Positions 1 through 64,000 of a stretch of 64,000 nt of DNA are shown here, piece after piece; the stretch's first letter is position 1, and each line of letters begins with the position of its first letter. The translations under genes and the position numbers were made by a program. The DNA comes from an uncultured Pelagibacteraceae bacterium (lineage in GTDB: Bacteria > Pseudomonadota > Alphaproteobacteria > Pelagibacterales > Pelagibacteraceae), in NCBI GenBank assembly GCA_902612605.1, contig CACMDY010000001.1, forward strand, positions 1 to 64,000, given 5' to 3'. The notes beneath the pieces were generated by a model, which was not told where the DNA came from, did no database searches, and worked only from the letters and a program-made list of their open reading frames with translations.

Positions 1-490
1 TTGGATCAATTTTTTGATTTAAAATTTTTTTTTGAAGAAGAATGAAATCTTCAGGATTGAATTTACCAAAAATGGTGGGTAATCTTTTTTTATTTGAAAT
101 ATTTTTTGCTAATATAAAATTACCATTAAATCCTATGAAATATTTTTTTTGATCGATATATGTGATTGCTATCAAATTAGTTAATTTTGTTTTTATATTG
201 ATAGTTGAAGGGTATTTTTTTTCTATCTTTATGCTTTCAATGAAATTGAGTTTATTCAATTTTTCCAAAAGAATTTTTTTTTTTAGAAAAAAGATATTTT
301 CTCCTAATATAAAACTTGTATTTAATAATATTATTTCATCAATTTCTTTTTTAGTTTGATCGATTTTTATATCGGTAATCTTAAAAGTGCTTTTTAAATT
401 TATTATTAAATTATGATTGAAAATCGTAGATATAAATAAAAATGAAAATAGATAAAAGTATATTTTTTTTTTATTTATTAATTGAAGCAT
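1..490 (-). CDS. ftsQ: Cell division protein FtsQ (partial, 3' end outside window)
   Basis: An open frame of 163 codons runs from an ATG at 490 to the window edge without a stop, so the C-terminus is missing. It has a short basic N-terminus, one membrane segment at about residues 10-28, and a periplasmic part with a POTRA-like stretch ending in KLNFIESIKIEKKYPSTINI, the typical FtsQ pattern. FtsQ recruits FtsB/FtsL to the septum. The start overlaps the end of ddl by 20 nt in another frame, so translation is probably coupled. Its place after murB-ddl is the standard one. Confidence 0.87.
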   Translation of the reverse strand, partial: MLQLINKKKIYFYLFSFLFISTIFNHNLIINLKSTFKITDIKIDQTKKEIDEIILLNTSFILGENIFFLKKKILLEKLNKLNFIESIKIEKKYPSTINIKTKLTNLIAITYIDQKKYFIGFNGNFILAKNISNKKRLPTIFGKFNPEDFILLQKKILNQKIDP

Positions 491-1391
491 CTTCCAAAAT
501 TTTTTTTATCAAATTTTTGAAAGTAATGTTATTAAATTTTGCTATTTCAGGCACTAATGAGAGCGAAGTCATTCCTGGTTGTGTATTAGTTTCAAGTAAA
601 TAAAAAGAATTTTTATAATACCTGAAATCTGAACGTGTTACTCCTCTACAATTTAGAATTTTATGTGCTTTTAAAGCAATTTTTGTTACTTCTTGATATT
701 TATTTTTTGACATTTCTACTGGAATTATATGTTCAGTTCTAGCTTTGGGGTTATATTTGGCTTCATAGTCATAAAATTTTCTAGTTGGCCTAAGCTCAAT
801 TGCTCCAAGTACTTTGCCCCCTAAAATTGCAACTTGTATTTCTCTACCAGGTATATATTTTTCTAGTAAAACTTCCCCATATTCATTTAATTTTCTTAGA
901 ATTTTCAAAACATTATTTTTGTTACATATAAAAACATTCACACTAGATCCCTCATTCAGGGGTTTTACTACCAAGGGAAAACCAATTTTTTTTTTTAAAC
1001 TATTTACCAATTTCAATTTGTTTTTGTTATTTCTGTATGAGAATTTGACATACTTTGGTGTTAAAATTTTATTTTTTATAAAGATTTTTTTTGATAACTC
1101 CTTATCTATAGCTAAAGAAGATGATAAAACTCCTGAATGAGTATATTTTATTTTTTCCGATTCTAATATCGCTTGAATATAACCATCTTCACCATATCTT
1201 CCATGTAACAAATTTAAAACTGTGTTTGGCTTAAAATTCCTTAATACTTTAATAAAATGACCATCAGGATTCACAACTTTGATATTATATTTTTTTTCTT
1301 TATTTAATTCAGAAAAAACACTTTTTGCAGTTTGTAGACTAATTTCTTTTTCTTTTGAATATCCACCCGCCAAAATTAGAATTTTTTTCAT
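471..1391 (-). CDS. ddl: D-alanine--D-alanine ligase
   Basis: Makes the D-Ala-D-Ala dipeptide used by MurF, using ATP in the cytoplasm. The 306 residues match the family length. ATP-grasp features are visible: an HGRYGEDG motif near residue 65, PLVVKPLNEGSSVNV in the middle, a YIPGREI segment, and the C-terminal TNTQPGMT loop that corresponds to the usual NTxPGMT. The stop of murB and the ATG of ddl share base 1391. It is part of the mur/fts operon and is followed by ftsQ. Confidence 0.96.
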   Translation of the reverse strand: MKKILILAGGYSKEKEISLQTAKSVFSELNKEKKYNIKVVNPDGHFIKVLRNFKPNTVLNLLHGRYGEDGYIQAILESEKIKYTHSGVLSSSLAIDKELSKKIFIKNKILTPKYVKFSYRNNKNKLKLVNSLKKKIGFPLVVKPLNEGSSVNVFICNKNNVLKILRKLNEYGEVLLEKYIPGREIQVAILGGKVLGAIELRPTRKFYDYEAKYNPKARTEHIIPVEMSKNKYQEVTKIALKAHKILNCRGVTRSDFRYYKNSFYLLETNTQPGMTSLSLVPEIAKFNNITFKNLIKKILEDASINK

Positions 1392-2299
1392 TATTCTATA
1401 ATTTTGATTTCTAAATTAATATTAATTCCAGTTTTATCTTTAACATTTTTTTTTACAAAATTTATTAAAGAGTTCATTTCTTCAAATGACGCGTTTTTTT
1501 TATTAATAAAAAAATTTGAGTGTTTTTTTGATATACTAGCATCTCCAAAATTTATATTTTCTGGAACTGATTCTTTTATTAGTTCCCAAGCTTTTTTTGT
1601 CGTTTGATCGATTGGGTTTTTAAAAGTACTACCCCCCGTCTTAATTTTTGAGGGTTGAGAATTATTTTTTTTTATCGCTAATTCTTCCATCAAATTTTTT
1701 ATTTTATTTTTATTTAATAAATCACCTTTAAAAGTAGCACTTAAAAAAATTAAATTTTCGTTTAATTCTATTTTTCTATATTGAAATTTAACTTTGTTAG
1801 ATGGGATAACTTTTATATTTCCCTTCGTATCAATACATTGCAGAGAGATTAATTTGTCTTTAAATTCTGTCCCAAAACATCCAGAATTCATTTGAAGACC
1901 CCCTCCAACCGAACCAGGAATACAGTACATAAATTCAAAACCACTTATTCCATTCTCTAGTGCAAATTCTGAAAGTTTTTTTTGTGAGCAAGCTGAGCCT
2001 GCTATTATTGTGTCTGGTTTTAATTTTGATAATGTACTAAAATTGTTACTAAGTTTGATTATTACTCCTTCATAAGTATTATCTTTAAATAACACATTTG
2101 AACCCATTCCTAATATAAACATTTTTCCTCTATTATTATACAGTTTTAGGAATTCCTTTAATTCTATAAGATTTTTTGGTTTGAAAAAGATTTTTGATTT
2201 ACCCCCTATATTAAACCAATTAAGTTTTTTGATATCAGTATTAAAAAACAGATCTGCATTATATTTATTTTTAAAATCTTCAATATCTTTTAATTCCAT
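1391..2299 (-). CDS. murB: UDP-N-acetylenolpyruvoylglucosamine reductase MurB
   Basis: NADPH- and FAD-dependent reduction of UDP-GlcNAc-enolpyruvate to UDP-MurNAc. The 302 residues show the FAD-binding GMGSNVLF motif (64-71), an SVGGGLQMNSGCFG stretch, YRKIELN, the GGSTFKNP segment expected around the catalytic serine, and a C-terminal NFGDASISKKHSNFFIN motif. The length fits the short type II MurB enzymes. One base separates it from murC upstream, and it abuts ddl downstream. Confidence 0.96.
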   Translation of the reverse strand: MELKDIEDFKNKYNADLFFNTDIKKLNWFNIGGKSKIFFKPKNLIELKEFLKLYNNRGKMFILGMGSNVLFKDNTYEGVIIKLSNNFSTLSKLKPDTIIAGSACSQKKLSEFALENGISGFEFMYCIPGSVGGGLQMNSGCFGTEFKDKLISLQCIDTKGNIKVIPSNKVKFQYRKIELNENLIFLSATFKGDLLNKNKIKNLMEELAIKKNNSQPSKIKTGGSTFKNPIDQTTKKAWELIKESVPENINFGDASISKKHSNFFINKKNASFEEMNSLINFVKKNVKDKTGININLEIKIIE

Positions 2300-2300
2300 A

Positions 2301-3683
2301 TCAGTTAAGATTTCTTACCCAATTTGTTATAGATCCAGCACCCATAGCAATAAAAATTTTATTTCCGAATGCGATGTTTTTAGTAATTTTTTTTAAATCT
2401 ATTTCATTTTTAAGCATTATCAGATTAACTTTAGAATTTTTTGCAATTAATTTTGCAAATGATGTGTATGAGAATCCTAATTTTATAGTTTCACTAGCTT
2501 TATAAATTGGACAAAGTAAAACTGTGTTTGCATTTTTAAAGCATTTAGAAAATTCAATTTTTAAATTTTTTACTCTTGAAATTCTATGCGGTTGAAAAAT
2601 ACAAACTATTTCTTCTTTATTATAAACTTTACTGACACCATCTAATACTGATGAAATTTCAGTTGGATGATGAGCGTAGTCATCGAAAAATGGCACTTTA
2701 TTAATTTCAAATAAGAAATTAAATCTTCTCTGGACTCCATTGAAGTTTTTGAGACCTAATTTAATTATTTTATCTGATACACCAATTGAAAAAGCTACTG
2801 CCAATGCAGATGTTGCATTTTTTATATTATGCAAACCTAACAAAGGTATTGAAATATTTTTTATAATTTTTGTTTTGCCTGGTATTTTTATTTTAATATT
2901 AAATTTTGAATAATCTTTGTTCTGAATTATATTGAAAATATGAAAATTCGATTTCTTATTTAAACCAAATGTATAGTAATTGTTATTTTTAATTTTTGGT
3001 AAAATATTTTTTACATTTTTGTCATCTAAAGATAGAAAAGCCTTTCCGAAAGAAGGTGTTTTATCAATAAATTCTATGAATTTATTTTTTAAATTTTTCA
3101 TAGTTCTGTAATAATCCAAGTGTTCATTGTCAATGTTAGTTATTATTGAATAATTAAAAGGTATTTGAAGAAAACTTCCATCCGACTCATCTGATTCAAC
3201 TAAACTCCAGTCGCTTTTTCCTAATTTTGCCGAACTTCCTATTGAATTCAAAACACCACCGTTAATTATTGTCGGATCTAATTTTGCGTAGTTCATAATG
3301 TTTGACAAAATTGATGTTGTTGTTGTTTTGCCGTGTGATCCTGTCACAACAATATTTTTCATTAAAGAAACTATATGACCTAACAATTCTCCTCTTTTAT
3401 ATATTGGTAAGTTTAATTTTTTAGCATGCCTATATTCTGGATTTGATTTTTTTATAGCTGATGAAACTACTAATACAGTACAATTTTTTATATTTTGCTT
3501 ATTATGATTTAAATAAATTGGAATTTTTCTTTTTCTTAGTAAATTAAGATTTTTATTATCTGATTTGTCACTTCCTTGTATTTTAAAACCTAAACTATCC
3601 ATTATTAATGCTAAGCCACTCATACCAATACCGCCAATTCCAACAAAATGAATTAGTTCAGTTTTTCCAATATTAATTTTCAT
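2301..3683 (-). CDS. murC: UDP-N-acetylmuramate--L-alanine ligase MurC
   Basis: Adds L-Ala to UDP-MurNAc. The protein has 460 residues. Visible are the N-terminal nucleotide-sugar loop FVGIGGIGMSG (13-23), the ATP P-loop GSHGKTTT (115-122), the ESDESDGSF motif, and DDYAHHPTEI in the C-terminal half, all Mur ligase hallmarks and MurC-specific in combination. The start lies 11 nt inside the end of murG, which suggests translational coupling. Confidence 0.97.
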   Translation of the reverse strand: MKINIGKTELIHFVGIGGIGMSGLALIMDSLGFKIQGSDKSDNKNLNLLRKRKIPIYLNHNKQNIKNCTVLVVSSAIKKSNPEYRHAKKLNLPIYKRGELLGHIVSLMKNIVVTGSHGKTTTTSILSNIMNYAKLDPTIINGGVLNSIGSSAKLGKSDWSLVESDESDGSFLQIPFNYSIITNIDNEHLDYYRTMKNLKNKFIEFIDKTPSFGKAFLSLDDKNVKNILPKIKNNNYYTFGLNKKSNFHIFNIIQNKDYSKFNIKIKIPGKTKIIKNISIPLLGLHNIKNATSALAVAFSIGVSDKIIKLGLKNFNGVQRRFNFLFEINKVPFFDDYAHHPTEISSVLDGVSKVYNKEEIVCIFQPHRISRVKNLKIEFSKCFKNANTVLLCPIYKASETIKLGFSYTSFAKLIAKNSKVNLIMLKNEIDLKKITKNIAFGNKIFIAMGAGSITNWVRNLN

Positions 3684-4749
3684 CTATAATTTCTATAATC
3701 TTATTGTTTATATTATTCCAAGTATTTTTTTTAGTAATTTCCTCAAGATTTTTAAATTTTTCGTTGTAATTTTTATAATCATTAAATATTTCAAATATCA
3801 TCTTTGAAAATTTATTAAATTCGAATTCCTTTTGTTTTATTAACCAACAACAATTTTTTTTATAGTAAAATTCTGAATTATAGAATTGGTGATTATCTCT
3901 TGCAGATGGGAGAGGTATTGAAATAAACGGTATGTTTAAGAATGAAAGTTCACTTAATGTGCTTGCACCTCCTCTGGTAATTGCTAGATCTATACCATTG
4001 TAGAGTTTATGACTATCATTGGTAAATTCAATAAATTTGTATTTTATATTTGATTTGTCATATTTATTTTTTATTGAAGATAAATTATTAATATTTGATA
4101 TTTGTTGTATAACTTCGAAATTTTTTTTTTTTGAAATTTCGATAATTAATTTAGTAATATTTTCGTCAAAAAACGATGCACCTTGACTGCCGCCGATGAT
4201 AAGAATTTTTTTTGTTTCCTTTTTTAAATTAATTATATTTTTTTCTAAGTTATATATTTCTTTTTTTAAAATAGGTTTGATTATAACTTTTTTAGAATTG
4301 TATTTTATTGGGAAATTTCTTAAATTTTCATCGTAACAAATTATTTTTGTTGAAAATTTCAAAGCAAAGCGGTTAGATCTACCTAAAACACTATTAGGCT
4401 CAAATAAGAAAACTTTTTTTCGTAATATAAATGCAGCTAAACAAAATGGAAAAGTCATGTACCCACCAGTACTAATTACAATATTTGTCTTATTATTTTT
4501 TAAAAATTTAATAGATTGAAAAATGTTTAGAAAATATTTAAAAATATTTATTGGAAGTAAATAAGGTTTTAAAAATAAATTAGGTACATCTATTAATTCA
4601 TATTTAAATTTTTCAGTATTTATATATTTACTTCCTCTTAAATCAGAAACCATTTTTACAGAAAATTTGTTTTTCAAATGTTCAAACAAAGAGGTAGATG
4701 GTACTACGTGGCCACCAGAACCACCTGTTACTATGAGTATATTTTTCAT
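3673..4749 (-). CDS. murG: Lipid II synthase MurG (GlcNAc transferase)
   Basis: Transfers GlcNAc to lipid I on the inner face of the inner membrane. The 358 residues begin with the GT-B glycine-rich TGGSGGHVVPS loop (8-18). The C-terminal half has a GGSQGASFFD motif and the donor-site GGASTLSELSFLNIPFISIP segment followed by NHQ. The length fits MurG. The gene lies between ftsW (one-base gap) and murC (11-nt overlap), the classical order. Confidence 0.96.
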   Translation of the reverse strand: MKNILIVTGGSGGHVVPSTSLFEHLKNKFSVKMVSDLRGSKYINTEKFKYELIDVPNLFLKPYLLPINIFKYFLNIFQSIKFLKNNKTNIVISTGGYMTFPFCLAAFILRKKVFLFEPNSVLGRSNRFALKFSTKIICYDENLRNFPIKYNSKKVIIKPILKKEIYNLEKNIINLKKETKKILIIGGSQGASFFDENITKLIIEISKKKNFEVIQQISNINNLSSIKNKYDKSNIKYKFIEFTNDSHKLYNGIDLAITRGGASTLSELSFLNIPFISIPLPSARDNHQFYNSEFYYKKNCCWLIKQKEFEFNKFSKMIFEIFNDYKNYNEKFKNLEEITKKNTWNNINNKIIEIIDEN

Positions 4750-4750
4750 A

Positions 4751-5860
4751 CTAATTTAATTTTCTCTTCGTCAGATTTAATATTATTCCAGTTAAAATTG
4801 ATGTTCCAACTATTGAAGAACCACCATAACTAATAAATGGCATAGTCATGCCTGTAGTAGGAAGCATTCTTATATTTACACCAATATGAATAAAAGTTTG
4901 CAATAGTATTATTGAAATACTTCCAACTAATATAAGTTTAAAAATATTATTTTTTGTAAAATTTATTTTTTTTAAAACTCTATAAGATAATATTAAATAA
5001 AGTAATATTATACCTATTAAGATAATTACTCCAAATTCTTCTGCAATTACAGAAATTATATAATCTGTATGTGCTTCTGGTATTCTTGAATTTAAAGTTC
5101 CTTCACCTATTCCTTTTCCAAAAAAACTTCCGCTGGATATTGCATCACTTGCTTTGTCAGCCTGGTAATTATTACCGCTAGAATTATCTAAAAATGACAT
5201 TAGTCTTATTCTTATGTATTCAAACTTTGGCACCAAAAAGACTAAAAATAGAGTTAATGAACCCACAACTAATAATGAAATTGCAAAAAGTAATAAATTT
5301 ATTCCTGAAACAAAAATAATGGCAAGCCAAACAGATATTATTAATAATGTTTGTCCCAAGTCTGGTTGAGATAAGAGTAAAATTATAATTGGTACTAAAA
5401 TAACTGAACTCAAGAGATATTTTATATAAAGATTTTTTTTTTCTAATGAAATTATTAGTGAAATAACAATAACAAAAAAAGGTTTTAAAGTTTCAATGGG
5501 TTGAAATCTAGGTAATGAGCCAATATCTAACCATCTCTTTGACCCTTTGACCTCCACTCCTATCAAGGGAACTAAGAATAAACTTATAAATGTGATAACA
5601 AATAATACGACTGATAACCTAATTAAAATTTTTTGATCTAGCAGAGATAAAAATAAAATTAAAAATATTCCTATTAAAACAAATATTAAATGTTTTAAAA
5701 AAAAATAGTAAGAATTTGTGTTTAATTTATCTGATGCGATTATTGAAGTTGAAACTAAAGAAAAGAACAATCCTAGTGAAAATAATAAACTTATTATCAG
5801 AAAAATTGTTTTATCGATGTTTTTCCACCAATCATAAAATGTATCAAAATATTTATTCAT
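4751..5860 (-). CDS. ftsW: Septal peptidoglycan polymerase FtsW (SEDS family)
   Basis: Polymerises lipid II at the septum together with FtsI. The 369 residues contain about ten hydrophobic membrane segments. A QPDLGQT loop and the SEDS signature LPTTGMTMPFISYGGSS near the C-terminus are present. The ATG overlaps the murD stop by 4 nt. FtsW rather than RodA is chosen from its place between murD and murG. Confidence 0.95.
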   Translation of the reverse strand: MNKYFDTFYDWWKNIDKTIFLIISLLFSLGLFFSLVSTSIIASDKLNTNSYYFFLKHLIFVLIGIFLILFLSLLDQKILIRLSVVLFVITFISLFLVPLIGVEVKGSKRWLDIGSLPRFQPIETLKPFFVIVISLIISLEKKNLYIKYLLSSVILVPIIILLLSQPDLGQTLLIISVWLAIIFVSGINLLLFAISLLVVGSLTLFLVFLVPKFEYIRIRLMSFLDNSSGNNYQADKASDAISSGSFFGKGIGEGTLNSRIPEAHTDYIISVIAEEFGVIILIGIILLYLILSYRVLKKINFTKNNIFKLILVGSISIILLQTFIHIGVNIRMLPTTGMTMPFISYGGSSIVGTSILTGIILNLTKRKLN

Positions 5861-7146
5861 TCAATTGGTAAATATCTCTTAATTAACGTATTGAATTGTC
5901 TACCTCTTTCTTCAAAATTTTTGTATTGATCAAATGATGCGGCTGATGGGCTAAATAAAACTGTAACTTTTGTTCTTATATCCTTAAGGTTTGGAATTAA
6001 TTTAAGAGTATTTCTCAGATCTTTTGATAGGTTAACTTTAATTTTATTTTTAAATAGTTTGAGGAAAACTTGTCTATCTTTCCCGTAAATATATGCTTCT
6101 AAATTTTTAAAATACTTTTTATTTAAATTAAATTTGTCTCCCTTTTTAAATAATCCTCCCAAGATCCATATAATTTTTTCTTTAGATTCTAAAAATGGAA
6201 CAGTAGAAGATAATGTTGTTGATTTAGAGTCGTTTATTATTTTTAAATATTTTGATTGATGGACCACTTCCTGTCTAAATTTCAAAGGTTTAAATTTATT
6301 AATAGTCTTTATTACAGTTTTTAAATTAAGTTTCATATGTTTCGATAGCTCAAATAAAAAATTTAAATTTTGAAAATTTGTTGAATTTTTAAAATTATTA
6401 TTACTTAATTTATTTTTTAAATATGCATACTTATTTTTACTTACATAAATTATTTTGGATTTTATATTTTTAGTTCTTAATAAGTCTTTCAATAAATTAG
6501 TGTTTGTTATTATTGCTACATCATTTTCATTTTGTCTTATTACACATTTTAATTTTGATAATACATAATTTTTCATAGTATTATGCCTTTCTAAATGATC
6601 TGGGGAAATATTAATGATTATAGAAAATTTTGATTTGAAATATTTACTATAAGCTAGCTGATAAGAAGAAGCCTCAATAACAAAGATAGTATTTTTGCTA
6701 ACTCTTTTTTCCTCTAAAATAGGATTTCCAATATTTCCAGTTAGCCTAGTATCATAATTGTGTTTCTTTAAAATATCATAAAGCAACTTACTTGTAGTTG
6801 ACTTTCCGTTCGTACCAGTAATCGTAATTGTTAAAACTTCAGGGTTAAATTTATAAAAAATATCAAAATCAGTAATAACTTTTTTTTGGTTCTTTTTTAA
6901 ATAATTTGATAACTGGCATCTATTTATATTAATACCAGGACTTATAACTATATAATCAAAATTATTATTTAATAATTTTGATTTAGAAATAAAAAATTTT
7001 TTATATTTATTTTTAATTTTTTTCTTATCATCATCGAAAATAAAACACCTATTTTTCTTTTTTAAAAATTTTAATGATGAAATTCCAGATTTTCCAAAAC
7101 CATAAATTAAAAAATTTTTACTTAACGTTTCATTTTTTAATTTCAT
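5857..7146 (-). CDS. murD: UDP-MurNAc-L-alanine--D-glutamate ligase MurD
   Basis: Adds D-Glu to UDP-MurNAc-L-Ala. The 429 residues are slightly short for MurD. Visible are an N-terminal Rossmann-like GFGKSGISS, the ATP loop GTNGKSTT (111-118), NISPDHLERH in the central domain, NDSKSTT, and the C-terminal LFSPSAASFDQY motif with ERGRQF, which is diagnostic of MurD. It shares base 7146 with the start/stop junction of mraY and overlaps ftsW by 4 nt. Confidence 0.96.
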   Translation of the reverse strand: MKLKNETLSKNFLIYGFGKSGISSLKFLKKKNRCFIFDDDKKKIKNKYKKFFISKSKLLNNNFDYIVISPGININRCQLSNYLKKNQKKVITDFDIFYKFNPEVLTITITGTNGKSTTSKLLYDILKKHNYDTRLTGNIGNPILEEKRVSKNTIFVIEASSYQLAYSKYFKSKFSIIINISPDHLERHNTMKNYVLSKLKCVIRQNENDVAIITNTNLLKDLLRTKNIKSKIIYVSKNKYAYLKNKLSNNNFKNSTNFQNLNFLFELSKHMKLNLKTVIKTINKFKPLKFRQEVVHQSKYLKIINDSKSTTLSSTVPFLESKEKIIWILGGLFKKGDKFNLNKKYFKNLEAYIYGKDRQVFLKLFKNKIKVNLSKDLRNTLKLIPNLKDIRTKVTVLFSPSAASFDQYKNFEERGRQFNTLIKRYLPIE

Positions 7147-8231
7147 TATCTAAGTTTCAAAGTTGCTAATCCAATCATTGCTAGAATAATAGAAATTATC
7201 CAAAATCTAATTACAACCGTTGACTCTGGCCATCCTTTTTTTTCAAAATGGTGGTGTATTGGAGCCATTTTAAATATTCTTTTACCTGTTAATTTATAGG
7301 AAATAACTTGAACTATTACAGAAACAGCTTCTAAAACAAACAATCCACCTGTTATTGCTAACACAATTTCGTGCTTAGTTATTATGCCAACCGCTCCCAG
7401 TGAACCACCTAATGATAAAGATCCAGTGTCTCCCATAAATATTTTTGCCGGTGGTGCATTAAACCATAAAAAACCTAAACAAGCCCCGATTATTGATCCA
7501 CAAAAAATCGAAGCTTCTCCTACACCCTCTATATATGCGATCTGAAGATAATCAGAAAAAATTATGTTACCAGAAACGTAACTAATAAATGCAAAACAAG
7601 CAGCAACTAACATAACAGGAACTGTTGCTAATCCGTCTAAACCATCTGTTAAATTTACTGCATTCGAAGCTCCAACTAATATGAACATATAAAAAGGTAT
7701 AAAAAACCAGCCAAGATTGATTACTAAGTTTTTGAAAAAAGGAAAATATAGATTGTTTATTTGATCAGAATTACTTGTGATATATAGTATAAATATACCA
7801 ATCAAAGCTAAAATAATTTGTAGAGAGAACTTTAGTTTAGAAGAAATTCCATTCGAACTTTTTAACTTTATTTTTTTATAATCATCATAAGCTCCCAATA
7901 AGCCAAAAGAAGCTGCAATAAATATTAAAAACCAATTGTAAGGATTTGATAAGTCTCCCCATAGCAATACTCCTGAAAAAACACCTAGTAATATTATCAG
8001 TCCTCCCATTGTTGGTGTTCCAATTTTTCTAATTATATGATCGCTAGGTCCATCTTCTCTGATTGGATTATGAATCTGTTTTGAAGAAAAAAAATTAATT
8101 AATGGGTTTCCAACTAAAAAAACAACAACCATAGCTGTAAACATAGAAAGACCGGTTCTTACTGTTAAATATTTAAAAACATTCAAAAAACTAAACTGAT
8201 CTACTAGAATTGAAAAAAGTTCAAACAACAT
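7146..8231 (-). CDS. mraY: Phospho-MurNAc-pentapeptide transferase MraY
   Basis: Forms lipid I from UDP-MurNAc-pentapeptide and undecaprenyl phosphate. The 361 residues carry about ten membrane helices. The family motifs are clear: GTPTMGG near residue 72, the DDYKK aspartates, NLTDGLDGLA, FMGDTGSLSLGG and the PIHHHFEKKGW histidine motif. Its start abuts the end of the murE-murF fusion gene and its end abuts murD, as expected for this operon. Confidence 0.97.
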   Translation of the reverse strand: MLFELFSILVDQFSFLNVFKYLTVRTGLSMFTAMVVVFLVGNPLINFFSSKQIHNPIREDGPSDHIIRKIGTPTMGGLIILLGVFSGVLLWGDLSNPYNWFLIFIAASFGLLGAYDDYKKIKLKSSNGISSKLKFSLQIILALIGIFILYITSNSDQINNLYFPFFKNLVINLGWFFIPFYMFILVGASNAVNLTDGLDGLATVPVMLVAACFAFISYVSGNIIFSDYLQIAYIEGVGEASIFCGSIIGACLGFLWFNAPPAKIFMGDTGSLSLGGSLGAVGIITKHEIVLAITGGLFVLEAVSVIVQVISYKLTGKRIFKMAPIHHHFEKKGWPESTVVIRFWIISIILAMIGLATLKLR

Positions 8232-11059
8232 TAAGATTTTGATCCAATTTGTTTAGTTATTTGATTAAGTCCTGTAGAATTTGAGCCCTTTATCATTAAA
8301 AAATCACCATTATTTAAATCATTTTTTATTATATTAAGAATTTCACTAATTGATTTAAGTATTTTTCCTCTTTTTTGTGTTCTAATTTTGTTGAATGTTT
8401 CTGTGATATAATTACCATAAACAAACAACTTTTTGAACTTTGCCTTATTAATATCTTTTGCAGCTTCAATATGAAGTTTTTTTGAAAATTTTCCTAATTC
8501 TAACATGTCACCCAGTAGCATAAATTTTTTATTTGGATTTACTTTTAAATTATCAAATTTCTTAATTGAGAAATTAAGAGATAATGGATTTGAGTTATAA
8601 CTTTCATCTATTATATTAACTTTTTTTAAACCGACAGTAAATTTTTTTATATTCCCTCTACCACTTGGTATTTTATAATTAGAAAAAAAGTTACTTTTAA
8701 TTTTATCAACGATATTTAAACTTTTACAAACTGCTATGGATGCCAATATATTATCCAAATAAGGTAATAAGTTATTATTAATTTTAAAATTAAAAGTTTT
8801 AGAACCTACGTCAATATAAATGATGTAAGATTTCGTAGATTTTTTTAATTTAGATAATCTAATATTAGAATTTTTATGTTTACCGAAAGAAATGATATTT
8901 AAATTATTTTTATTTGCTAAATTTGAAAAAAAATCAAAAAATTTATCATCTTTATTCAATACAATTGTACCATTTTTTCTTATGTTGAAAATAATCTCTG
9001 ATTTGGCTTTAGCTATATCCAATAAAGATTTAAAATTTTTGGCGTGCGCATAACTAATATTTGTAATAACTCCAACATCTGGTTTAATTATTTTTGATAA
9101 ATAGTCTATTTCTCCTTTTTTATCCATTCCAATTTCAAATATTCCATAAGTCGTATCCTTATTTAAATTTATTAAAGAAATCGGTAAACCGAATTTATTA
9201 TTGAATGAATTTTTTGAAAATGTTGTGGAATAATTTTTTTGAAGACATTGCCCTAACAGTTCTTTCAACGAAGTTTTGCCTGAAGATCCTGTAATTGCAA
9301 CTTGAGATGCATTAGAAGAAATTCTTATCTTTTGTGAAAATTTAATCAATAATTCTAGAGAACTTTTAACATTAATCTTTTTTTTACTATCATTATTTTT
9401 ATTTTGAAGTATTGCTAATTTTGCTCCATTTTTTAAAGCTTCATCTGCAAAGTCATTTCCATTAAAAGATTTCCCCTTGATTCCAAGGAAAATTTTACCT
9501 TTATTCTGTTCTTTCGAATTAGTGCTAATTTTTAAATTTTTTAATCTATCTAATTTTTTGTTATTTATAATTTCTTTAAGTATATTTAATTTCCAATCAT
9601 TTGATAAAGATTTATTTTTTAAAATTATTGATTTTTTTATATTATCTTTGTCAGAAAATTTATTTTTCTTAATATATTCTTGAGTATTTTCATGTCCCTT
9701 TCCTGCAATAATTAAAACCTCATCAGACTTACTATTTAAAATTGCTTTTTTTATAGCTAATTTTCTTGATGGTATTTCAATTATTTTAGATGGTAAAATT
9801 GATTTCTTAATGCTTGCTCTGATATTTTCTGGATTTTCACTTCTAGGATTATCGTCTGTAAGATAAATATAATTACATAGTTTATTAGCAATTCTACCCA
9901 TTATTGGTCTTTTTTCTTTATCTCTTTCACCGCCACATCCAAATACAATATTAATTTTTCTTAAGCCAAATTGTTCTTTGATATTTTCTATACTTGTTTT
10001 AAGAGCCTCTGGAGTATGAGCATAGTCTAAAATAAATATTGAATTATCTTTGGTTGTTCCGATTATCTCGAGCCTTCCTTTTGCGGGTTTAATATACTTA
10101 AGTTTTTTAACAATATCATCAATTTTTAGATTACTTTTAATTGCTGCTGCAATAGCCATCATCAAATTCTTAATTTGTATTTTTCCAATTAGGCTTGTTT
10201 TAAATTGGTATTCCTTATTCTGAAAAGTAAACTTTATATGTTGGTAGTTATTTAAAATTTTAATTGAATTAATTTTTAAATGACTATCTGATGAGCCAAT
10301 GTTTAATAAATTTAATTTTTTTCTTTTGGCTATTTTTTTAAAGATTTTTGAATATTTTAAATCATTATCAAATATCAAATTTCCATTTTTATTTGTCAAC
10401 TCATTAAATAAAATTAATTTTGAATTAAAATAATTTTTATAATTTTTGTGATAATCTAAATGATCTCTGCTCAAATTAGTAAATATAGATGTGCTAAATT
10501 TAATACCATGTAATCTTTTTTGATGAAGGCCATGACTTGATGCTTCTAAAATTACATTTTCAATTTTTTTTTTCTTTAAATTTGCAAGTATTTTATTAAT
10601 TGTAATAGCATCAACAGTAGTATTATTAAGTTTTAAGTTAATACCATTCGATTTGACGCCTAAAGTTCCAATCGAGGCTACTCTTTTTTTATTAAGTTTT
10701 AATATTTGGTAATAAAAATTGACTATAGATGATTTACCGTTCGTACCAGTTACAGCAATAATATTATTTGGTTTTTTATTATAATATTTATTTGCAAAAC
10801 TTGATAAGGCTAATCTAGGATCCCTTACTTTTATATATAATACACCTTTATTGATTCCAGTTTTAAATTTATTTGATACAATTATTCGGGCTCCTCTTTT
10901 AATGGCATCATTTATGAAATTATTTCCGTTAAATTTACTACCCTGTATTGCAAAAAATATATAATTTTTTTTTATTTTTTTTGAATTAAATTCAAATCCA
11001 TTAAAACTTTTATTAATAAAATCTTTTTTAAGATTTTTAAAAAAGCTTTTTAATATCAT
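8231..11059 (-). CDS. murE-murF: Fused MurE-MurF ligase (meso-DAP-adding and D-Ala-D-Ala-adding)
   Basis: One uninterrupted 942-codon frame holds two Mur ligases. Residues 1 to about 480 are MurE-like: P-loop GTNGKSS (105-111), TNLSRDHLDYH, DYAHTPEAL, and DDNPRSENP with the DNPR motif (403-406) that marks meso-diaminopimelate-specific MurE, then AGKGHE. From about residue 488 a complete MurF follows: substrate-domain GKIFLGIKGKSFNGNDF, P-loop GSSGKTS (591-597), NISYAHAKNF, and the DESYNSNPLS motif. Each half is near full length, so both activities are likely. The protein would carry out two consecutive cytoplasmic steps. It lies between ftsI and mraY where separate murE and murF normally sit. 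Confidence 0.94.
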   Translation of the reverse strand: MILKSFFKNLKKDFINKSFNGFEFNSKKIKKNYIFFAIQGSKFNGNNFINDAIKRGARIIVSNKFKTGINKGVLYIKVRDPRLALSSFANKYYNKKPNNIIAVTGTNGKSSIVNFYYQILKLNKKRVASIGTLGVKSNGINLKLNNTTVDAITINKILANLKKKKIENVILEASSHGLHQKRLHGIKFSTSIFTNLSRDHLDYHKNYKNYFNSKLILFNELTNKNGNLIFDNDLKYSKIFKKIAKRKKLNLLNIGSSDSHLKINSIKILNNYQHIKFTFQNKEYQFKTSLIGKIQIKNLMMAIAAAIKSNLKIDDIVKKLKYIKPAKGRLEIIGTTKDNSIFILDYAHTPEALKTSIENIKEQFGLRKINIVFGCGGERDKEKRPIMGRIANKLCNYIYLTDDNPRSENPENIRASIKKSILPSKIIEIPSRKLAIKKAILNSKSDEVLIIAGKGHENTQEYIKKNKFSDKDNIKKSIILKNKSLSNDWKLNILKEIINNKKLDRLKNLKISTNSKEQNKGKIFLGIKGKSFNGNDFADEALKNGAKLAILQNKNNDSKKKINVKSSLELLIKFSQKIRISSNASQVAITGSSGKTSLKELLGQCLQKNYSTTFSKNSFNNKFGLPISLINLNKDTTYGIFEIGMDKKGEIDYLSKIIKPDVGVITNISYAHAKNFKSLLDIAKAKSEIIFNIRKNGTIVLNKDDKFFDFFSNLANKNNLNIISFGKHKNSNIRLSKLKKSTKSYIIYIDVGSKTFNFKINNNLLPYLDNILASIAVCKSLNIVDKIKSNFFSNYKIPSGRGNIKKFTVGLKKVNIIDESYNSNPLSLNFSIKKFDNLKVNPNKKFMLLGDMLELGKFSKKLHIEAAKDINKAKFKKLFVYGNYITETFNKIRTQKRGKILKSISEILNIIKNDLNNGDFLMIKGSNSTGLNQITKQIGSKS

Positions 11060-11070
11060 TATGAAATTTC

Positions 11071-12702
11071 TTAATATTTTATGGCTAAAATAGGCCCAAT
11101 TTTTTCAATTATATTTTTGGCAACCTCAACAGAAGTCCAGCCAGCAGTATTAAAAGGTGTACCTATTATCTTCCTTTTTTTACCATCATTATATTCATAA
11201 ATATAAGTTTCACTCAATTTTGGTTCATCTAACAAAACAATTAAAACATATTTATGAGAAGATATTGGAAAAATTGAAGCAAAAGTATTTATTTTTTTTT
11301 TAGAATATTTACCCTTTATAGATTTTTGAGCTGTTCCTGTTTTTCCAGCAATTTCATAACCAGCAATATTTGCTAAATTAGCTGTGCCCTGTTCGGATGT
11401 TACAATTTTTCTCAATATTTGATTAATTTTATTCGAATTTTCCTGTGTTATTATTTGCTCACCTCTTTTTAAATTTTTCTCTTTTTTAATTAAAGTTGGT
11501 ATTATTTTATATCCACCATTTGCAATTATTGCATAAGCTTTTGCAAGTTGAAGTGGCGTGGTTGTTATACCATGACCATATGCTGATGTAGCTAATTTAC
11601 ATTTTCCCCATTTAAACGGAATTGGATTTCCAACTTCCTCTATGTCAAATTGTATTTTATTTAATAAATCTAAATTTTCTAAAAAATCTTTAAAATTTTC
11701 TAAACCGACTTTCTGAGCAATTTTGATTGAACCAATATTTCCAGATCTAATTAGTATTTCTTCTGCGGTAAGATTAGATGGAATATCCATATCATATTCA
11801 GAGATTGACCTTCCCGCACATTTTATTTTTTTTGGCAAATTTTTAAAAAGGGTATCTTCTTGGATAACATTTTGTTGAAGTCCAGCAGCCAATGTAAATG
11901 TTTTAAAAACTGATCCAAGTTCATAAACACCTTTTGTAGATCTGTTTATAAATTTTTTATCAGAAATATCTTCTCTTTTATTTAAATCAAAATCTGGTAA
12001 AGAAACCATCGATAGAATCTCACCGCTGTTAACGTTCATTAAAATAGCTGTACTTCCATAACTATTAAAAATTTCTTGAAATTTTATCAATTCCTCTCTT
12101 ATCAAATATTGTATTTCAGTATCTAAAGAAAGCTTTAATGGCTTGTTTGATGTTGTTAATTCATAGTCAAAAGATTTTTCTATACCAGACACACCATTGT
12201 TATCTGTATCAATCTGTCCCAATATATGACTGAAAAGATTGCCATTAGGATAAACACGAGCAATGTTTTCTTCCTCTTTGAACGATTTTTCTCCCAGTAA
12301 TTTTATTTTTTCAAGTTTTGCTGGAGATATTTTCTTTTTGACATAAAAAAACTTTTTTCCATTGATTTCCTTTTCAAAATTCTTGTCTGGGAATATTAAT
12401 TTTAAAGAAATTAATAATTTTTCTTTGTTAATTAGTTGATTTGGATTTATACCTAAATTGGTCACACGCACTGTTTTAGCAATAATATTTCCATTTCTAT
12501 CCATAATAGATGCTCTATATTTCTCTTTTTCTTTTACAGTTTGAGTTTGATTTGTTTTTTTAAATCCTAGATAGATAGTTTTAGACGTAAAAATTATTGT
12601 AATTATAAAAAAGATAAAGAAAATAAATGATATACGTTCAAAAGATATTTTTAAATTTGATCTATTTGCTTCATATTTAAAATTTTCGTCAATATTATTC
12701 AT
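11071..12702 (-). CDS. ftsI: Septal transpeptidase FtsI (PBP3)
   Basis: Class B penicillin-binding protein that cross-links septal peptidoglycan with FtsW. The 543 residues have a cytoplasmic tail, one membrane segment (about 24-47), a PBP dimerisation domain with SIMDRNGNIIA, and a transpeptidase domain with catalytic SVFK (264-267), SGN (320-322) and KTGT (454-457). It overlaps ftsL by 8 nt and lies 11 nt from the murE-murF fusion. All three active-site motifs are intact. Confidence 0.96.
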   Translation of the reverse strand: MNNIDENFKYEANRSNLKISFERISFIFFIFFIITIIFTSKTIYLGFKKTNQTQTVKEKEKYRASIMDRNGNIIAKTVRVTNLGINPNQLINKEKLLISLKLIFPDKNFEKEINGKKFFYVKKKISPAKLEKIKLLGEKSFKEEENIARVYPNGNLFSHILGQIDTDNNGVSGIEKSFDYELTTSNKPLKLSLDTEIQYLIREELIKFQEIFNSYGSTAILMNVNSGEILSMVSLPDFDLNKREDISDKKFINRSTKGVYELGSVFKTFTLAAGLQQNVIQEDTLFKNLPKKIKCAGRSISEYDMDIPSNLTAEEILIRSGNIGSIKIAQKVGLENFKDFLENLDLLNKIQFDIEEVGNPIPFKWGKCKLATSAYGHGITTTPLQLAKAYAIIANGGYKIIPTLIKKEKNLKRGEQIITQENSNKINQILRKIVTSEQGTANLANIAGYEIAGKTGTAQKSIKGKYSKKKINTFASIFPISSHKYVLIVLLDEPKLSETYIYEYNDGKKRKIIGTPFNTAGWTSVEVAKNIIEKIGPILAIKY

Positions 12703-12970
12703 TATTAAATTTAAAAATTTTTAAATCTGTAATTTTTTTTTTTTTTAAATCTTTATCAAAATATATTTTGGAATATTCCATTAATTTATTTGGCGATGTA
12801 AGGTAGTTGTAATCAAATAAAACTAACTCATAAATATCATTGAGAGCTCTGATATCTTCCTGAATTTCAAAAATTTGTTTATCAAGTTTTTTTGTCGAAT
12901 TTTTTGTAAAAGCAGTAGAAATTATAAGAATAATAATTGGGATAAATAAAAGAATTTTTTTATGCATCAA
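12695..12970 (-). CDS. ftsL: FtsL-like cell division protein
   Basis: A 91-residue bitopic protein. A hydrophobic segment (about 4-22) is followed by a charged heptad-like region (KLDKQIFEIQEDIRALND) and a LTSPNKLMEYS segment, the usual FtsL layout of a helix, a coiled coil and a short tail. FtsL forms the FtsQLB complex. Sequence alone is weak in this family, but the position between rsmH and ftsI is diagnostic. The start may be the second Met. The gene overlaps both neighbours, by 8 to 11 nt. Confidence 0.85.
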   Translation of the reverse strand: MMHKKILLFIPIIILIISTAFTKNSTKKLDKQIFEIQEDIRALNDIYELVLFDYNYLTSPNKLMEYSKIYFDKDLKKKKITDLKIFKFNNE

Positions 12971-13952
12971 AGTTCAAATTTTCTATATCTTTTAAGTAAC
13001 TAAAATTACTAACAAACTTTTTAAAGTTACATCCATTCTCTAATTTGTATGCAAATCTAAGTTTTGCTGACCTTGAGGGAGGATTAATATTAATCTCACC
13101 GGATGATGGAGTTATTGGTTTTTTTTTGGTTAAATTAAAATACTTTTTATTTGAAATACTTTTCGGTAAATACCTAGAAGAATTTTTTACTTCTGAGTAT
13201 TCTTTAAAAAAAAACTTTACTATTTTATCCTCAATAGAATGAAAAGTAACAACTGCTATTACTCCACCAACTGGCAAAATATTATAGGCTTTTATTAAAC
13301 CATATATCAGTTCGGTTATCTCTTTATTTACAAAAATTCTAAGAGCTTGAAAAACTTTAGTGGATTTATTTTTTCCACTTTTCTTTTTTTTTACACCATC
13401 AATGATTTCTACTAAATTTTCAGTTTTAATTTTTTTATTTTTTCTTAGTTGTGCTATTTTTTTTGATATCGGTTTTGCATATTTTTCATCACCAAAATAC
13501 TTGAAAATTTTAAAAAGACTTTGTTGGCTCATTTTTGATATTACATCATCACAAGAAAAATCATTTAATCCCATTCTCATGTCTAGTTTGCCTTTGCTAT
13601 TAAAAGATATGCCTCTATTTAGATCAGAAATCTGATTTAATGAATATCCCAGATCAAAAATAATTGCTTTAATATTGTCTTCCTTTATTTGATCGATATC
13701 TGAAAATTTTTTGTTATAAAATTTAAATCTTTTTTTATACTTTGTATGGAATTGATTAGCTACAATGTTGACAGAATTATCTCTATCTAGTGCTACAATA
13801 TTATTTAAGTTATTCTCTAATATCTTTTTTGAATAACCACCTGCACCAAATGTGCAATCGATAAATGTGCCACCATAAAGAGGGGAAATAATACTAACTA
13901 ATTCGTTTAGTAATACTGGAAAATGTTTTTCCAGATTTATGGTGGCATTCAT
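12960..13952 (-). CDS. rsmH: 16S rRNA (cytosine(1402)-N(4))-methyltransferase RsmH
   Basis: Methylates N4 of C1402 in the 16S rRNA decoding centre using SAM. The 330 residues begin with HFPVLLNELV, then the SAM loop FIDCTFGAGGYS, ALDRD, IIFDLGYSLNQI, NRGISFNSKGKLDMRM, and a C-terminal VVTFHSIEDKIVKFFF followed by KKPITPS. These are all RsmH/MraW motifs. It normally follows mraZ directly; here ftsZ is inserted between them, 18 nt upstream of this gene. Confidence 0.97.
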   Translation of the reverse strand: MNATINLEKHFPVLLNELVSIISPLYGGTFIDCTFGAGGYSKKILENNLNNIVALDRDNSVNIVANQFHTKYKKRFKFYNKKFSDIDQIKEDNIKAIIFDLGYSLNQISDLNRGISFNSKGKLDMRMGLNDFSCDDVISKMSQQSLFKIFKYFGDEKYAKPISKKIAQLRKNKKIKTENLVEIIDGVKKKKSGKNKSTKVFQALRIFVNKEITELIYGLIKAYNILPVGGVIAVVTFHSIEDKIVKFFFKEYSEVKNSSRYLPKSISNKKYFNLTKKKPITPSSGEININPPSRSAKLRFAYKLENGCNFKKFVSNFSYLKDIENLNFDA

Positions 13953-13970
13953 TTATTTTTTTGAAGACCA

Positions 13971-15416
13971 TTAATTCTTTTGTCTTCTCAAAAATGCTGG
14001 AATTTCTAAATCTTCTTCTTCCTCAGAGTTTATCTCTTGTGGTGAAGTTGATAACTCTTCTTGAGCATCTGAATTAAATAGCTCTGGAGTATCGTCATCA
14101 CTCAACTCAAAATTCTCCAAACCATTATTTTCAGATAGTTGCTTATCTATATTGCTTTCAAATTCAGAGTTTACTGAGCTAGCTACAGGTGCTTCAGTTT
14201 GAACTAAATCGTCAACATTTAGAGAGCTTGATGACTCATTTGCATAATTAGTATCTATACTTTTTGAATTCAATTCTTCATTTTTCTCTTCTTCCTCTAT
14301 TTTAAGAGCGTTAGCTCCATTAGTAATAATTGAATTATTATTTGTAAATTGGAAAGATTGAGTTGATGCAGAATTTGAAAACTCAGAATAACCAGGATTT
14401 CTATTTTGAATTCTATGCACCATGTTAATTACTGATTTAGGCTCGGGTTGTTGTCCATCTAATGCAGTAGCAACAATAGAAACTCTCATTAATCCATCCA
14501 AACTATCATCCGTTATAGCTCCTATAATTAATTCTGCCTCTGGATCGACTTCAGCTCTTACTTTATTCACAGCTTCATCTACTTCGAATAATTTTAAATC
14601 TTTACCTCCAGTAATATTAACTAAAAGTCCTTTTGCCCCTTTTAAAGAATAATCGTCAATCAATGGATTATTAATTGCTGATTCAGCAGCTTTGACAGCT
14701 CTTCCTTCTCCTTCAGCTTGACCTGTGCCCATCATAGCTTTGCCCATTGAACTCATAACAGTTTCAACATCAGCAAAATCTAAGTTAATAAGCCCCGGTC
14801 TAACCATTAAATCAGTTATACTTTGAACTCCATGAAGCAAAACATCATTTGATAAAGCGAAAGATTCTTCAAAAGTTGTTTGTTCACTTGCAATCTTAAA
14901 TAAATTTTGATTTGGAACAACTATGATAGTATCAACATGTTTTCGAAGTTCTTCTAAGCCTTGTTGAGCTTTTCTCATTCTAGATGGACCTTCGTATAAA
15001 AATGGAAGTGTTATAACCCCAACTGTTAAAATATTTAATTCTTTTGCTGCTCTAGCGATAACATGAGCAGATCCAGTTCCAGTTCCACCACCCATTCCGG
15101 CTGTAATGAAAACCATATTTGCACCCTGCAATATATTTACAATTTCATTTAAAGACTCGTCTGCAGCAGCTTGACCTATATCTAATTTTGCACCTGCTCC
15201 TAGCCCTTTAGTTAAATTTAATCCCATTTGTATTTTTGTTTGTGCCTTGCTTAATCTTAAATCTTGAGCATCTGTATTGACTGCAATAAACTCTACACCC
15301 TGAAGACCAGCATCAATCATTCCATTTATTGCATTTCCACCTGCTCCTCCTACTCCTAATACTAGAATTCTAGGTTTTAACTCTTTTATATCTGGTGTTT
15401 TAAAGTTTATTGTCAT
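13971..15416 (-). CDS. ftsZ: Cell division GTPase FtsZ
   Basis: Tubulin homologue that forms the Z ring. The 481 residues contain [12 protein letters not shown] (21-32), the tubulin signature GGGTGTGS (109-116), the T7-region NLDFADVE, a GTPase core to about residue 320, then an acidic linker rich in Asn, Ser and Glu. The C-terminal peptide [11 protein letters not shown] matches the FtsA/ZipA-binding tail of alphaproteobacterial FtsZ. The position is unusual: ftsZ is second in the operon, 12 nt after mraZ and before rsmH, rather than after ftsQ-ftsA at the far end. No internal promoter is obvious in the 12-nt gap. Confidence 0.97.
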
Positions 15417-15428
15417 AATTCTCCCCTT

Positions 15429-15884
15429 TTAGTTATTAAATTGCTTTTCCCATTTAAGACTTGCTCGATTAATATTAGATTTTTTTCTAGCGTTTGCCCT
15501 AAATTTTTCAAAATATGTTGGTTCCCAAATTTGAAATGTTTTGCCTTGACCAACAAATAACATGCTGTTTTTAATTCTTGCATGTTTTAGTAATTTTGTC
15601 GTTATTTGAACTCTACCCTCACTATCAAATTGTAAATTTATACTTTCCGATAATATGGATGTTGCAAAATAATCTTTCTTTTCTTCAAATGGATTTAATG
15701 AGTCTATTGCATTAGATATTTTTTCAATTCGATCTTGTGGCCATGCCTCAATACATAAATTGTTAAATGATGGATAACAAATTATTCCATTGTAGCCTAT
15801 GTTTGATAAATATGATCTATATGATGAAGGCACTGAAACCCTTCCCTTTTTGTCCAATTTGTTTTCGTAGGTTGATAAAAACAT
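15429..15884 (-). CDS. mraZ: Transcriptional regulator MraZ
   Basis: Ring-forming DNA-binding protein of the AbrB-like fold that regulates the division/wall operon in other bacteria. The 151 residues contain the two SpoVT/AbrB-type repeats with DxxGR cores: DKKGRVSVP (11-19) and DSEGRVQI (97-104). First gene of the mur/fts operon, 12 nt from ftsZ. Three TGGG boxes spaced 10 bp apart lie 20-45 nt upstream and probably form its own operator. Confidence 0.95.
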   Translation of the reverse strand: MFLSTYENKLDKKGRVSVPSSYRSYLSNIGYNGIICYPSFNNLCIEAWPQDRIEKISNAIDSLNPFEEKKDYFATSILSESINLQFDSEGRVQITTKLLKHARIKNSMLFVGQGKTFQIWEPTYFEKFRANARKKSNINRASLKWEKQFNN

Positions 15885-15904
15885 AAACCATATTATCCTA
15901 AATT

Positions 15905-15930
15905 TGGGTTTTTATGGGATATTATGGGTT
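15905..15930 (-). promoter_or_regulatory. Putative MraZ operator: three TGGGN boxes
   Basis: On the plus strand TGGGT, TGGGA and TGGGT begin at 15906, 15916 and 15926, each separated by five bases (10-bp period, one helical turn). Direct TGGGN repeats with 5-nt spacers are the operator described for E. coli MraZ. The boxes lie just upstream of mraZ and cover the -10 element of the candidate promoter, consistent with repression. The box strand is opposite to the operon's coding strand, and the significance of that orientation is not known to me. Confidence 0.72.
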
Positions 15931-15948
15931 TTATTTGTTAGCGTCAAT
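15920..15948 (-). promoter_or_regulatory. Candidate sigma-70 promoter of the mraZ-ftsZ-mur operon
   Basis: On the minus strand TTGACG (15948-15943) is followed after exactly 17 nt by TAATAT (15925-15920), so both hexamers are within one mismatch of consensus. Transcription would start near 15913, giving a leader of about 29 nt before the mraZ ATG at 15884. The -10 hexamer sits between two TGGG boxes. No other promoter is apparent in the 126 bp between rnpB and mraZ. Confidence 0.65.
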
Positions 15949-16010
15949 AGCTAATATTATGTAACTCCAATGTAAAAAATTGATAATTATTTGGATTTAT
16001 TTTAATGAAA

Positions 16011-16367
16011 TGCCAGATAAACTATAAGCCGGGTTCTGTCTTTTAAACTTATCATTTATCTAGGCTTTAAATCACTTTAAAGCTCAAGCAACTAACCCTG
16101 ATGACTAGCCAAAGACTGCTTTTAGTTATTTCTAACAATGTCATCTCTACTCAGTTTTGCTCCCAGTGGGGTTTTCCATGCGCTAGTTGTTACCAACTTA
16201 GCCGGTGTGCTCTTACCACACCTTTTCACCCTTGCCTTGATAAGGCGGTTTATTTTCTGTGGCACTATCCCTAGGGTTTCCCCCGCCAGCTGTTAACTGG
16301 CACTGTGTCTTTGTAGAGCCCGGACTTTCCTCTTTAAAAATTAAAGCGATAAGTCATTTATCTGGCA
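16011..16367 (-). ncRNA. rnpB: RNase P RNA
   Basis: Catalytic RNA that trims the 5' leader of tRNA precursors. Read on the minus strand it begins with GCCAGATAA (from 16366) and ends with TTATCTGGC (to 16012), which pair perfectly as helix P1. It contains the conserved GAGGAAAGTCCGGGCTC near the 5' end, AAGAGCACACCGG in the middle, and ACAGAACCCGGCTTAT near the 3' end, the signature blocks of bacterial type A RNase P RNA. The length of about 355 nt is slightly short but normal. A TAATAT at 16381-16376 is a likely -10 element. Confidence 0.96.
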
Positions 16368-16415
16368 AGTAAGAAATATTACTTTTTTTTTAAATTTCAA
16401 CTAAATTTAATTCAA

Positions 16416-17147
16416 TTAAATCAAGGATTTTAGAATTTCGTAAGACTCTTGATCAACAGCGCTACTGATTAATTTTGGCCTGAATCTTCTTTGAAAGCTT
16501 TTATAAATTTTAATTTTTTCTTTATTATTTTTTGATGATTTATAACCAAATTTAAATAGCAATTTATAAAAATCTTTATTGTCTGTCAGTTTTTTTTTTC
16601 TTAAATATTTACATTTTTTTTCATTTAATTTGTGCCATAAAGATATTTTATTTTTATTAAGTAATTTCCAGGGAAATTTTTCTCCTGGATCTTTTTTTCT
16701 CAAAGGAGCAATATCAGAATGTCCTAGGATATTTTCTTTTTTTATTTTATATTTTTTTTTTAATTTTTTAGATAAATTTAAAATTGATAAAATCTGTTTA
16801 TTATTAAAATTTCTATAACCATATTCGTGTCCAGGATTTGAAATTTCAATTCCTATTGAATTTGAGTTGAGATATACATCTTTTTTCCAAGATGAAATTC
16901 CAGCATGCCAAGCAACATATAAATCTGGAACCATTTTCACAATTTCTCCATTAATCTTAATTAAGTAGTGACAACTCACTTTAGAGTTGAGGTTTGTTAA
17001 TCTTTTTATAGCTGCGTTTTCAGATTTCATTCCTGTATAGTGATAAATTAGGTATTTTATCTTTGATCTACTTCTTTTTTTTACATTAAAATTAGGAGAG
17101 TAATTTATGGACATTTTTTCAACATTTTTCTGCATAAATTCAAACAA
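16416..17147 (-). CDS. N-acetylmuramoyl-L-alanine amidase, AmpD/AmiD type
   Basis: Predicted zinc amidase cleaving the MurNAc-L-Ala bond. Zinc ligands of the Amidase_2 fold are visible: H36 in YHYTG, H143 in GHSDIAP and D153 in KKDPG, with the same 10-residue spacing as AmpD; E101 in GIEIS fits the catalytic position. Residues about 190-243 resemble a peptidoglycan-binding helical domain (FQRRFRP), as in AmiD. No signal peptide or lipobox is seen, so a cytoplasmic recycling role like AmpD is possible. Met12 (start at 17114) is an alternative, more conserved-looking start. Divergent from mlaA. Confidence 0.85.
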   Translation of the reverse strand: MFEFMQKNVEKMSINYSPNFNVKKRSRSKIKYLIYHYTGMKSENAAIKRLTNLNSKVSCHYLIKINGEIVKMVPDLYVAWHAGISSWKKDVYLNSNSIGIEISNPGHEYGYRNFNNKQILSILNLSKKLKKKYKIKKENILGHSDIAPLRKKDPGEKFPWKLLNKNKISLWHKLNEKKCKYLRKKKLTDNKDFYKLLFKFGYKSSKNNKEKIKIYKSFQRRFRPKLISSAVDQESYEILKSLI

Positions 17148-17176
17148 TTTACCTTTATATTCACCCTAATTATAAT
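17148..17176 (+). promoter_or_regulatory. Candidate promoter of mlaA
   Basis: TTTACC (17148-17153) and a perfect TATAAT (17171-17176) are separated by 17 nt. Transcription would start around 17183, only about five bases before the mlaA ATG at 17188, so the mRNA would be nearly leaderless. The -35 lies at the very start of the divergent amidase gene. Confidence 0.45.
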
Positions 17177-17187
17177 ATAACTATTTT

Positions 17188-17985
17188 ATGAGTAGACAAT
17201 TGTCCATTCTGATATTTATCATATTTGCATTTGTTAATAGTCATGCAAATGCTGGGGATGATGGCAAACTTAAATTAAGTGAAAATAAAAATGGATACGT
17301 AGAAGTCGGTGATTGTTTTGAAAAAGTTAATAGGGGAATTTTTGGGTTCAACCAAGTCTTAGACAAAGTAATATTTAAACCTTTAGCTAAAGGGTACAGA
17401 ATGTTTCCTCAACCTATTAGATCTGGCACAAGCAATGCATTAAGCAATATAGGTAATGTTGTAACTATTCCTAACAATGTACTTCAAGGTCAATTTAAAG
17501 ATGCCGGGTTAAACTCAGCTAGATTTGTTATTAATTCAACTCTTGGAATTGCAGGAATATTCGATGTTGCTTCTTATTATGGTCTAAATAAACGTGATAA
17601 AGAAGACTACGGACAAACACTTGGTGTTTGGGGTGCTGGACCCGGATGTTATTTTGTCTTGCCAGTATTAGGTCCAACGACTGTAAGAGATTCAATTGGA
17701 TCAGTGGTTAATATGATTGGTGGAGATGCGTGGTATAATGTTACCGTAGCTAATGACACTCAATATTTTTCCGAAGCAGATTATTATGCGTCAAGATTAT
17801 TAAGTGGCGTTGATTTTAGAGCAAAAAATTTAGAATCATTTGATAGTCTTGAAAACAGTTCTGTTGATCTTTATGCATCAGTTAGAAGTTTATATTTGCA
17901 GGATAGATACAGAAAAATCAGAAATATAGATGAAACTACTGATACACTCAGTGATGATGACTGGGAAGAATTAGATACTCAATAA
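17188..17985 (+). CDS. mlaA: MlaA (VacJ) family outer-membrane lipid-transport protein
   Basis: MlaA removes mislocalised phospholipids from the outer leaflet of the outer membrane and hands them to MlaC. The 265 residues start with a cleavable signal peptide (to about residue 22, ANA-G). The mature part has the family motifs EKVNRGIFGFNQVLDK, NVVTIPNNVLQG and the Gly-rich YGQTLGVWGAGPGCYFVLPVLGP segment. Unlike E. coli MlaA there is no lipobox cysteine at the cleavage site. It lies 11 nt from mlaC; the MlaFEDB transporter genes are not in this window. Confidence 0.93.
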   Translation: MSRQLSILIFIIFAFVNSHANAGDDGKLKLSENKNGYVEVGDCFEKVNRGIFGFNQVLDKVIFKPLAKGYRMFPQPIRSGTSNALSNIGNVVTIPNNVLQGQFKDAGLNSARFVINSTLGIAGIFDVASYYGLNKRDKEDYGQTLGVWGAGPGCYFVLPVLGPTTVRDSIGSVVNMIGGDAWYNVTVANDTQYFSEADYYASRLLSGVDFRAKNLESFDSLENSSVDLYASVRSLYLQDRYRKIRNIDETTDTLSDDDWEELDTQ

Positions 17986-17996
17986 TTTATCTTCAG

Positions 17997-18587
17997 ATGA
18001 AATTACTTAGTTATTTAATTATATTTTTATTTTTTACTAATTTTTCGAATATATCTTTTGCAAAAAATCCTAGCGCTTTAATAAATGAAATAGTTGATGA
18101 GGCTGCATCAATATTATCTAGTGAAGATCCAGTTGAGTCAAAGATAATTAAATTAAATGCTATTGCGGAAAGAAGTGTGGATATAAATGGAATAGGAATG
18201 TACACTTTAGGGAAGTATAGAAAATCTATTAATGAAGAACAAAAATCTAAATATCAAAAATTATTTAGAAGTTATTTTCTAAAAAGCTTCTCAAGTAGAT
18301 TGGTTGATTATACAAATCCAAGAATTAATGTAGTCTCGCAAAAAAAAATTAATGATAAATACACAATAGTTAATAGTGTATTGGAAGCGACATCAAAAAG
18401 ACCTCAAGTAAAAATAGATTGGAGAATTTATACAAAAAATCCAGATAGACCCCTAATAAGAGATCTGATCGTAGAAGGATTAAGTTTGGCCAGAACACAA
18501 AAAGAGGAATTTAATTCAATTATACAAAACAATGATGGCAATATAAATGCTTTATTTAAAACACTTGAGGAATTTTTAATTAAATAA
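17997..18587 (+). CDS. mlaC: MlaC-type periplasmic phospholipid-binding protein
   Basis: Shuttles phospholipid between the outer-membrane MlaA complex and the inner-membrane MlaFEDB transporter. The 196 residues have a signal peptide (about 1-22), then the Ttg2D/MlaC pattern: RSVDINGIGMYTLGKYRK, YQKLFRSYFLKSFSSRL, IDWRIYTKN and IRDLIVEGLSLARTQKEEF. The length is right for the family. It follows mlaA in the same operon and faces a convergent CIA30 gene with one base between the stops. Confidence 0.92.
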   Translation: MKLLSYLIIFLFFTNFSNISFAKNPSALINEIVDEAASILSSEDPVESKIIKLNAIAERSVDINGIGMYTLGKYRKSINEEQKSKYQKLFRSYFLKSFSSRLVDYTNPRINVVSQKKINDKYTIVNSVLEATSKRPQVKIDWRIYTKNPDRPLIRDLIVEGLSLARTQKEEFNSIIQNNDGNINALFKTLEEFLIK

Positions 18588-18588
18588 T

Positions 18589-19149
18589 TTAGTAAAATCC
18601 AATCTCGCTTAAACAAATATCTGATTTGAAATCATCAAAACCTGCAACTAAACCGACTGATTTTATATTTTGTCCTAATATACTTTTTGGTTGATAAAAG
18701 TTAGATTTATTAAATTGTTTAAATGGTGCTCTGATTTCACTCCAATTATTTGTTACAATAAAAGTGTAACTATAATATTGCCATGGTGCTAAAGTTAGTC
18801 CAGTTCTTAAATGGAGGTTATAATTTTTTTCATTACCATAAACTTTTACGTATACTCCATCATAATCTTTACTATTAATCTCTGGATTTAATTTTGCTCT
18901 AATTTGAATAAATCCACCATTATTTTTAGTGGACACTTCTCCAGTCATTCTATAACACATCACTCCTTCAACTTCCTCTACTATAAATTTTCCTGTTGAT
19001 ACACCTCCCATAACTTGATCAGTAATAAAATTCCATTGTTGAGATTGACTTGTTAATTTAGGGTTTTTTAGTTGATCTAAAACCATATTTTTTGATGATA
19101 CGTTACTTTGATATATTAAAAATATAATTAAAAATATAAATTTTTTCAA
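18589..19149 (-). CDS. CIA30-domain protein with signal peptide
   Basis: The 186 residues have an N-terminal hydrophobic signal (about 1-19) followed by a CIA30/NDUFAF1-like domain: WNFITDQVMGGVSTGKF, then FIQIRAKL, YDGVYVKVYGN, WSEIRAPFKQF, and a C-terminal IGFY. In mitochondria CIA30 proteins help assemble complex I; the bacterial members are not well characterised and this one would be exported. The function is therefore open. It is 6 nt downstream of a small membrane protein gene on the same strand. Confidence 0.8.
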   Translation of the reverse strand: MKKFIFLIIFLIYQSNVSSKNMVLDQLKNPKLTSQSQQWNFITDQVMGGVSTGKFIVEEVEGVMCYRMTGEVSTKNNGGFIQIRAKLNPEINSKDYDGVYVKVYGNEKNYNLHLRTGLTLAPWQYYSYTFIVTNNWSEIRAPFKQFNKSNFYQPKSILGQNIKSVGLVAGFDDFKSDICLSEIGFY

Positions 19150-19155
19150 AATTGA

Positions 19156-19611
19156 TTACTTCTTTTTTGCAAGTTGTTGAAGAAGGTAAATTTCTTTTTC
19201 TGTAAGATTATTTTTTTCCTCTTTTATTTGGTCTTCTAAACTAAATAAAGTTATTAACAAAAAAGAAGACACTAATCCAGTTAATATAATGAAATAAATT
19301 GAGCTCAAGTTCACAATTATTAATATTAGAAATACACTTGTCCATCCAATAAATATACCTCTTAATATTGTACGATGACTTTTTAAGTCAGTTAACTTGA
19401 TAAACTGAATAAATAAAAGTATTAAAAGAATCATAATCCCTGAAATAGATGCTCTTAATAAGACTAATGTATCTAATCCGCCTCCATATAATTCTTTGTG
19501 AATTAAATATGCAACAACTCCCTTATAAGCAAAATACAAAAGAATAACAGAGGAGACTAATATTGAAATATAGTACGAAACTTTTGGTTTAATTTTAATT
19601 TTAAATTTCAT
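19156..19611 (-). CDS. Small membrane protein of unknown function
   Basis: A 151-residue protein with a basic N-terminus and four predicted membrane helices (about 11-36, 46-69, 82-102, 105-124), ending in a charged Lys/Glu-rich tail (EDQIKEEKNNLTEKEIYLLQQLAKKK, with the helical stretch after the last membrane segment). I do not recognise a family. It is co-directional with the CIA30 gene, 6 nt apart, so the two may be co-transcribed. Confidence 0.7.
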   Translation of the reverse strand: MKFKIKIKPKVSYYISILVSSVILLYFAYKGVVAYLIHKELYGGGLDTLVLLRASISGIMILLILLFIQFIKLTDLKSHRTILRGIFIGWTSVFLILIIVNLSSIYFIILTGLVSSFLLITLFSLEDQIKEEKNNLTEKEIYLLQQLAKKK

Positions 19612-19689
19612 TTTTTAATTGAAAAGATACTACAATTTTTAATTATATTAATAAAAACTATAATTTATAAATATTAATTTTAATAGATT

Positions 19690-19766
19690 TGGTGGGCCCG
19701 CCAGGACTCGAACCTGGGACCAATACATTATGAGTGTACTGCTCTAACCAACTGAGCTACAGGCCC
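19690..19766 (-). tRNA. tRNA with CAT anticodon, probably tRNA-Ile2 (lysidine type)
   Basis: A complete 77-nt cloverleaf with encoded CCA: acceptor GGGCCTG/CGGGCCC, D-arm GCTC-AGTTGGTTA-GAGC, anticodon loop CTCATAA, T-arm with canonical TTCGAGT loop, discriminator A. CAT can be Met or, after lysidine modification by TilS, Ile. The 5' half, GGGCCTG TAGCTCAGTTGG, resembles alphaproteobacterial tRNA-Ile, so Ile2 is preferred, but elongator Met is not excluded. It is not initiator-like because the acceptor begins with a G1-C72 pair. Confidence 0.9.
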
Positions 19767-19781
19767 AAAAATGATTACTTA

Positions 19782-19790
19782 ATTATATCA
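19782..19790 (-). promoter_or_regulatory. Candidate extended -10 promoter of the CAT tRNA
   Basis: On the minus strand TGATATAAT (19790-19782) is a perfect TATAAT with the TGn extension. It lies 15 nt before the first base of the tRNA, a suitable distance. No good -35 is seen, which fits an extended -10 promoter. Read-through from the upstream rpoD/tRNA-Val unit is an alternative source of transcription. Confidence 0.45.
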
Positions 19791-19826
19791 TTTTTTTTAT
19801 GTTAGCAATTAAAGATAATTTAATTA

Positions 19827-19901
19827 TGGTGGGCCGTGTTGGTTACGCTCCAACTACCCCTGCAATGTCAATGCAGTACTCTACTATTGAGCTAACGGCC
19901 C
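19827..19901 (-). tRNA. tRNA-Val (GAC) with aberrant D- and T-loops
   Basis: A 75-nt cloverleaf with encoded CCA and discriminator A. Acceptor GGGCCGT/ACGGCCC, anticodon stem CTGCA/TGCAG with loop TTGACAT (anticodon GAC), and T-stem GTTGG/CCAAC are all perfect; the D-stem GCTC/GAGT has one wobble. The loops are odd: the D-loop AATAGTA has a single G instead of G18-G19, and the T-loop AGCGTAA replaces the near-universal TTCRANN. Paired stems argue for selection to fold, but elbow tertiary contacts would be altered. Its first base is the last base of the rpoD stop codon. Confidence 0.85.
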
Positions 19902-21724
19902 TAACTCTCTAGGAAGCTTTTTAATTGTTTAGATCTACTTGGATGTTTTAATTTTCTTAATGCCTTAGCTTCTATTTGTCTAATTCTTTCCCTCGTCACT
20001 GAAAATTGAAGACCAACTTCTTCCAAAGTGTGGTCTGTATTCATGCCTACTCCAAATCTCATTCTTAAAACTCTTTCCTCACGAGGTGTCAAGGTTGATA
20101 AAATTTTTGTGGTTGCTTCACTTAAATTTGATTTAATTGCTTGTTCTAAAGGCGCTAAAGCTTTTGTATCCTCAATGAAATCTCCTAAGCTGCTATCTTC
20201 TTCATCTCCAACTGGTTTTTCTAGTGACACAGGCTCTTTTGATATTTTAAGAACCTTTCTAACTTTATCTAATGGCATTCTTAATTTTTTTGAAAGCTCT
20301 TCTGGTGTAGCTTCTCTACCAAATTCACTTAAGATTAATCTTTGAGTTCTTACTATTTTATTAATTGTCTCTATCATATGAACTGGAATTCTAATAGTTC
20401 TTGCTTGGTCAGCTATTGATCTTGTAATAGCTTGTCTAATCCACCAAGTTGCATATGTAGAAAATTTGTAACCTCTTCTATATTCAAATTTATCAACTGC
20501 CTTCATTAAACCAATGTTTCCTTCTTGAATTAAATCTAAAAATTGTAGCCCTCTATTTGTATATTTTTTTGCAATTGATATAACCAATCTTAAGTTTGCC
20601 TCAACCATTTCCTTTTTTGCAATTCTAGATTCTTTTTCTCCCTTTTGAACTCTACTTACAAGTCTTTTATATTCTGTAACAGAAATACCTAATTTATTAC
20701 TAATTTCAATTAATCGATCTTTAATATTTTTGAATTCATTTCTGTATTTTTGAAAGAATTTTTTCCAAACTTCATTTGTATCTAAAAATTCTTTGAGTTT
20801 CGGATTTATTTCGTTTCCTACATAAAATTTTAAAAATTCATCTCTCGAAATTTTTGATTCCAAAGCATGTCTTAGTAAATTTCCCTCAAGAGATATAATT
20901 TTTTTATTTTCTATATAATGTTTTTGCACTAATTCTTCTAAAACTGATGGAGACAGTTGTAATGATTTTATATTTTCCAAAATACCATCGACGATTTTTT
21001 TTAAATTTTTATCTTTAGATGGAGAAAACTTTGTAGAATTAAGTATACATTCAAGTTTTTCTTTGTGATATTTTATTAATTTATTGTACTCTTTAGTTAG
21101 ATTGTGGACAGTTTGCAAAACTTTAGGTTTAATTTCTGTTTCCATAGCAGCCAAAGTTGGATTGAATTCGTCATCGTCAGAATTATTGTTTTCATCTGAA
21201 TTTTGATCATCATCTTGTTTTTTTTGTTTTGAGTTATTTGACTCATCATCGTCCATGTAATTTGTATCAATATCAATTATTTCTCTTACTAAAATTTCAT
21301 CATTTTGTAATTTTTTATCCCATTCAAAAAATTGTTGGGCAGTTATTGGACTTTGGGATAAAGCATTTAACATTACATCTTTTCCCGCTTCTATCCTTTT
21401 TGCGATTGCAATTTCACCTTCTCTTGATAAAAGCTCAACTCCTCCCATCTCTCTTAGATACATTCTTATTGGATCGTCACTTTTCTCTAAAGTTTTACCT
21501 TCCTCCTTAGATGATGAGTCTTTTTTTCTTAAAATTTTATAATCTGATTTTTTTTCAACTAAGATAATATTTTCGTCCAGAATGTGAATTAATGCCTGGG
21601 CTAGATTTTCACTTGAAAGATTTCTTTTTCCTAATGATTTATTTAATTCTTCATGAGTTATAAATCCACGATGGATTCCTCGACCCATTAATCTAGCAAA
21701 TGATTTAGTAATTATTCGTTCCAC
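19901..21724 (-). CDS. rpoD: Primary sigma factor RpoD (sigma-70)
   Basis: Directs RNA polymerase to housekeeping promoters. The 607 residues contain region 1.1 near the N-terminus, region 1.2 ([11 protein letters not shown]), an acidic non-conserved stretch with [16 protein letters not shown], region 2 with [39 protein letters not shown] split by the conserved core, [10 protein letters not shown] for -10 recognition, and region 4.2 [24 protein letters not shown] for -35 recognition. Last protein gene of yqeY-dnaG-rpoD. The TAG stop shares its G with tRNA-Val. Confidence 0.98.
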
Positions 21725-21790
21725 AATTTAAAAGTTTGAGGAACTTATATAATAGCTAATACAAAAAAATCTATGTGATTTTTTTTTATT

Positions 21791-23566
21791 TTAGTTGATT
21801 TTTTGCTGTTTTTTCAACTCTTTTAACTCATTGAATGTTGTCTCACTCATATCCTCAGAAAACTTTGATTCTAAATCAGATATCCTTTGCTCTAATTCAT
21901 AATTTTTTAGATCTTGAATAATCTCAGTAAAAATTTCTAAAATTTTTTCATCATCATTTAAATATTTTGAAATTATATGTTTAATTGACGCATAGTTCAT
22001 AACTCTATTAACAAGATTTTTATCCACAATTAATTTTTGTAAATCTAAATTTGATAAATTTTCTGATTGATTTAAAATTTCAGCAAATAATTGCTTATTT
22101 TCATCACTATATAATTTTACATTATCGATTAAATGTAAATTTTTGTGAATTAATTTTGGTTTAGCAAGCAACACATACAAAAATGAAAATTCTTTAATTT
22201 CAAAAGATTTTAATGATTTCGTCTCATTATAATAACTTTTAGTTTTAGCAAGGGATTTTGGAAATATTTTGTAATTTTTATTAAATTTCGAATTAATATT
22301 AGGTGTTAGCTCTGAAACTTTTTCAAGAAAATACTCTAGCGTATATTTTTTTACAAAATCGTCTTTTATATTTGACGCAATCTCCCTCAGTTTTTTTTCG
22401 AAAATTGCTCGTGAACTGGGACTTTCATTTGTTTGACCAATATAATGTTCAAAAATAAATTTATGTATAGGTATAGATTGATGTTCTGAAATTTCTAAAA
22501 ACTTTTCTTTACCAAATTTATTAACATAATTATCTGGATCTAAATTATTTTCTAGAAGAAGAAATGAAATTTTTTTATCAGGTTTCAATTCATCAATAAT
22601 ATTTTCTGCAGCTCTTAAAGCAGCTTTATAACCACTTTGATCACCATCAAAACATATAATGATATGATTAAAGAATTGATTTAAAATTTGTATCTGTTTA
22701 CTCGTTAAAGCAGTTCCTAAGTTTGCAACAGAATTTTCTATTCCATTTTTTGATAAACCAATGACATCCATATAACCTTCAACTAAATATACATCTTCTA
22801 ATTTATTCGATAACTTTCTTGCATTATCAAGATTATATAAATTTGATCCTTTTTTAAAAAAAGGCGTTTCAGGTGAATTAATATATTTAGCTAAATTTTT
22901 ATTATCATCTATAATTCTACCTCCAAAACCTATTATATTTCCTGAAATATTATTTATTGGAAAAATTATTCTATTTCGAAATCTTGATATATGTTTATTT
23001 CTCTTCTCATCAAAGTAAAATAAGCCTGTCTCTTTAATAGTACTTTCATCAAAATCTTTTTTTAGTATTTCATAGAAGTCAAGGTCTTCTGTTACAAAAC
23101 CAAGATTAAAATTTTTAACATCTATACCTGATAGCCCTCTTTCTTTAAGATAATTTTTTGCTTGATATGATTTTTCATTTTTAAATAATTCATTTTTATA
23201 GAATTCAGAAAAATTCTTACATATAGATTTGTATGATTTCCATTTTTTTTCTCTTTCTTCATCTTGTTTTGAAAATGTATAAGGTTGCATTCCTGCCAGA
23301 TTTGAAAGCATTTTTACTGCCTCACCAAATCTAAGGTTTTGGGTTTTCATTACAAAATCGAAAATATTTCCATGCTCACTTGTGCTGAAACAGTGGTAAA
23401 ATTCTTTTTCATCGTTAACTGTAAATGAAGGAGTTTTCTCTGTTTTAAATGGAGATAAACCAATAAACTCCTTACCTCTTTTTTTAAGTTTAACTGTTTT
23501 AGAAACTACCGTTGAAACTTTTAGTCTAGTTTTAATTTCGTCTAAATATTCTTTTGGATATTTCAT
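21791..23566 (-). CDS. dnaG: DNA primase DnaG with degenerate zinc motif
   Basis: Makes RNA primers for replication. The 591 residues have an N-terminal CHC2-type domain, the RNA polymerase core with the TOPRIM motifs LVEGYMDV and CFDGDQSGYKAA, and a C-terminal DnaB-interaction region. In the zinc domain the expected C-x2-H...C-x2-C ligands read S38, K41, C59 and T62 (GLSPFKTEKTPSF and YHCFSTSEHGN), so zinc binding is probably lost. I recall the same GLSPF pattern in other Alphaproteobacteria. It shares one base with the yqeY stop. Confidence 0.96.
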   Translation of the reverse strand: MKYPKEYLDEIKTRLKVSTVVSKTVKLKKRGKEFIGLSPFKTEKTPSFTVNDEKEFYHCFSTSEHGNIFDFVMKTQNLRFGEAVKMLSNLAGMQPYTFSKQDEEREKKWKSYKSICKNFSEFYKNELFKNEKSYQAKNYLKERGLSGIDVKNFNLGFVTEDLDFYEILKKDFDESTIKETGLFYFDEKRNKHISRFRNRIIFPINNISGNIIGFGGRIIDDNKNLAKYINSPETPFFKKGSNLYNLDNARKLSNKLEDVYLVEGYMDVIGLSKNGIENSVANLGTALTSKQIQILNQFFNHIIICFDGDQSGYKAALRAAENIIDELKPDKKISFLLLENNLDPDNYVNKFGKEKFLEISEHQSIPIHKFIFEHYIGQTNESPSSRAIFEKKLREIASNIKDDFVKKYTLEYFLEKVSELTPNINSKFNKNYKIFPKSLAKTKSYYNETKSLKSFEIKEFSFLYVLLAKPKLIHKNLHLIDNVKLYSDENKQLFAEILNQSENLSNLDLQKLIVDKNLVNRVMNYASIKHIISKYLNDDEKILEIFTEIIQDLKNYELEQRISDLESKFSEDMSETTFNELKELKKQQKIN

Positions 23567-24027
23567 TAACTATTTAGCAAATTTTTAATAATCTGGCCTG
23601 CCTTAGAAAAATCAATTGTATCAGCATGATTTTTTTTTAGTTCACCCATGACTTTACCCATATCTTTAATTGAAGAGGCTCCAGAAATTTTTATAATTTC
23701 TTCACAAATCTTTTTTGTATCTGCCTCAGATAATTGCTTTGGTAAATATTCGGATAAAACATCAAGCTCTCCTTGCTCAATTTCTAATAAATCTGATCTG
23801 TTATTTTTTTTATATATTTCAATTGATTCGGTTCTTTGTTTGATCATTTTTTTTAAGAGCTTTTTAATATCCTCATCATCTGTCTCTTTTTTATTTGGTC
23901 CAGACCTATTGTTAATATCTAAGTCCTTAACGCCAGATAAAATTAACCTATAAGTTGATATCTTATTTTTATCTTTCGATTTTAAAGCATTTTTGTAATT
24001 GTTATCTATTTTATCTCTTAGAGACAT
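23566..24027 (-). CDS. yqeY: GatB/YqeY-domain protein
   Basis: A 153-residue all-helical protein related to the tail domain of the GatB amidotransferase subunit; its exact role is unclear, with tRNA-dependent amidation suggested by homology. The MSLRDKIDNNYKNALKSKDK start is typical of the family, so Met at 24027 is chosen over an in-frame start at 24060. Further motifs are TYRLILSGVKD, RTESIEIYKKNNR, EQGELDVLSEYLPKQLSE and MGKVMGELK. Leads the dnaG-rpoD operon, as in other Alphaproteobacteria. Confidence 0.93.
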   Translation of the reverse strand: MSLRDKIDNNYKNALKSKDKNKISTYRLILSGVKDLDINNRSGPNKKETDDEDIKKLLKKMIKQRTESIEIYKKNNRSDLLEIEQGELDVLSEYLPKQLSEADTKKICEEIIKISGASSIKDMGKVMGELKKNHADTIDFSKAGQIIKNLLNS

Positions 24028-24098
24028 ACTAGAATGTACTTCATAGACAAAATTGTTCAAAAGAAAAATTGTATTTTTAAAAAATTATTATAGATCTG

Positions 24099-24127
24099 TT
24101 GCGGTAAAATACGTTTTATTGTATTAA
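24099..24127 (+). promoter_or_regulatory. Candidate promoter of carAB
   Basis: TTGCGG (24099-24104) and TATTAA (24122-24127) are spaced by 17 nt in the 120-nt gap between the divergent yqeY and carA. Transcription would begin near 24134, about 15 nt before the carA start. Both hexamers have two mismatches to consensus, so the call is tentative. No attenuator hairpin is seen. Confidence 0.35.
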
Positions 24128-24148
24128 CCTTTAACTCATGAGTTGTAA

Positions 24149-25342
24149 TTGACTTTAAAACGAAAAAACAAAACTTCACATCTCTCAAATTTTAACACAG
24201 CTATTTTAGTTCTAGAAGATAAATCAGTCTTTAAAGGGATCGGAATGGGACATACAGGAGAGGCAACTGGAGAGGTATGCTTTAATACCTCATTAACTGG
24301 TTATCAAGAGATCATATCTGATCCATCGTATGCAGGACAGATAATAAATTTTACATTTCCACACATTGGAAACGTTGGAGCTAATAAAGAAGACATAGAG
24401 TCTGATAAAATATGGACAAGAGGAGTTATTTTTAATTCAGAGATAACAAGTCCTTCTAATTATAGATCTCTTCAAAATTTAGATAAATGGCTTAAAAAAA
24501 ATAAAATAGTAGGCATAACTGGTCTAGATACTAGAAGTTTAACAAATTTTATAAGAGATAAGGGTGCTCCAAAAGGAACTATATCAAACAATAAAAACGG
24601 TAAATTTAATATCAATAAACTAATAAATAAATCAATTAAATGGCCTGGTTTAAATGGAATGGATCTTGCTCAAGAAGTCACAACTAATAAAACCTATATT
24701 TGGAAAGGATATAAAACTTGGAAAAAAAATAAAGGTTTTGAAAAAAATAATAAAAAAAAATTAAGGGTTGTGGCGATAGATTACGGAATTAAAAAAAATA
24801 TACTTAGGTATTTTTCCGACTTTGATTGTGAAGTCAAAGTTGTTTCCTGTAAAGAAAATGTAAATAATATACTTAATCTAAAACCTCATGGAATTTTTTT
24901 ATCGAACGGACCAGGTGATCCTGCGGCAACAGGAAAGTATGCAATTAAAGTTGTAAAAAATTTAATAAAAAAAAATATTCCATTATTCGGAATATGTTTG
25001 GGTCATCAAATATTAGCTTTGGCTTTAGATGCAAAAACCAAAAAGATGAAATTAGGACATAGGGGTGCAAATCATCCAGTAAAAAATTTAATTACAAAGA
25101 AAGTAGAAATTACCAGTCAAAATCATGGATTTGAAGTTGTTAAGCAAAGCTTAAAAAAAAATACGGAAATAACGCATCTGTCATTATTCGATAATTCTAT
25201 AGAGGGAATAAGATTAAAAAATAAACCAGTTTTCTCAGTTCAATATCATCCTGAAGCAAATCCAGGACCACAAGATAGTAAATATTTATTTAGTAATTTT
25301 ATTAAAGAGATAAAAAAATATGCCAAAAAGAAAAGACATTAA
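24149..25342 (+). CDS. carA: Carbamoyl-phosphate synthase small (glutaminase) subunit
   Basis: Releases ammonia from glutamine for CarB, feeding arginine and pyrimidine synthesis. The 397 residues include the N-terminal CarA domain ([20 protein letters not shown]) and a class I amidotransferase with nucleophile C283 in GICLGHQ, and H367 and E369 in YHPEA. The frame opens at a TTG; the only nearby ATG (24138) runs into a stop within five codons, so TTG is the likely start. Overlaps carB by 23 nt. Confidence 0.96.
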
Positions 25343-28300
25343 AAAAATTTTAGTCATTGGAGCTGGACCAATTATTATTGGTCAAGCTTGTGAATTTGAT
25401 TATTCAGGGACACAGGCCTGTAAAGCATTAAAAGATGAGGGTTATATAGTAATATTAATCAATTCAAATCCAGCAACTATAATGACTGACCCTGGTGTTG
25501 CCGATAAAACTTATATCGAACCAATATCTTTGGAAGTACTTGAGGAAGTTATCAAAAAAGAAAGGCCTGATGCTATTCTACCTACAATGGGTGGTCAAAC
25601 AGCATTAAATCTTGCAATTAATGCAGAAAAAATTGGTTTACTTAAAAAGTATAAAATTGAACTTATTGGAGCAAACTCTAAGGCAATAGCAAATGCTGAA
25701 GATAGAAAAAAATTTAGAAAGAATATGTCTGATATTGGTATTGATTTACCAAAGTCAGAAGTTCTTAATAAATTTTCAAAAGCAAAAAAATGTTTAAACA
25801 AAATTGGTCTTCCTGCAATTATTAGACCTTCATTCACTTTAGGTGGATTAGGTGGAGGAATTGCGAGAACAAAAAAAGATTTTTTTAAAATTGTAAAAGA
25901 AGGGATGAATGAGTCACCTCAAAATCAGGTTTTAGTTGAAGAATGTTTAGATGGTTGGAAAGAATTTGAGATGGAGGTCGTTAGAGATAAAAATGATAAT
26001 TGTATAATTATCTGTTCAATAGAAAATGTTGATCCAATGGGAACTCATACTGGTGACTCTGTTACTATAGCTCCAGCATTAACGTTGACAGATAAAGAGT
26101 ATCAAGTAATGAGAAATGCATCTATTGCTTGCTTAAGAAAAATAGGTGTTGAAACTGGAGGTTCAAATGTTCAATTCGCCATAAATCCAAAAAATGGAAG
26201 AATGGTAATTATTGAAATGAACCCTAGAGTTTCAAGATCATCTGCATTAGCTTCTAAAGCAACTGGCTTTCCAATAGCAAAAGTGGCTGCAAAATTAGCA
26301 GTTGGTTATACTCTAGATGAACTACAAAATGAAATAACAAAAGTAACACCAGCTTCTTTTGAACCAACAATCGATTACGTTGTAACAAAAATTCCAAGGT
26401 TTACGTTTGAAAAATTTTCTGACACAGAAGCAATTTTAGGCACATCCATGAGATCGGTTGGTGAGGCAATGGCAATTGGTAGAAATTTCAAAGAGTCTTT
26501 TCAAAAAGCTCTAGTTTCACTTGAAACTGGTTTTTCTGGATTAGATAATATTTTTAAATATTCAAAAAAAGAAATCCTAAAAAATTTAAAAATCAATATT
26601 CCAAATAAATTACTATTAATTGCAGAAGCTTTTAGAAAAAAAATTTCTTTAGATGTTATATATAAATTATCAAAAGTAGATCCATGGTTTTTAAATCAAA
26701 TTAAGGGAATAGTTGATGAAGAAAAAATATTAAGTTTAAAAGGGCTGCCCAAAACTTTTGAGGAATTTAATAGAATAAAATCAATAGGCTTTTCCGACAA
26801 AAAGATCTCACAATTAACTAATCAAAAAGAAACAATCGTTAAATCAAGAAGAAAAGCTTTAAAAGTTATGCCTGTTTTTAAGAAAGTTGATACCTGTGCT
26901 GCTGAATTCAAATCTTTCACACCTTATATGTATTCTACTTATCAAAGAAATTTTTCTATTAAAACTGAATGCGAAGCTGAGCCAAGCAATAAAAAGAAAA
27001 TAATCATTTTAGGTGGAGGACCAAATAGAATTGGTCAAGGTATAGAGTTTGATTACTGCTGTTGTCAGGCTAGCTTTTCTTTAAAAGAAGCAGGTTTTGA
27101 AACGATAATGATAAATTGTAACCCAGAAACTGTTTCTACAGATTATGATACAAGTGATAGATTATACTTTGAACCTTTAATTGAAGAATATGTTGAGAAT
27201 ATAATTTTAAAAGAAAAATCAAAAGGAAATCTAATTGGGATTATTGCACAATTTGGAGGACAAACTCCTATCAAATTAGCTAAATTTTTAGATGAAAATA
27301 AATTACCTATTTTAGGGACGCAATATAAATCGATTGATCTTGCTGAAGATAGAGACAGATTTAGAGAGTTGCTTATAAAACTTAAATTTAAGCAAGCGGA
27401 AAGTGGAATAGCCTACAATTTTAATCAAGCTATAAATGTTGCTGAAAAAATTGGATTGCCTGTAGTAGTAAGACCTTCTTATGTTTTGGGTGGAAGAGCT
27501 ATGGAAATTGTTCATGACAAAAGTCAATTGAAACAATTTATTAACGAGGCCTTCAAAGCATCAGAGCAAAATCCAATCTTAATTGATAAATTTATCGACA
27601 ATGCAATGGAAGTAGATGTAGACGCAATTTCTGACGGAAAAGATGTTTATGTTGCTGGAATAATGCAACATATTGAAGAAGCCGGGATTCATTCTGGAGA
27701 CTCAGCATGTTGCTTACCGCCAGTATCAATAAAAGCAAACCTTTTAAAAGAACTAAAAATACAAACAAGAAAATTGGCTTTGGCTTTAAAAGTTAAAGGA
27801 TTTTTAAATATTCAATTTGCGATTAAAAATGATGAAATTTTTGTAATTGAAGTCAATCCTAGAGCAAGCAGAACTGTTCCTTTTGTTTCAAAAGCAAATG
27901 GTATTCCACTTGCAAAAATTGCATCAAGAATAATGTCTGGAGAAAAGTTAAGCAAATATAAATTAAAATATAAAACCAATAAAAAATTTGCTGTAAAAGA
28001 AGCTGTATTTCCATTCAATAAATTTCCAGATAGTGATTTATTGCTTGGCCCTGAGATGAAGTCTACTGGAGAGGTAATGGGTTTTGATGATGATTTTGGA
28101 ATGGCTGTTGCAAAAAGTCAAATTGCTGCTTCAAATTCACTGCCAACTAAAGGAATGGCATTCTTATCAGTAAAAGACTCTCACAAGCAAGAAATAGTTG
28201 GTATAGCTCAAAGATTAATAAAACTTGGTTTCAAACTTTCTGCAACCAAAGGAACCTCTGAAATTTTAAAACAAAATGGAATGAAATGTAAAAAAATTAA

Positions 28301-28544
28301 TAAAGTAAGCAGTGGCAGACCACATATAGTAGATGTTTTAAATTCAAAAAAAATATCTTTGGTAATAAATACTGGAGGTGGAAATTCTGAACACAGGATT
28401 AGTGATGCTAGAGCATTAAGAAGAGGAACTCTTGCAAACAAAATTCCTTATTGTACGAATATGTCTACAGCCTATTCATTTTTAGAAGCAATAAAATCTT
28501 TAAAAACAACAAAGTTAAGAGTTAAATCTTTGCAAGACAATTAA
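25320..28544 (+). CDS. carB: Carbamoyl-phosphate synthase large subunit
   Basis: Makes carbamoyl phosphate from bicarbonate, ammonia and two ATP. The 1074 residues show the internal duplication of two ATP-grasp halves: [15 protein letters not shown] at the start of the first and [16 protein letters not shown] at the start of the second, each with an EMNPR or EVNPR metal-binding motif. A C-terminal MGS-like allosteric domain with ATKGTSEIL follows. The start lies within the carA 3' end, so translation is coupled. Confidence 0.98.
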
Positions 28545-28546
28545 TT

Positions 28547-29209
28547 TTAATTAACTTTCCAATCTGTCTCAAATGTAACATAATTCACTTGAAGACATCT
28601 TCTTTCTTTTACTATTTCTTTTTTTTCCATACCATGCCAAGTGTTAGGACCACTTGAAAAGAAATAACCATAATTATCTTTGTAAGGAACAGTTTTTGCT
28701 AATTTTAAATTTTCATCATAAAAATCTGTGCCTAAATCTTCTTTTTCATTATGTTTGTTTACGAATAATAAACATGACATCAGTTTTTCTTTAATATCGC
28801 AATGTGGTTTTAACCAGAATCCTTTTCTATCACAGATAACCTCAACTCTTACATATGAATTAGAAAGATCTTTATTTATCATTTCAGAAATTTTTTTGTA
28901 AGTCGATGGATTTTGAAGTTCTTTAATAAATTCAACAAGATTAGGAAATTGATTTGAATTTTCTTTTGTAACAAAACATCTAAATTTTAATGCTTTTCCT
29001 CCGTCTGATATGCCTTCTCTAAACTTGCCTTCACCTCCATCAATTGCTCTTGTGCCATCATAGTTTAAGTTATGTTCTATCGGATTAGCTATATCAGCGT
29101 TTACAATTTCCTGAACTTGGCCGTCAGTTAATGGTTGATTTAATTCCCAATGTTCAAAAGGAGTTTTGTGATTTGATGAATTTTTTAATATTGAATTTAA
29201 AAATGCCAT
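28547..29209 (-). CDS. 2OG-Fe(II) oxygenase-like protein
   Basis: The 220 residues show a jelly-roll iron-binding pattern: H136 and D138 in KPHCDIKEKLMSCLLFVN and H192 in NTWHGMEKK, followed by RR (203-204), where 2-oxoglutarate would be bound. YGYFFSSGPNTWHG is typical of the double-stranded beta-helix core. The substrate is unknown. It follows the ELM1-like gene on the same strand with a one-base stop/start overlap, so the two are probably co-expressed. It converges on carB with only 2 nt between stops. Confidence 0.72.
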   Translation of the reverse strand: MAFLNSILKNSSNHKTPFEHWELNQPLTDGQVQEIVNADIANPIEHNLNYDGTRAIDGGEGKFREGISDGGKALKFRCFVTKENSNQFPNLVEFIKELQNPSTYKKISEMINKDLSNSYVRVEVICDRKGFWLKPHCDIKEKLMSCLLFVNKHNEKEDLGTDFYDENLKLAKTVPYKDNYGYFFSSGPNTWHGMEKKEIVKERRCLQVNYVTFETDWKVN

Positions 29210-30156
29210 TATAATTGAATTTTATCTTTAATGATATTTGCTACTCTATTCGTTTCATCTAATTTTTCATAGTTCCAATTTTCTAATTTTTCTCCTAATT
29301 CTCTAACAATTTTCATTTCTTGAAATAATTTTCTAAAATTTTTAAATCTTTTATCGCTTTTTTTAGGTGGAATAGTGGCAATATAAATTGGCTTACCTGT
29401 TAAAGCTGCCTCTGAAATCATAGAGCTTGAATCGCAAGTAATAACCAAATGTTTTGATTGTGAAAGAGCACTTAAATAGGCTTTTTTATCAACACCATCT
29501 AATACTAAATGATCATTTCCAAAATATATTTTTGCATGTTCTATAGTTCCCTTTGGCGTTCTCATAGAAGGGATGACTACTAAATTAAGATTATTTTCTT
29601 TAACTAAATAATTTACTTTTGAAAAAATTTCTTGGATATTTCTATCTGAATAATCATAATACTGTGTAGGACCACCAATTATTAATGAAATTATATTTTT
29701 ATCCTTCAATTTACTTGAAATACTAAACAAATATTCTTTGTCTTTTTCAATTTCTTCACTTGTCAAATAATGAATAGCTCCTTTTGTTTTTAATACATTA
29801 TGTCCATCAAGATTGTCGTGCTCAGGCACTACAACTAGATCAAAATTGTCTAGTTTTATCTTTGGATTTTGAATATGAATGTTAAATACTTTTTTCTTTG
29901 AATTTTTTTTTAAGAATAATGATGGAATAATACTTTTTCTCCCACATGAAATTATTAAATCAACATCTTCGCATTCAATTTTTTTAAAAACTGAGTCGGA
30001 TATTGGAGTGAATTTTGGTGGTATAACTTTCCAGAAACCTTTTGTTTCAACTGTGTGGTGAGAATAATTTATATCTAAAGCTTTAGCCAAACCTTCTACT
30101 TGGCTAATCATCCCATGCATACCTTCTGTTAATAATATACCTTTCAATTTAGTCAT
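29209..30156 (-). CDS. ELM1-like (DUF1022) family protein
   Basis: A 315-residue protein related to plant ELM1, a mitochondrial fission factor, and to bacterial DUF1022 proteins with a GT-B-like fold. Visible motifs: GMISQVEGLAKAL at the N-terminus, SCGRKSIIPSLFL, VFNIHIQNPKI, VVVPEHD, SLIIGGPTQYY, and CDSSSMISEAALTGKPIYI. The last motif resembles the donor-site region of GT-B glycosyltransferases, so a sugar transferase role is possible. No signal peptide. Divergent from trxB with 21 nt between starts. Confidence 0.8.
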   Translation of the reverse strand: MTKLKGILLTEGMHGMISQVEGLAKALDINYSHHTVETKGFWKVIPPKFTPISDSVFKKIECEDVDLIISCGRKSIIPSLFLKKNSKKKVFNIHIQNPKIKLDNFDLVVVPEHDNLDGHNVLKTKGAIHYLTSEEIEKDKEYLFSISSKLKDKNIISLIIGGPTQYYDYSDRNIQEIFSKVNYLVKENNLNLVVIPSMRTPKGTIEHAKIYFGNDHLVLDGVDKKAYLSALSQSKHLVITCDSSSMISEAALTGKPIYIATIPPKKSDKRFKNFRKLFQEMKIVRELGEKLENWNYEKLDETNRVANIIKDKIQL

Positions 30157-30177
30157 TAATCATTATATAGCTTTCAT

Positions 30178-31122
30178 ATGAGTGAAAATCCAACTAAACA
30201 CACAAAAGTGTTAATAATTGGGTCAGGTCCCGCTGGATATACAGCAGCAATTTATGCTGCAAGAGCAATGTTAAAACCAATATTGGTTCATGGTATGGAA
30301 CCTGGTGGCCAACTAACAACTACAACTGATGTTGAAAATTTCCCTGGATTTAAAGATGTAATACAAGGGCCGTGGCTTATGGATCAAATGAAAGGTCAGG
30401 CAGAAGTTGTTGGAACTGAAATGATACAAGATCATATAGCGTCAGTAGACTTAAAATCTAAGCCATTTAAAGCTGTTGGAGATAGCGGCCAAATTTATGA
30501 AGCAGACTCAATTATTATTTCAACTGGAGCTCAAGCTAGATGGTTGAATATTGACTCTGAACAAAATTTTAGAGGTTTTGGTGTATCTGCATGTGCAACA
30601 TGTGATGGATTTTTCTTTAAAGACAAAACTGTTGCTGTTGTCGGGGGAGGAAATGCTGCAGTTGAAGAAGCTATGTTTTTAACAAAATTTGCCTCAAAAG
30701 TTCAGCTTATACACAGAAGAGATAGTCTAAGAGCAGAAAAATTACTTCAAAAGAAATTAATGGAAAATAAAAAAATTGAAATAATTTGGGACTCTGTTGT
30801 TGATGAAGTTATTGGGGATAATGATCCTAAAAATGTAACTGGATTAAAAATTAAAAATGTTAAAACAAATAAAATAGACCAACTAAAAATTGATGGATTG
30901 TTTATAGCTATAGGACATGATCCAGCAACGTCATTATTTAAAGACCAACTAGAAATGGATAATGAGGGTTATTTAATAACAAAACCAGAATCCACACAAA
31001 CAAATATACCGGGAGTTTTTGCTGCTGGTGATGTAAAAGATAAAATATTTAGACAGGCCGTTACAGCAGCTGGTATGGGATGTATGGCAGCATTAGAGGC
31101 TGAAAAACATTTATCCGAATAG
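30178..31122 (+). CDS. trxB: Thioredoxin reductase TrxB
   Basis: FAD- and NADPH-dependent reduction of thioredoxin. The 314 residues contain the FAD loop IGSGPAGYTAAIYAAR (14-29), the redox pair C139-A-T-C142 in SACATCDGFFF, the NADPH loop VVGGGNAAVEEA, HRRDSLRA and the C-terminal GVFAAGDVKDK. All are intact. The TAG stop is directly followed by the ATG of the next gene with no intervening base. Confidence 0.97.
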   Translation: MSENPTKHTKVLIIGSGPAGYTAAIYAARAMLKPILVHGMEPGGQLTTTTDVENFPGFKDVIQGPWLMDQMKGQAEVVGTEMIQDHIASVDLKSKPFKAVGDSGQIYEADSIIISTGAQARWLNIDSEQNFRGFGVSACATCDGFFFKDKTVAVVGGGNAAVEEAMFLTKFASKVQLIHRRDSLRAEKLLQKKLMENKKIEIIWDSVVDEVIGDNDPKNVTGLKIKNVKTNKIDQLKIDGLFIAIGHDPATSLFKDQLEMDNEGYLITKPESTQTNIPGVFAAGDVKDKIFRQAVTAAGMGCMAALEAEKHLSE

Positions 31123-32142
31123 ATGAATGAAACAGTATTGTTAACGGGTATAAGTGGATGGATCGCTAAACACACTGCAATTGAATTATTAAAATCGGGA
31201 TATAAAGTTTTAGGCACTGTTAGAGATTCTGGTTTAATAGAGCAAACAAAAAAAACCATAAATGAATATGCATCAATTGATAAATTATCATTTGTCGAAT
31301 TAGATCTTTTAAAAGACGAAGGTTGGGATGAGGCATTAAAAGGTTGTAAGTATGTAATGCATGTGGCTTCTCCTTTCCCTTTGAAGACTTCTAGAGATCG
31401 TGAAAGTCTTGTTCCAACAGCTAAAGATGGAACTATAAGAGTTTTAAAAGCTGCTGTTAATGCGGGAGTTGAACGTATTATTAAGACATCTTCAATTGCA
31501 ACAATGTTTAGAAAACCTAATAGGACAAATCCATATACATTTGGTGAAAATGATTGGAGTGATGCTAATTGGAAAGGTTGTAATGATTACTTTGTTTCAA
31601 AAATCAAGGCTGAAAAAGCAGCTTGGGAATTTATGGAGAATAAAGGTTTAAAGAATAAGTTGGTATGTATATGTCCTGGAGGTGTCTTTGGAGACGCTTT
31701 AGATACTAAAGAAAAAACTTCGATAAGTTATGTTAAATTATTTCTAGAAGGTAAATATCCAGGTGCTCCGGATTTTAGTATTTTAGTCTCAGATATGAAA
31801 GATGTAGTGAAAGCTCACATCAATTCATTAACAAGACCAGATGTTGGTGGAAGACGACTAATAATTGGCTCTGAGGTCAAAAGAATGATAGATTTTTCTA
31901 ATATTATGGCTGAAGCATTACCTAAATATTCAAAAAAACTTCCAAAAAGAGTGTTGCCAAACTTTTTAGTGAGAATAATTAGTCATCTGGATACGAGTGC
32001 AAAAATGATGGTTCCAGATTTAGGGATACAAATGCAAACTGATGCTTCGTATGCTGAAGATTTATTGGGATTTAAATTTCAGCCAGCTAGAGGATGTATT
32101 GAGGATGCAGCAAAATCAGTAGTTAGACTTGGATTAGTATAA
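31123..32142 (+). CDS. NAD-dependent epimerase/dehydratase (extended SDR, dihydroflavonol-reductase-like)
   Basis: The 339 residues have an N-terminal Rossmann motif TGISGWIAKHTAIELL, followed by LGTVRD, YVMHVASPFPL, TSSIATM, and YFVSKIKAEKAAWEF with a YxxxK-type active site, then ICPGGVFG. This resembles dihydroflavonol-4-reductase/cinnamoyl-CoA-reductase-like proteins that reduce aldehydes or ketones. The substrate cannot be read from sequence. It abuts trxB and lies 1 nt from a membrane protein gene. Confidence 0.85.
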   Translation: MNETVLLTGISGWIAKHTAIELLKSGYKVLGTVRDSGLIEQTKKTINEYASIDKLSFVELDLLKDEGWDEALKGCKYVMHVASPFPLKTSRDRESLVPTAKDGTIRVLKAAVNAGVERIIKTSSIATMFRKPNRTNPYTFGENDWSDANWKGCNDYFVSKIKAEKAAWEFMENKGLKNKLVCICPGGVFGDALDTKEKTSISYVKLFLEGKYPGAPDFSILVSDMKDVVKAHINSLTRPDVGGRRLIIGSEVKRMIDFSNIMAEALPKYSKKLPKRVLPNFLVRIISHLDTSAKMMVPDLGIQMQTDASYAEDLLGFKFQPARGCIEDAAKSVVRLGLV

Positions 32143-32143
32143 T

Positions 32144-32563
32144 ATGACAAAAGGAATAAAGTGGATTATGTTTGCAACTGGCTGGATGTCATTCAGGGCT
32201 ATTGGTTCAAGTTTAATTTTATTTTGGACAATCACAGAAAATGAGAGAGCGGCACCGTACGAGTGGATTGTATCTTTGACTGGTGATTTTATAATTGGAA
32301 TAACTGCTTTATTTTTAGTTTACTTTATTTATAAAAAACCATCTGCAGTACTTTGGGGTATTTTATTAGCTTGGAACTTTGTTGGTTTATTTGATTTATA
32401 TGAGGCCATAACAACTAGTATTTTAGTTCCATATGAACCAATTCCAGAATTAGGATTAAATGATTTTGGTGTGAAATCTGTACTTACTCTTAACTCAATA
32501 ATTCATATATCGGCGATTTATTTGTTATTTCAGTCTAGAATAAAAAGTTATTTTAATTTATAA
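32144..32563 (+). CDS. Four-helix membrane protein, unknown function
   Basis: The 139 residues contain four predicted membrane segments (about 6-28, 45-62, 66-90 and 113-131), with an acidic, proline-rich loop PYEPIPELGLNDFG before the last. I do not recognise a family. It is one base after the SDR gene and 10 nt before a PsiE-like gene, so the three form a likely transcription unit downstream of trxB. Confidence 0.68.
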   Translation: MTKGIKWIMFATGWMSFRAIGSSLILFWTITENERAAPYEWIVSLTGDFIIGITALFLVYFIYKKPSAVLWGILLAWNFVGLFDLYEAITTSILVPYEPIPELGLNDFGVKSVLTLNSIIHISAIYLLFQSRIKSYFNL

Positions 32564-32573
32564 AAGATTGTTA

Positions 32574-32948
32574 ATGGAAAACATTGTAAAGCAAATCCAG
32601 CTTGTAGCATTAGTAATCATTTTAGTTAGTACAGTTATTGCTTTTGGGCAAGAAATGTACCAGATGATACTCGTGCAAAGAGTTACTTTAGCCGATCTAC
32701 TTTTGCTTTTTTTATATCTTGAAGTGCTTGCAATGGTTAGAGTATTTTGGGAAAGCCAATCAATTCAAATTACACTGCCGTTATTTATTGCTATAACTGC
32801 ACTTGCTAGATTTATTATTTTACAAGGAAAATCTCTAAATCCAGAGATATTACTATATGAAGCAGGTGCGATTGTTTTAATTGCTTTAGCAATTGTAATT
32901 TTAAGATTTAGAAATTCTTCACTAATTGGACTAAATAAAAAAAAATAG
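32574..32948 (+). CDS. PsiE-like small membrane protein
   Basis: A 124-residue protein with four membrane helices. The second helix contains ADLLLLFLYLEVLAMV, the signature of the PsiE (phosphate-starvation-inducible) family, followed by a helix with ITALARFIILQGK. The molecular function of PsiE is unknown. The ATG at 32574 is preferred over a TTG two codons upstream. It converges on aatA with 2 nt between stops. Confidence 0.75.
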   Translation: MENIVKQIQLVALVIILVSTVIAFGQEMYQMILVQRVTLADLLLLFLYLEVLAMVRVFWESQSIQITLPLFIAITALARFIILQGKSLNPEILLYEAGAIVLIALAIVILRFRNSSLIGLNKKK

Positions 32949-32950
32949 GT

Positions 32951-34138
32951 TTATCCTAAATCCTCACAAAACTTTTTAATTCTAGACATTGCTATTTTAA
33001 GTTTTGCCATTGAAGTCGCATATGAAATTCTAAAATATCCATCTAAACCAAATGCTGAGCCCTGAACAGCTGCAACATTTTGTTTTTCTAAAAGCTTTTG
33101 GACAAAATCAGTATCTTTTTTAAGTTTAGTTCTTTTATTTAAAAGTTTTTTACAATTCGGAAATACGTAAAATGCACCATTTGGTTTCAAGCAGCTGATA
33201 CCATCAATATTATTTAAACTTTTTACAACAAAATCTCTTCTTTCTTTAAATGATTTTGCTCTTTTTTTAATAAAGTCTTGTTTTCCATTCAGAGCTTCAA
33301 CAGCTGCTGCTTGGCTAATTGACGAGGGATTCGAAGTTGACTGAGATTGAATTTTTCTAATTGCAGAAATTATTTCTTTTGGTCCAGCTGCATAACCAAT
33401 TCTCCACCCAGTCATTGCATAAGATTTACTCACTCCATTCATTGTTAATGTTCGAGATTTTAATTTTGAAATTTGTGCAATAGTAAAGAATTTAAAATTA
33501 TCATATTTAACATGCTCATAAATATCATCGCTCAAAATGTGAACTTTTTTGTTTTTGATTAAAACCTTAGCTAATTTTTGAATTTCTGATTTGCTGTATC
33601 CAGATCCAGTTGGATTAGATGGTGAATTAAGAATTATCCATTTCGTTCTTTTTGTAATTGCAGCTTTTAATTTTACAGGTGTAATTTTAAATCCATCTTT
33701 TTCATCACATTTTACTATCTTTGGTTTTCCTCCTGCTAGGAGAACCATATCTGGATATGAAACCCAGAATGGCGCCGGGATAATAACTTCGTCTCCTTTA
33801 TTTAAAGTTGCCATAAAAGTGTTATAGAGAACTTGCTTCCCTCCAGTTCCAACTGTGATTTCGTCTAGTTTATAATTTAGTTTATTTTCTCTTTTAAATT
33901 TTTTTAAAATTGCTTTTTTTAATGCTGGAGTTCCATCAACTGCAGTATACTTTGTATCTCCGTCTCTTATTGCTTTAATGGCTGCATTTTTAACATTGAT
34001 AGGAGTATCAAAATCTGGTTCCCCTGCCCCAAGGCCAACTACATCTTTTCCTGCAGCTCTTAATTCTCTTGCCTTTTGAGTAACTGCAATAGTTGGGGAT
34101 GGTTTAATTCTTTTTAAATTATTAGATATTATGCTCAT
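32951..34138 (-). CDS. aatA: Aspartate aminotransferase (class I, subgroup Ib)
   Basis: PLP enzyme moving the amino group between aspartate and 2-oxoglutarate; subgroup Ib members can also use prephenate. The 395 residues include GAGEPDFDTP (37-46), YTAVDGTPALKKAI, the ILNSPSNPTG motif, the Schiff-base lysine K238 in NGVSKSYAMTGWRIGY, and FRISYATS near the C-terminus. Divergent from uvrB with 36 nt between the starts. Confidence 0.95.
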   Translation of the reverse strand: MSIISNNLKRIKPSPTIAVTQKARELRAAGKDVVGLGAGEPDFDTPINVKNAAIKAIRDGDTKYTAVDGTPALKKAILKKFKRENKLNYKLDEITVGTGGKQVLYNTFMATLNKGDEVIIPAPFWVSYPDMVLLAGGKPKIVKCDEKDGFKITPVKLKAAITKRTKWIILNSPSNPTGSGYSKSEIQKLAKVLIKNKKVHILSDDIYEHVKYDNFKFFTIAQISKLKSRTLTMNGVSKSYAMTGWRIGYAAGPKEIISAIRKIQSQSTSNPSSISQAAAVEALNGKQDFIKKRAKSFKERRDFVVKSLNNIDGISCLKPNGAFYVFPNCKKLLNKRTKLKKDTDFVQKLLEKQNVAAVQGSAFGLDGYFRISYATSMAKLKIAMSRIKKFCEDLG

Positions 34139-34174
34139 TGAATTATGAAATTATTCAATTACGTTGTTTAATAT

Positions 34175-36349
34175 ATGGAGAATACATATCAAGACCTAAT
34201 TACAGACATTCAGAGTAAAAACCCAAAAATCGGTGGAAAACTCGAAGGTGGAAAAAAATTCAAAATAAAGTCAGATTTTATCCCAGCTGGTGACCAGCCA
34301 GATGCAATTAAGAGACTTGTCCAAGGAGCTAAAAAAAATGAGTTTAATCAAGTATTATTAGGAGTAACTGGATCTGGAAAAACTTTTACAATGGCAAAAG
34401 TTATAGAAGCTACAAATAGACCAGCATTAATATTGGCACCAAATAAAACTTTGGCAGCTCAACTTTACGGTGAGATGAAAACTTTTTTTCCAGATAATGC
34501 TGTTGAGTATTTTGTATCTTACTATGATTATTACACTCCAGAAGCTTACGTGCCAAGATCAGATACTTACATAGAGAAAGAAGCATCTATAAACGAGCAG
34601 ATTGATAGAATGAGACACTCGGCAACAAGATCCCTTCTTGAAAGAGACGATGTTTTAATTGTTGCAAGTGTTTCCTGTATTTATGGTTTGGGATCAGTCG
34701 AAGCTTACAGTAAAATGACTTTAACTCTTCAGAAAAACTATGAATATAATAGAGAACAAATAATAAAATCTCTTGTTGCTCTTCAGTACAAGAGAAATGA
34801 TCAAAATTTTTTTAGAGGAACATTTAGGGCAAGGGGAGAATATTTAGAAATATTTCCATCTCATCTAGAGGATAGAGCATGGAGACTAAGTTTATTTGGT
34901 GATAAACTTGAGAAGATTGAGGAATTTGATCCTTTGACAGGAGATCAGGTTAGAGATCTTAGTCTAGTAAAAGTTTATGCTAATTCTCATTACATCACTC
35001 CTAAACCAACTGTAGAACAAGCAATTATAAAAATAAGAAAAGAATTAGAGGAAACTTTAAAAAAACACAAATCAGAAAACAAATTATTAGAGGCGCAACG
35101 ATTAGAGGAGAGAACTAAATTTGATTTAGAAATGATTGAGGCAACTGGATCTTGTGCGGGAATTGAAAATTATTCAAGATTTTTATCTGGTAGAAAACCA
35201 GGAGAGCCACCACCTACTCTTTTTGAATATTTTCCTGATAACACATTAGTTTTTGTAGATGAGTCTCATGTTACAGTTCCCCAACTTAATGGGATGTTTA
35301 AGGGAGATAGATCTCGAAAAAGCACCTTGGCTGAGTATGGTTTTAGATTGCCTTCTTGTATGGATAACAGACCTTTAAAATTTGAAGAGTGGGATTTGAT
35401 GAGAACACAAACTGTATTTGTTTCAGCAACTCCTGGACCGTGGGAGTTAGAACAAACTAAAGGCAAGTTTATTGATCAAGTCATAAGACCTACAGGATTA
35501 ATTGATCCACCAGTTGAGATTAGACCAGCAAAAAATCAAGTAGACGACCTTATGCATGAATGTAAAAAAGTAGTTGAGAATAATTATAGAGTTTTGGTTA
35601 CAACACTTACAAAAAAAATGGCAGAGGATTTAACCGAGTATCTTCATGAAAATGGAATAAAAGTAAGATACCTTCATTCTGATATCGATACACTTGAGAG
35701 AATAGAGATTATGAGAGATCTTAGAATGGGTGTATTTGATGTTCTAGTTGGAATAAATCTATTAAGAGAAGGTTTAGACATTCCAGAATGTGCATTAGTT
35801 GGAATACTAGATGCTGATAAGGAAGGATTTTTGAGATCAGAAACTTCACTAATTCAAACAATAGGAAGAGCCGCAAGAAACGTTGATGGAAAAGTTATTC
35901 TTTATGCCGATAAGGAAACAAAAAGTATAAAGAAAGCAATTAAAGAAACTGAGAGAAGAAGAAAGATTCAATTAGAGTACAATAAGAAAAATAAAATCGA
36001 TGCTAAATCTGTAAAAAAAGAAATAAGTGATATTTTAGAAAGTGTTTACGAGAAAGATTACGTCAAAATAAGTGAAGGTTCCAATATTGGTGGTAACCTT
36101 AAAAAACATTTAAAAGGATTAGACAAAAAGATGAAGGAAGCTGCATCTAATCTGGAATTTGAAGAAGCTGCTAAAATTAGAGATGAAATGAGAAAACTTC
36201 AAAGTACTGAATTAGAAATTACTTTAAACCCCAAAATTAGACAGTACGATGTTAAAAATAAAATTTATCCTAAAGGTAGATCAACACTAGGTATGCCTGG
36301 TACAAGAGTTACAAAAAAAAGAGATAAAAAATGGAAGCACGGAAGATAA
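34175..36349 (+). CDS. uvrB: Excinuclease ABC subunit B
   Basis: Damage-verifying helicase-like subunit of nucleotide excision repair. The 724 residues contain the Walker A motif [10 protein letters not shown], the [12 protein letters not shown] beta-hairpin, [12 protein letters not shown] (DESH box), a C-terminal helicase domain with [13 protein letters not shown] and QTIGRAARN, and a UVR motif ([13 protein letters not shown]) that binds UvrC. The N-terminus begins [20 protein letters not shown], slightly longer than in E. coli. It overlaps the next gene by 19 nt. Confidence 0.98.
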
Positions 36350-37086
36350 TAATTACTGGAGCAGCAACTCGAATGGGAGCTGCGATAGCTAAAAAATTAT
36401 CTGGACCTAATATTGAAATTGTTATCCATTATAACAAATCTAGATCCAAAGCAGAAAATCTTAAAAAAGATTTAACTAAAGGTGGTACAAAAATTTATTT
36501 AGTAAAAGCAGATTTAACTAAAGAAAAAGAAATAGATAGAATGCTTAAATTTTCAAAATCAAAGTTGAAATATTTTGATTGTTTGATTAATAATGCTTCA
36601 TTATTTGAGAACGATAAACTTGAAAATTTCACAACAAAAAGTTGGGAAAGCCATTTAAAAGCGAATTTAAAAGCGCCAGCTTTATTATCAAAAGGTTTTG
36701 CTAAAAATATTAGAGGCAAAAACAATAATATTATTAATATAATTGATCAAAGAGTATTCAAGTTAACTCCATATTTTTTTTCATATACATTAAGTAAATC
36801 TGGTCTTTACACTTTAACCAAAACCAGCGCTATGAGTCTTGCCCCAAATATTAGAGTAAATGGAATTGCTCCAGGTCCAACTATTAAAAATAAAAGACAG
36901 TCTGATAAACATTTTAAAAAACAATACATAGCAACACCTCTTAAAAAACAGACGGATGTTCAAGAAATCTGCAATGCTGTTGACTTTTTTATAAAAAATA
37001 GATCTATTACAGGTCAAGTTTTAGCAATTGATAGTGGCCAAAACTTAAACTGGCAAACTCCAGACATAATGGGTGGTAAGGAATGA
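36331..37086 (+). CDS. SDR family reductase, FolM/pteridine-reductase-like
   Basis: The 251 residues form a classical SDR. The cofactor loop TGAATRMG fits the TGxxxRxG signature of pteridine reductases such as PTR1 and FolM, which reduce dihydromonapterin or dihydrofolate with NADPH. NNAS (87-90), Y152 and K156 in YTLSKSG, and [10 protein letters not shown] complete the fold. folB lies about 1.1 kb downstream in the same direction, supporting a pterin role. If no dihydrofolate reductase is present in the genome, this could supply that function; that is inference. Confidence 0.82.
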
Positions 37087-38216
37087 AAAAAATACTAACA
37101 ATTTGTTTTTTCTTTGTTTTTGGAACAAGTGTTTTGGCTCATTCTACAAAAAATATAAATATTGATATTAGAGCAGAATGTAAAAAATCAAAATCAGTTT
37201 TAAACTGGGTTTCAAAAAATAAATTATCAAAAGGTGGTGAGTTAATAAAATTTAAATCTTTTTCTGGTTTTGATCAAAGAACTGTTCTGACTGATGGTCA
37301 TAAAAAAAATCCAATAGAAATTACTGGTTATCTACAATTGCCTGAGGGTTCAAGTAAAGTTCCTATAGTTATATGGACACATAGTAGTGGAGGTCCAGGC
37401 GAGTATGTGTGGAATGATTTTGTTTACCATGGAACTAGAAATCTAATAGATGCTGGTATAGGTGTAATGTATGTTGACAATTTCTGTCATAGAGGTGCGA
37501 AAGATACATGGAGAGATCAATCTAAAGTGCCACTAATTAATGGAGCAATAGACGCTATTATGGCTTACAAGTTGTTACAATCTCATCCGAGGTCTAACGG
37601 AAAGTTTGGAACAACAGGTCATTCAAGGGGTGGGAATAACAGTCTTTATTTAGCAGATGTAAAGTTCACATCTAAATTTTTAGATGGGACTAGTGGTTTT
37701 GATGCAATATTACCTGAAGCAGCAGAATGTAAGCTTGCAGGTTTCTTTAATAAACCAGAACTAACATCAAATACTAAATTACTTTATGTTCATGGGGCTG
37801 CTGATGACTATACATTGCCAAAACCTTGTGAGGATTATGTAAATAAGATTAAATCTGAGCCTGGACAGATTGAGATTGATATGAAAGATGGTTGGTATCA
37901 TGGTTTTCATTATGGCCAAAAACCTAAAAAATATAAAGCAATGACAGTTAGTAAGTGTCCAGCATTTTTTGTTGATAATGATGGATTTGTTGTTGGAAGT
38001 GAATGGCCAGATTTAGTATTAAAAAAATATAAATTATATTCTTCACTTGATGAATTTTACAAAGGAGCTCAAGAGGAACCAAAAAAAACCTGGAAAAATT
38101 CGTTTAAGGTTTTAAAAAAAGAAAAATGTCTTGATAGAGGAGTAATGATCGGTGGTGATCACATGGATGAATATATGCCTCAATTCATAAATTTCTTTAA
38201 AGAAAATTTATTATAA
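37083..38216 (+). CDS. Secreted alpha/beta hydrolase, dienelactone-hydrolase-like
   Basis: The 377 residues start with a signal peptide (about 1-19, VLA-H). The mature protein has an alpha/beta hydrolase core: IVIWTHSSGGPG around the oxyanion hole, nucleophile S181 in GHSRGG, an acid in VHGAADDYT (D241/D242), and H273 in DGWYHGFHYG. The C-terminus has several cysteines (for example AECK, SKCP, EKCLD) that could form disulfides in the periplasm. The substrate is unknown. It overlaps both neighbours by 1 to 4 nt. Confidence 0.8.
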   Translation: MKKILTICFFFVFGTSVLAHSTKNINIDIRAECKKSKSVLNWVSKNKLSKGGELIKFKSFSGFDQRTVLTDGHKKNPIEITGYLQLPEGSSKVPIVIWTHSSGGPGEYVWNDFVYHGTRNLIDAGIGVMYVDNFCHRGAKDTWRDQSKVPLINGAIDAIMAYKLLQSHPRSNGKFGTTGHSRGGNNSLYLADVKFTSKFLDGTSGFDAILPEAAECKLAGFFNKPELTSNTKLLYVHGAADDYTLPKPCEDYVNKIKSEPGQIEIDMKDGWYHGFHYGQKPKKYKAMTVSKCPAFFVDNDGFVVGSEWPDLVLKKYKLYSSLDEFYKGAQEEPKKTWKNSFKVLKKEKCLDRGVMIGGDHMDEYMPQFINFFKENLL

Positions 38217-38641
38217 TGAAAAAAAATAATTTAAAGATTGTTAAAATAGATAAAACGAAGAGCTTATTTAATTACGAAAAAAAAGTATTAATAAAAGAAT
38301 TAGTGTTGGACTTAAAACTTGGTTATTTTGATTTTGAAAAAGAAAAGCCTCAAAAAGTAAAATTTAATTTAGAAGTAAATTATCAAGATAAACAGCCATC
38401 GAATGATAAAGATATTAAATCGATAGTTAACTATGCTAAAATAGTAAAATTAATAAAAAAACTAGTAAAAAACAAACATTACAATTTTCTTGAAACATTG
38501 GCAGAAGATGTTTTTGATGAGCTATTCAAAGATAAAAGAATAGATAAAATTACTCTTCAAATCGAAAAATTAGAAATAATGAGGGATTGTAGCTCAGTTG
38601 GGATCCAAATTTCTAAAAAAAGAAGCCATGATCAGCTCTGA
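38216..38641 (+). CDS. folB: Dihydroneopterin aldolase FolB
   Basis: Cleaves dihydroneopterin in folate synthesis. The 141 residues have an N-terminal extension of about 25 residues, then the tunnelling fold: [17 protein letters not shown], then [31 protein letters not shown], and [19 protein letters not shown] with the conserved lysine (K118). Similarity is moderate, and FolX is an alternative. It overlaps uvrC by 14 nt if uvrC starts at 38628. Confidence 0.83.
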
Positions 38642-40463
38642 TATAGGGAAAGAAGTAATTAAAAAAGAATTGCTCTTGGTTCCTAAGTTGCCAGGTGTTT
38701 ATAGGATGCTTAATTCAAAAGGAGAAATCCTTTATGTGGGTAAAGCAAAAAATCTTCCAAACAGACTTAAAAGTTATGTTTCAGAGAAAAATCATATCAT
38801 TAGAACTGAGAGAATGCTCTCTCAGACAAAAAGACTCGAAATTACTACCACCTCAAATGAAAGTGAAGCTTTACTTTTAGAAGCAAATTTAATTAAAAAA
38901 TTTAAACCAAAATTTAATATTTTACTAAGAGATGACAAATCCTTTCCTTTTATTTTTATAGGTGACAAAGATAAATGGCCACAAATCAAAAGACACAGAG
39001 GGAAAAAAGGCAAAGAGGGATTTTATTTTGGACCGTTTGCATCAGCTGGATCTGCAAATTGGACTATAAAAATGATCCAAAAAATATTTCATCTCAGAAT
39101 TTGTGATGATACTGTTTTCAAAAATAGAGAAAGACCCTGCATACTTTATCAAATTAAAAGGTGCTCAGGTCCATGTGTTGGTTACGTAACTGAGAGTGAT
39201 TATAAACAAACTGTTGATGATGCAATAGAGTTTGTGTCAGGTAAATCTAGAAAAATTCAGAAAAGCTTATCTAACCAAATGGAAAAGGCTAGTGAGGATT
39301 TAGACTTTGAAAAAGCAGCAATATTAAGAGATCGAATTAAATCATTAAATATTATCCAATCTTCTCAAAGAATTAATGAAGCAAATTTAGTCGAAGCAGA
39401 TGTTATCGCGGGATATAAAGAGTCTGGAAAAACTTGTATTCAAGTTTTTTTTTATAGGTCAAAACAAAATTGGGGTAATCAAGCTTTTTTTCCAAAGCAT
39501 GATCCAGAAGAAAATCTAAGTGATATCATTAATTCTTTTGTCTCTCAATTTTATGAAAATAAAAGTGTGCCATCTTCAATAATTTTATCAAATGAAATTA
39601 AAGAGAAAGAATTAATTGAAAAAACACTTACACAAAAAGAAGGTAAACAAATCACAATTACTGTTGCAAAAAAAGGAACAAAACTAAAAGTTATTAATCA
39701 AGCAATAAATAATGCAAAAGATAGTTTGAATAGAAAACTTTACGAGAGTCAGAATAATAGAGATCTTTTTGATGCAGTATCAAAAAAATTCAATCTTGAA
39801 ACTAATATTAATTTAGTCGAGGTTTATGATAATAGCCATATCCAAGGCACAAATAGTGTGGGCGCTTTAATTACTTATGGCGATGAAGGGTTTGTTAAAA
39901 AAAGGTATAGAAAATTCAATATAAAAATTCAAAAAAATGCTCAAGATGATTATGGAATGATGAAAGAAGTTCTTAACAGAAGATTTAAAAGAGCAGTTCA
40001 AGAGAAAGATAATTATTTAACTTTCCCCGATTTAGTTTTAATTGATGGAGGGAAGGGTCAATATTCAGTGGCAAGAGAAGCGATGAATGAGCTAGGTCTA
40101 CATGAAATTCCTATTGTTGCAATAGCAAAAGGTAAGATGAGAAATAGTGGAAATGAAACATTTTTTCATAATGGAAAAGAGTTCAAATTTGAGAAAAATG
40201 ATCCAACATTATTCTTTTTACAAAGATTAAGAGATGAGTCTCATCGATTTGCTATAAGTGCTCACAGAGCAAAGAGAAAAAAAGGTATAAGCAAATCATT
40301 ATTAGATCAGATTGATGGTATTGGATCTATCAGAAAAAGGGCATTATTAAATCATTTTGGTTCAGCTAGAGCTGTGGAATCAGCTAGTTTAGACGAAATA
40401 AAATCAGTTGATGGAGTTGAGGAAAAAGTTGCAAAAAAAATATATAACTTCTTTCACGAATGA
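38628..40463 (+). CDS. uvrC: Excinuclease ABC subunit C
   Basis: Makes both incisions around DNA lesions with UvrB. The protein has an N-terminal GIY-YIG nuclease ([23 protein letters not shown], split motif GVY...YVG), a Cys-rich segment with [18 protein letters not shown], a UVR motif ([11 protein letters not shown]), an RNase H-like nuclease ([23 protein letters not shown]) and C-terminal helix-hairpin-helix repeats. The ATG at 38628 ([10 protein letters not shown]) is chosen over a TTG at 38598 deep inside folB. Confidence 0.97.
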
Positions 40464-41044
40464 AATTTAAAATACCTAATTATTTAACAATTGGACGAAT
40501 AATAATTGTTCCAATATTTGTTTTTACATTCTACCTTCCTGGATTTTATGGAGACGTTATTCCATTTGCTCTTTTTTTAATTGCCTCATTTACAGATTTT
40601 TTAGATGGTCTTTTGGCGAGGATGTTTAAAGAAGAGTCTAAACTTGGTGAACTTTTAGATCCTATTGCAGATAAAATTATTGTTGCAACTGCGTTAATTT
40701 TATTAGTTATGGACCAAACAATAAAAAATTATGAAGTTATTGCAGCCATTATAATTCTTACAAGGGAAATATTAATTTCAGGTTTAAGAGAATTTCTAGC
40801 GAAAGGAAAAATAAAGCTTCCAGTTTCTAATTTAGCAAAACTTAAAACATTCTTGCAGATGTTTTCGATAGCAATACTTCTGACTGGGGAAACGGGTAAT
40901 AAATTAATAAATTTTCAAGATTATAATGCTCAAACAATTGGCATTATTATTTTATGGCTATCTGCGTTTTTAACACTTTATACTGGATATGATTATCTTA
41001 GAAAAGGAATAGACCATGCAATATCTGAAGATAATAAGGATTAA
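40460..41044 (+). CDS. pgsA: CDP-diacylglycerol--glycerol-3-phosphate phosphatidyltransferase
   Basis: Makes phosphatidylglycerol phosphate in the inner membrane. The 194 residues carry the CDP-alcohol phosphatidyltransferase motif D-G-x2-A-R-x8-G-x3-D-x3-D exactly: D49, G50, A53, R54, G63, D67, D71. An N-terminal [14 protein letters not shown] is typical of PgsA. Multiple membrane helices follow. It overlaps the uvrC stop by 4 nt, a uvrC-pgsA pairing seen in many proteobacteria, and converges on ilvE with a 4-nt overlap. Confidence 0.95.
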
Positions 41045-41922
41045 GCAGCTTTTTTTTGTCTAACTAACTGATCAAAGCTTTTTGATAATCCTAATATAAC
41101 ATCACAAATTTTGTATTTATGATCTGATATGCTTGCAACAGGTGTTATTTCAGCTGCAGTGCCAGTTAAGAAACATCCATCAAAATTACCTAGTTCATCT
41201 GGAGAAATTTTTCTTTCATTAACTTTAATATTTTTTGATTTGGCTAATTCAATTACAGCTTGTCTTGTAATACCATTTAAAAAAGAATCTGGTGTTGGTG
41301 TATGTAATTCATTATTTTTATCTTTAAAAAAAATGTTTGCACTTGTTCCTTCTGCAACATTACCTTCAAAATCTAACATTAATGATTCAGAATACCCTTG
41401 TTGTTCAGCTTCGTGTTTTGAAAGAGTACAAATCATATATAATCCAGCTGCTTTTGCATCCCAAGGAATAGTATTTGGAGCTGGTCTTCGCCATTTAGAA
41501 ATATTTAATCTTATTCCTTCAGCTTTTAATTTTGGATCAAAATATGCAGGCCATTCCCATGTTGCTATTGCAACATTAATTGAAGTTTTCTGTGCAGACA
41601 CACCCATCATTTCGCTTCCTCTCCATGCAAATGGTCTTACATATCCATTTTGAATATTTTGAACCGCCACTATTTTTTTAGAGGCTTCATTTATTTCATC
41701 TTTTGTATAAGGAATATTAATGTCTAATCTTTTTGCAGAATAAAATAATCTATCTGTGTGCTCTTCTAGCTTAAATATTTCTCCGTCGTATACTCTTTCA
41801 CCTTCGAAAACTAAACTTGCATAATGAAGCCCGTGACTGATTACATGGCATTTTGCATCTTGCCATTCAACAAGCTCACTATTGTACCAAATTTTTCCTG
41901 ATCGTTTATCGAAAGGTATCAT
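41041..41922 (-). CDS. ilvE: Branched-chain amino acid aminotransferase
   Basis: PLP fold-type IV transaminase for the last step of Ile, Val and Leu synthesis. The 293 residues include GLHYASLVFEGERVY, the R-rich FAWRGSEMMGV, the PLP lysine K157 in WDAKAAGLYM, SLMLDFEGNVAEGTSANIF and the FLTGTAAEITPV phosphate-binding region. D-amino acid transaminase is a less likely alternative. It is divergent from the MarR-like gene. Confidence 0.95.
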   Translation of the reverse strand: MIPFDKRSGKIWYNSELVEWQDAKCHVISHGLHYASLVFEGERVYDGEIFKLEEHTDRLFYSAKRLDINIPYTKDEINEASKKIVAVQNIQNGYVRPFAWRGSEMMGVSAQKTSINVAIATWEWPAYFDPKLKAEGIRLNISKWRRPAPNTIPWDAKAAGLYMICTLSKHEAEQQGYSESLMLDFEGNVAEGTSANIFFKDKNNELHTPTPDSFLNGITRQAVIELAKSKNIKVNERKISPDELGNFDGCFLTGTAAEITPVASISDHKYKICDVILGLSKSFDQLVRQKKAA

Positions 41923-41938
41923 TATTTAATTTTATAAA

Positions 41939-41967
41939 AAAATATATTTGTATATATAATATGTCAA
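41939..41967 (-). promoter_or_regulatory. Candidate promoter of ilvE
   Basis: A perfect TTGACA lies on the minus strand at 41967-41962, followed after 17 nt by TATTTT (41944-41939); a 15-nt spacing would give TATATT. The start would be near 41932, about 10 nt before the ilvE ATG. On the plus strand TATAAT (41955-41960) could serve the divergent MarR-like gene, so the two promoters would overlap. Confidence 0.42.
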
Positions 41968-41981
41968 TATAACTTACCAAT

Positions 41982-42425
41982 ATGAAAAAACTTTTATATT
42001 TAAAAGATGAGGATCTTAAACAATATATTGAAAAAATATTTCTTGGATATAGAGAGACGGTCTCAGATGCTAGAAATGTGTTGAATAAATACTCCATAGG
42101 TGTCGCACATAACAAGGTTATTCATCTAATTTCATTATATGAGGGCATCACAATATCAGAACTTTTAAGAAAATTGAAAGTTACAAAGCAAAGTTTAAAT
42201 AGAGTTTTGAAAGATTTAATAAATTTAAAAGCTATAAAATATGAAAAAGATCAAGTAGATACGAGAATAAAACATGTCTTCTTAACAGAGGAAGGAGAAA
42301 AGTTATTTAACGAAATTTTCTCGGCTCAAAAAAAAAGAATTTACCAAGCATTCTCTGCATCAAAAGCAAATGAGGTTGTTAGTTTTGATAATGTTTTAAA
42401 AAAAATAATTAATGGAAAAATTTAA
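41982..42425 (+). CDS. MarR family regulator, PetP-like
   Basis: A 147-residue winged helix protein: HKVIHLISLYEGITISELLRKLKVTKQSLNRVLKDL is the helix-turn-helix segment (SELLRKL...TKQSLNRVL), and DTRIKHVFLTEEGEKLF is the wing typical of MarR proteins. It overlaps the response regulator gene by 14 nt. A MarR protein translationally coupled to an OmpR-type regulator matches the petP-petR pair of Rhodobacter, which controls cytochrome bc1 genes; that assignment here rests on arrangement. Confidence 0.87.
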   Translation: MKKLLYLKDEDLKQYIEKIFLGYRETVSDARNVLNKYSIGVAHNKVIHLISLYEGITISELLRKLKVTKQSLNRVLKDLINLKAIKYEKDQVDTRIKHVFLTEEGEKLFNEIFSAQKKRIYQAFSASKANEVVSFDNVLKKIINGKI

Positions 42426-43089
42426 AGCACATATTTTAGTTGTAGATGACGATGACGGTATAAGAGAATTAGTTAAAGAATACCTTTCCCAAAATGAATA
42501 TCTTGTAACTAGTTCGAATAGTGCCGAAGATGCTCTTGAGAAAGTTAAAATTATAAAATTTGACTTAATAGTGCTTGATATAATGATGCCAGGAAAGAGT
42601 GGTTTAGAATTTACAAAAGAAAATAAAGATAAAATTTCGACCCCTATAATTCTTTTAACTGCGAAGGGTGAAGCTTCAGAGAGAATAGAGGGTTTGGATA
42701 TCGGTGCAGACGATTACCTTCCAAAACCTTTTGAGCCTAAAGAATTAATACTTAGAATTAATAATATCTTAAATAAAACAAAATATAAAAATATGAAGAG
42801 AAAATTTAAATTTGGTAAAATTGAAATAGATCTTAATAAGCAGTTTATTTTGAAAAATGATAAATCAATAAAAATCAATAATACAGAAAAAATAATTTTA
42901 GATAAAATGGTTAATTCCCCTGGAAAAATTTTTAAAAGAGAGGAGATTGGAAATCTTATAAAAATTGATAAAGAAAGATCAGTTGACGTAATCATTACAA
43001 GACTTAGGAAGAAAATTGAAGAAAACCCAAAAAGCCCAAATTATTTACAAACAATAAGAGGTGAAGGTTATGTTTTATGGATTGAATAA
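42412..43089 (+). CDS. OmpR-family response regulator, PetR-like
   Basis: The 225 residues have a receiver domain with acidic pocket D12-D15, phospho-acceptor D56 in VLDIMMP, T83 and K105 in YLPKPF, and a winged-helix DNA-binding domain with RSVDVIITRLRKKIE and IRGEGYVLW. It is set between the MarR gene and a sensor kinase gene, overlapping them by 14 and 29 nt. OmpR and PetR are both possible names; the coupled MarR gene favours PetR. Confidence 0.92.
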   Translation: MEKFKAHILVVDDDDGIRELVKEYLSQNEYLVTSSNSAEDALEKVKIIKFDLIVLDIMMPGKSGLEFTKENKDKISTPIILLTAKGEASERIEGLDIGADDYLPKPFEPKELILRINNILNKTKYKNMKRKFKFGKIEIDLNKQFILKNDKSIKINNTEKIILDKMVNSPGKIFKREEIGNLIKIDKERSVDVIITRLRKKIEENPKSPNYLQTIRGEGYVLWIE

Positions 43090-44383
43090 ATATATAAAAA
43101 ATGTCTTGCCTAAAAGACTTTTTTATAGAGGTTTACTCATAGTCGCTGTTCCAATAGTAGTTATGCAAATAACTATCTCTTTAGTTTTTTTTGATAGTCT
43201 TTGGATCAAAACTAATTCTGGAATGACAAGAGCATTGGTCTCTGAAGTCAAAACTTTTGTAGATGCTTATGATAACGACGAAACTAACAAAGATTTTATA
43301 ATAATTTTATTCAAAGAACACTTGGGTTTTAATATCAAATATGAAAAAGATAAAATCTTACCAGATAAAATACCAGAAAGATGGTTCAGTCCAGTGGATC
43401 GATCATTAAGAAGAGAATTGAAGAAAAAAAATTTAACTTATTGGTTTGATACAACAAACTTCAAAGAAGTTGTTGACTTGAAAATAGGATATTCAAAAGG
43501 ATATTTTCAATTTTATATTCCAAGGGACAGACTAACTACAAGTTCGGCTAGATTATTTGGTCTTTGGATAACATTGCCAGCATTGTTAATGATAGCAGTA
43601 GCAATAATTTTTTTAAAAAATCAAACTAGACCCATAACTAAACTTGCAGAGGCATCTGAAAGATTTGGTCGAGGAGAGGATATTGACGAATTTAGACCTT
43701 CTGGAGCACTCGAAATCCGAAAAGCTGGTTTAGAGTTTGACAAAATGAGAAAAAGAATAATTAGACATCTTAATCAAAGATCTGAGATGCTATCAGGTAT
43801 TAGCCACGATTTAAGAACACCTTTGACAAGGATAAAACTTCAAATAGCGATGATTAAAGACAAAAGTGTTGTTGAAAAATTATCAAGAGATGTTGATGAA
43901 ATGGAAAAAATGTTAAATGAATATCTTCAATTCGCAAGATCTGGAGCAAAAGATAAAACTGAAACGTTTGATATATCTGTCCTCCTTGATGATATATGCA
44001 AAAAATATGAGAAACCAAATATAAAATATTTTTTAAAAGAAAAGGTTTATTTTGATGGAAGAAAAAATTTAATCAGTAGATGTATCAATAACCTTATAGA
44101 TAATTCTTTAAAATTTGCTGATAATGTTGAATTGCATCTAAAAAAAGGAAGATCAACTATTAATATTTCAATAGAAGATGATGGTCCAGGCATACCGCAA
44201 AAAGAACATCAAAATGTTTTGAAGCCATTTTATAAAATTGACAAAAGTAGATCAGAAACAAAGTCAAGTGTTGGCCTTGGCTTAGCTATATCATCTGATG
44301 TAGTAAAATCACATGGTGGAGATCTTAAATTCGATAAGTCTAGTTTAGGTGGATTAAAAGTTATTATTTCTTTACCCGTTTAG
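43061..44383 (+). CDS. Membrane sensor histidine kinase, EnvZ-like
   Basis: The 440 residues have two membrane helices (about 22-44 and 166-186) enclosing a periplasmic sensor domain, a HAMP linker, the H-box GISHDLRTPLTR with H249, and the ATPase motifs NLIDNSLKFAD, EDDGPGIP and SVGLGLAIS. It likely phosphorylates the upstream regulator. The GTG at 43061 overlaps that gene by 29 nt; the ATG at 43070 is an alternative start. The signal sensed is unknown. Confidence 0.92.
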   Translation: MKVMFYGLNKYIKNVLPKRLFYRGLLIVAVPIVVMQITISLVFFDSLWIKTNSGMTRALVSEVKTFVDAYDNDETNKDFIIILFKEHLGFNIKYEKDKILPDKIPERWFSPVDRSLRRELKKKNLTYWFDTTNFKEVVDLKIGYSKGYFQFYIPRDRLTTSSARLFGLWITLPALLMIAVAIIFLKNQTRPITKLAEASERFGRGEDIDEFRPSGALEIRKAGLEFDKMRKRIIRHLNQRSEMLSGISHDLRTPLTRIKLQIAMIKDKSVVEKLSRDVDEMEKMLNEYLQFARSGAKDKTETFDISVLLDDICKKYEKPNIKYFLKEKVYFDGRKNLISRCINNLIDNSLKFADNVELHLKKGRSTINISIEDDGPGIPQKEHQNVLKPFYKIDKSRSETKSSVGLGLAISSDVVKSHGGDLKFDKSSLGGLKVIISLPV

Positions 44384-44606
44384 TTTTTTTTTTTATTTTT
44401 TTTTCAGCAATTTTTTTTTCCAATTTTTCAATTCTTTTATTTAATATATCAATTTCATCTTTACTTACTAAATTCATTTTAAGGATAATTTCTTCTTTTT
44501 TTGAGCGTAAAATATTTACGACTTCATCACTAAAATCTTTGTAGTTGACCAGTCCTTCTTCCAAAAATTTTGCAAATTTATCAAATACGAATCTTGATTT
44601 TGACAT
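44364..44606 (-). CDS. ubiK: Ubiquinone biosynthesis accessory factor UbiK (BMFP family)
   Basis: An 80-residue helical protein. SRFVFDKFAKFLEEGL is followed by a region with the pattern of YqiC/UbiK and a C-terminal coiled coil (VSKDEIDILNKRIEKLEKKI) ending in a Lys-rich tail. UbiK assists the ubiquinone hydroxylases and binds lipids. Short proteins of this type are easily missed, but the BMFP pattern with VSKDEID...RIEKLE is clear. It overlaps the kinase 3' end by 20 nt on the opposite strand. Confidence 0.8.
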   Translation of the reverse strand: MSKSRFVFDKFAKFLEEGLVNYKDFSDEVVNILRSKKEEIILKMNLVSKDEIDILNKRIEKLEKKIAEKKIKKKTKRVKK

Positions 44607-44654
44607 AATAATTTCTTATCAAAGTTTAAGTAATATTTATAATATTACAATTAA

Positions 44655-45431
44655 ATGTTTATTAATAATTTTGACCCAGTCGCTTTTGAGATCTTTTCAT
44701 TAGAAATTAGATGGTATTCCTTGTCTTATATATTTGGCTTAGTATTTGGTTGGTATTTTGCAAAGAACAAACTAATCAATGATAGTACTCAAAAAGAATT
44801 TTTCGACGATTATATAACTTATTTGATCATAAGCATCATCCTTGGTGGAAGACTTGGATATGTGATTATTTACGACCCAATTTATTTTATAAATAACCCA
44901 GTTGAGATTATAAAAATTTGGCAAGGAGGCATGTCTTTTCACGGTGCACTAATTGGAATTATTATAGGAACTCATTTCTTCTGCAAAAATAAAAATCAAA
45001 ATATTTTTAATTATTTAGATGTAGTTGCTGTTTGTTCTCCTATAGGAATTTTTTTAGGAAGAATATCAAATTTCATAAACTCTGAACTTTATGGCATAGA
45101 AACAAATGTACCATGGTCGGTAAAGTTTATAAAAATTGATAATTTAAATCGACATCCTTCACAAATTTATGAGGCAATATTTGAGGGGATTGTTCTATTT
45201 ATTATTTTAAGTATGTTGTTTAATAGATTAAAGAACATACCTGGGATTATTTCGGGGTATTTTTTAATTTTATACTCTTTTTTTAGATTTGTTATCGAGT
45301 TCTTCAGAGAACCTGATCAACAACTAGGTTATTTATTTTTCAATTTAAGTATGGGGCAAATAATAAGTTGTATAGCACTAACCTGCGGATTAATTATCGT
45401 CTATTATAAAAATGCTAATAGGACACAATAA
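44655..45431 (+). CDS. lgt: Prolipoprotein diacylglyceryl transferase Lgt
   Basis: Transfers diacylglycerol to the lipobox cysteine of prolipoproteins in the inner membrane. The 258 residues contain about seven membrane helices and the family motifs FEIFSLEIRWYSLSY, LGGRLGYVIIYDP, GGMSFHGALIG, GRISNFINSELYG and RHPSQIYEA. The start is divergent from ubiK. It overlaps the next gene by 20 nt. Its presence shows lipoproteins are made even though the MlaA here lacks a lipobox. Confidence 0.96.
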   Translation: MFINNFDPVAFEIFSLEIRWYSLSYIFGLVFGWYFAKNKLINDSTQKEFFDDYITYLIISIILGGRLGYVIIYDPIYFINNPVEIIKIWQGGMSFHGALIGIIIGTHFFCKNKNQNIFNYLDVVAVCSPIGIFLGRISNFINSELYGIETNVPWSVKFIKIDNLNRHPSQIYEAIFEGIVLFIILSMLFNRLKNIPGIISGYFLILYSFFRFVIEFFREPDQQLGYLFFNLSMGQIISCIALTCGLIIVYYKNANRTQ

Positions 45432-46452
45432 AAAAATCTCATTGGATAGATTTATTTACAAATCTTTGTATGACAAAGATAATGGTTATTATATTAAAAA
45501 AAATCCTTTCGGAAAAAAAGGTGACTTCATAACATCTCCTAATATTTCTGTTCTTTTTTCAGAAATGATATCTATTTGGTTAATTTCATTTTGGGAGAAT
45601 TTAAAAAAACCAAAAAAAATAAATATTGTAGAGCTGGGTGCAGGTAATGGTGAGATGATGTCACAAATTATAAAAACTTTAAATAATTTTAGTGAAATTA
45701 GTTTATCTGCTAATTTCTTAATTTTAGAAAAAAGTCCATTACTGATAAAAATTCAGAAGAGTAAAATAGATAAAAAAAAAGCAAGTTGGATAAGAAATTT
45801 AAAAGAAATTCCGAAGGCTCCAACTATATTCTTGGCTAATGAGTTTTTTGATGCTTTTCCTATCAAACAGTTTTTAAAAAAAAGTGATAATTGGTATGAA
45901 AAATATGTAGCATACAAAAAAAATAAGTTTGAAGTTTGTGATCAAAAAGTGTCGTCAAAAATAATTGAGAAATATTTAGGTAAAAATATAGAAAAAGAAA
46001 AATTTGTTGAATATTCACCTTCAGCAATGAAATTTGTTAACGAAATAGCGAATTTTATTTTTAAAAATAATGGTGGTTTATTAATGATAGACTATGGCTT
46101 TACAAGTGGAAAAATGAAAAATACTTTGCAAAGTGTTGAGAAGCACAGAAAAATTAGTTTTTTAGAAAATCCCTATAACTCGGATATTACTCATTTGATA
46201 AATTTTAAAATGTACAAGAAAGAGTTTGCAAGTTCTAATTTGAAATCTTTAATAACTACCCAAGGTAATTTCTTAACTAAATTAGGAATATTAAAAAGAG
46301 CTGAGATAATAAGTAAAAATTTACAATTTAGTAAGAAAGCGGACATATTTTATAGAATAAAAAGATTAATTGATGAAAAATATATGGGCTCTTTGTTTAA
46401 AGTTTTATTTGTAAGCAAATCTAAAAATAATTTTAATTTGGGTTTTAAGTGA
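45412..46452 (+). CDS. SAM-dependent methyltransferase, MidA/NDUFAF7-like
   Basis: The 346 residues match the MidA (DUF185) family: YIKKNPFGKKGDFITSPNISVLFSEMI, then the SAM loop IVELGAGNGEMM, FLANEFFDAFPIKQF and MIDYGFTSG. The human homologue NDUFAF7 dimethylates an arginine of a complex I subunit; the role in bacteria is less certain. The start lies 20 nt inside lgt and the stop overlaps pgeF by 4 nt. lgt-midA-pgeF is a recurring alphaproteobacterial order. Confidence 0.88.
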   Translation: MLIGHNKKISLDRFIYKSLYDKDNGYYIKKNPFGKKGDFITSPNISVLFSEMISIWLISFWENLKKPKKINIVELGAGNGEMMSQIIKTLNNFSEISLSANFLILEKSPLLIKIQKSKIDKKKASWIRNLKEIPKAPTIFLANEFFDAFPIKQFLKKSDNWYEKYVAYKKNKFEVCDQKVSSKIIEKYLGKNIEKEKFVEYSPSAMKFVNEIANFIFKNNGGLLMIDYGFTSGKMKNTLQSVEKHRKISFLENPYNSDITHLINFKMYKKEFASSNLKSLITTQGNFLTKLGILKRAEIISKNLQFSKKADIFYRIKRLIDEKYMGSLFKVLFVSKSKNNFNLGFK

Positions 46453-47201
46453 TTAAGTCAAAAATTTTTAGAGATCAAAAATCCATTTCACATTATTTTT
46501 TCAATAGATTAGGAGGTACCTCAAAAGGAATCTACAAAAGTTTAAATTGCGGAAAAGGTTCAAAAGATAAAATTGCTAATATAAGTAAAAATTTAAAAAT
46601 AGTTTCAAAAAAAATAGGTTGCACAAGTGAGAATCTAGTTTCTCTTAATCAAATTCACAGCAATAAAGTTCTTAAAATTAATAATGTTCCAAAAAAAAAA
46701 TTGACTGGAGACGCGATGATTACAAATAAGCAAAATATTGCGATTAGTATACTTACTGCAGATTGTGCGCCAATTCTAATTATAGAAAAAAAGCAAAAAT
46801 TTGTTGGTGCAATACATGCTGGGTGGAAAGGTGCTTTTAAGGGAATAGTAAAAAAAACAATTCAGCTTTTAAAAAAAAATGGATGCTCAGAGAAAGATAT
46901 GATTGCTTGCATTGGACCATGTATAAAAAAAAATAGTTATGAAGTAAAAAATGATTTTTTTAAATTGTTTAAGGACAAAAATAAAAAAAATGCGAATTTC
47001 TTCACATTTAAAAGGAAAAAAATTTATTTTGATTTAAGCGAATATATAAAATCTCAATTTTACGAAAATGGAGTTAAAAAAATAGATATAATAAGAAAGG
47101 ATACCTACGCTCTAGAAAATAACTTTTTTAGTTCTAGGAGATCAAAAAAAAATAAGCATAACGATTATGGTAGAAATATTTCTGCAATTATGATTAAATA
47201 G
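46449..47201 (+). CDS. pgeF: PgeF/YfiH-type peptidoglycan editing factor (multicopper oxidase-like fold)
   Basis: The 250 residues belong to the YfiH/laccase-domain family. Visible are SLNQIHSNKVLKI with a conserved His, ILTADCAPILI with Cys, AIHAGWKGAFKGI with His, and CIGPCIKKNSYEV. Family members have purine nucleoside phosphorylase activity, and E. coli PgeF edits wrong L-Ser in UDP-MurNAc precursors. GTG at 46449 is the likely start, overlapping the upstream stop as GTGA. Confidence 0.9.
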   Translation: MIKSKIFRDQKSISHYFFNRLGGTSKGIYKSLNCGKGSKDKIANISKNLKIVSKKIGCTSENLVSLNQIHSNKVLKINNVPKKKLTGDAMITNKQNIAISILTADCAPILIIEKKQKFVGAIHAGWKGAFKGIVKKTIQLLKKNGCSEKDMIACIGPCIKKNSYEVKNDFFKLFKDKNKKNANFFTFKRKKIYFDLSEYIKSQFYENGVKKIDIIRKDTYALENNFFSSRRSKKNKHNDYGRNISAIMIK

Positions 47202-47211
47202 GAAATCTCGG

Positions 47212-48144
47212 ATGAAAATTCTCACAGGAAACAGTAATAAACATCTTAGTCAAAAAATATCTAAATTTTTAAAAAATAGACTAGTGAATTCAAACATAAG
47301 AAAATTTGCAGACGGAGAAATCTATATAGAAATTAATGAAAATATTAGAGGCAATAGCATTTTTTTAATTCAATCCGTTTCATCTCCTGCAAATGACAAT
47401 TTAATGGAATTACTACTATCGATTGATGCTTTAAAAAGATCATCGGCCAAAAACATAACTGCTGTGATCCCATATTTTGGATATGCAAGACAAGATAGAA
47501 AGGTGGTTCCTAGAACATCTATATCTGCAAAACTTGTATCTAACCTTATTGCAAAAGCAGGAGCAGATAGAGTCGTTACAGTTGATTTACATTCTGGACA
47601 AATTCAAGGATTTTTTGATATTCCAGTAGATAATTTATTTGCAACCCCAATATTTGCTAGACATATAAAAAAGAAATTAAAAAAAAATAATATAATCTGT
47701 GTTGCACCGGATGTCGGTGGTACTGCAAGAGCAAGAGCTTTAGGAAAATTGCTAAATGTAGATTTAGCAATAGTAGATAAAAGAAGACCTTCTCCTGGAA
47801 AGTCAGAAGTAATGAATGTAATTGGAAATGTTAAAAATAAAACTTGTATATTAGTTGACGATATAATCGACTCAGGTGGAACAATTGTAAATGCAGCTTC
47901 TGAACTAAAAAAAAGAGGAGCTAAAGATGTTCATGTGTATGTAACACATGGCGTATTAAGTGGTAATGCTGTTGAAAAAATTAAGAAATCTTCGATAAAA
48001 AATTTAGTTGTAACTGATACAATAGATAATTCTATGAAAGTTAAAAAAGCTAAGAATATTGAGGTATTAACAATCTCTAATTTGGTTGGAGAAGCTATTA
48101 AAAGAATATCAAATTCTACCTCGGTATCAGATCTATTTAAATAA
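47212..48144 (+). CDS. prs: Ribose-phosphate pyrophosphokinase
   Basis: Makes PRPP from ribose 5-phosphate and ATP, for nucleotide, His and Trp synthesis. The 310 residues include KFADGEIYIEI, AVIPYFGYARQDRK, RTSISAKLVSNLI, VTVDLHSGQIQGFFDIPVDN, and the PRPP loop LVDDIIDSGGTI. The length is typical. It is 10 nt downstream of pgeF and precedes rplY, matching the common prs-rplY-pth-ychF order. Confidence 0.97.
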   Translation: MKILTGNSNKHLSQKISKFLKNRLVNSNIRKFADGEIYIEINENIRGNSIFLIQSVSSPANDNLMELLLSIDALKRSSAKNITAVIPYFGYARQDRKVVPRTSISAKLVSNLIAKAGADRVVTVDLHSGQIQGFFDIPVDNLFATPIFARHIKKKLKKNNIICVAPDVGGTARARALGKLLNVDLAIVDKRRPSPGKSEVMNVIGNVKNKTCILVDDIIDSGGTIVNAASELKKRGAKDVHVYVTHGVLSGNAVEKIKKSSIKNLVVTDTIDNSMKVKKAKNIEVLTISNLVGEAIKRISNSTSVSDLFK

Positions 48145-48189
48145 TTTACTTGTAAAATTTAGTTTCATAAGTTAAAAACCCGACACTTT

Positions 48190-48906
48190 ATGAGTTTATT
48201 AGCCGCCACAATAAGAGAAACAAAAACTAAGGGTGAAGTAAAATCTCTTAGAAGCAAAGGTATGGTTCCAGGAATAATTTATGGAGGAGAGGAGCCAAAT
48301 CAAAAAATCTCTGTCTCTGTTAAAGAAGTAAAAAATTTATTAAATAAAGAAAATATTTTATCAAATATAATTTCAATTAATATTGATGGGAAAGAACAAA
48401 AAGTTTTACCAAGAGTTGTTGATTTTGATACAGTTACAGATGAGCCTATACATTTAGATTTTTTAAGAATTGTTAAAGGTGCAAAAGTAATTTTAGAAAT
48501 TCCGGTTAAATTTATAAACCATGAATTATCACCAGGATTAAAAAGAGGTGGAGTTTTGAATATAGTAAGACGAAAAGTTGAATTAAGATGTCCTACAGAA
48601 AACATACCGACAGAATTAGTTGTGGATTTAAATAATTTAGATATTGGAGCAAGTATTAAAATATCTTTTATAAATTTACCTGAAAATGTAACACCTACAA
48701 TTCAAGGAAGAGACTTTGTAATCGCGACTGTAGCAGCACCAACGGTTGTTAAAGAGCCTGAAAAACCAGCAGAAGCTGAGGGAGAAGGCGGAGAAGCTGC
48801 GGAGGCAGCTGCGGATGGAGACGCTAAACCTGAAGAAGGTGCAGAAAAAGCTGCAGATGGTGATAAAGGAAAAGAAGAAGGAAAAGCTCCAGCAGAGAAA
48901 AAATAA
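48190..48906 (+). CDS. rplY: Ribosomal protein bL25 (CTC form) with acidic low-complexity tail
   Basis: Binds 5S rRNA in the large subunit. The 238 residues have the L25 N-terminal domain (LRSKGMVPGIIYGG) and the TL5/CTC beta domain (VDFDTVTDEPIHLDFLRI, VKFINHELSPGLKRGGVLN). After about residue 190 there is a tail of about 48 residues made almost only of Glu, Ala, Gly, Lys, Pro and Asp. The tail has clearly higher GC than its surroundings. 45 nt from prs. Confidence 0.95.
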   Translation: MSLLAATIRETKTKGEVKSLRSKGMVPGIIYGGEEPNQKISVSVKEVKNLLNKENILSNIISINIDGKEQKVLPRVVDFDTVTDEPIHLDFLRIVKGAKVILEIPVKFINHELSPGLKRGGVLNIVRRKVELRCPTENIPTELVVDLNNLDIGASIKISFINLPENVTPTIQGRDFVIATVAAPTVVKEPEKPAEAEGEGGEAAEAAADGDAKPEEGAEKAADGDKGKEEGKAPAEKK

Positions 48907-48934
48907 TAATCTGTGAAAATAATAATAAAATAAA

Positions 48935-49495
48935 ATGTTGTTACTCGTAGGTTTGGGCAACCCAACCCCAAACAGTCATAATAATAGACATAATATAGGT
49001 TTTAAAGTTGTAGATGCAATAAATCAAAAATTTGGTCTTTCAAAGCAAAAGCCAAAATTTAAGGGTTTACTTACAACAGGTAATATCGGTGAAAAGAAAA
49101 TTTATGCTATCAAACCTCTGACTTTCATGAACAACTCTGGAATATGTATCAGAGAATTGCTTGAATATTTCAAAATAGATGCAGAAGATGTTATTGTTTT
49201 TCATGATGATCTAGATGTAGAGTTTGGAAAAATAAAGGCAAAATTTGGTGGATCAAGTGCAGGTCATAATGGAGTTGCTTCAATAGATAAATTTATTGGA
49301 AAAGACTATTCAAGAGTGAGGATTGGGATTGGAAAGCCAGAGAATAAAATGTCTGTATCAGACTTTGTTTTAAATGATTTTTCAGATGATGAACAAGAAC
49401 ACTTGGAAAAAATTACTCACAATATAATAGACTCTATTGCTATTTTAATAGATAAAAAATTAGATTTATTCTCAAGCAAAGTTAACAATAATTAA
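48935..49495 (+). CDS. pth: Peptidyl-tRNA hydrolase
   Basis: Frees tRNA from peptidyl-tRNA dropped by ribosomes. The 186 residues include VGLGNPTPNSHNNRHNIGF with the catalytic His, KPLTFMNNSG, VFHDDLDVEFG with the catalytic Asp, GGSSAGHNGVASI, and VRIGIGKP. The stop of pth is immediately followed by the ATG of ychF. Confidence 0.97.
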   Translation: MLLLVGLGNPTPNSHNNRHNIGFKVVDAINQKFGLSKQKPKFKGLLTTGNIGEKKIYAIKPLTFMNNSGICIRELLEYFKIDAEDVIVFHDDLDVEFGKIKAKFGGSSAGHNGVASIDKFIGKDYSRVRIGIGKPENKMSVSDFVLNDFSDDEQEHLEKITHNIIDSIAILIDKKLDLFSSKVNNN

Positions 49496-50569
49496 ATGGG
49501 TTTTAAGTGTGGTATAGTTGGTTTACCAAATGTTGGTAAATCTACTTTATTTAATGCACTTACAAATTCAAGTAAAGCCCAAGCAGCAAATTTTCCTTTC
49601 TGTACGATAGATCCAAATATAGGTGTAGTTCCTGTACCAGATTATAGGTTAGATGAATTGGTTAAAATTTCAAATTCAAAAAAAAAAATAAATACCACAA
49701 TATCTTTTGTTGATATAGCAGGATTAGTCGAAGGGGCCTCTAAAGGTGAAGGATTAGGTAACAAATTCTTATCCCACATAAGAGAAGTAGATGCTGTTAT
49801 TCATTTAATTAGGTGTTTTGATTCTGATGATATTCAGAATGTAAATCCAACAGTTGATCCAATTAGAGATTTAGAAATAATTGAAACAGAGATGTCTTTA
49901 GCTGATTTGGAATCTATTCAAAAAAGACTAGATAAGAAAAATAAAAAAAATAATGATGAAAATCAAAACCAAATTCTAGAAAGAGCTCAGAATTTAATTA
50001 ATAATAACGATGATATAAATAAATTATACGAAGAATTTGATAAAAAGGATGTTAAATTATCAGGATTATTGTCAACAAAACCTAAATTGTATGTTTGTAA
50101 TGTTGACGAAAATAGCATTGATAAAGGCAATGATTATACAAAAAGTTTTATTGAAAAATATGGTTCTAAAAACACTCTAACTATTTCAGCTGAAATAGAA
50201 AATCAATTAAATGAACTAGAAAATGAAGAAAGAAAAAACTATATGAAAATGATCAACGTTGATGATACTGGATTAAATTTATTAATCAAAAAAGGATATG
50301 ACCTTTTATCTTTAGAGACGTTTTTTACTTCAGGAGTTGAGGAGACAAGGGCTTGGACAATTAACAAAAATTGTATGGCGCCTCAAGCAGCAGGTATAAT
50401 TCATACAGATTTTGAAAAAGGTTTTATAAGAGCAGAAACTGTGTCTTATCAAGATTTCGTTGGTAGTGGTGGTTGGTTAAAATCAAGAGAAAACGGTAAA
50501 ATGAGATTAGAGGGTAAAGATTATATTGTTAAAGATGGGGATGTTCTAAACTTTAGATTCAACACGTGA
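49496..50569 (+). CDS. ychF: Ribosome-associated ATPase YchF
   Basis: OBG-family P-loop ATPase linked to ribosomes and redox stress. The 357 residues have the P-loop GLPNVGKSTLFNAL, switch FVDIAGLVEGASKGEGLGN, HLIRCFD, and the C-terminal TGS domain with YDLLSLETFFTSGVEETRAW and AAGIIHTDFEKGFIRAE. In the G4 position the segment YVCNVDE occurs, as in YchF instead of NKxD. The last 24 nt overlap petC on the opposite strand. Confidence 0.97.
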   Translation: MGFKCGIVGLPNVGKSTLFNALTNSSKAQAANFPFCTIDPNIGVVPVPDYRLDELVKISNSKKKINTTISFVDIAGLVEGASKGEGLGNKFLSHIREVDAVIHLIRCFDSDDIQNVNPTVDPIRDLEIIETEMSLADLESIQKRLDKKNKKNNDENQNQILERAQNLINNNDDINKLYEEFDKKDVKLSGLLSTKPKLYVCNVDENSIDKGNDYTKSFIEKYGSKNTLTISAEIENQLNELENEERKNYMKMINVDDTGLNLLIKKGYDLLSLETFFTSGVEETRAWTINKNCMAPQAAGIIHTDFEKGFIRAETVSYQDFVGSGGWLKSRENGKMRLEGKDYIVKDGDVLNFRFNT

Positions 50570-51328
50570 CCATATCTTCTTCATTGTAAAGTAAACCAAT
50601 ACAGTCAATATTATCAAATAAGCTATAACTCTAAATCCTGTTTTATGTCTTTGCTCTAAATGTGGTTCTGCTGACCACATCAGAAAATTTGTAACATCTT
50701 TAGACATTTGCTCAGCTGTAGCTTTTGTTCCATCTGTATATTCAATTAAATCATCGGACAAAGGAGCTGGCATTTTAATTTTATTACCATACATATACTT
50801 ATTGTAATAAACACCATCATCAAGTTCTACGCCTTCTGGTGGTTCAGAATATCCTAACAATAAGGAATAAATATAATCCGCTCCGCCCTTTCTTGCCTTA
50901 ACTAGAACTGACATATCTGGTGGATAAGCACCACCATTAGCAGCTTTAGCTTCTTGTTCATTAGCATATGGCATCACGAATTTGTCAGATAATTTAGCTG
51001 GTCTTACAAACATTTCTCCAGTGCTGTCCGGGCCATCTGTTACCTCAAAACTTGCAGCTATTGCTTTGGCCTCCCCTTCAGAAAATTCTGGTCCACCCTT
51101 TTCTGCTAAATTTCTATAGGTTAAATATTTCATAGAATGACAAGATGCACATACTTCTGTATACACTTGATAACCCCTTTGCAGGGATGCTCTATCGAAT
51201 TTTCCAAAGAGACCTTTGAAAGTCCACTTAGTCTCTAAAAAAGGAGGTGATTTTTCAGCAGAGTTAGATGAATTTAGTACGATAATAGAGAATATTAATA
51301 CAAATAAAATATTTTTTAACTTACTCAC
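50546..51328 (-). CDS. petC: Cytochrome c1 of the bc1 complex
   Basis: Carries electrons from the Rieske centre to soluble cytochrome c. The 260 residues begin with a signal peptide (to about residue 23, SNS-A), then the haem c site C60-A-S-C63-H64, the [17 protein letters not shown] region and a C-terminal membrane anchor (about 236-253). PMSV-like motif is [21 protein letters not shown]. Third gene of petABC; its start overlaps the petB stop by 4 nt. Confidence 0.96.
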
Positions 51329-52596
51329 TTTATTGTTTTTTCTATTTTTTCATCACTCCTTGCCGCAGCTAAATTAGGCGAACCTCCTAAAACTGGTTCG
51401 GTAATACTCAAAGGCAGCGGGGTAGTTTTTTCTTTCCATCCTAAAACTGGAAGAATAATTAAAAAATGCGCAAAGTAATATGCTGTAGCAACTCTTGCGA
51501 TTAACAAATACAATCCTTCAGCTGGCATCGCCCCTACATATCCTAGAATTAAAACATCAGCTACCAAGATCCAGTAGAACTGTCTAAATAATGGTCTGAA
51601 AACTGCTGATCTAACTTTTGAAGTATCCAACCATGGTAAAGCAGCTAAAATTAAAATTGCTGATAACATGGCGACAACACCCATAAGCTTATCAGGAACT
51701 GATCTTAAGATCGCATAAAAAGGTAATAAGTACCACTCGGGAACTATGTGAGCTGGAGTAACAAGTGGGTCTGCCTCGATATAGTTATCAGCATGTCCTA
51801 AAATATTTGGTTGATAAAATACGAACAACGCAAAAACTATACAAAACATTAATAACGCAAAAGCATCTTTAATTACAATGTATGGATGAAATGGAACTGT
51901 ATCTTTTGATGGCTTTTTAATATCAATACCAACTGGATTATTATTCCCAGGAACATGTAATGCCCATATGTGAAGTACTACAAGCCCTAGTATTAAGAAT
52001 GGTATTAAGTAATGAAGAGTAAAAAATCTTGTTAAAGTCGGATTGTCAACTGAGTAACCACCCCATAACCAAGTTGTTATACTCTCTCCCACAAGTGGGA
52101 TTGCACTAAATAAATTTGTTATTACTGTTGCCCCCCAAAAACTCATTTGTCCCCAAGGAAGAACATATCCCATAAATGCAGCTGCCATCATTAGCAGATA
52201 AATTATAATTCCAAGTATCCAAATTATTTCTCTAGGAGATTTATAAGACCCATAAAATAATGATCTAAAAATATGGATATAAACTGCTAGGAAAAACATA
52301 GAAGCACCATTTGCATGGACATATCTTAACAACCATCCGTAATTCACATCTCTCATTATGTGTTCGACACTGCTGAATGCCATATCTGCATGAGCGATGT
52401 AGTGCATAGCCAAAACTAATCCTGTAACTATTTGGGTAATTAAGCAAAAGGTTAATATCCCACCAAATGTCCACCAGTAATTTAAATTTTTTGGTGTAGG
52501 ATAATCTGTTAAGTGATTTGCCAATGTAAGCAAAGGCAGTCTATCATTAAACCATTTACCAAACTTTGAACTAGGTGTGTATTCGTGATCACTCAT
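51325..52596 (-). CDS. petB: Cytochrome b of the bc1 complex
   Basis: Membrane core of ubiquinol-cytochrome c reductase. The 423 residues contain eight predicted helices. Haem ligands are visible as two pairs, H94/H108 and H195/H209, with the 14-residue spacing of cytochrome b. The Qo-site motif [13 protein letters not shown] is present, as is [17 protein letters not shown]. Cytochrome bc1 type rather than b6f is shown by length and by the fused C-terminal half. It is 2 nt from petA. Confidence 0.97.
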
Positions 52597-52598
52597 AT

Positions 52599-53120
52599 TT
52601 ATCCAATCTTAATCGTATTAGTATTTACAAATTCGTATTTAGGTATCTCCATGTTTGTCGGAGCTGGTCCTTTTCTAATTCTACCAGATGTATCATAATG
52701 AGAACCATGACAAGGGCAAAACCAACCATCATAATCACCTTTATCCGTTAATGGGACACATCCAAGGTGAGTACAAATTCCAAGCATCACTAACCATTCA
52801 GGATTTTTTGCTCTATCTTCATCTTTTTCAGGATGCTTAAGATCATTTATATCAACTGTTCTCGCTTTTTTAATTTCATCTTCAGTTCTTCTTTTAATAA
52901 AAACTGGTTTACCTCTCCAAAGAACTGTTAAAGACTGTCCAGGTTGCATTGAACTCACATCCACTTCTGTGCTTGCTAATGCTTTTACAGAAGCATCTGG
53001 GTTCATTTGATCGACTAATGGCCAAACAGCAGCACCTACTCCAACTGCACCAGCGGCGGCTGTAGCGGTAAACAAGAAATCTCTTCTGTTGGTCTTTTTT
53101 TCGTCTTTTTGGTCTGACAT
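52599..53120 (-). CDS. petA: Rieske iron-sulfur subunit of the bc1 complex
   Basis: The 173 residues have a twin-arginine signal-anchor ([19 protein letters not shown]) indicating Tat-dependent insertion of the folded protein. The 2Fe-2S cluster ligands are C116-T-H118 in CTHLGC and C135-P-C137-H138 in CPCHGS; C121 and C137 form the expected disulfide. First gene of petABC. A short inverted repeat lies in the 60-nt divergent gap to trmL. Confidence 0.97.
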
Positions 53121-53145
53121 CTTTAATATTTTATATCTTTGGTAA

Positions 53146-53161
53146 TATATGATTTCATATA
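53146..53161. promoter_or_regulatory. Inverted repeat in the petA-trmL divergent gap
   Basis: TATATGA (53146-53152) and TCATATA (53155-53161) form a perfect 7-bp inverted repeat with a 2-nt spacer. It overlaps a TATAAT (53158-53163) that could be the trmL -10, and lies about 26 nt upstream of the petA ATG, near where a petA -35 would be. It may be an operator for either gene. In so AT-rich a sequence chance occurrence is quite possible. Confidence 0.3.
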
Positions 53162-53180
53162 ATAAAAAAGAGATATTTCT

Positions 53181-53657
53181 ATGGTAACAATGACACAGAA
53201 ACCTTTAAAACACGGTCCAAAAGTAGCTTTATATCAGCCAGATATTCCTCAAAATACAGCTTCAATAATTCGAACTTGTTCTTGCCTTGGGGCTAGTTTA
53301 GAAATCATTGAACCTTGTGGGTTTTTATTTAGCGATAAAAGGTTCAAGAGAGTTGTTATGGATTATTTAGATTACAGTGAAATAAAATTTTACAAGAGCC
53401 CTAAAGAATTCTTTGATGAAAATAGTAAAAACAGAGTAGTTTTAATGACGACAAAAGCTAGCAAAATTTATACAAAATTTAAATTTAAGCGTGATGATAT
53501 ATTGCTCTTTGGCAGAGAAAGTGCAGGTGTTCCAGAAGACGTGCATTCTAAGGTTAATGAAAGAATTAAAATTCCGATGCTTAAAAATAAAAGATCTTTA
53601 AACATTTCAATTTCAGTGGCCATAGGTGCTTCAGAATTTATAAGACAGTTAGGTTAA
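53181..53657 (+). CDS. trmL: tRNA (cytidine(34)-2'-O)-methyltransferase TrmL
   Basis: SPOUT-fold enzyme methylating the wobble 2'-O of tRNA-Leu. The 158 residues contain [33 protein letters not shown], where the QNTASI core is conserved, [15 protein letters not shown] with the knot motif, and [21 protein letters not shown], the SAM-binding knot. Start is Met1 or Met4. The stop is directly followed by the hemF ATG. Confidence 0.94.
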
Positions 53658-54482
53658 ATGGATCAATACATAAAAAAGAAATTAGCAAAAAATTGGTTTA
53701 AAACTTTGCAAGAAGTACTTTGTAGAGAAATAGAGGAAAAAGAGAGCAATAAAATTAAATTTAAAATTACAAATTGGAATAGAAGTAAAAGTAATGATGA
53801 AGGTGGAGGACAATACAGAATTTTAGAAAACGGTAAAATTTTTGATAAAGTTGGAGTAAATTTTTCAGAAGTTTATGGAAAATTTTCAAACGAATTTAAA
53901 AATAAAGTTCCAGGTACAAAAAAGAGCTCTAAATTTTGGGCATCTGGAATATCTGTTGTTATGCATATGAAAAATCCTCATGTGCCTGCGATGCATTTTA
54001 ACACGAGGTATATTGTTACTTCATTTGGTTGGTTTGGAGGTGGAATGGATGTTACACCTTGTATAAAAGATAAGAAATTAGAAAATTGGTTTCATTCAGA
54101 ACTAAAAAAATCGTGTGATAAACATAACAAAAATTATTATAAAAAATATAAAAAATGGTGTGATGAATATTTTTATTTACCGCATAGGAAGGAGCCAAGA
54201 GGTATTGGCGGAATTTTTTTTGATTATAAAAAAAAAAATTGGGAAAAAGATTTTTCTTTTGTTAGAGAAGTAGGAATAAGTTTCAAAAACATTTCTAACG
54301 AAATAATTGAGAAAAAAAATAAATTAAAATGGTCAATTAAAGATAAAGAAATTCAATACAAAAAAAGAGGTAGATATGTTGAATTTAATTTATTACATGA
54401 TAGGGGGACAAAATTTGGTTTACAAACTGGTGGAAATGTTGAAGCTATACTTATGTCATTGCCACCAACTGCTAAATGGTAA
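53658..54482 (+). CDS. hemF: Aerobic coproporphyrinogen III oxidase
   Basis: Oxygen-dependent decarboxylation of coproporphyrinogen III in haem synthesis. The 274 residues are shorter than the usual 300 or so. Motifs: NEGGGQYRI-like DEGGGQYRILENG, SVVMHMKNPHVPAMHFNTR, WFGGGMDVTPC, HRKEPRGIGGIFFDY, and the C-terminal GRYVEFNLLHDRGTKFGLQTGG with LMSLPP. All conserved segments are present. Dependence on oxygen fits an aerobic lifestyle and the adjacent bc1 genes. Confidence 0.96.
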   Translation: MDQYIKKKLAKNWFKTLQEVLCREIEEKESNKIKFKITNWNRSKSNDEGGGQYRILENGKIFDKVGVNFSEVYGKFSNEFKNKVPGTKKSSKFWASGISVVMHMKNPHVPAMHFNTRYIVTSFGWFGGGMDVTPCIKDKKLENWFHSELKKSCDKHNKNYYKKYKKWCDEYFYLPHRKEPRGIGGIFFDYKKKNWEKDFSFVREVGISFKNISNEIIEKKNKLKWSIKDKEIQYKKRGRYVEFNLLHDRGTKFGLQTGGNVEAILMSLPPTAKW

Positions 54483-54485
54483 ATT

Positions 54486-54962
54486 ATGGATAAAGAACCA
54501 ATTACGACTGAAGGATTAGAAAAATTAAAGAGTGAATTAATTTTTTTGAAAGAAAAAAAGAGACCCGAAATTGTTGCAGCTATTGCTGAAGCAAGATCGC
54601 ATGGAGATTTAAAGGAAAATGCTGAGTATCATGCTGCAAAAGAACAGCAATCACATAACGAGGGAAGAATTCAAGAAGTTGAGGATTTAATTGCGAGAGC
54701 AAATGTAATTGATATCACCAAGATTAGTAATGATGGAAAAGTGATATTTGGATCAACAGTCTACCTGCAAAATTTAGATACAAATGAAAAAATAAATTAC
54801 AAAATTGTTGGTAAAGATGAGGCAGATCTAAAACAAAAACTTCTTTATTTTCAATCACCAATAGGAAAAGGCCTGATAGGTAAAAATAAAGGCGATCTTG
54901 TAGAGATAAATACACCGGCAGGAATAAAAAATTTTGAGATTGTAGACGTAAAATACGTTTAA
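54486..54962 (+). CDS. greA: Transcription elongation factor GreA
   Basis: Rescues backtracked RNA polymerase by stimulating transcript cleavage. The 158 residues have the N-terminal coiled coil with [20 protein letters not shown], whose tip D and E residues are catalytic, and the FKBP-like C-terminal domain with [16 protein letters not shown]. It is 3 nt after hemF. Its stop overlaps the convergent cca stop by 4 nt. Confidence 0.96.
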
Positions 54963-56230
54963 TTTGATAAAACTTTTTCCATATCTTTTTTTGATAAATT
55001 AAAATTATTTTCAATCCATTTCATTTCTAAATTTTTTAATTTTTGACCTAAATCCCTTCCCTCCTTTAATCCATAATCATTTATTAATAACTGAGCTTTT
55101 ATTGGAAATTCTGGTTTATCTAATTTTTCAAAGTAAGTTTTTAATTCTGAAAGTTTTTTACTTTGTTTAAAATATAACAAATTGAAATCAATTAAATCGA
55201 TTGTGCTAGATTTACCATCATAATAAAATATTTTTTGTAAATCTTTCTTATTAAAGATTTTAGTACTATCTTTATTTAGCGAATTATTTTTTAGAAAATT
55301 AATTTTATCTTTTAATTCATTGGGTAAATTATATTTGTATACAAAATAGTCAGAATTGTCAGTTTCATCGATTACAAGAAATGAAATGACGAAATTTAAA
55401 CTTTTATTTTTTAATATCTTTTCTTGTGGTTTTGATAACTTACTTAATTTTTTAAAATTTTTTAGTTGAGGGAAAATTAATGAAAATAATTCACAAGAGG
55501 TTTTATTTTTAAATAACTTTAAAAAGTTACCCAATTTGAGAATTTTTTTTAATTCATTGAATTGTCTTTCTTTTGATATTTTTCCTAAACCCTCTATATT
55601 TTTTTTAATGATTTTTATTATATTAATTTCATGATCGATTTTGCTATATTCGGTATAAAATCTTAAATATCTAATAATTCTTAAATAATCTTCTTTTATT
55701 CTAGTTTCTGGATCACCTATAAATTTAATTATTCCAATATTTAAATCTTTATGACCAGAATTTGGATCATATAAATTCCCGTCTAAATCTGAATATATTG
55801 AATTTATTGAAAAATCTCTCCTTAATGAATCTTCCTTCCAATTAGTTGTATATTCTACGACAGCATGCCTTCCATCTGTTTTTACATCTTTTCTTAATGT
55901 TGTAATTTCAAAATTTTGATCATCAATCACTGCTGTGATTGTGCCATGTTCAATTCCTGTTTCAAAAAACTTTATTTGGTTTTTATCTAAACATTGCCTA
56001 ACCTGATCAGGAGTTAAATTAGTTGCAAGGTCGATATCATCTGTTTTTTCATCATTTAAAATTTTTCTTACGCAACCACCAACATATCTAATCTCGCTGG
56101 TTTCATTGTGGTTATTTATTGCACCAAATATTTTATTTACTCCCTTATTATTTTTTAAATCTAGAAATTTGAGATCTTTATCTCTTGAAATTTTTTTGTT
56201 TTGAAAAATTTTTTTAAGTAAAGCTTTCAT
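54959..56230 (-). CDS. cca: CCA tRNA nucleotidyltransferase / poly(A) polymerase family
   Basis: Adds or repairs the 3' CCA of tRNAs. The 423 residues carry the nucleotidyltransferase motif [11 protein letters not shown] and DDIDLATN with the two metal-binding aspartates, [15 protein letters not shown], and [13 protein letters not shown]. This fits class II enzymes of alphaproteobacteria. All three tRNAs in this window already encode CCA, so repair may be its main duty. The ATG lies just 3 nt after the CCA end of tRNA-Gln on the same strand. Confidence 0.94.
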
Positions 56231-56233
56231 AAA

Positions 56234-56308
56234 TGGCTGGGGTGCTAGGATTCGAACCTAGGAATGGCGGTACCAAAAACCGCTGCCTTACCACTTGGCT
56301 ACACCCCA
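56234..56308 (-). tRNA. tRNA-Gln (TTG)
   Basis: A 75-nt cloverleaf with encoded CCA: acceptor TGGGGTG/CACCCCA, D-arm GCCA-AGTGGTA-AGGC, anticodon stem GCGGT/ACCGC with loop TTTTGGT (anticodon TTG), T-arm CTAGG-TTCGAAT-CCTAG, discriminator G. The U1-A72 acceptor pair and G73 are typical of tRNA-Gln. It lies 3 nt upstream of the cca start codon on the same strand. Confidence 0.97.
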
Positions 56309-56340
56309 AGATGTTTTTCGTATAACACAAAAAAAAAGCT

Positions 56341-57183
56341 TTATATAGTTTTAGAGTAAATACACCAATAGTTTTTATATTTATTTTTTAATTTTTTTTG
56401 AGCTTTTATTGCCGCATTTTTGGTTAAAAAATAACCAATTATAGTCGAACCCGAGCCTGTCATATTTGCAAAGTAAATATTATCTAAATTTTGCAAGTAA
56501 CTTTTAATTCTTCTTAAAATTGGATATTTATTAAAAGCTGCTCTCTCTAAATCGTTATTCGAAACTTTTAATAAATCTTGTCTGTTAATGTTGTTTGATT
56601 TATGGAATAGGCTCTTTGAAAATCCTATGTGTTTTGCATAAATCATCTTAGTAGAACATCCAAAATTAGGCTTTATTATTAACAAATGAAAATTTAATTT
56701 TTTATTAATTTTACTTATATTTTGCCCTTGTAGGATCATTGGACTCTCATAAAGACCCAAAATTACATCTGAACCAACTTTATTTGCAATTTTAATTAAA
56801 TTATTTTTTGTAGTTTTAATTATTCTTTTTTTAAATAGGTAGTTCAAAATGGATGCTGCATTCATTGATCCTCCCCCCATACCAGAAGATTGGGGTATAT
56901 TTTTCTTTACTTTGATATTGAATTTTATATTTTTAATATAATTTTGATCATTTAAGATTTTTAGTAGTTTTGAAATTGTATTTGTATTTGAAATATTTGA
57001 GGAAAATTTCCCACTAAACGATATTCTATTTTTTGAACCTTGTGTCTCTTTTATTAAAATCTCATCAGCCAAATTGATCTTAGATATTAAACTTTCGATT
57101 TTATGATAACCATTTGAGTATTTATTTAAAATTTTTAAAGTTAAGTTTACTTTTGCAAATGATTTTATTTTATGAAACTTCAT
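56341..57183 (-). CDS. ispE: 4-diphosphocytidyl-2-C-methyl-D-erythritol kinase IspE
   Basis: GHMP kinase of the MEP isoprenoid pathway. The 280 residues start with SFAKVNLTLKILNKYSNGYH with the catalytic Lys, then the ATP loop IPQSSGMGGGSMNAASIL, VGSDVILGL with the catalytic Asp, and a C-terminal MTGSGSTIIGYF. It abuts the TPR gene with no gap. Isoprenoids made here would feed undecaprenyl phosphate and ubiquinone. Confidence 0.95.
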   Translation of the reverse strand: MKFHKIKSFAKVNLTLKILNKYSNGYHKIESLISKINLADEILIKETQGSKNRISFSGKFSSNISNTNTISKLLKILNDQNYIKNIKFNIKVKKNIPQSSGMGGGSMNAASILNYLFKKRIIKTTKNNLIKIANKVGSDVILGLYESPMILQGQNISKINKKLNFHLLIIKPNFGCSTKMIYAKHIGFSKSLFHKSNNINRQDLLKVSNNDLERAAFNKYPILRRIKSYLQNLDNIYFANMTGSGSTIIGYFLTKNAAIKAQKKLKNKYKNYWCIYSKTI

Positions 57184-58863
57184 TTAAGAATTATTATTTA
57201 AGCCATTATATAATTTTTCCTTAACTTTAATTTTCAATTCTTCATCCGCTTCATCGCTATTTAAAGCACTTTTCCAAAAATAATTAGCTTGGATTTTTCT
57301 ATTTAATTGCCAAAGAACATCTCCATAATGATCACTTGCAACAGGATCACTTGGTAACAATTCAACAGCTTTTCTTAAATATTTTTCTGCTTCAATATAA
57401 TTTCCTGTCAAATAATAACCCCAACCAACAGAGTCTGTTATGTAAGGGTCTTCTTCTTTCCCTTTGTAAGCTTGATTTAACATTTCTATTGCTTCTTCAA
57501 TTTTATATCCTCTTTCTAACCAACTATAAGCGAGATAGTTAAGTGTATAGGGTTCGTCAGGTCTAATTTTAATTGAATTTAGCAAATCCTTATCCGCCAA
57601 ATCATAATTTTTTAATCTTTCATACGCTCCACCTCTGCGATAAAGAACATCTGCATAAGCCATAGAATTTTTATCCAAATTTTTTAAGGCCAAAGTATAA
57701 TAATTTATTGCCTCATCATATTTTTTAAAGTTTTTGTAAATGTTTGCCAAATCATAAATCATCTTTGTCGATTTATTATTAAATTTTTCAAGATTTTTTA
57801 ATATATAGTTCAAACTTGCATCATAATTTTCTTCCTCTGCTATAATTCTGGCAATCTTCTTTGTTTTGTACCAAAAAAATATTTCATCCTTATCATCAAA
57901 TTTTTCGAAAGTTTTTTTTGCTAGATCATAATTATTATTTGACTGATAGTTTTCAGCTATTAATGATAAATTAAAATAAAATTTTGGATTTAAATAATTT
58001 GAAATATTTAAATATATGTTTGAGTAATCAAATCTACTTTGAGATGAATAAAAATTAGATATAAGGAAAAAGAATTCTGCCAAAATATCATTCTCATTTT
58101 GACATGAAAAATGTTGTGTTAATTTTGTATATTTTTTTTCATCTATCCATTTTTTTACTTGAGAAATAAGCAAACTACTTCTTAAAGGATTTATTGTATC
58201 TGCAAAATTATCAACTGTTGCAAGGTCATTATTAGACACTTCGTTACTCAAATAAAAAAAAGTATATCTAGAGTAATCACTTTGAGGATCGTTAATTAAA
58301 TTTAAAAAATAAGGCTCAGTTTTTTTGGAATTCAAATAACAATTTTGAAAAGCCATGTTTATCAAATCTAATTTTCCAAATTGCTCAACAATGTCAGATT
58401 TTTTATATATAAAAAGATCAATGTAACTTTTTAAGCTAGAATAAATTATAAATTTGTATGAGTCGTCCTCTTTGAACTTTTCCAATTTTTTTAACTTCAA
58501 AGCTGCTTGTTTAAACTTTTTCTTGTTAATGCTATCTAAAATTAATAATAAATTTCCTTCAAAAAAATCTCCTCCTATTGAGGTATTAGAATATTTTACT
58601 TGTTTAATTGCTTTTTTAACCTGTCCATCCAAAAGTAAAGAAAATACATATTCTTGCAAAAAACTATCATGTGATTGAATTAATATTTTTGAATTTTCAA
58701 AAAACTTAAGAGCATCGTTATTTTTCTGGTTATCAAATGATAATAATGCTGAAAGATAATTTGATAGATACTTCTGGTTGAATTCTTTTTCACTCGCTGC
58801 TTTTGAATAGAGATTTGTTTGGTATAGAATTAATATTATAAAACAAAAAATTTTTAAGAACAT
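57184..58863 (-). CDS. Exported TPR-repeat protein
   Basis: The 559 residues begin with a signal peptide (about 1-20). Much of the protein is helical. Clear tetratricopeptide repeats lie in the C-terminal third: YDEAINYYTLALKNL, YRRGGAYERLKNYDLADKDL, YLAYSWLERGYKIEEAIEML, WGYYLTGNYIEAEKYLRKAV and HYGDVLWQLNRKIQANYFW. A TPR gene before ispE is a common alphaproteobacterial arrangement. The partner is unknown; a scaffold role in the periplasm is likely. Confidence 0.87.
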   Translation of the reverse strand: MFLKIFCFIILILYQTNLYSKAASEKEFNQKYLSNYLSALLSFDNQKNNDALKFFENSKILIQSHDSFLQEYVFSLLLDGQVKKAIKQVKYSNTSIGGDFFEGNLLLILDSINKKKFKQAALKLKKLEKFKEDDSYKFIIYSSLKSYIDLFIYKKSDIVEQFGKLDLINMAFQNCYLNSKKTEPYFLNLINDPQSDYSRYTFFYLSNEVSNNDLATVDNFADTINPLRSSLLISQVKKWIDEKKYTKLTQHFSCQNENDILAEFFFLISNFYSSQSRFDYSNIYLNISNYLNPKFYFNLSLIAENYQSNNNYDLAKKTFEKFDDKDEIFFWYKTKKIARIIAEEENYDASLNYILKNLEKFNNKSTKMIYDLANIYKNFKKYDEAINYYTLALKNLDKNSMAYADVLYRRGGAYERLKNYDLADKDLLNSIKIRPDEPYTLNYLAYSWLERGYKIEEAIEMLNQAYKGKEEDPYITDSVGWGYYLTGNYIEAEKYLRKAVELLPSDPVASDHYGDVLWQLNRKIQANYFWKSALNSDEADEELKIKVKEKLYNGLNNNS

Positions 58864-58873
58864 TTTTTACTTT

Positions 58874-59578
58874 ATGACTTTAAATGAAAAAAATCAAAAT
58901 GACATATTTGATAATGATTTAATAAACGAGCTAGGTATTGAATATGAATTTAGTGATGAGCCAATAAATAGATTTAAAAATAATGCTTCTAATAAAGAAA
59001 AATCTGAAGAATTAGCAAAACTTAGAGTTGAAATAGAAAAGATTGAAGATTGTGAACTAAAAAATAGTGCAAAAAATCTTGTTTTCAGTGATGGGAATTC
59101 ATCTTCAAAAATAATGATTGTAGGTGAAGGACCTGGACAAAAAGAAGATGAATTAGGAAAACCTTTTGTTGGTGATGCAGGAATGCTTTTAAATAAAATG
59201 TTGAAAGCTATTAATTTAGATAGAACTAAAGTTTATATAACTAATGTTGTAAATTATAGACCTCCAAATAACAGAAAGCCTGAAATATCAGAAATAAATA
59301 GATACTCTGAATATTTAAGAAAACATATTTCGATTATAAATCCAGAAATACTTATTTTAATGGGAAGCACAGCAATGGAAGCACTCTTCGGGAATAAAAT
59401 TAAAATCTCTAAAGAAAGAGGAAAATGGAAGGAAGTAATAATTAATAATAAAACATATTTAACAATGATAACTTTTCACCCAGCATATCTACTAAGACAA
59501 GCAGAGCAAAAAAAATATTCTTGGGCCGATCTTAAAGAAATTAGAAAAAAAATAGATGAAACTGGTTTAGAGATTTAA
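58874..59578 (+). CDS. Uracil-DNA glycosylase, family 4-like, with cluster cysteines lost
   Basis: The 234 residues match the family 4 / SPO1-polymerase-like fold: IVGEGPGQKEDELGKPFVGDAG, YITNVVNYRPPNNRKP, LILMGSTAMEALFG and FHPAYLLRQ. Family 4 enzymes hold a 4Fe-4S cluster with four Cys. Only C60 is left: the other three positions are I57, Y128 and Y144 by my alignment. The N-terminus has an acidic extension of about 45 residues. Divergent from the TPR gene by 10 nt. Confidence 0.88.
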   Translation: MTLNEKNQNDIFDNDLINELGIEYEFSDEPINRFKNNASNKEKSEELAKLRVEIEKIEDCELKNSAKNLVFSDGNSSSKIMIVGEGPGQKEDELGKPFVGDAGMLLNKMLKAINLDRTKVYITNVVNYRPPNNRKPEISEINRYSEYLRKHISIINPEILILMGSTAMEALFGNKIKISKERGKWKEVIINNKTYLTMITFHPAYLLRQAEQKKYSWADLKEIRKKIDETGLEI

Positions 59579-59597
59579 ATTTTTAATAATATTTTAT

Positions 59598-60170
59598 ATG
59601 AAAAAAATTATTGCTGGGGTTGATGAAGTTGGAAGAGGGAGCCTTGTAGGACCAGTTTATGCAGCTGCTGTTATATTAAATAAAGAAATTAATAGAAAAA
59701 TTCTTAAAGATTCAAAAAAACTTAACAAAATTCAGAGGGAAACTTTAGCTAAATATATAAAAAAAAATTCAGTTTGGGCGTTAGGATCTGCATCAATAAA
59801 AGAAATTGAAAAAATTAATATTTTAAATGCTAGCCTACTTTCAATGAAAAGAGCAATTAAGAAACTCAAATTGAAACCTAAAAAAGTTTTAATAGATGGT
59901 AATAAACCACCAGACTTAAAAAATTATGTAATTAAAACTATTGTAAAAGGTGATGAAAAAATTCCTGAAATTTCAGCCGCATCGATTATTGCTAAAGTTG
60001 AAAGAGATAAGCTAATGAAAAAGATGTCTTTTTCTTTTAAAAAATACGGCTGGGATAATAATGCAGGTTATGGAACTAAAGATCATATTAAAGCTATTAA
60101 AAAATTTGGAGTGACTAGATTTCATAGAAAAACCTTCCAACCAATACACAAGATATTGAGTCTTAAATAA
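59598..60170 (+). CDS. rnhB: Ribonuclease HII
   Basis: Removes RNA from RNA-DNA hybrids, including single ribonucleotides. The 190 residues contain AGVDEVGRGSLVGPV with D9 and E10, D100 in VLIDGNKPP, and SAASIIAKVERDKLM with the last catalytic Asp. The C-terminus has YGWDNNAGYGTKDHIKAI and FHRKTFQPI. It precedes ccrM by 81 nt, a conserved pairing in Alphaproteobacteria. Confidence 0.97.
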   Translation: MKKIIAGVDEVGRGSLVGPVYAAAVILNKEINRKILKDSKKLNKIQRETLAKYIKKNSVWALGSASIKEIEKINILNASLLSMKRAIKKLKLKPKKVLIDGNKPPDLKNYVIKTIVKGDEKIPEISAASIIAKVERDKLMKKMSFSFKKYGWDNNAGYGTKDHIKAIKKFGVTRFHRKTFQPIHKILSLK

Positions 60171-60209
60171 TAATCATAACAATTATCAATCAATAAATTC
60201 AATCACAGG

Positions 60210-60238
60210 TTGACGTAGACTCCTGACTGGAGTCTAAT
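60210..60238 (+). promoter_or_regulatory. Candidate ccrM promoter containing an inverted repeat with two GANTC sites
   Basis: TTGACG (60210-60215) and TCTAAT (60233-60238) are spaced by 17 nt. The spacer and start of the -10 are filled by an inverted repeat: TAGACTCC (60216-60223) and GGAGTCTA (60229-60236) around TGACT. Each arm contains one GANTC site (GACTC at 60218-60222, GAGTC at 60230-60234), the methylation target of CcrM. Transcription would start near 60245, about 7 nt before the ATG. Confidence 0.65.
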
Positions 60239-60251
60239 TCAAAAATATAAA

Positions 60252-61325
60252 ATGATCACTTCAGACATAAAAAATAAAATTATTAATGGAGATAGTATTA
60301 AGGAATTAAAAAAAATTCCGGCTGAAAGTTTTGATCTGATATTTGCAGATCCACCTTACAACCTTCAACTTAAAAAAAAATTAAGTCGACCTGATAGATC
60401 TAAAGTCGATGCTGTAGACGATGCGTGGGATAAATTTGATAGTTTTAAAAGTTATGATGAGTTTTCAGTTCAATGGCTTAAAGAATGTAAAAGAATTTTA
60501 AAAAAAAATGGATCTATATGGGTTATAGGAAGTTATCATAATATTTTTAGAGTTGGTTCAAAAATGCAAGATTTAGGTTTTTGGATACTAAATGATGTGA
60601 TTTGGAACAAAAATAACCCTATGCCAAATTTTAGAGGAACACGTTTTACGAATGCGCACGAAACACTTATATGGGCATCGAAAAGTGAAGGCTCAAAATA
60701 TACTTTTAATTATCAATCACTTAAATGTTTAAACGATGATCTACAGATGAGATCTACATGGAATTTACCTATATGTAATGGAAAAGAAAGACTTAAAAAT
60801 AATGGTAATAAAATTCACTCAACGCAAAAGCCAGAGTCTTTATTGCACAGAATTATATTAGCATCGTCTAATAAAGGCGATTTAATATTGGACCCGTTTC
60901 TCGGTACGGGAACAACTGCTGTGGTTTCAAAAAAGTTAGGTAGAAATTATTTTGGGATAGAAAAAGAAAAAAACTATTTTGAAGCTGCAAGTAAAAGAAT
61001 TAAAAATACAAAAATTATAGAAGATGAATATTTAGATACTATAAAAAATAATAGATCCAAACCAAGAGTGCCATTTGGATCTTTGGTTGAATTAGGAATT
61101 ATTAAACCTGGTACTGAAATTTTTGATCAAAAAAAACAAATCAATGCGAAAATTATGATTGATGGTAGTATAAAATATCGGAAATCAGAAGGATCAATTC
61201 ATAAAGTTGCTGCACAAATATTAGGTGCTGAGAGCTGTAACGGTTGGACTTTTTGGTATTATAAATCAGGTAATTCACTCAAACCAATTGATGATTTGAG
61301 GCAAAGACTAAGGCCAACTACTTAA
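60252..61325 (+). CDS. ccrM: Cell-cycle DNA adenine methyltransferase CcrM (GANTC)
   Basis: Methylates adenine in GANTC and links replication to gene expression in Alphaproteobacteria. The 357 residues have the beta-class order: catalytic DPPYNLQ (33-39), then VDAVDDAWDKFDSF, WVIGSYHNIFRVG, MPNFRGTRFTNAHETLIWASKS, HSTQKPESLLHRI, and the SAM loop LDPFLGTGTTAVV. The C-terminal part (about 265-357, VPFGSLVELGIIKPG) is the extra domain found in CcrM and HinfI relatives. Overlaps the convergent monooxygenase by 4 nt. Confidence 0.96.
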   Translation: MITSDIKNKIINGDSIKELKKIPAESFDLIFADPPYNLQLKKKLSRPDRSKVDAVDDAWDKFDSFKSYDEFSVQWLKECKRILKKNGSIWVIGSYHNIFRVGSKMQDLGFWILNDVIWNKNNPMPNFRGTRFTNAHETLIWASKSEGSKYTFNYQSLKCLNDDLQMRSTWNLPICNGKERLKNNGNKIHSTQKPESLLHRIILASSNKGDLILDPFLGTGTTAVVSKKLGRNYFGIEKEKNYFEAASKRIKNTKIIEDEYLDTIKNNRSKPRVPFGSLVELGIIKPGTEIFDQKKQINAKIMIDGSIKYRKSEGSIHKVAAQILGAESCNGWTFWYYKSGNSLKPIDDLRQRLRPTT

Positions 61326-62446
61326 TTTCTATAAATTTTTCCAAGATAACTCTCTAGAAATTTTTTATTTTTTGATAAAAATTTCAAAACAATATTTCTA
61401 ATTAATATTATTATTGGATTAGTTAAATGGAAGGCAAAATGGTTTAATTTTGATCTTTTATTTACTAGTAATATTTTACTTATCTTATCTTTATAAATAC
61501 TATTTGAATTTGTAATATTTTCTAAAATACCATTTGCTGTTTCAATACTTTGAGAAGCACCTTGTGCAAAAGAAGGTGGAAAAGCAAATAAAGCATCACC
61601 ACTCAAATAAGTATTTTGATATTTTAGTGTGGGTAATTCAGTGCTTACAAATACAGGAAAACACTTTATATTTGCTAAACTTTCCAAATTTATAATAGAA
61701 TTTTGTGAAATAAAGTCTTTTAAAGATTTTATAAATGTTTCTGAATTAAGAATATTTTTATTTTCAATTTCTTTAGTAGTTAGTTTCTTTTTGATTATAG
61801 CAACGAAATTATATTCGAGTTTTTGATTTACAGGATAAGTTACATAGTGAAAATTTGACCCCATATAAACAGAAATATTATCTTTTTCATGTTGTTTTAA
61901 ATTCGCCCTTAAAGCAATGTTCCCATTAAAAATTGGGTTTAAATGATTATTTGATATTTGAGATTTTAATTTTGAAAAAACACCGTCTGCAATTACTATA
62001 TAATCGAAACTTTCATTCTTATTATTCCAAGAAATCTTTATTTTTTCATTATATTCGATATTTTGAATCTCGGCTTTAAATTGAATTTTTTCCTCAGGTA
62101 TATTGCCAATTAAAAACTTTATTAATGTTGATCTTTTAAGTGTTGTGTAACGGTCGTTTACATTATTGAATTGCTTTAAATCAATTTCACAAATCTTTTT
62201 AATATTTTTAGCCTGGAAAAAATTAACTTTTGTTGGATAATAAACATCTGATGCTGAAATATTTTTAAATCCTACTTTATTTAACAAATTAATACTATTA
62301 ACTGAAAGTTGAATGCCATAACCTTCATTTAAATTAAGATAATCTTTTTTTTCAAAGATTTTATAGTCTATTTCAGTATTTTTGTTTAATTCATTTGCAA
62401 GATACAAACCAGATATACCAGCTCCTACAATTGCAACTTTTTTCAT
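61322..62446 (-). CDS. FAD-dependent monooxygenase (UbiH/PHBH superfamily)
   Basis: The 374 residues have the FAD-binding GAGISGLYLANELNK (7-21), a conserved-region LKRSTLIKFL, the DG motif segment YIVIADGVFSKLKSQI, and the second FAD motif TYLSGDALFAFPPSFAQGASQSIETA (split as YLSGDALFAFPP and AQGASQSIE). The family includes ubiquinone hydroxylases and salicylate hydroxylase-like enzymes, and the substrate cannot be fixed from sequence. Its start overlaps the mutY stop by 4 nt. Confidence 0.88.
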   Translation of the reverse strand: MKKVAIVGAGISGLYLANELNKNTEIDYKIFEKKDYLNLNEGYGIQLSVNSINLLNKVGFKNISASDVYYPTKVNFFQAKNIKKICEIDLKQFNNVNDRYTTLKRSTLIKFLIGNIPEEKIQFKAEIQNIEYNEKIKISWNNKNESFDYIVIADGVFSKLKSQISNNHLNPIFNGNIALRANLKQHEKDNISVYMGSNFHYVTYPVNQKLEYNFVAIIKKKLTTKEIENKNILNSETFIKSLKDFISQNSIINLESLANIKCFPVFVSTELPTLKYQNTYLSGDALFAFPPSFAQGASQSIETANGILENITNSNSIYKDKISKILLVNKRSKLNHFAFHLTNPIIILIRNIVLKFLSKNKKFLESYLGKIYRN

Positions 62447-63435
62447 TCAGATTTTGAGATGGTATAAAATATTTTTTTAGTAAATGATGGAATTATTTCT
62501 GAGCTTAATTTATCTTTTTTAATTAATATTTTATTTTTAATCTTTGGAAGTCTTTTCGAGTTATTTAACAAAATTTTCATTTCCATATTAGATAATTTTA
62601 TATTAATTTTTTTATTATTTGAATAATTATACTTACTTTCTCGAACTTCAGTCATTGGAAAAATTGGCATATTTTTTAAAAATTTAAATTTATCATTTTT
62701 GACTAATAAGTAGTTATTATGTTTTTTGTAAATAGTCGCTTCGAAATATTTAGTTTTTATTTCTTTATTGAATTTGGTCAATTCAAAGTCATTTTTTTTT
62801 AGAGATATACAATTTTTATTTAAAGGACATTCCTTGCAACTTGGATTTTTTGGTTTGCATATTAAAGCACCTATCTCCATGATTGCTTGGGAGTAATCAC
62901 TAGCGCGATTGGACCGTCCAAAAAAATTAATTTTTTTTTTTAAAAAATCTTTAGATATTTCATTCTGCTTTTTTAAATATAGAGTTCTTTTAAGAATTCT
63001 CTCTACATTTCCATCTAAAGGAATAGTTTTAAGGTTAAATGCTATAGACATTATTGCTTTGGATGTATATTCGCCTACTCCTGGTAATTGTATTAACTTT
63101 TCATAAGATTTTGGCAACTTACCATGGAAATCTGTAACAATTATAATTGCACTTTTTTTTAGATTTCTTGCTCTTGAATAATAACCAAGACCTTCCCAAT
63201 GTTTCATTAAGATCTTTTCGTCGACATTTGCCAATGATTGAAAGGTTGGAATTTGTTTTACAAATTTTTTAAAATAAGGAATAACAGTTTTTACTTGAGT
63301 TTGCTGTAACATAAATTCACTAACAAACGTAAAATATTCTTTTTGCCTCTGGGAAACTTTTTTTCTCCAAGGTAAAATTCTTTTATTATTATCGTACCAA
63401 AGTAGAATTTTATTTGGTATGTTTTTATTATTCAT
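62443..63435 (-). CDS. mutY: A/G-specific adenine DNA glycosylase MutY
   Basis: Removes adenine opposite 8-oxoguanine. Motifs: ILLWYDNNKRILPWR, FVSEFMLQQTQVKTVIPYF with the catalytic Glu, the helix-hairpin-helix LPGVGEYTSKAI, LDGNVERIL with the catalytic Asp, and the 4Fe-4S ligands C-x6-C-x2-C-x5-C in ICKPKNPSCKECPLNKNC. A short Nudix-like C-terminal part follows. The ATG at 63435 (MNNKNI) fits the family better than a TTG at 63480 and lies back to back with the ATG of the next gene. Confidence 0.95.
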   Translation of the reverse strand: MNNKNIPNKILLWYDNNKRILPWRKKVSQRQKEYFTFVSEFMLQQTQVKTVIPYFKKFVKQIPTFQSLANVDEKILMKHWEGLGYYSRARNLKKSAIIIVTDFHGKLPKSYEKLIQLPGVGEYTSKAIMSIAFNLKTIPLDGNVERILKRTLYLKKQNEISKDFLKKKINFFGRSNRASDYSQAIMEIGALICKPKNPSCKECPLNKNCISLKKNDFELTKFNKEIKTKYFEATIYKKHNNYLLVKNDKFKFLKNMPIFPMTEVRESKYNYSNNKKINIKLSNMEMKILLNNSKRLPKIKNKILIKKDKLSSEIIPSFTKKIFYTISKSE

Positions 63436-63918
63436 ATGAGTCAAAAATATAATACTAAGCAGAGATATAGCTCCATTCAAGGTTTAAGATCTTTTAAAGA
63501 TACTTTACCCACAGAAGCAAAAAGAATAATTAGTAAAAAAGGTAAAATTTATAATGAAACTTTAGATAATTGGAAATATTTAGTTGGTAAAGATTTATTT
63601 AAAGTAAGTTTTCCTAAGTCATATAAAAGTTCAAACAAGTTATCGGGCAGTCGTTTAAATATTTTAGTAAAGAGGGGAAATGAAATTGACGTTGAGTATT
63701 CTAAAAAAGAAATAATAAAAAAAATTAATGTTTTTTTTGGCTATCATGTTTTAGATGACATTAAATTGAATACATTTGATGGAAAAATTGAAGAAAGCCA
63801 TAAAAATACCGCTATTAATGCGACAAAAAATAAACATATAAAGAGCATAAATAATATTAAAAATGACAAAATAAAAAACTCACTGTTAGAGCTAAGTAAA
63901 CATTTTAAAATAAAATGA
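63436..63918 (+). CDS. DUF721 / DciA-like protein
   Basis: The 160 residues have a KH-like core: TLDNWKYLVGKDLFKVSFP, LNILVKRGNEIDVEYS and IIKKINVFFGYHVLDDIKL, as in DUF721 proteins. DciA members of this family load the replicative helicase DnaB in bacteria lacking DnaC. The C-terminal third is charged and low in complexity. Placement between mutY and a dsbA-like gene is usual in Alphaproteobacteria. Its stop overlaps the next ATG as ATGA. Confidence 0.83.
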   Translation: MSQKYNTKQRYSSIQGLRSFKDTLPTEAKRIISKKGKIYNETLDNWKYLVGKDLFKVSFPKSYKSSNKLSGSRLNILVKRGNEIDVEYSKKEIIKKINVFFGYHVLDDIKLNTFDGKIEESHKNTAINATKNKHIKSINNIKNDKIKNSLLELSKHFKIK

Positions 63919-64000
63919 AAAAAATAATTCTTGTCTCAATTTTAATTTTTTTTAATTTCATTAATGCTAATTCTGAAGTTAAACCAATTTTAGTAGGGAA
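63915..64000 (+). CDS. Start of an exported protein, probably DsbA-like thiol oxidoreductase (partial)
   Basis: The ATG at 63915 overlaps the previous stop by 4 nt and the frame is open to the window end (28 codons). It encodes a signal peptide (MKKIILVSILIFFNFINANS) followed by EVKPILVG. The catalytic domain is outside the window, so DsbA is inferred mostly from the conserved mutY-DUF721-dsbA order and from the start of the mature part. Confidence 0.55.
   Translation, partial: MKKIILVSILIFFNFINANSEVKPILVG

Follow-up and report, generated by a model that had tools for sequence, protein, structure and literature searches.

The tertiary pairs between the D-loop and the T-loop of tRNA are called invariant in the accessible part of one article (PMC6337575), and pseudouridine 55 (Psi55) is called universally conserved in the accessible parts of two reviews (PMC7912444 and PMC4810234). 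According to the available text of PMC4052509, the non-proteinogenic tRNAGly species of staphylococci have UU or CU at positions 18 and 19, together with A49-U65 and A51-U63. In tRNAPyl and in mitochondrial tRNAs of type II, either the G18/G19 and TPsiC motifs or the D-T contact is missing, as stated in the accessible part of PMC7609411. The available part of PMC7566577 describes eukaryotic tRNAAla species having R15/A48 with A54/A58 and a purine at position 60, and says that purine-purine 15/48 pairs of that kind are not observed in bacteria. In the literature searched, where subscription papers were mostly out of reach, no description of a tRNA with A18/G55 was found, and a term search of the accessible part of a review of natural non-canonical tRNAs (PMC7609411) found no mention of G55.

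The tRNAVal(GAC) of an uncultured Pelagibacteraceae bacterium is best understood as one instance of an alternative elbow that recurs and is compensated, not as a tRNA with a weakened elbow. It resembles canonical bacterial tRNAs in its loop lengths, G19-C56, R57, paired stems, and mutually matching D- and T-loops. In contrast to their G18-Psi55 and T54-A58, it has A18/G55, A54/U58, and A60, and no U that could become Psi55 or T54. The original prediction drew a parallel with the staphylococcal tRNAGly species, with which this tRNA shares an altered position 18 in a bacterial tRNA. The parallel is not supported by the marks in the available part of PMC4052509, since the present tRNA has A18 G19, G49-C65, and U51-A63; G19 is kept and the contact appears to be compensated. 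It has a non-canonical elbow like tRNAPyl and the type II mitochondrial tRNAs, but here the contact would be replaced one for one, and the 7-nt D-loop, G19, and C56 differ from the 5-nt D-loop of tRNAPyl without G18 G19 and TPsiC in the accessible part of PMC7609411. The likeness to eukaryotic tRNAAla lies in the changed 54/58 pair, the purine at 60, and the purine-purine Levitt pair A15/A48 (window positions 19887 and 19855). However, the present tRNA has A54/U58 instead of A54/A58, and the accessible part of PMC7566577 reports no alteration at 18/55.

The tRNAVal(GAC) gene behind rpoD

The window is the whole stretch of DNA analyzed, namely the first 64,000 nucleotides of contig CACMDY010000001.1 (assembly GCA_902612605.1). 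The tRNAVal(GAC) gene that had been proposed from the letters is real; ARAGORN called it at 19827-19901 on the minus strand with an encoded CCA, and the Rfam model RF00005 also called a tRNA here, with 53.6 bits, the lowest score among the 31 tRNA matches of the genome. The perfect stems and the encoded CCA were confirmed (7/7, 4/4, 5/5, and 5/5 pairs), U8, A14, and U33 are present, and the loops read AATAGTA and AGCGTAA as predicted. On the minus strand, the D-loop A14 A15 U16 A18 G19 U20 A21 lies at 19882-19888 (A18 at 19885 and G19 at 19884, as aligned to AATGGTA of canonical relatives), the anticodon GAC (34-36) lies at 19867-19869 in the loop UUGACAU, as called by ARAGORN and read in the sequence, and the T-loop A54 G55 C56 G57 U58 A59 A60 lies at 19843-19849 (G55 at 19848 and C56 at 19847).

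Immediately upstream is an ORF of 607 amino acids on the minus strand (19901-21724), named rpoD for a sigma-70 type factor from its sequence. The next gene downstream is a canonical tRNAMet(CAT) gene (19690-19766, minus strand), found by both ARAGORN and Rfam RF00005. Thirty rpoD loci were fetched with their flanks; 25 of them hold the tRNAVal(GAC) gene, which is directly behind rpoD in 22 and elsewhere near rpoD in three (G037, G248, and G591). In the 22 adjoining loci, the distance from the rpoD stop codon to the tRNA ranges from an overlap of 1 nt to a gap of 17 nt. The last base of the rpoD TAG stop codon in the window (19901-19903) doubles as G1 of the tRNA, and RNase P processing would thus cleave the rpoD mRNA within its stop codon. 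A regulatory coupling through this overlap was considered but discarded, because three of the 22 loci (G000, G118, and G233) show it, whereas 1 to 17 nt separate the two genes in the rest. Elsewhere in the window, there is an Rfam bablM sRNA match at 60187-60255 on the plus strand (46.4 bits).

The altered elbow bases

The same gene in genome G571 (locus L407) served as the canonical reference, with the D-loop AATGGTA, also found at locus L070, and the T-loop UUCGAUC. Compared with the G571 loops, the window tRNA has A for G18, A for U54, G for U55, U for A58, and A at both 59 and 60, while G19, C56, and R57 are the same. The altered conserved positions are 18, 54, 55, 58, and 60; A18/G55 stands where a canonical elbow has G18/U55, A54/U58 stands where it has U54/A58, and G19/C56 is present as usual. 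The original prediction held that the D-loop lacks the G18-G19 pair. This is true of G18, which is replaced by A, but G19 is kept, since the D-loop differs from AATGGTA solely by this one change. The implied loss of the G19-C56 contact was not borne out either, because both bases are present. Having no U at 54 or 55, this tRNA cannot carry T54 or Psi55. The other 30 of the 31 tRNAs of the genome all have unaltered elbow bases.

It is very likely, as far as comparison of sequences can tell, that this is a working elongator tRNAVal(GAC) whose D-loop/T-loop contact would be kept by compensated alternative tertiary pairs. In the contact geometry that I infer, A18 and G55 would touch as a pair inside the normal L-shaped fold and replace G18-Psi55, perhaps via N6 and O6. 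The unchanged G19-C56 pair would close the outside of the elbow as usual, and A54-U58 with A60 would take the place of T54-A58 with a pyrimidine at 60, shaping the T-loop. With such a geometry, a normal fold and activity at GUU and GUC codons would be expected of the tRNA. The valine identity elements are A35, C36, and A73; the window tRNA has the anticodon GAC, and A73 is present in all of the 37 distinct SAR11 tRNAVal(GAC) sequences collected. The tRNA would be charged with valine and would read GUU and GUC; these two account for 610 of the 988 valine codons (62%) in 57 ORFs of the window.

Coupled switching within SAR11

Each of the 37 distinct SAR11 sequences has 7/4/5/5 pairs; 17 carry A18/G55, 20 carry G18/U55, and none has a mixed elbow. 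Positions 18 and 55 thus switch as a unit, in agreement with the earlier claim that both sides of the elbow have changed together. Within the A18/G55 set, the acceptor, anticodon, and T stems vary with compensation, while the loops are kept. Of the 22 loci with the tRNA right behind rpoD, 15 have A18/G55 and seven are canonical, which indicates that the two elbow forms are orthologs by position. Since the canonical and rewired forms have stems in common (CTGCA with GTTGG; TTCGC) as well as the rpoD locus, the elbows were switched in place at least sometimes.

The distribution of the elbow states was then overlaid on a single-gene tree of RpoD from 70 genomes (44 with A18/G55, 23 canonical, and three with no known state, leaving 67 with a known state). 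Parsimony gave 14 changes of the elbow state, at least nine of which are forced by well-supported branches. Shuffled labels gave 19.5 changes on average, so the clustering of the elbow state on the tree is only mild. Identical tRNA sequences across species may reflect gene exchange in part.

Spread across phyla and viruses

A motif scan found the A18/G55 elbow in at least 119 stretches in genomes and at least 120 in viral contigs, and 221 of the 250 motif matches listed have 20 or 21 of the 21 stem pairs. Carriers were seen among other bacteria, in some archaea, and in many viral sequences. The named genomes with the motif fall under at least 15 NCBI phylum names, or at least 11 if the Patescibacteria names are pooled, and these may include prophage-borne copies. 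At least 69 tRNAPhe genes of Pelagibacterales have the motif. T-loops with G55 C56 were found in viral-contig tRNAs of 18 of the 20 amino acids, with none for Ser or Trp among the matches listed, and viral contigs with a tRNAVal carrying AGCGTAA were found at L310, L362, and L272. No A18/G55 was found in phages T4 and T5, whose tRNAs (8 and 25, respectively) all have U54 and U55. Thus, the annotated T5 suppressor tests are uninformative on A18/G55. A BLAST search of phages with the tRNA pair returned similarity to tRNAs in general and was set aside.

Several other tRNA arrangements were seen in the loci fetched. Streptomyces tRNAs with a near-constant body (CGACGTG or nearly so, the anticodon stem CCGGG/CCCGG, and the T-loop GGCGGAA or similar) and varying anticodon loops are found at L151, L162, L189, L194, L206, L217, and L222, with three copies in a row at L189. 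tRNAGly(TCC) genes of Streptomyces and Streptacidiphilus (L160, L167, L175, L176, and L198) have a T stem with two of five pairs as cut, as if they had one extra base, and at L160 four of them stand in tandem. The first 38-40 nt of tRNAVal(TAC) recur as exact duplicates at a distance of 1.6 to 9 kb from the complete gene in G097:C5, G096:C2, G079:C9, and G086:C12, as if left by elements inserting in tRNA genes.

A survey blind to the elbow bases

Since the motif scan itself selects the 18/55 combination, I wrote a structure-only finder that uses the stems, U8, A14, U33, five T-stem pairs, and G53-C61 and ignores the elbow bases; these requirements exclude any tRNA whose T stem is bulged or whose A14 is changed. 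It was run on 390 loci (2.35 Mb) and gave 622 unique tRNAs, from which 139 motif-selected sequences were removed for the unselected counts. Among the 193 unselected tRNAs with 7-nt D-loops, 130 have G18/U55, 55 have A18/G55, six have G18/C55, one has A18/C55, and one has U18/U55. The A18/G55 share is not a prevalence, since the loci were fetched for holding tRNA matches, many with this elbow. By source, A18/G55 accounts for 45 of 144 viral, 9 of 33 cellular, and 1 of 17 SAR11 tRNAs. The association between 18 and 55 has a Fisher p of 9e-37 in the viral contigs and 3e-8 in the cellular loci, both uncorrected for relatedness; for the unselected SAR11 tRNAs alone, with their single A18/G55 case, p is 0.06.

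In terms of 18-19/55-56, the same 193 tRNAs are GG/UC in 126 cases, AG/GC in 55, GG/CC in six, and six single cases. Single tRNAs with C19/G56, A19/U56, or U19/G56 were seen among the surveyed loci, and the 19-56 pair may also switch.

Covariation was analyzed in 59 non-redundant sequences (less than 85% identity) with 7-nt D-loops and 5-nt variable loops. By corrected mutual information, 18-55 is the 16th column pair, ahead of 1-72, 49-65, and the Levitt pair 15-48. The covariation of 18-55 is comparable in strength to that of some stem pairs.

These results bear on a different reading, in which the rewired gene spreads whole, by phages or recombination, so that the joint change at 18 and 55 reflects tRNA swaps with the loops hitchhiking and no need for them to match. 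Identical 75-nt genes in species whose RpoD sequences differ by 10% or more, the viral contigs with AGCGTAA, and the scattered elbow state on the RpoD tree all speak for such spread. Nevertheless, the canonical and rewired SAR11 forms share stems and the rpoD locus, the 18/55 match holds across the 59 non-redundant tRNAs of many kinds, and swapping alone leaves the absence of mismatched elbows unexplained. As a full explanation, whole-gene spread is therefore unlikely.

It is still less likely that positions 18 and 55 no longer touch, A18 being merely a stacked purine and G55 neutral. Such a loss of contact predicts that the mismatched elbows A18/U55 and G18/G55 are common, and neither was found in the 193 unselected tRNAs with 7-nt D-loops. 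A crude rule applied to 288 unique tRNAs with longer D-loops gave GG/UC in 212, AG/GC in 58, GG/CC in seven, GG/GC in four, and others in seven; the four cases of the mismatched type count against strict coupling, as far as this rule can be trusted.

Positions 54, 58, and 60 and the Levitt pair

The change at 18/55 is accompanied by variation at 54/58. Among the 17 A18/G55 sequences of SAR11 tRNAVal(GAC), 54/58 is A/U in 14, G/G in two, and U/A in one. A60 is present in all 33 unique tRNAs with A54/U58. With G54/G58, natural sequences have A60 in 53 of 55 cases and G60 in the other two, while U54/A58 goes with a pyrimidine at 60 in 503 of 513. C54-C58 was found in three cases. Positions 54/58 are thus linked with position 60. 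Suppressor tRNAs with unusual D and T loops have been selected and may bear on A18/G55; Zagryadskaya, Doyon and Steinberg reportedly obtained in 2003 suppressor tRNAs selected in E. coli with G54-G58 replacing U54-A58. Those suppressors are products of laboratory selection, whereas G54/G58 is found here in natural sequences as well. As for the Levitt pair, A15/A48 is present in 14 of the 17 A18/G55 sequences and in 4 of the 20 canonical ones.

Conservation of the gene and its role

Of the 399 sampled genomes of the window genus, 298 match the tRNAVal(GAC) query, about 250 of them with the identical 75 nt, a count read from the E-values of the full-length identical match; the roughly 150 matches listed in the genus search are all 100% identical. 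Not all close relatives have canonical loops, then, a pattern that the original prediction would have taken as a sign of local decay or a sequence error, and a local sequence error was rejected on this conservation across the genus. The canonical tRNAVal(TAC), examined for comparison, is identical in 70 of 121 cases, so the rewired tRNAVal(GAC) is kept about as strictly. An order-wide pattern, in which A18 and A54/U58 were fixed, 55 was left free, and at most one mismatch was allowed, matched in 171 of 297 genomes, namely 168 of 198 in the genus, two of four in genus g4, one of 29 in genus g5, and none elsewhere, by my own count. G55 is present in every match among those listed.

Is the altered elbow a mark of a specialised role? 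The original prediction had raised a non-translational function, in which a weakened elbow keeps the tRNA off EF-Tu as in the staphylococcal glycine tRNAs. It fits this idea that the tRNA is the sole one of 31 with altered elbow bases and that tRNAVal(TAC), which is present elsewhere in the genome as the earlier note had asked to be checked, could in principle read GUU and GUC. However, the coupling and covariation counts point to an elbow that is compensated and not weakened, the staphylococcal marks (UU or CU at 18-19, A49-U65, and A51-U63) are absent, and the related elbows occur in viral-contig tRNAs for most amino acids and in the tRNAPhe of Pelagibacterales. Nothing found points to a non-translational role, and I regard it as highly improbable.

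The genomes in which the gene seemed to be missing were informative about redundancy. A loss of tRNAVal(GAC) was considered because the strict pattern missed 30 of 80 genomes, and it was not upheld. The complete genome G406 has a canonical copy that the strict pattern missed, and the other closely checked miss, G221, is an assembly with 26 tRNAs and without a full match to rpoD, the usual neighbour of this tRNA. Thus, although tRNAVal(TAC) exists, neither case showed the loss that a dispensable, redundant gene might be expected to show. At L072 (G202), just the 3' part of the rewired tRNAVal remains, from about position 30, with other sequence upstream; this may be an insertion, decay, or an assembly fault. 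That the gene is decaying or relaxed and redundant has a negligible probability, since its lowest covariance-model score among the 31 tRNAs and the partial copy in G202 are outweighed by the about 250 identical copies, the compensatory stem changes, the copy in G406, and the state of the G221 assembly.

The loss of truB

A tRNA without U55 does not offer a site for Psi55. The gene for the Psi55 synthase, truB, was surveyed as well. The TruB_N domain had no match in the genome of the window, and the control matched in 14 of 14. No truB over the cut-off was found in 198 genomes of the genus or in 37 genomes of genera g5-g7, while it was found in 2/2, 3/3, and 4/4 genomes of genera g2-g4, respectively, and in 42 of 53 genomes of family f2; group sizes were counted from the order-wide pattern table, a sample of the same size and handles. 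In g3 and g4 (G406 and G476), truB is flanked by rbfA and rpsO. In G000, G012, G452, and G587, rbfA and rpsO adjoin with truB missing; near 336 kb of G000:C1 (L547, 2358-2982), the two genes are 10 bp apart. The truB-less genera form one clade on the RpoD tree (support 99/93), and the loss was thus probably one deletion.

Judging from gene content, the loss of truB may have removed one constraint on U55 and thereby facilitated the switch to A18/G55. The link to the elbow switch is weak. Only one of the 37 genomes of the truB-less genera g5-g7 matches the A18/G55 tRNAVal pattern, and two g4 genomes (G476 and G514) have A18/G55 while keeping truB; the loss was therefore neither sufficient nor necessary.

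Implications

On balance, I lean towards the view that A18-G55 would be a second natural solution for the tRNA elbow, one that viruses and members of at least 11 phyla use. It would make a tRNA independent of Psi55 and, where position 54 is A or G, of T54 as well. A clean deletion of truB would have opened the way in SAR11, where tRNAVal(GAC), repeatedly, and tRNAPhe would have crossed over.

The recurrent matched replacement is comparative evidence for the G18-Psi55 contact, which has been described as invariant. tRNA finders can under-score or miss such genes, as ARAGORN gave no tRNAVal at L081 or L085. These tRNAs offer naturally occurring elbow variants with which the requirements of RNase P, EF-Tu, the ribosome, and modification enzymes could be tested. 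For the SAR11 clade without truB, the finding raises the question of how it manages without TruB.
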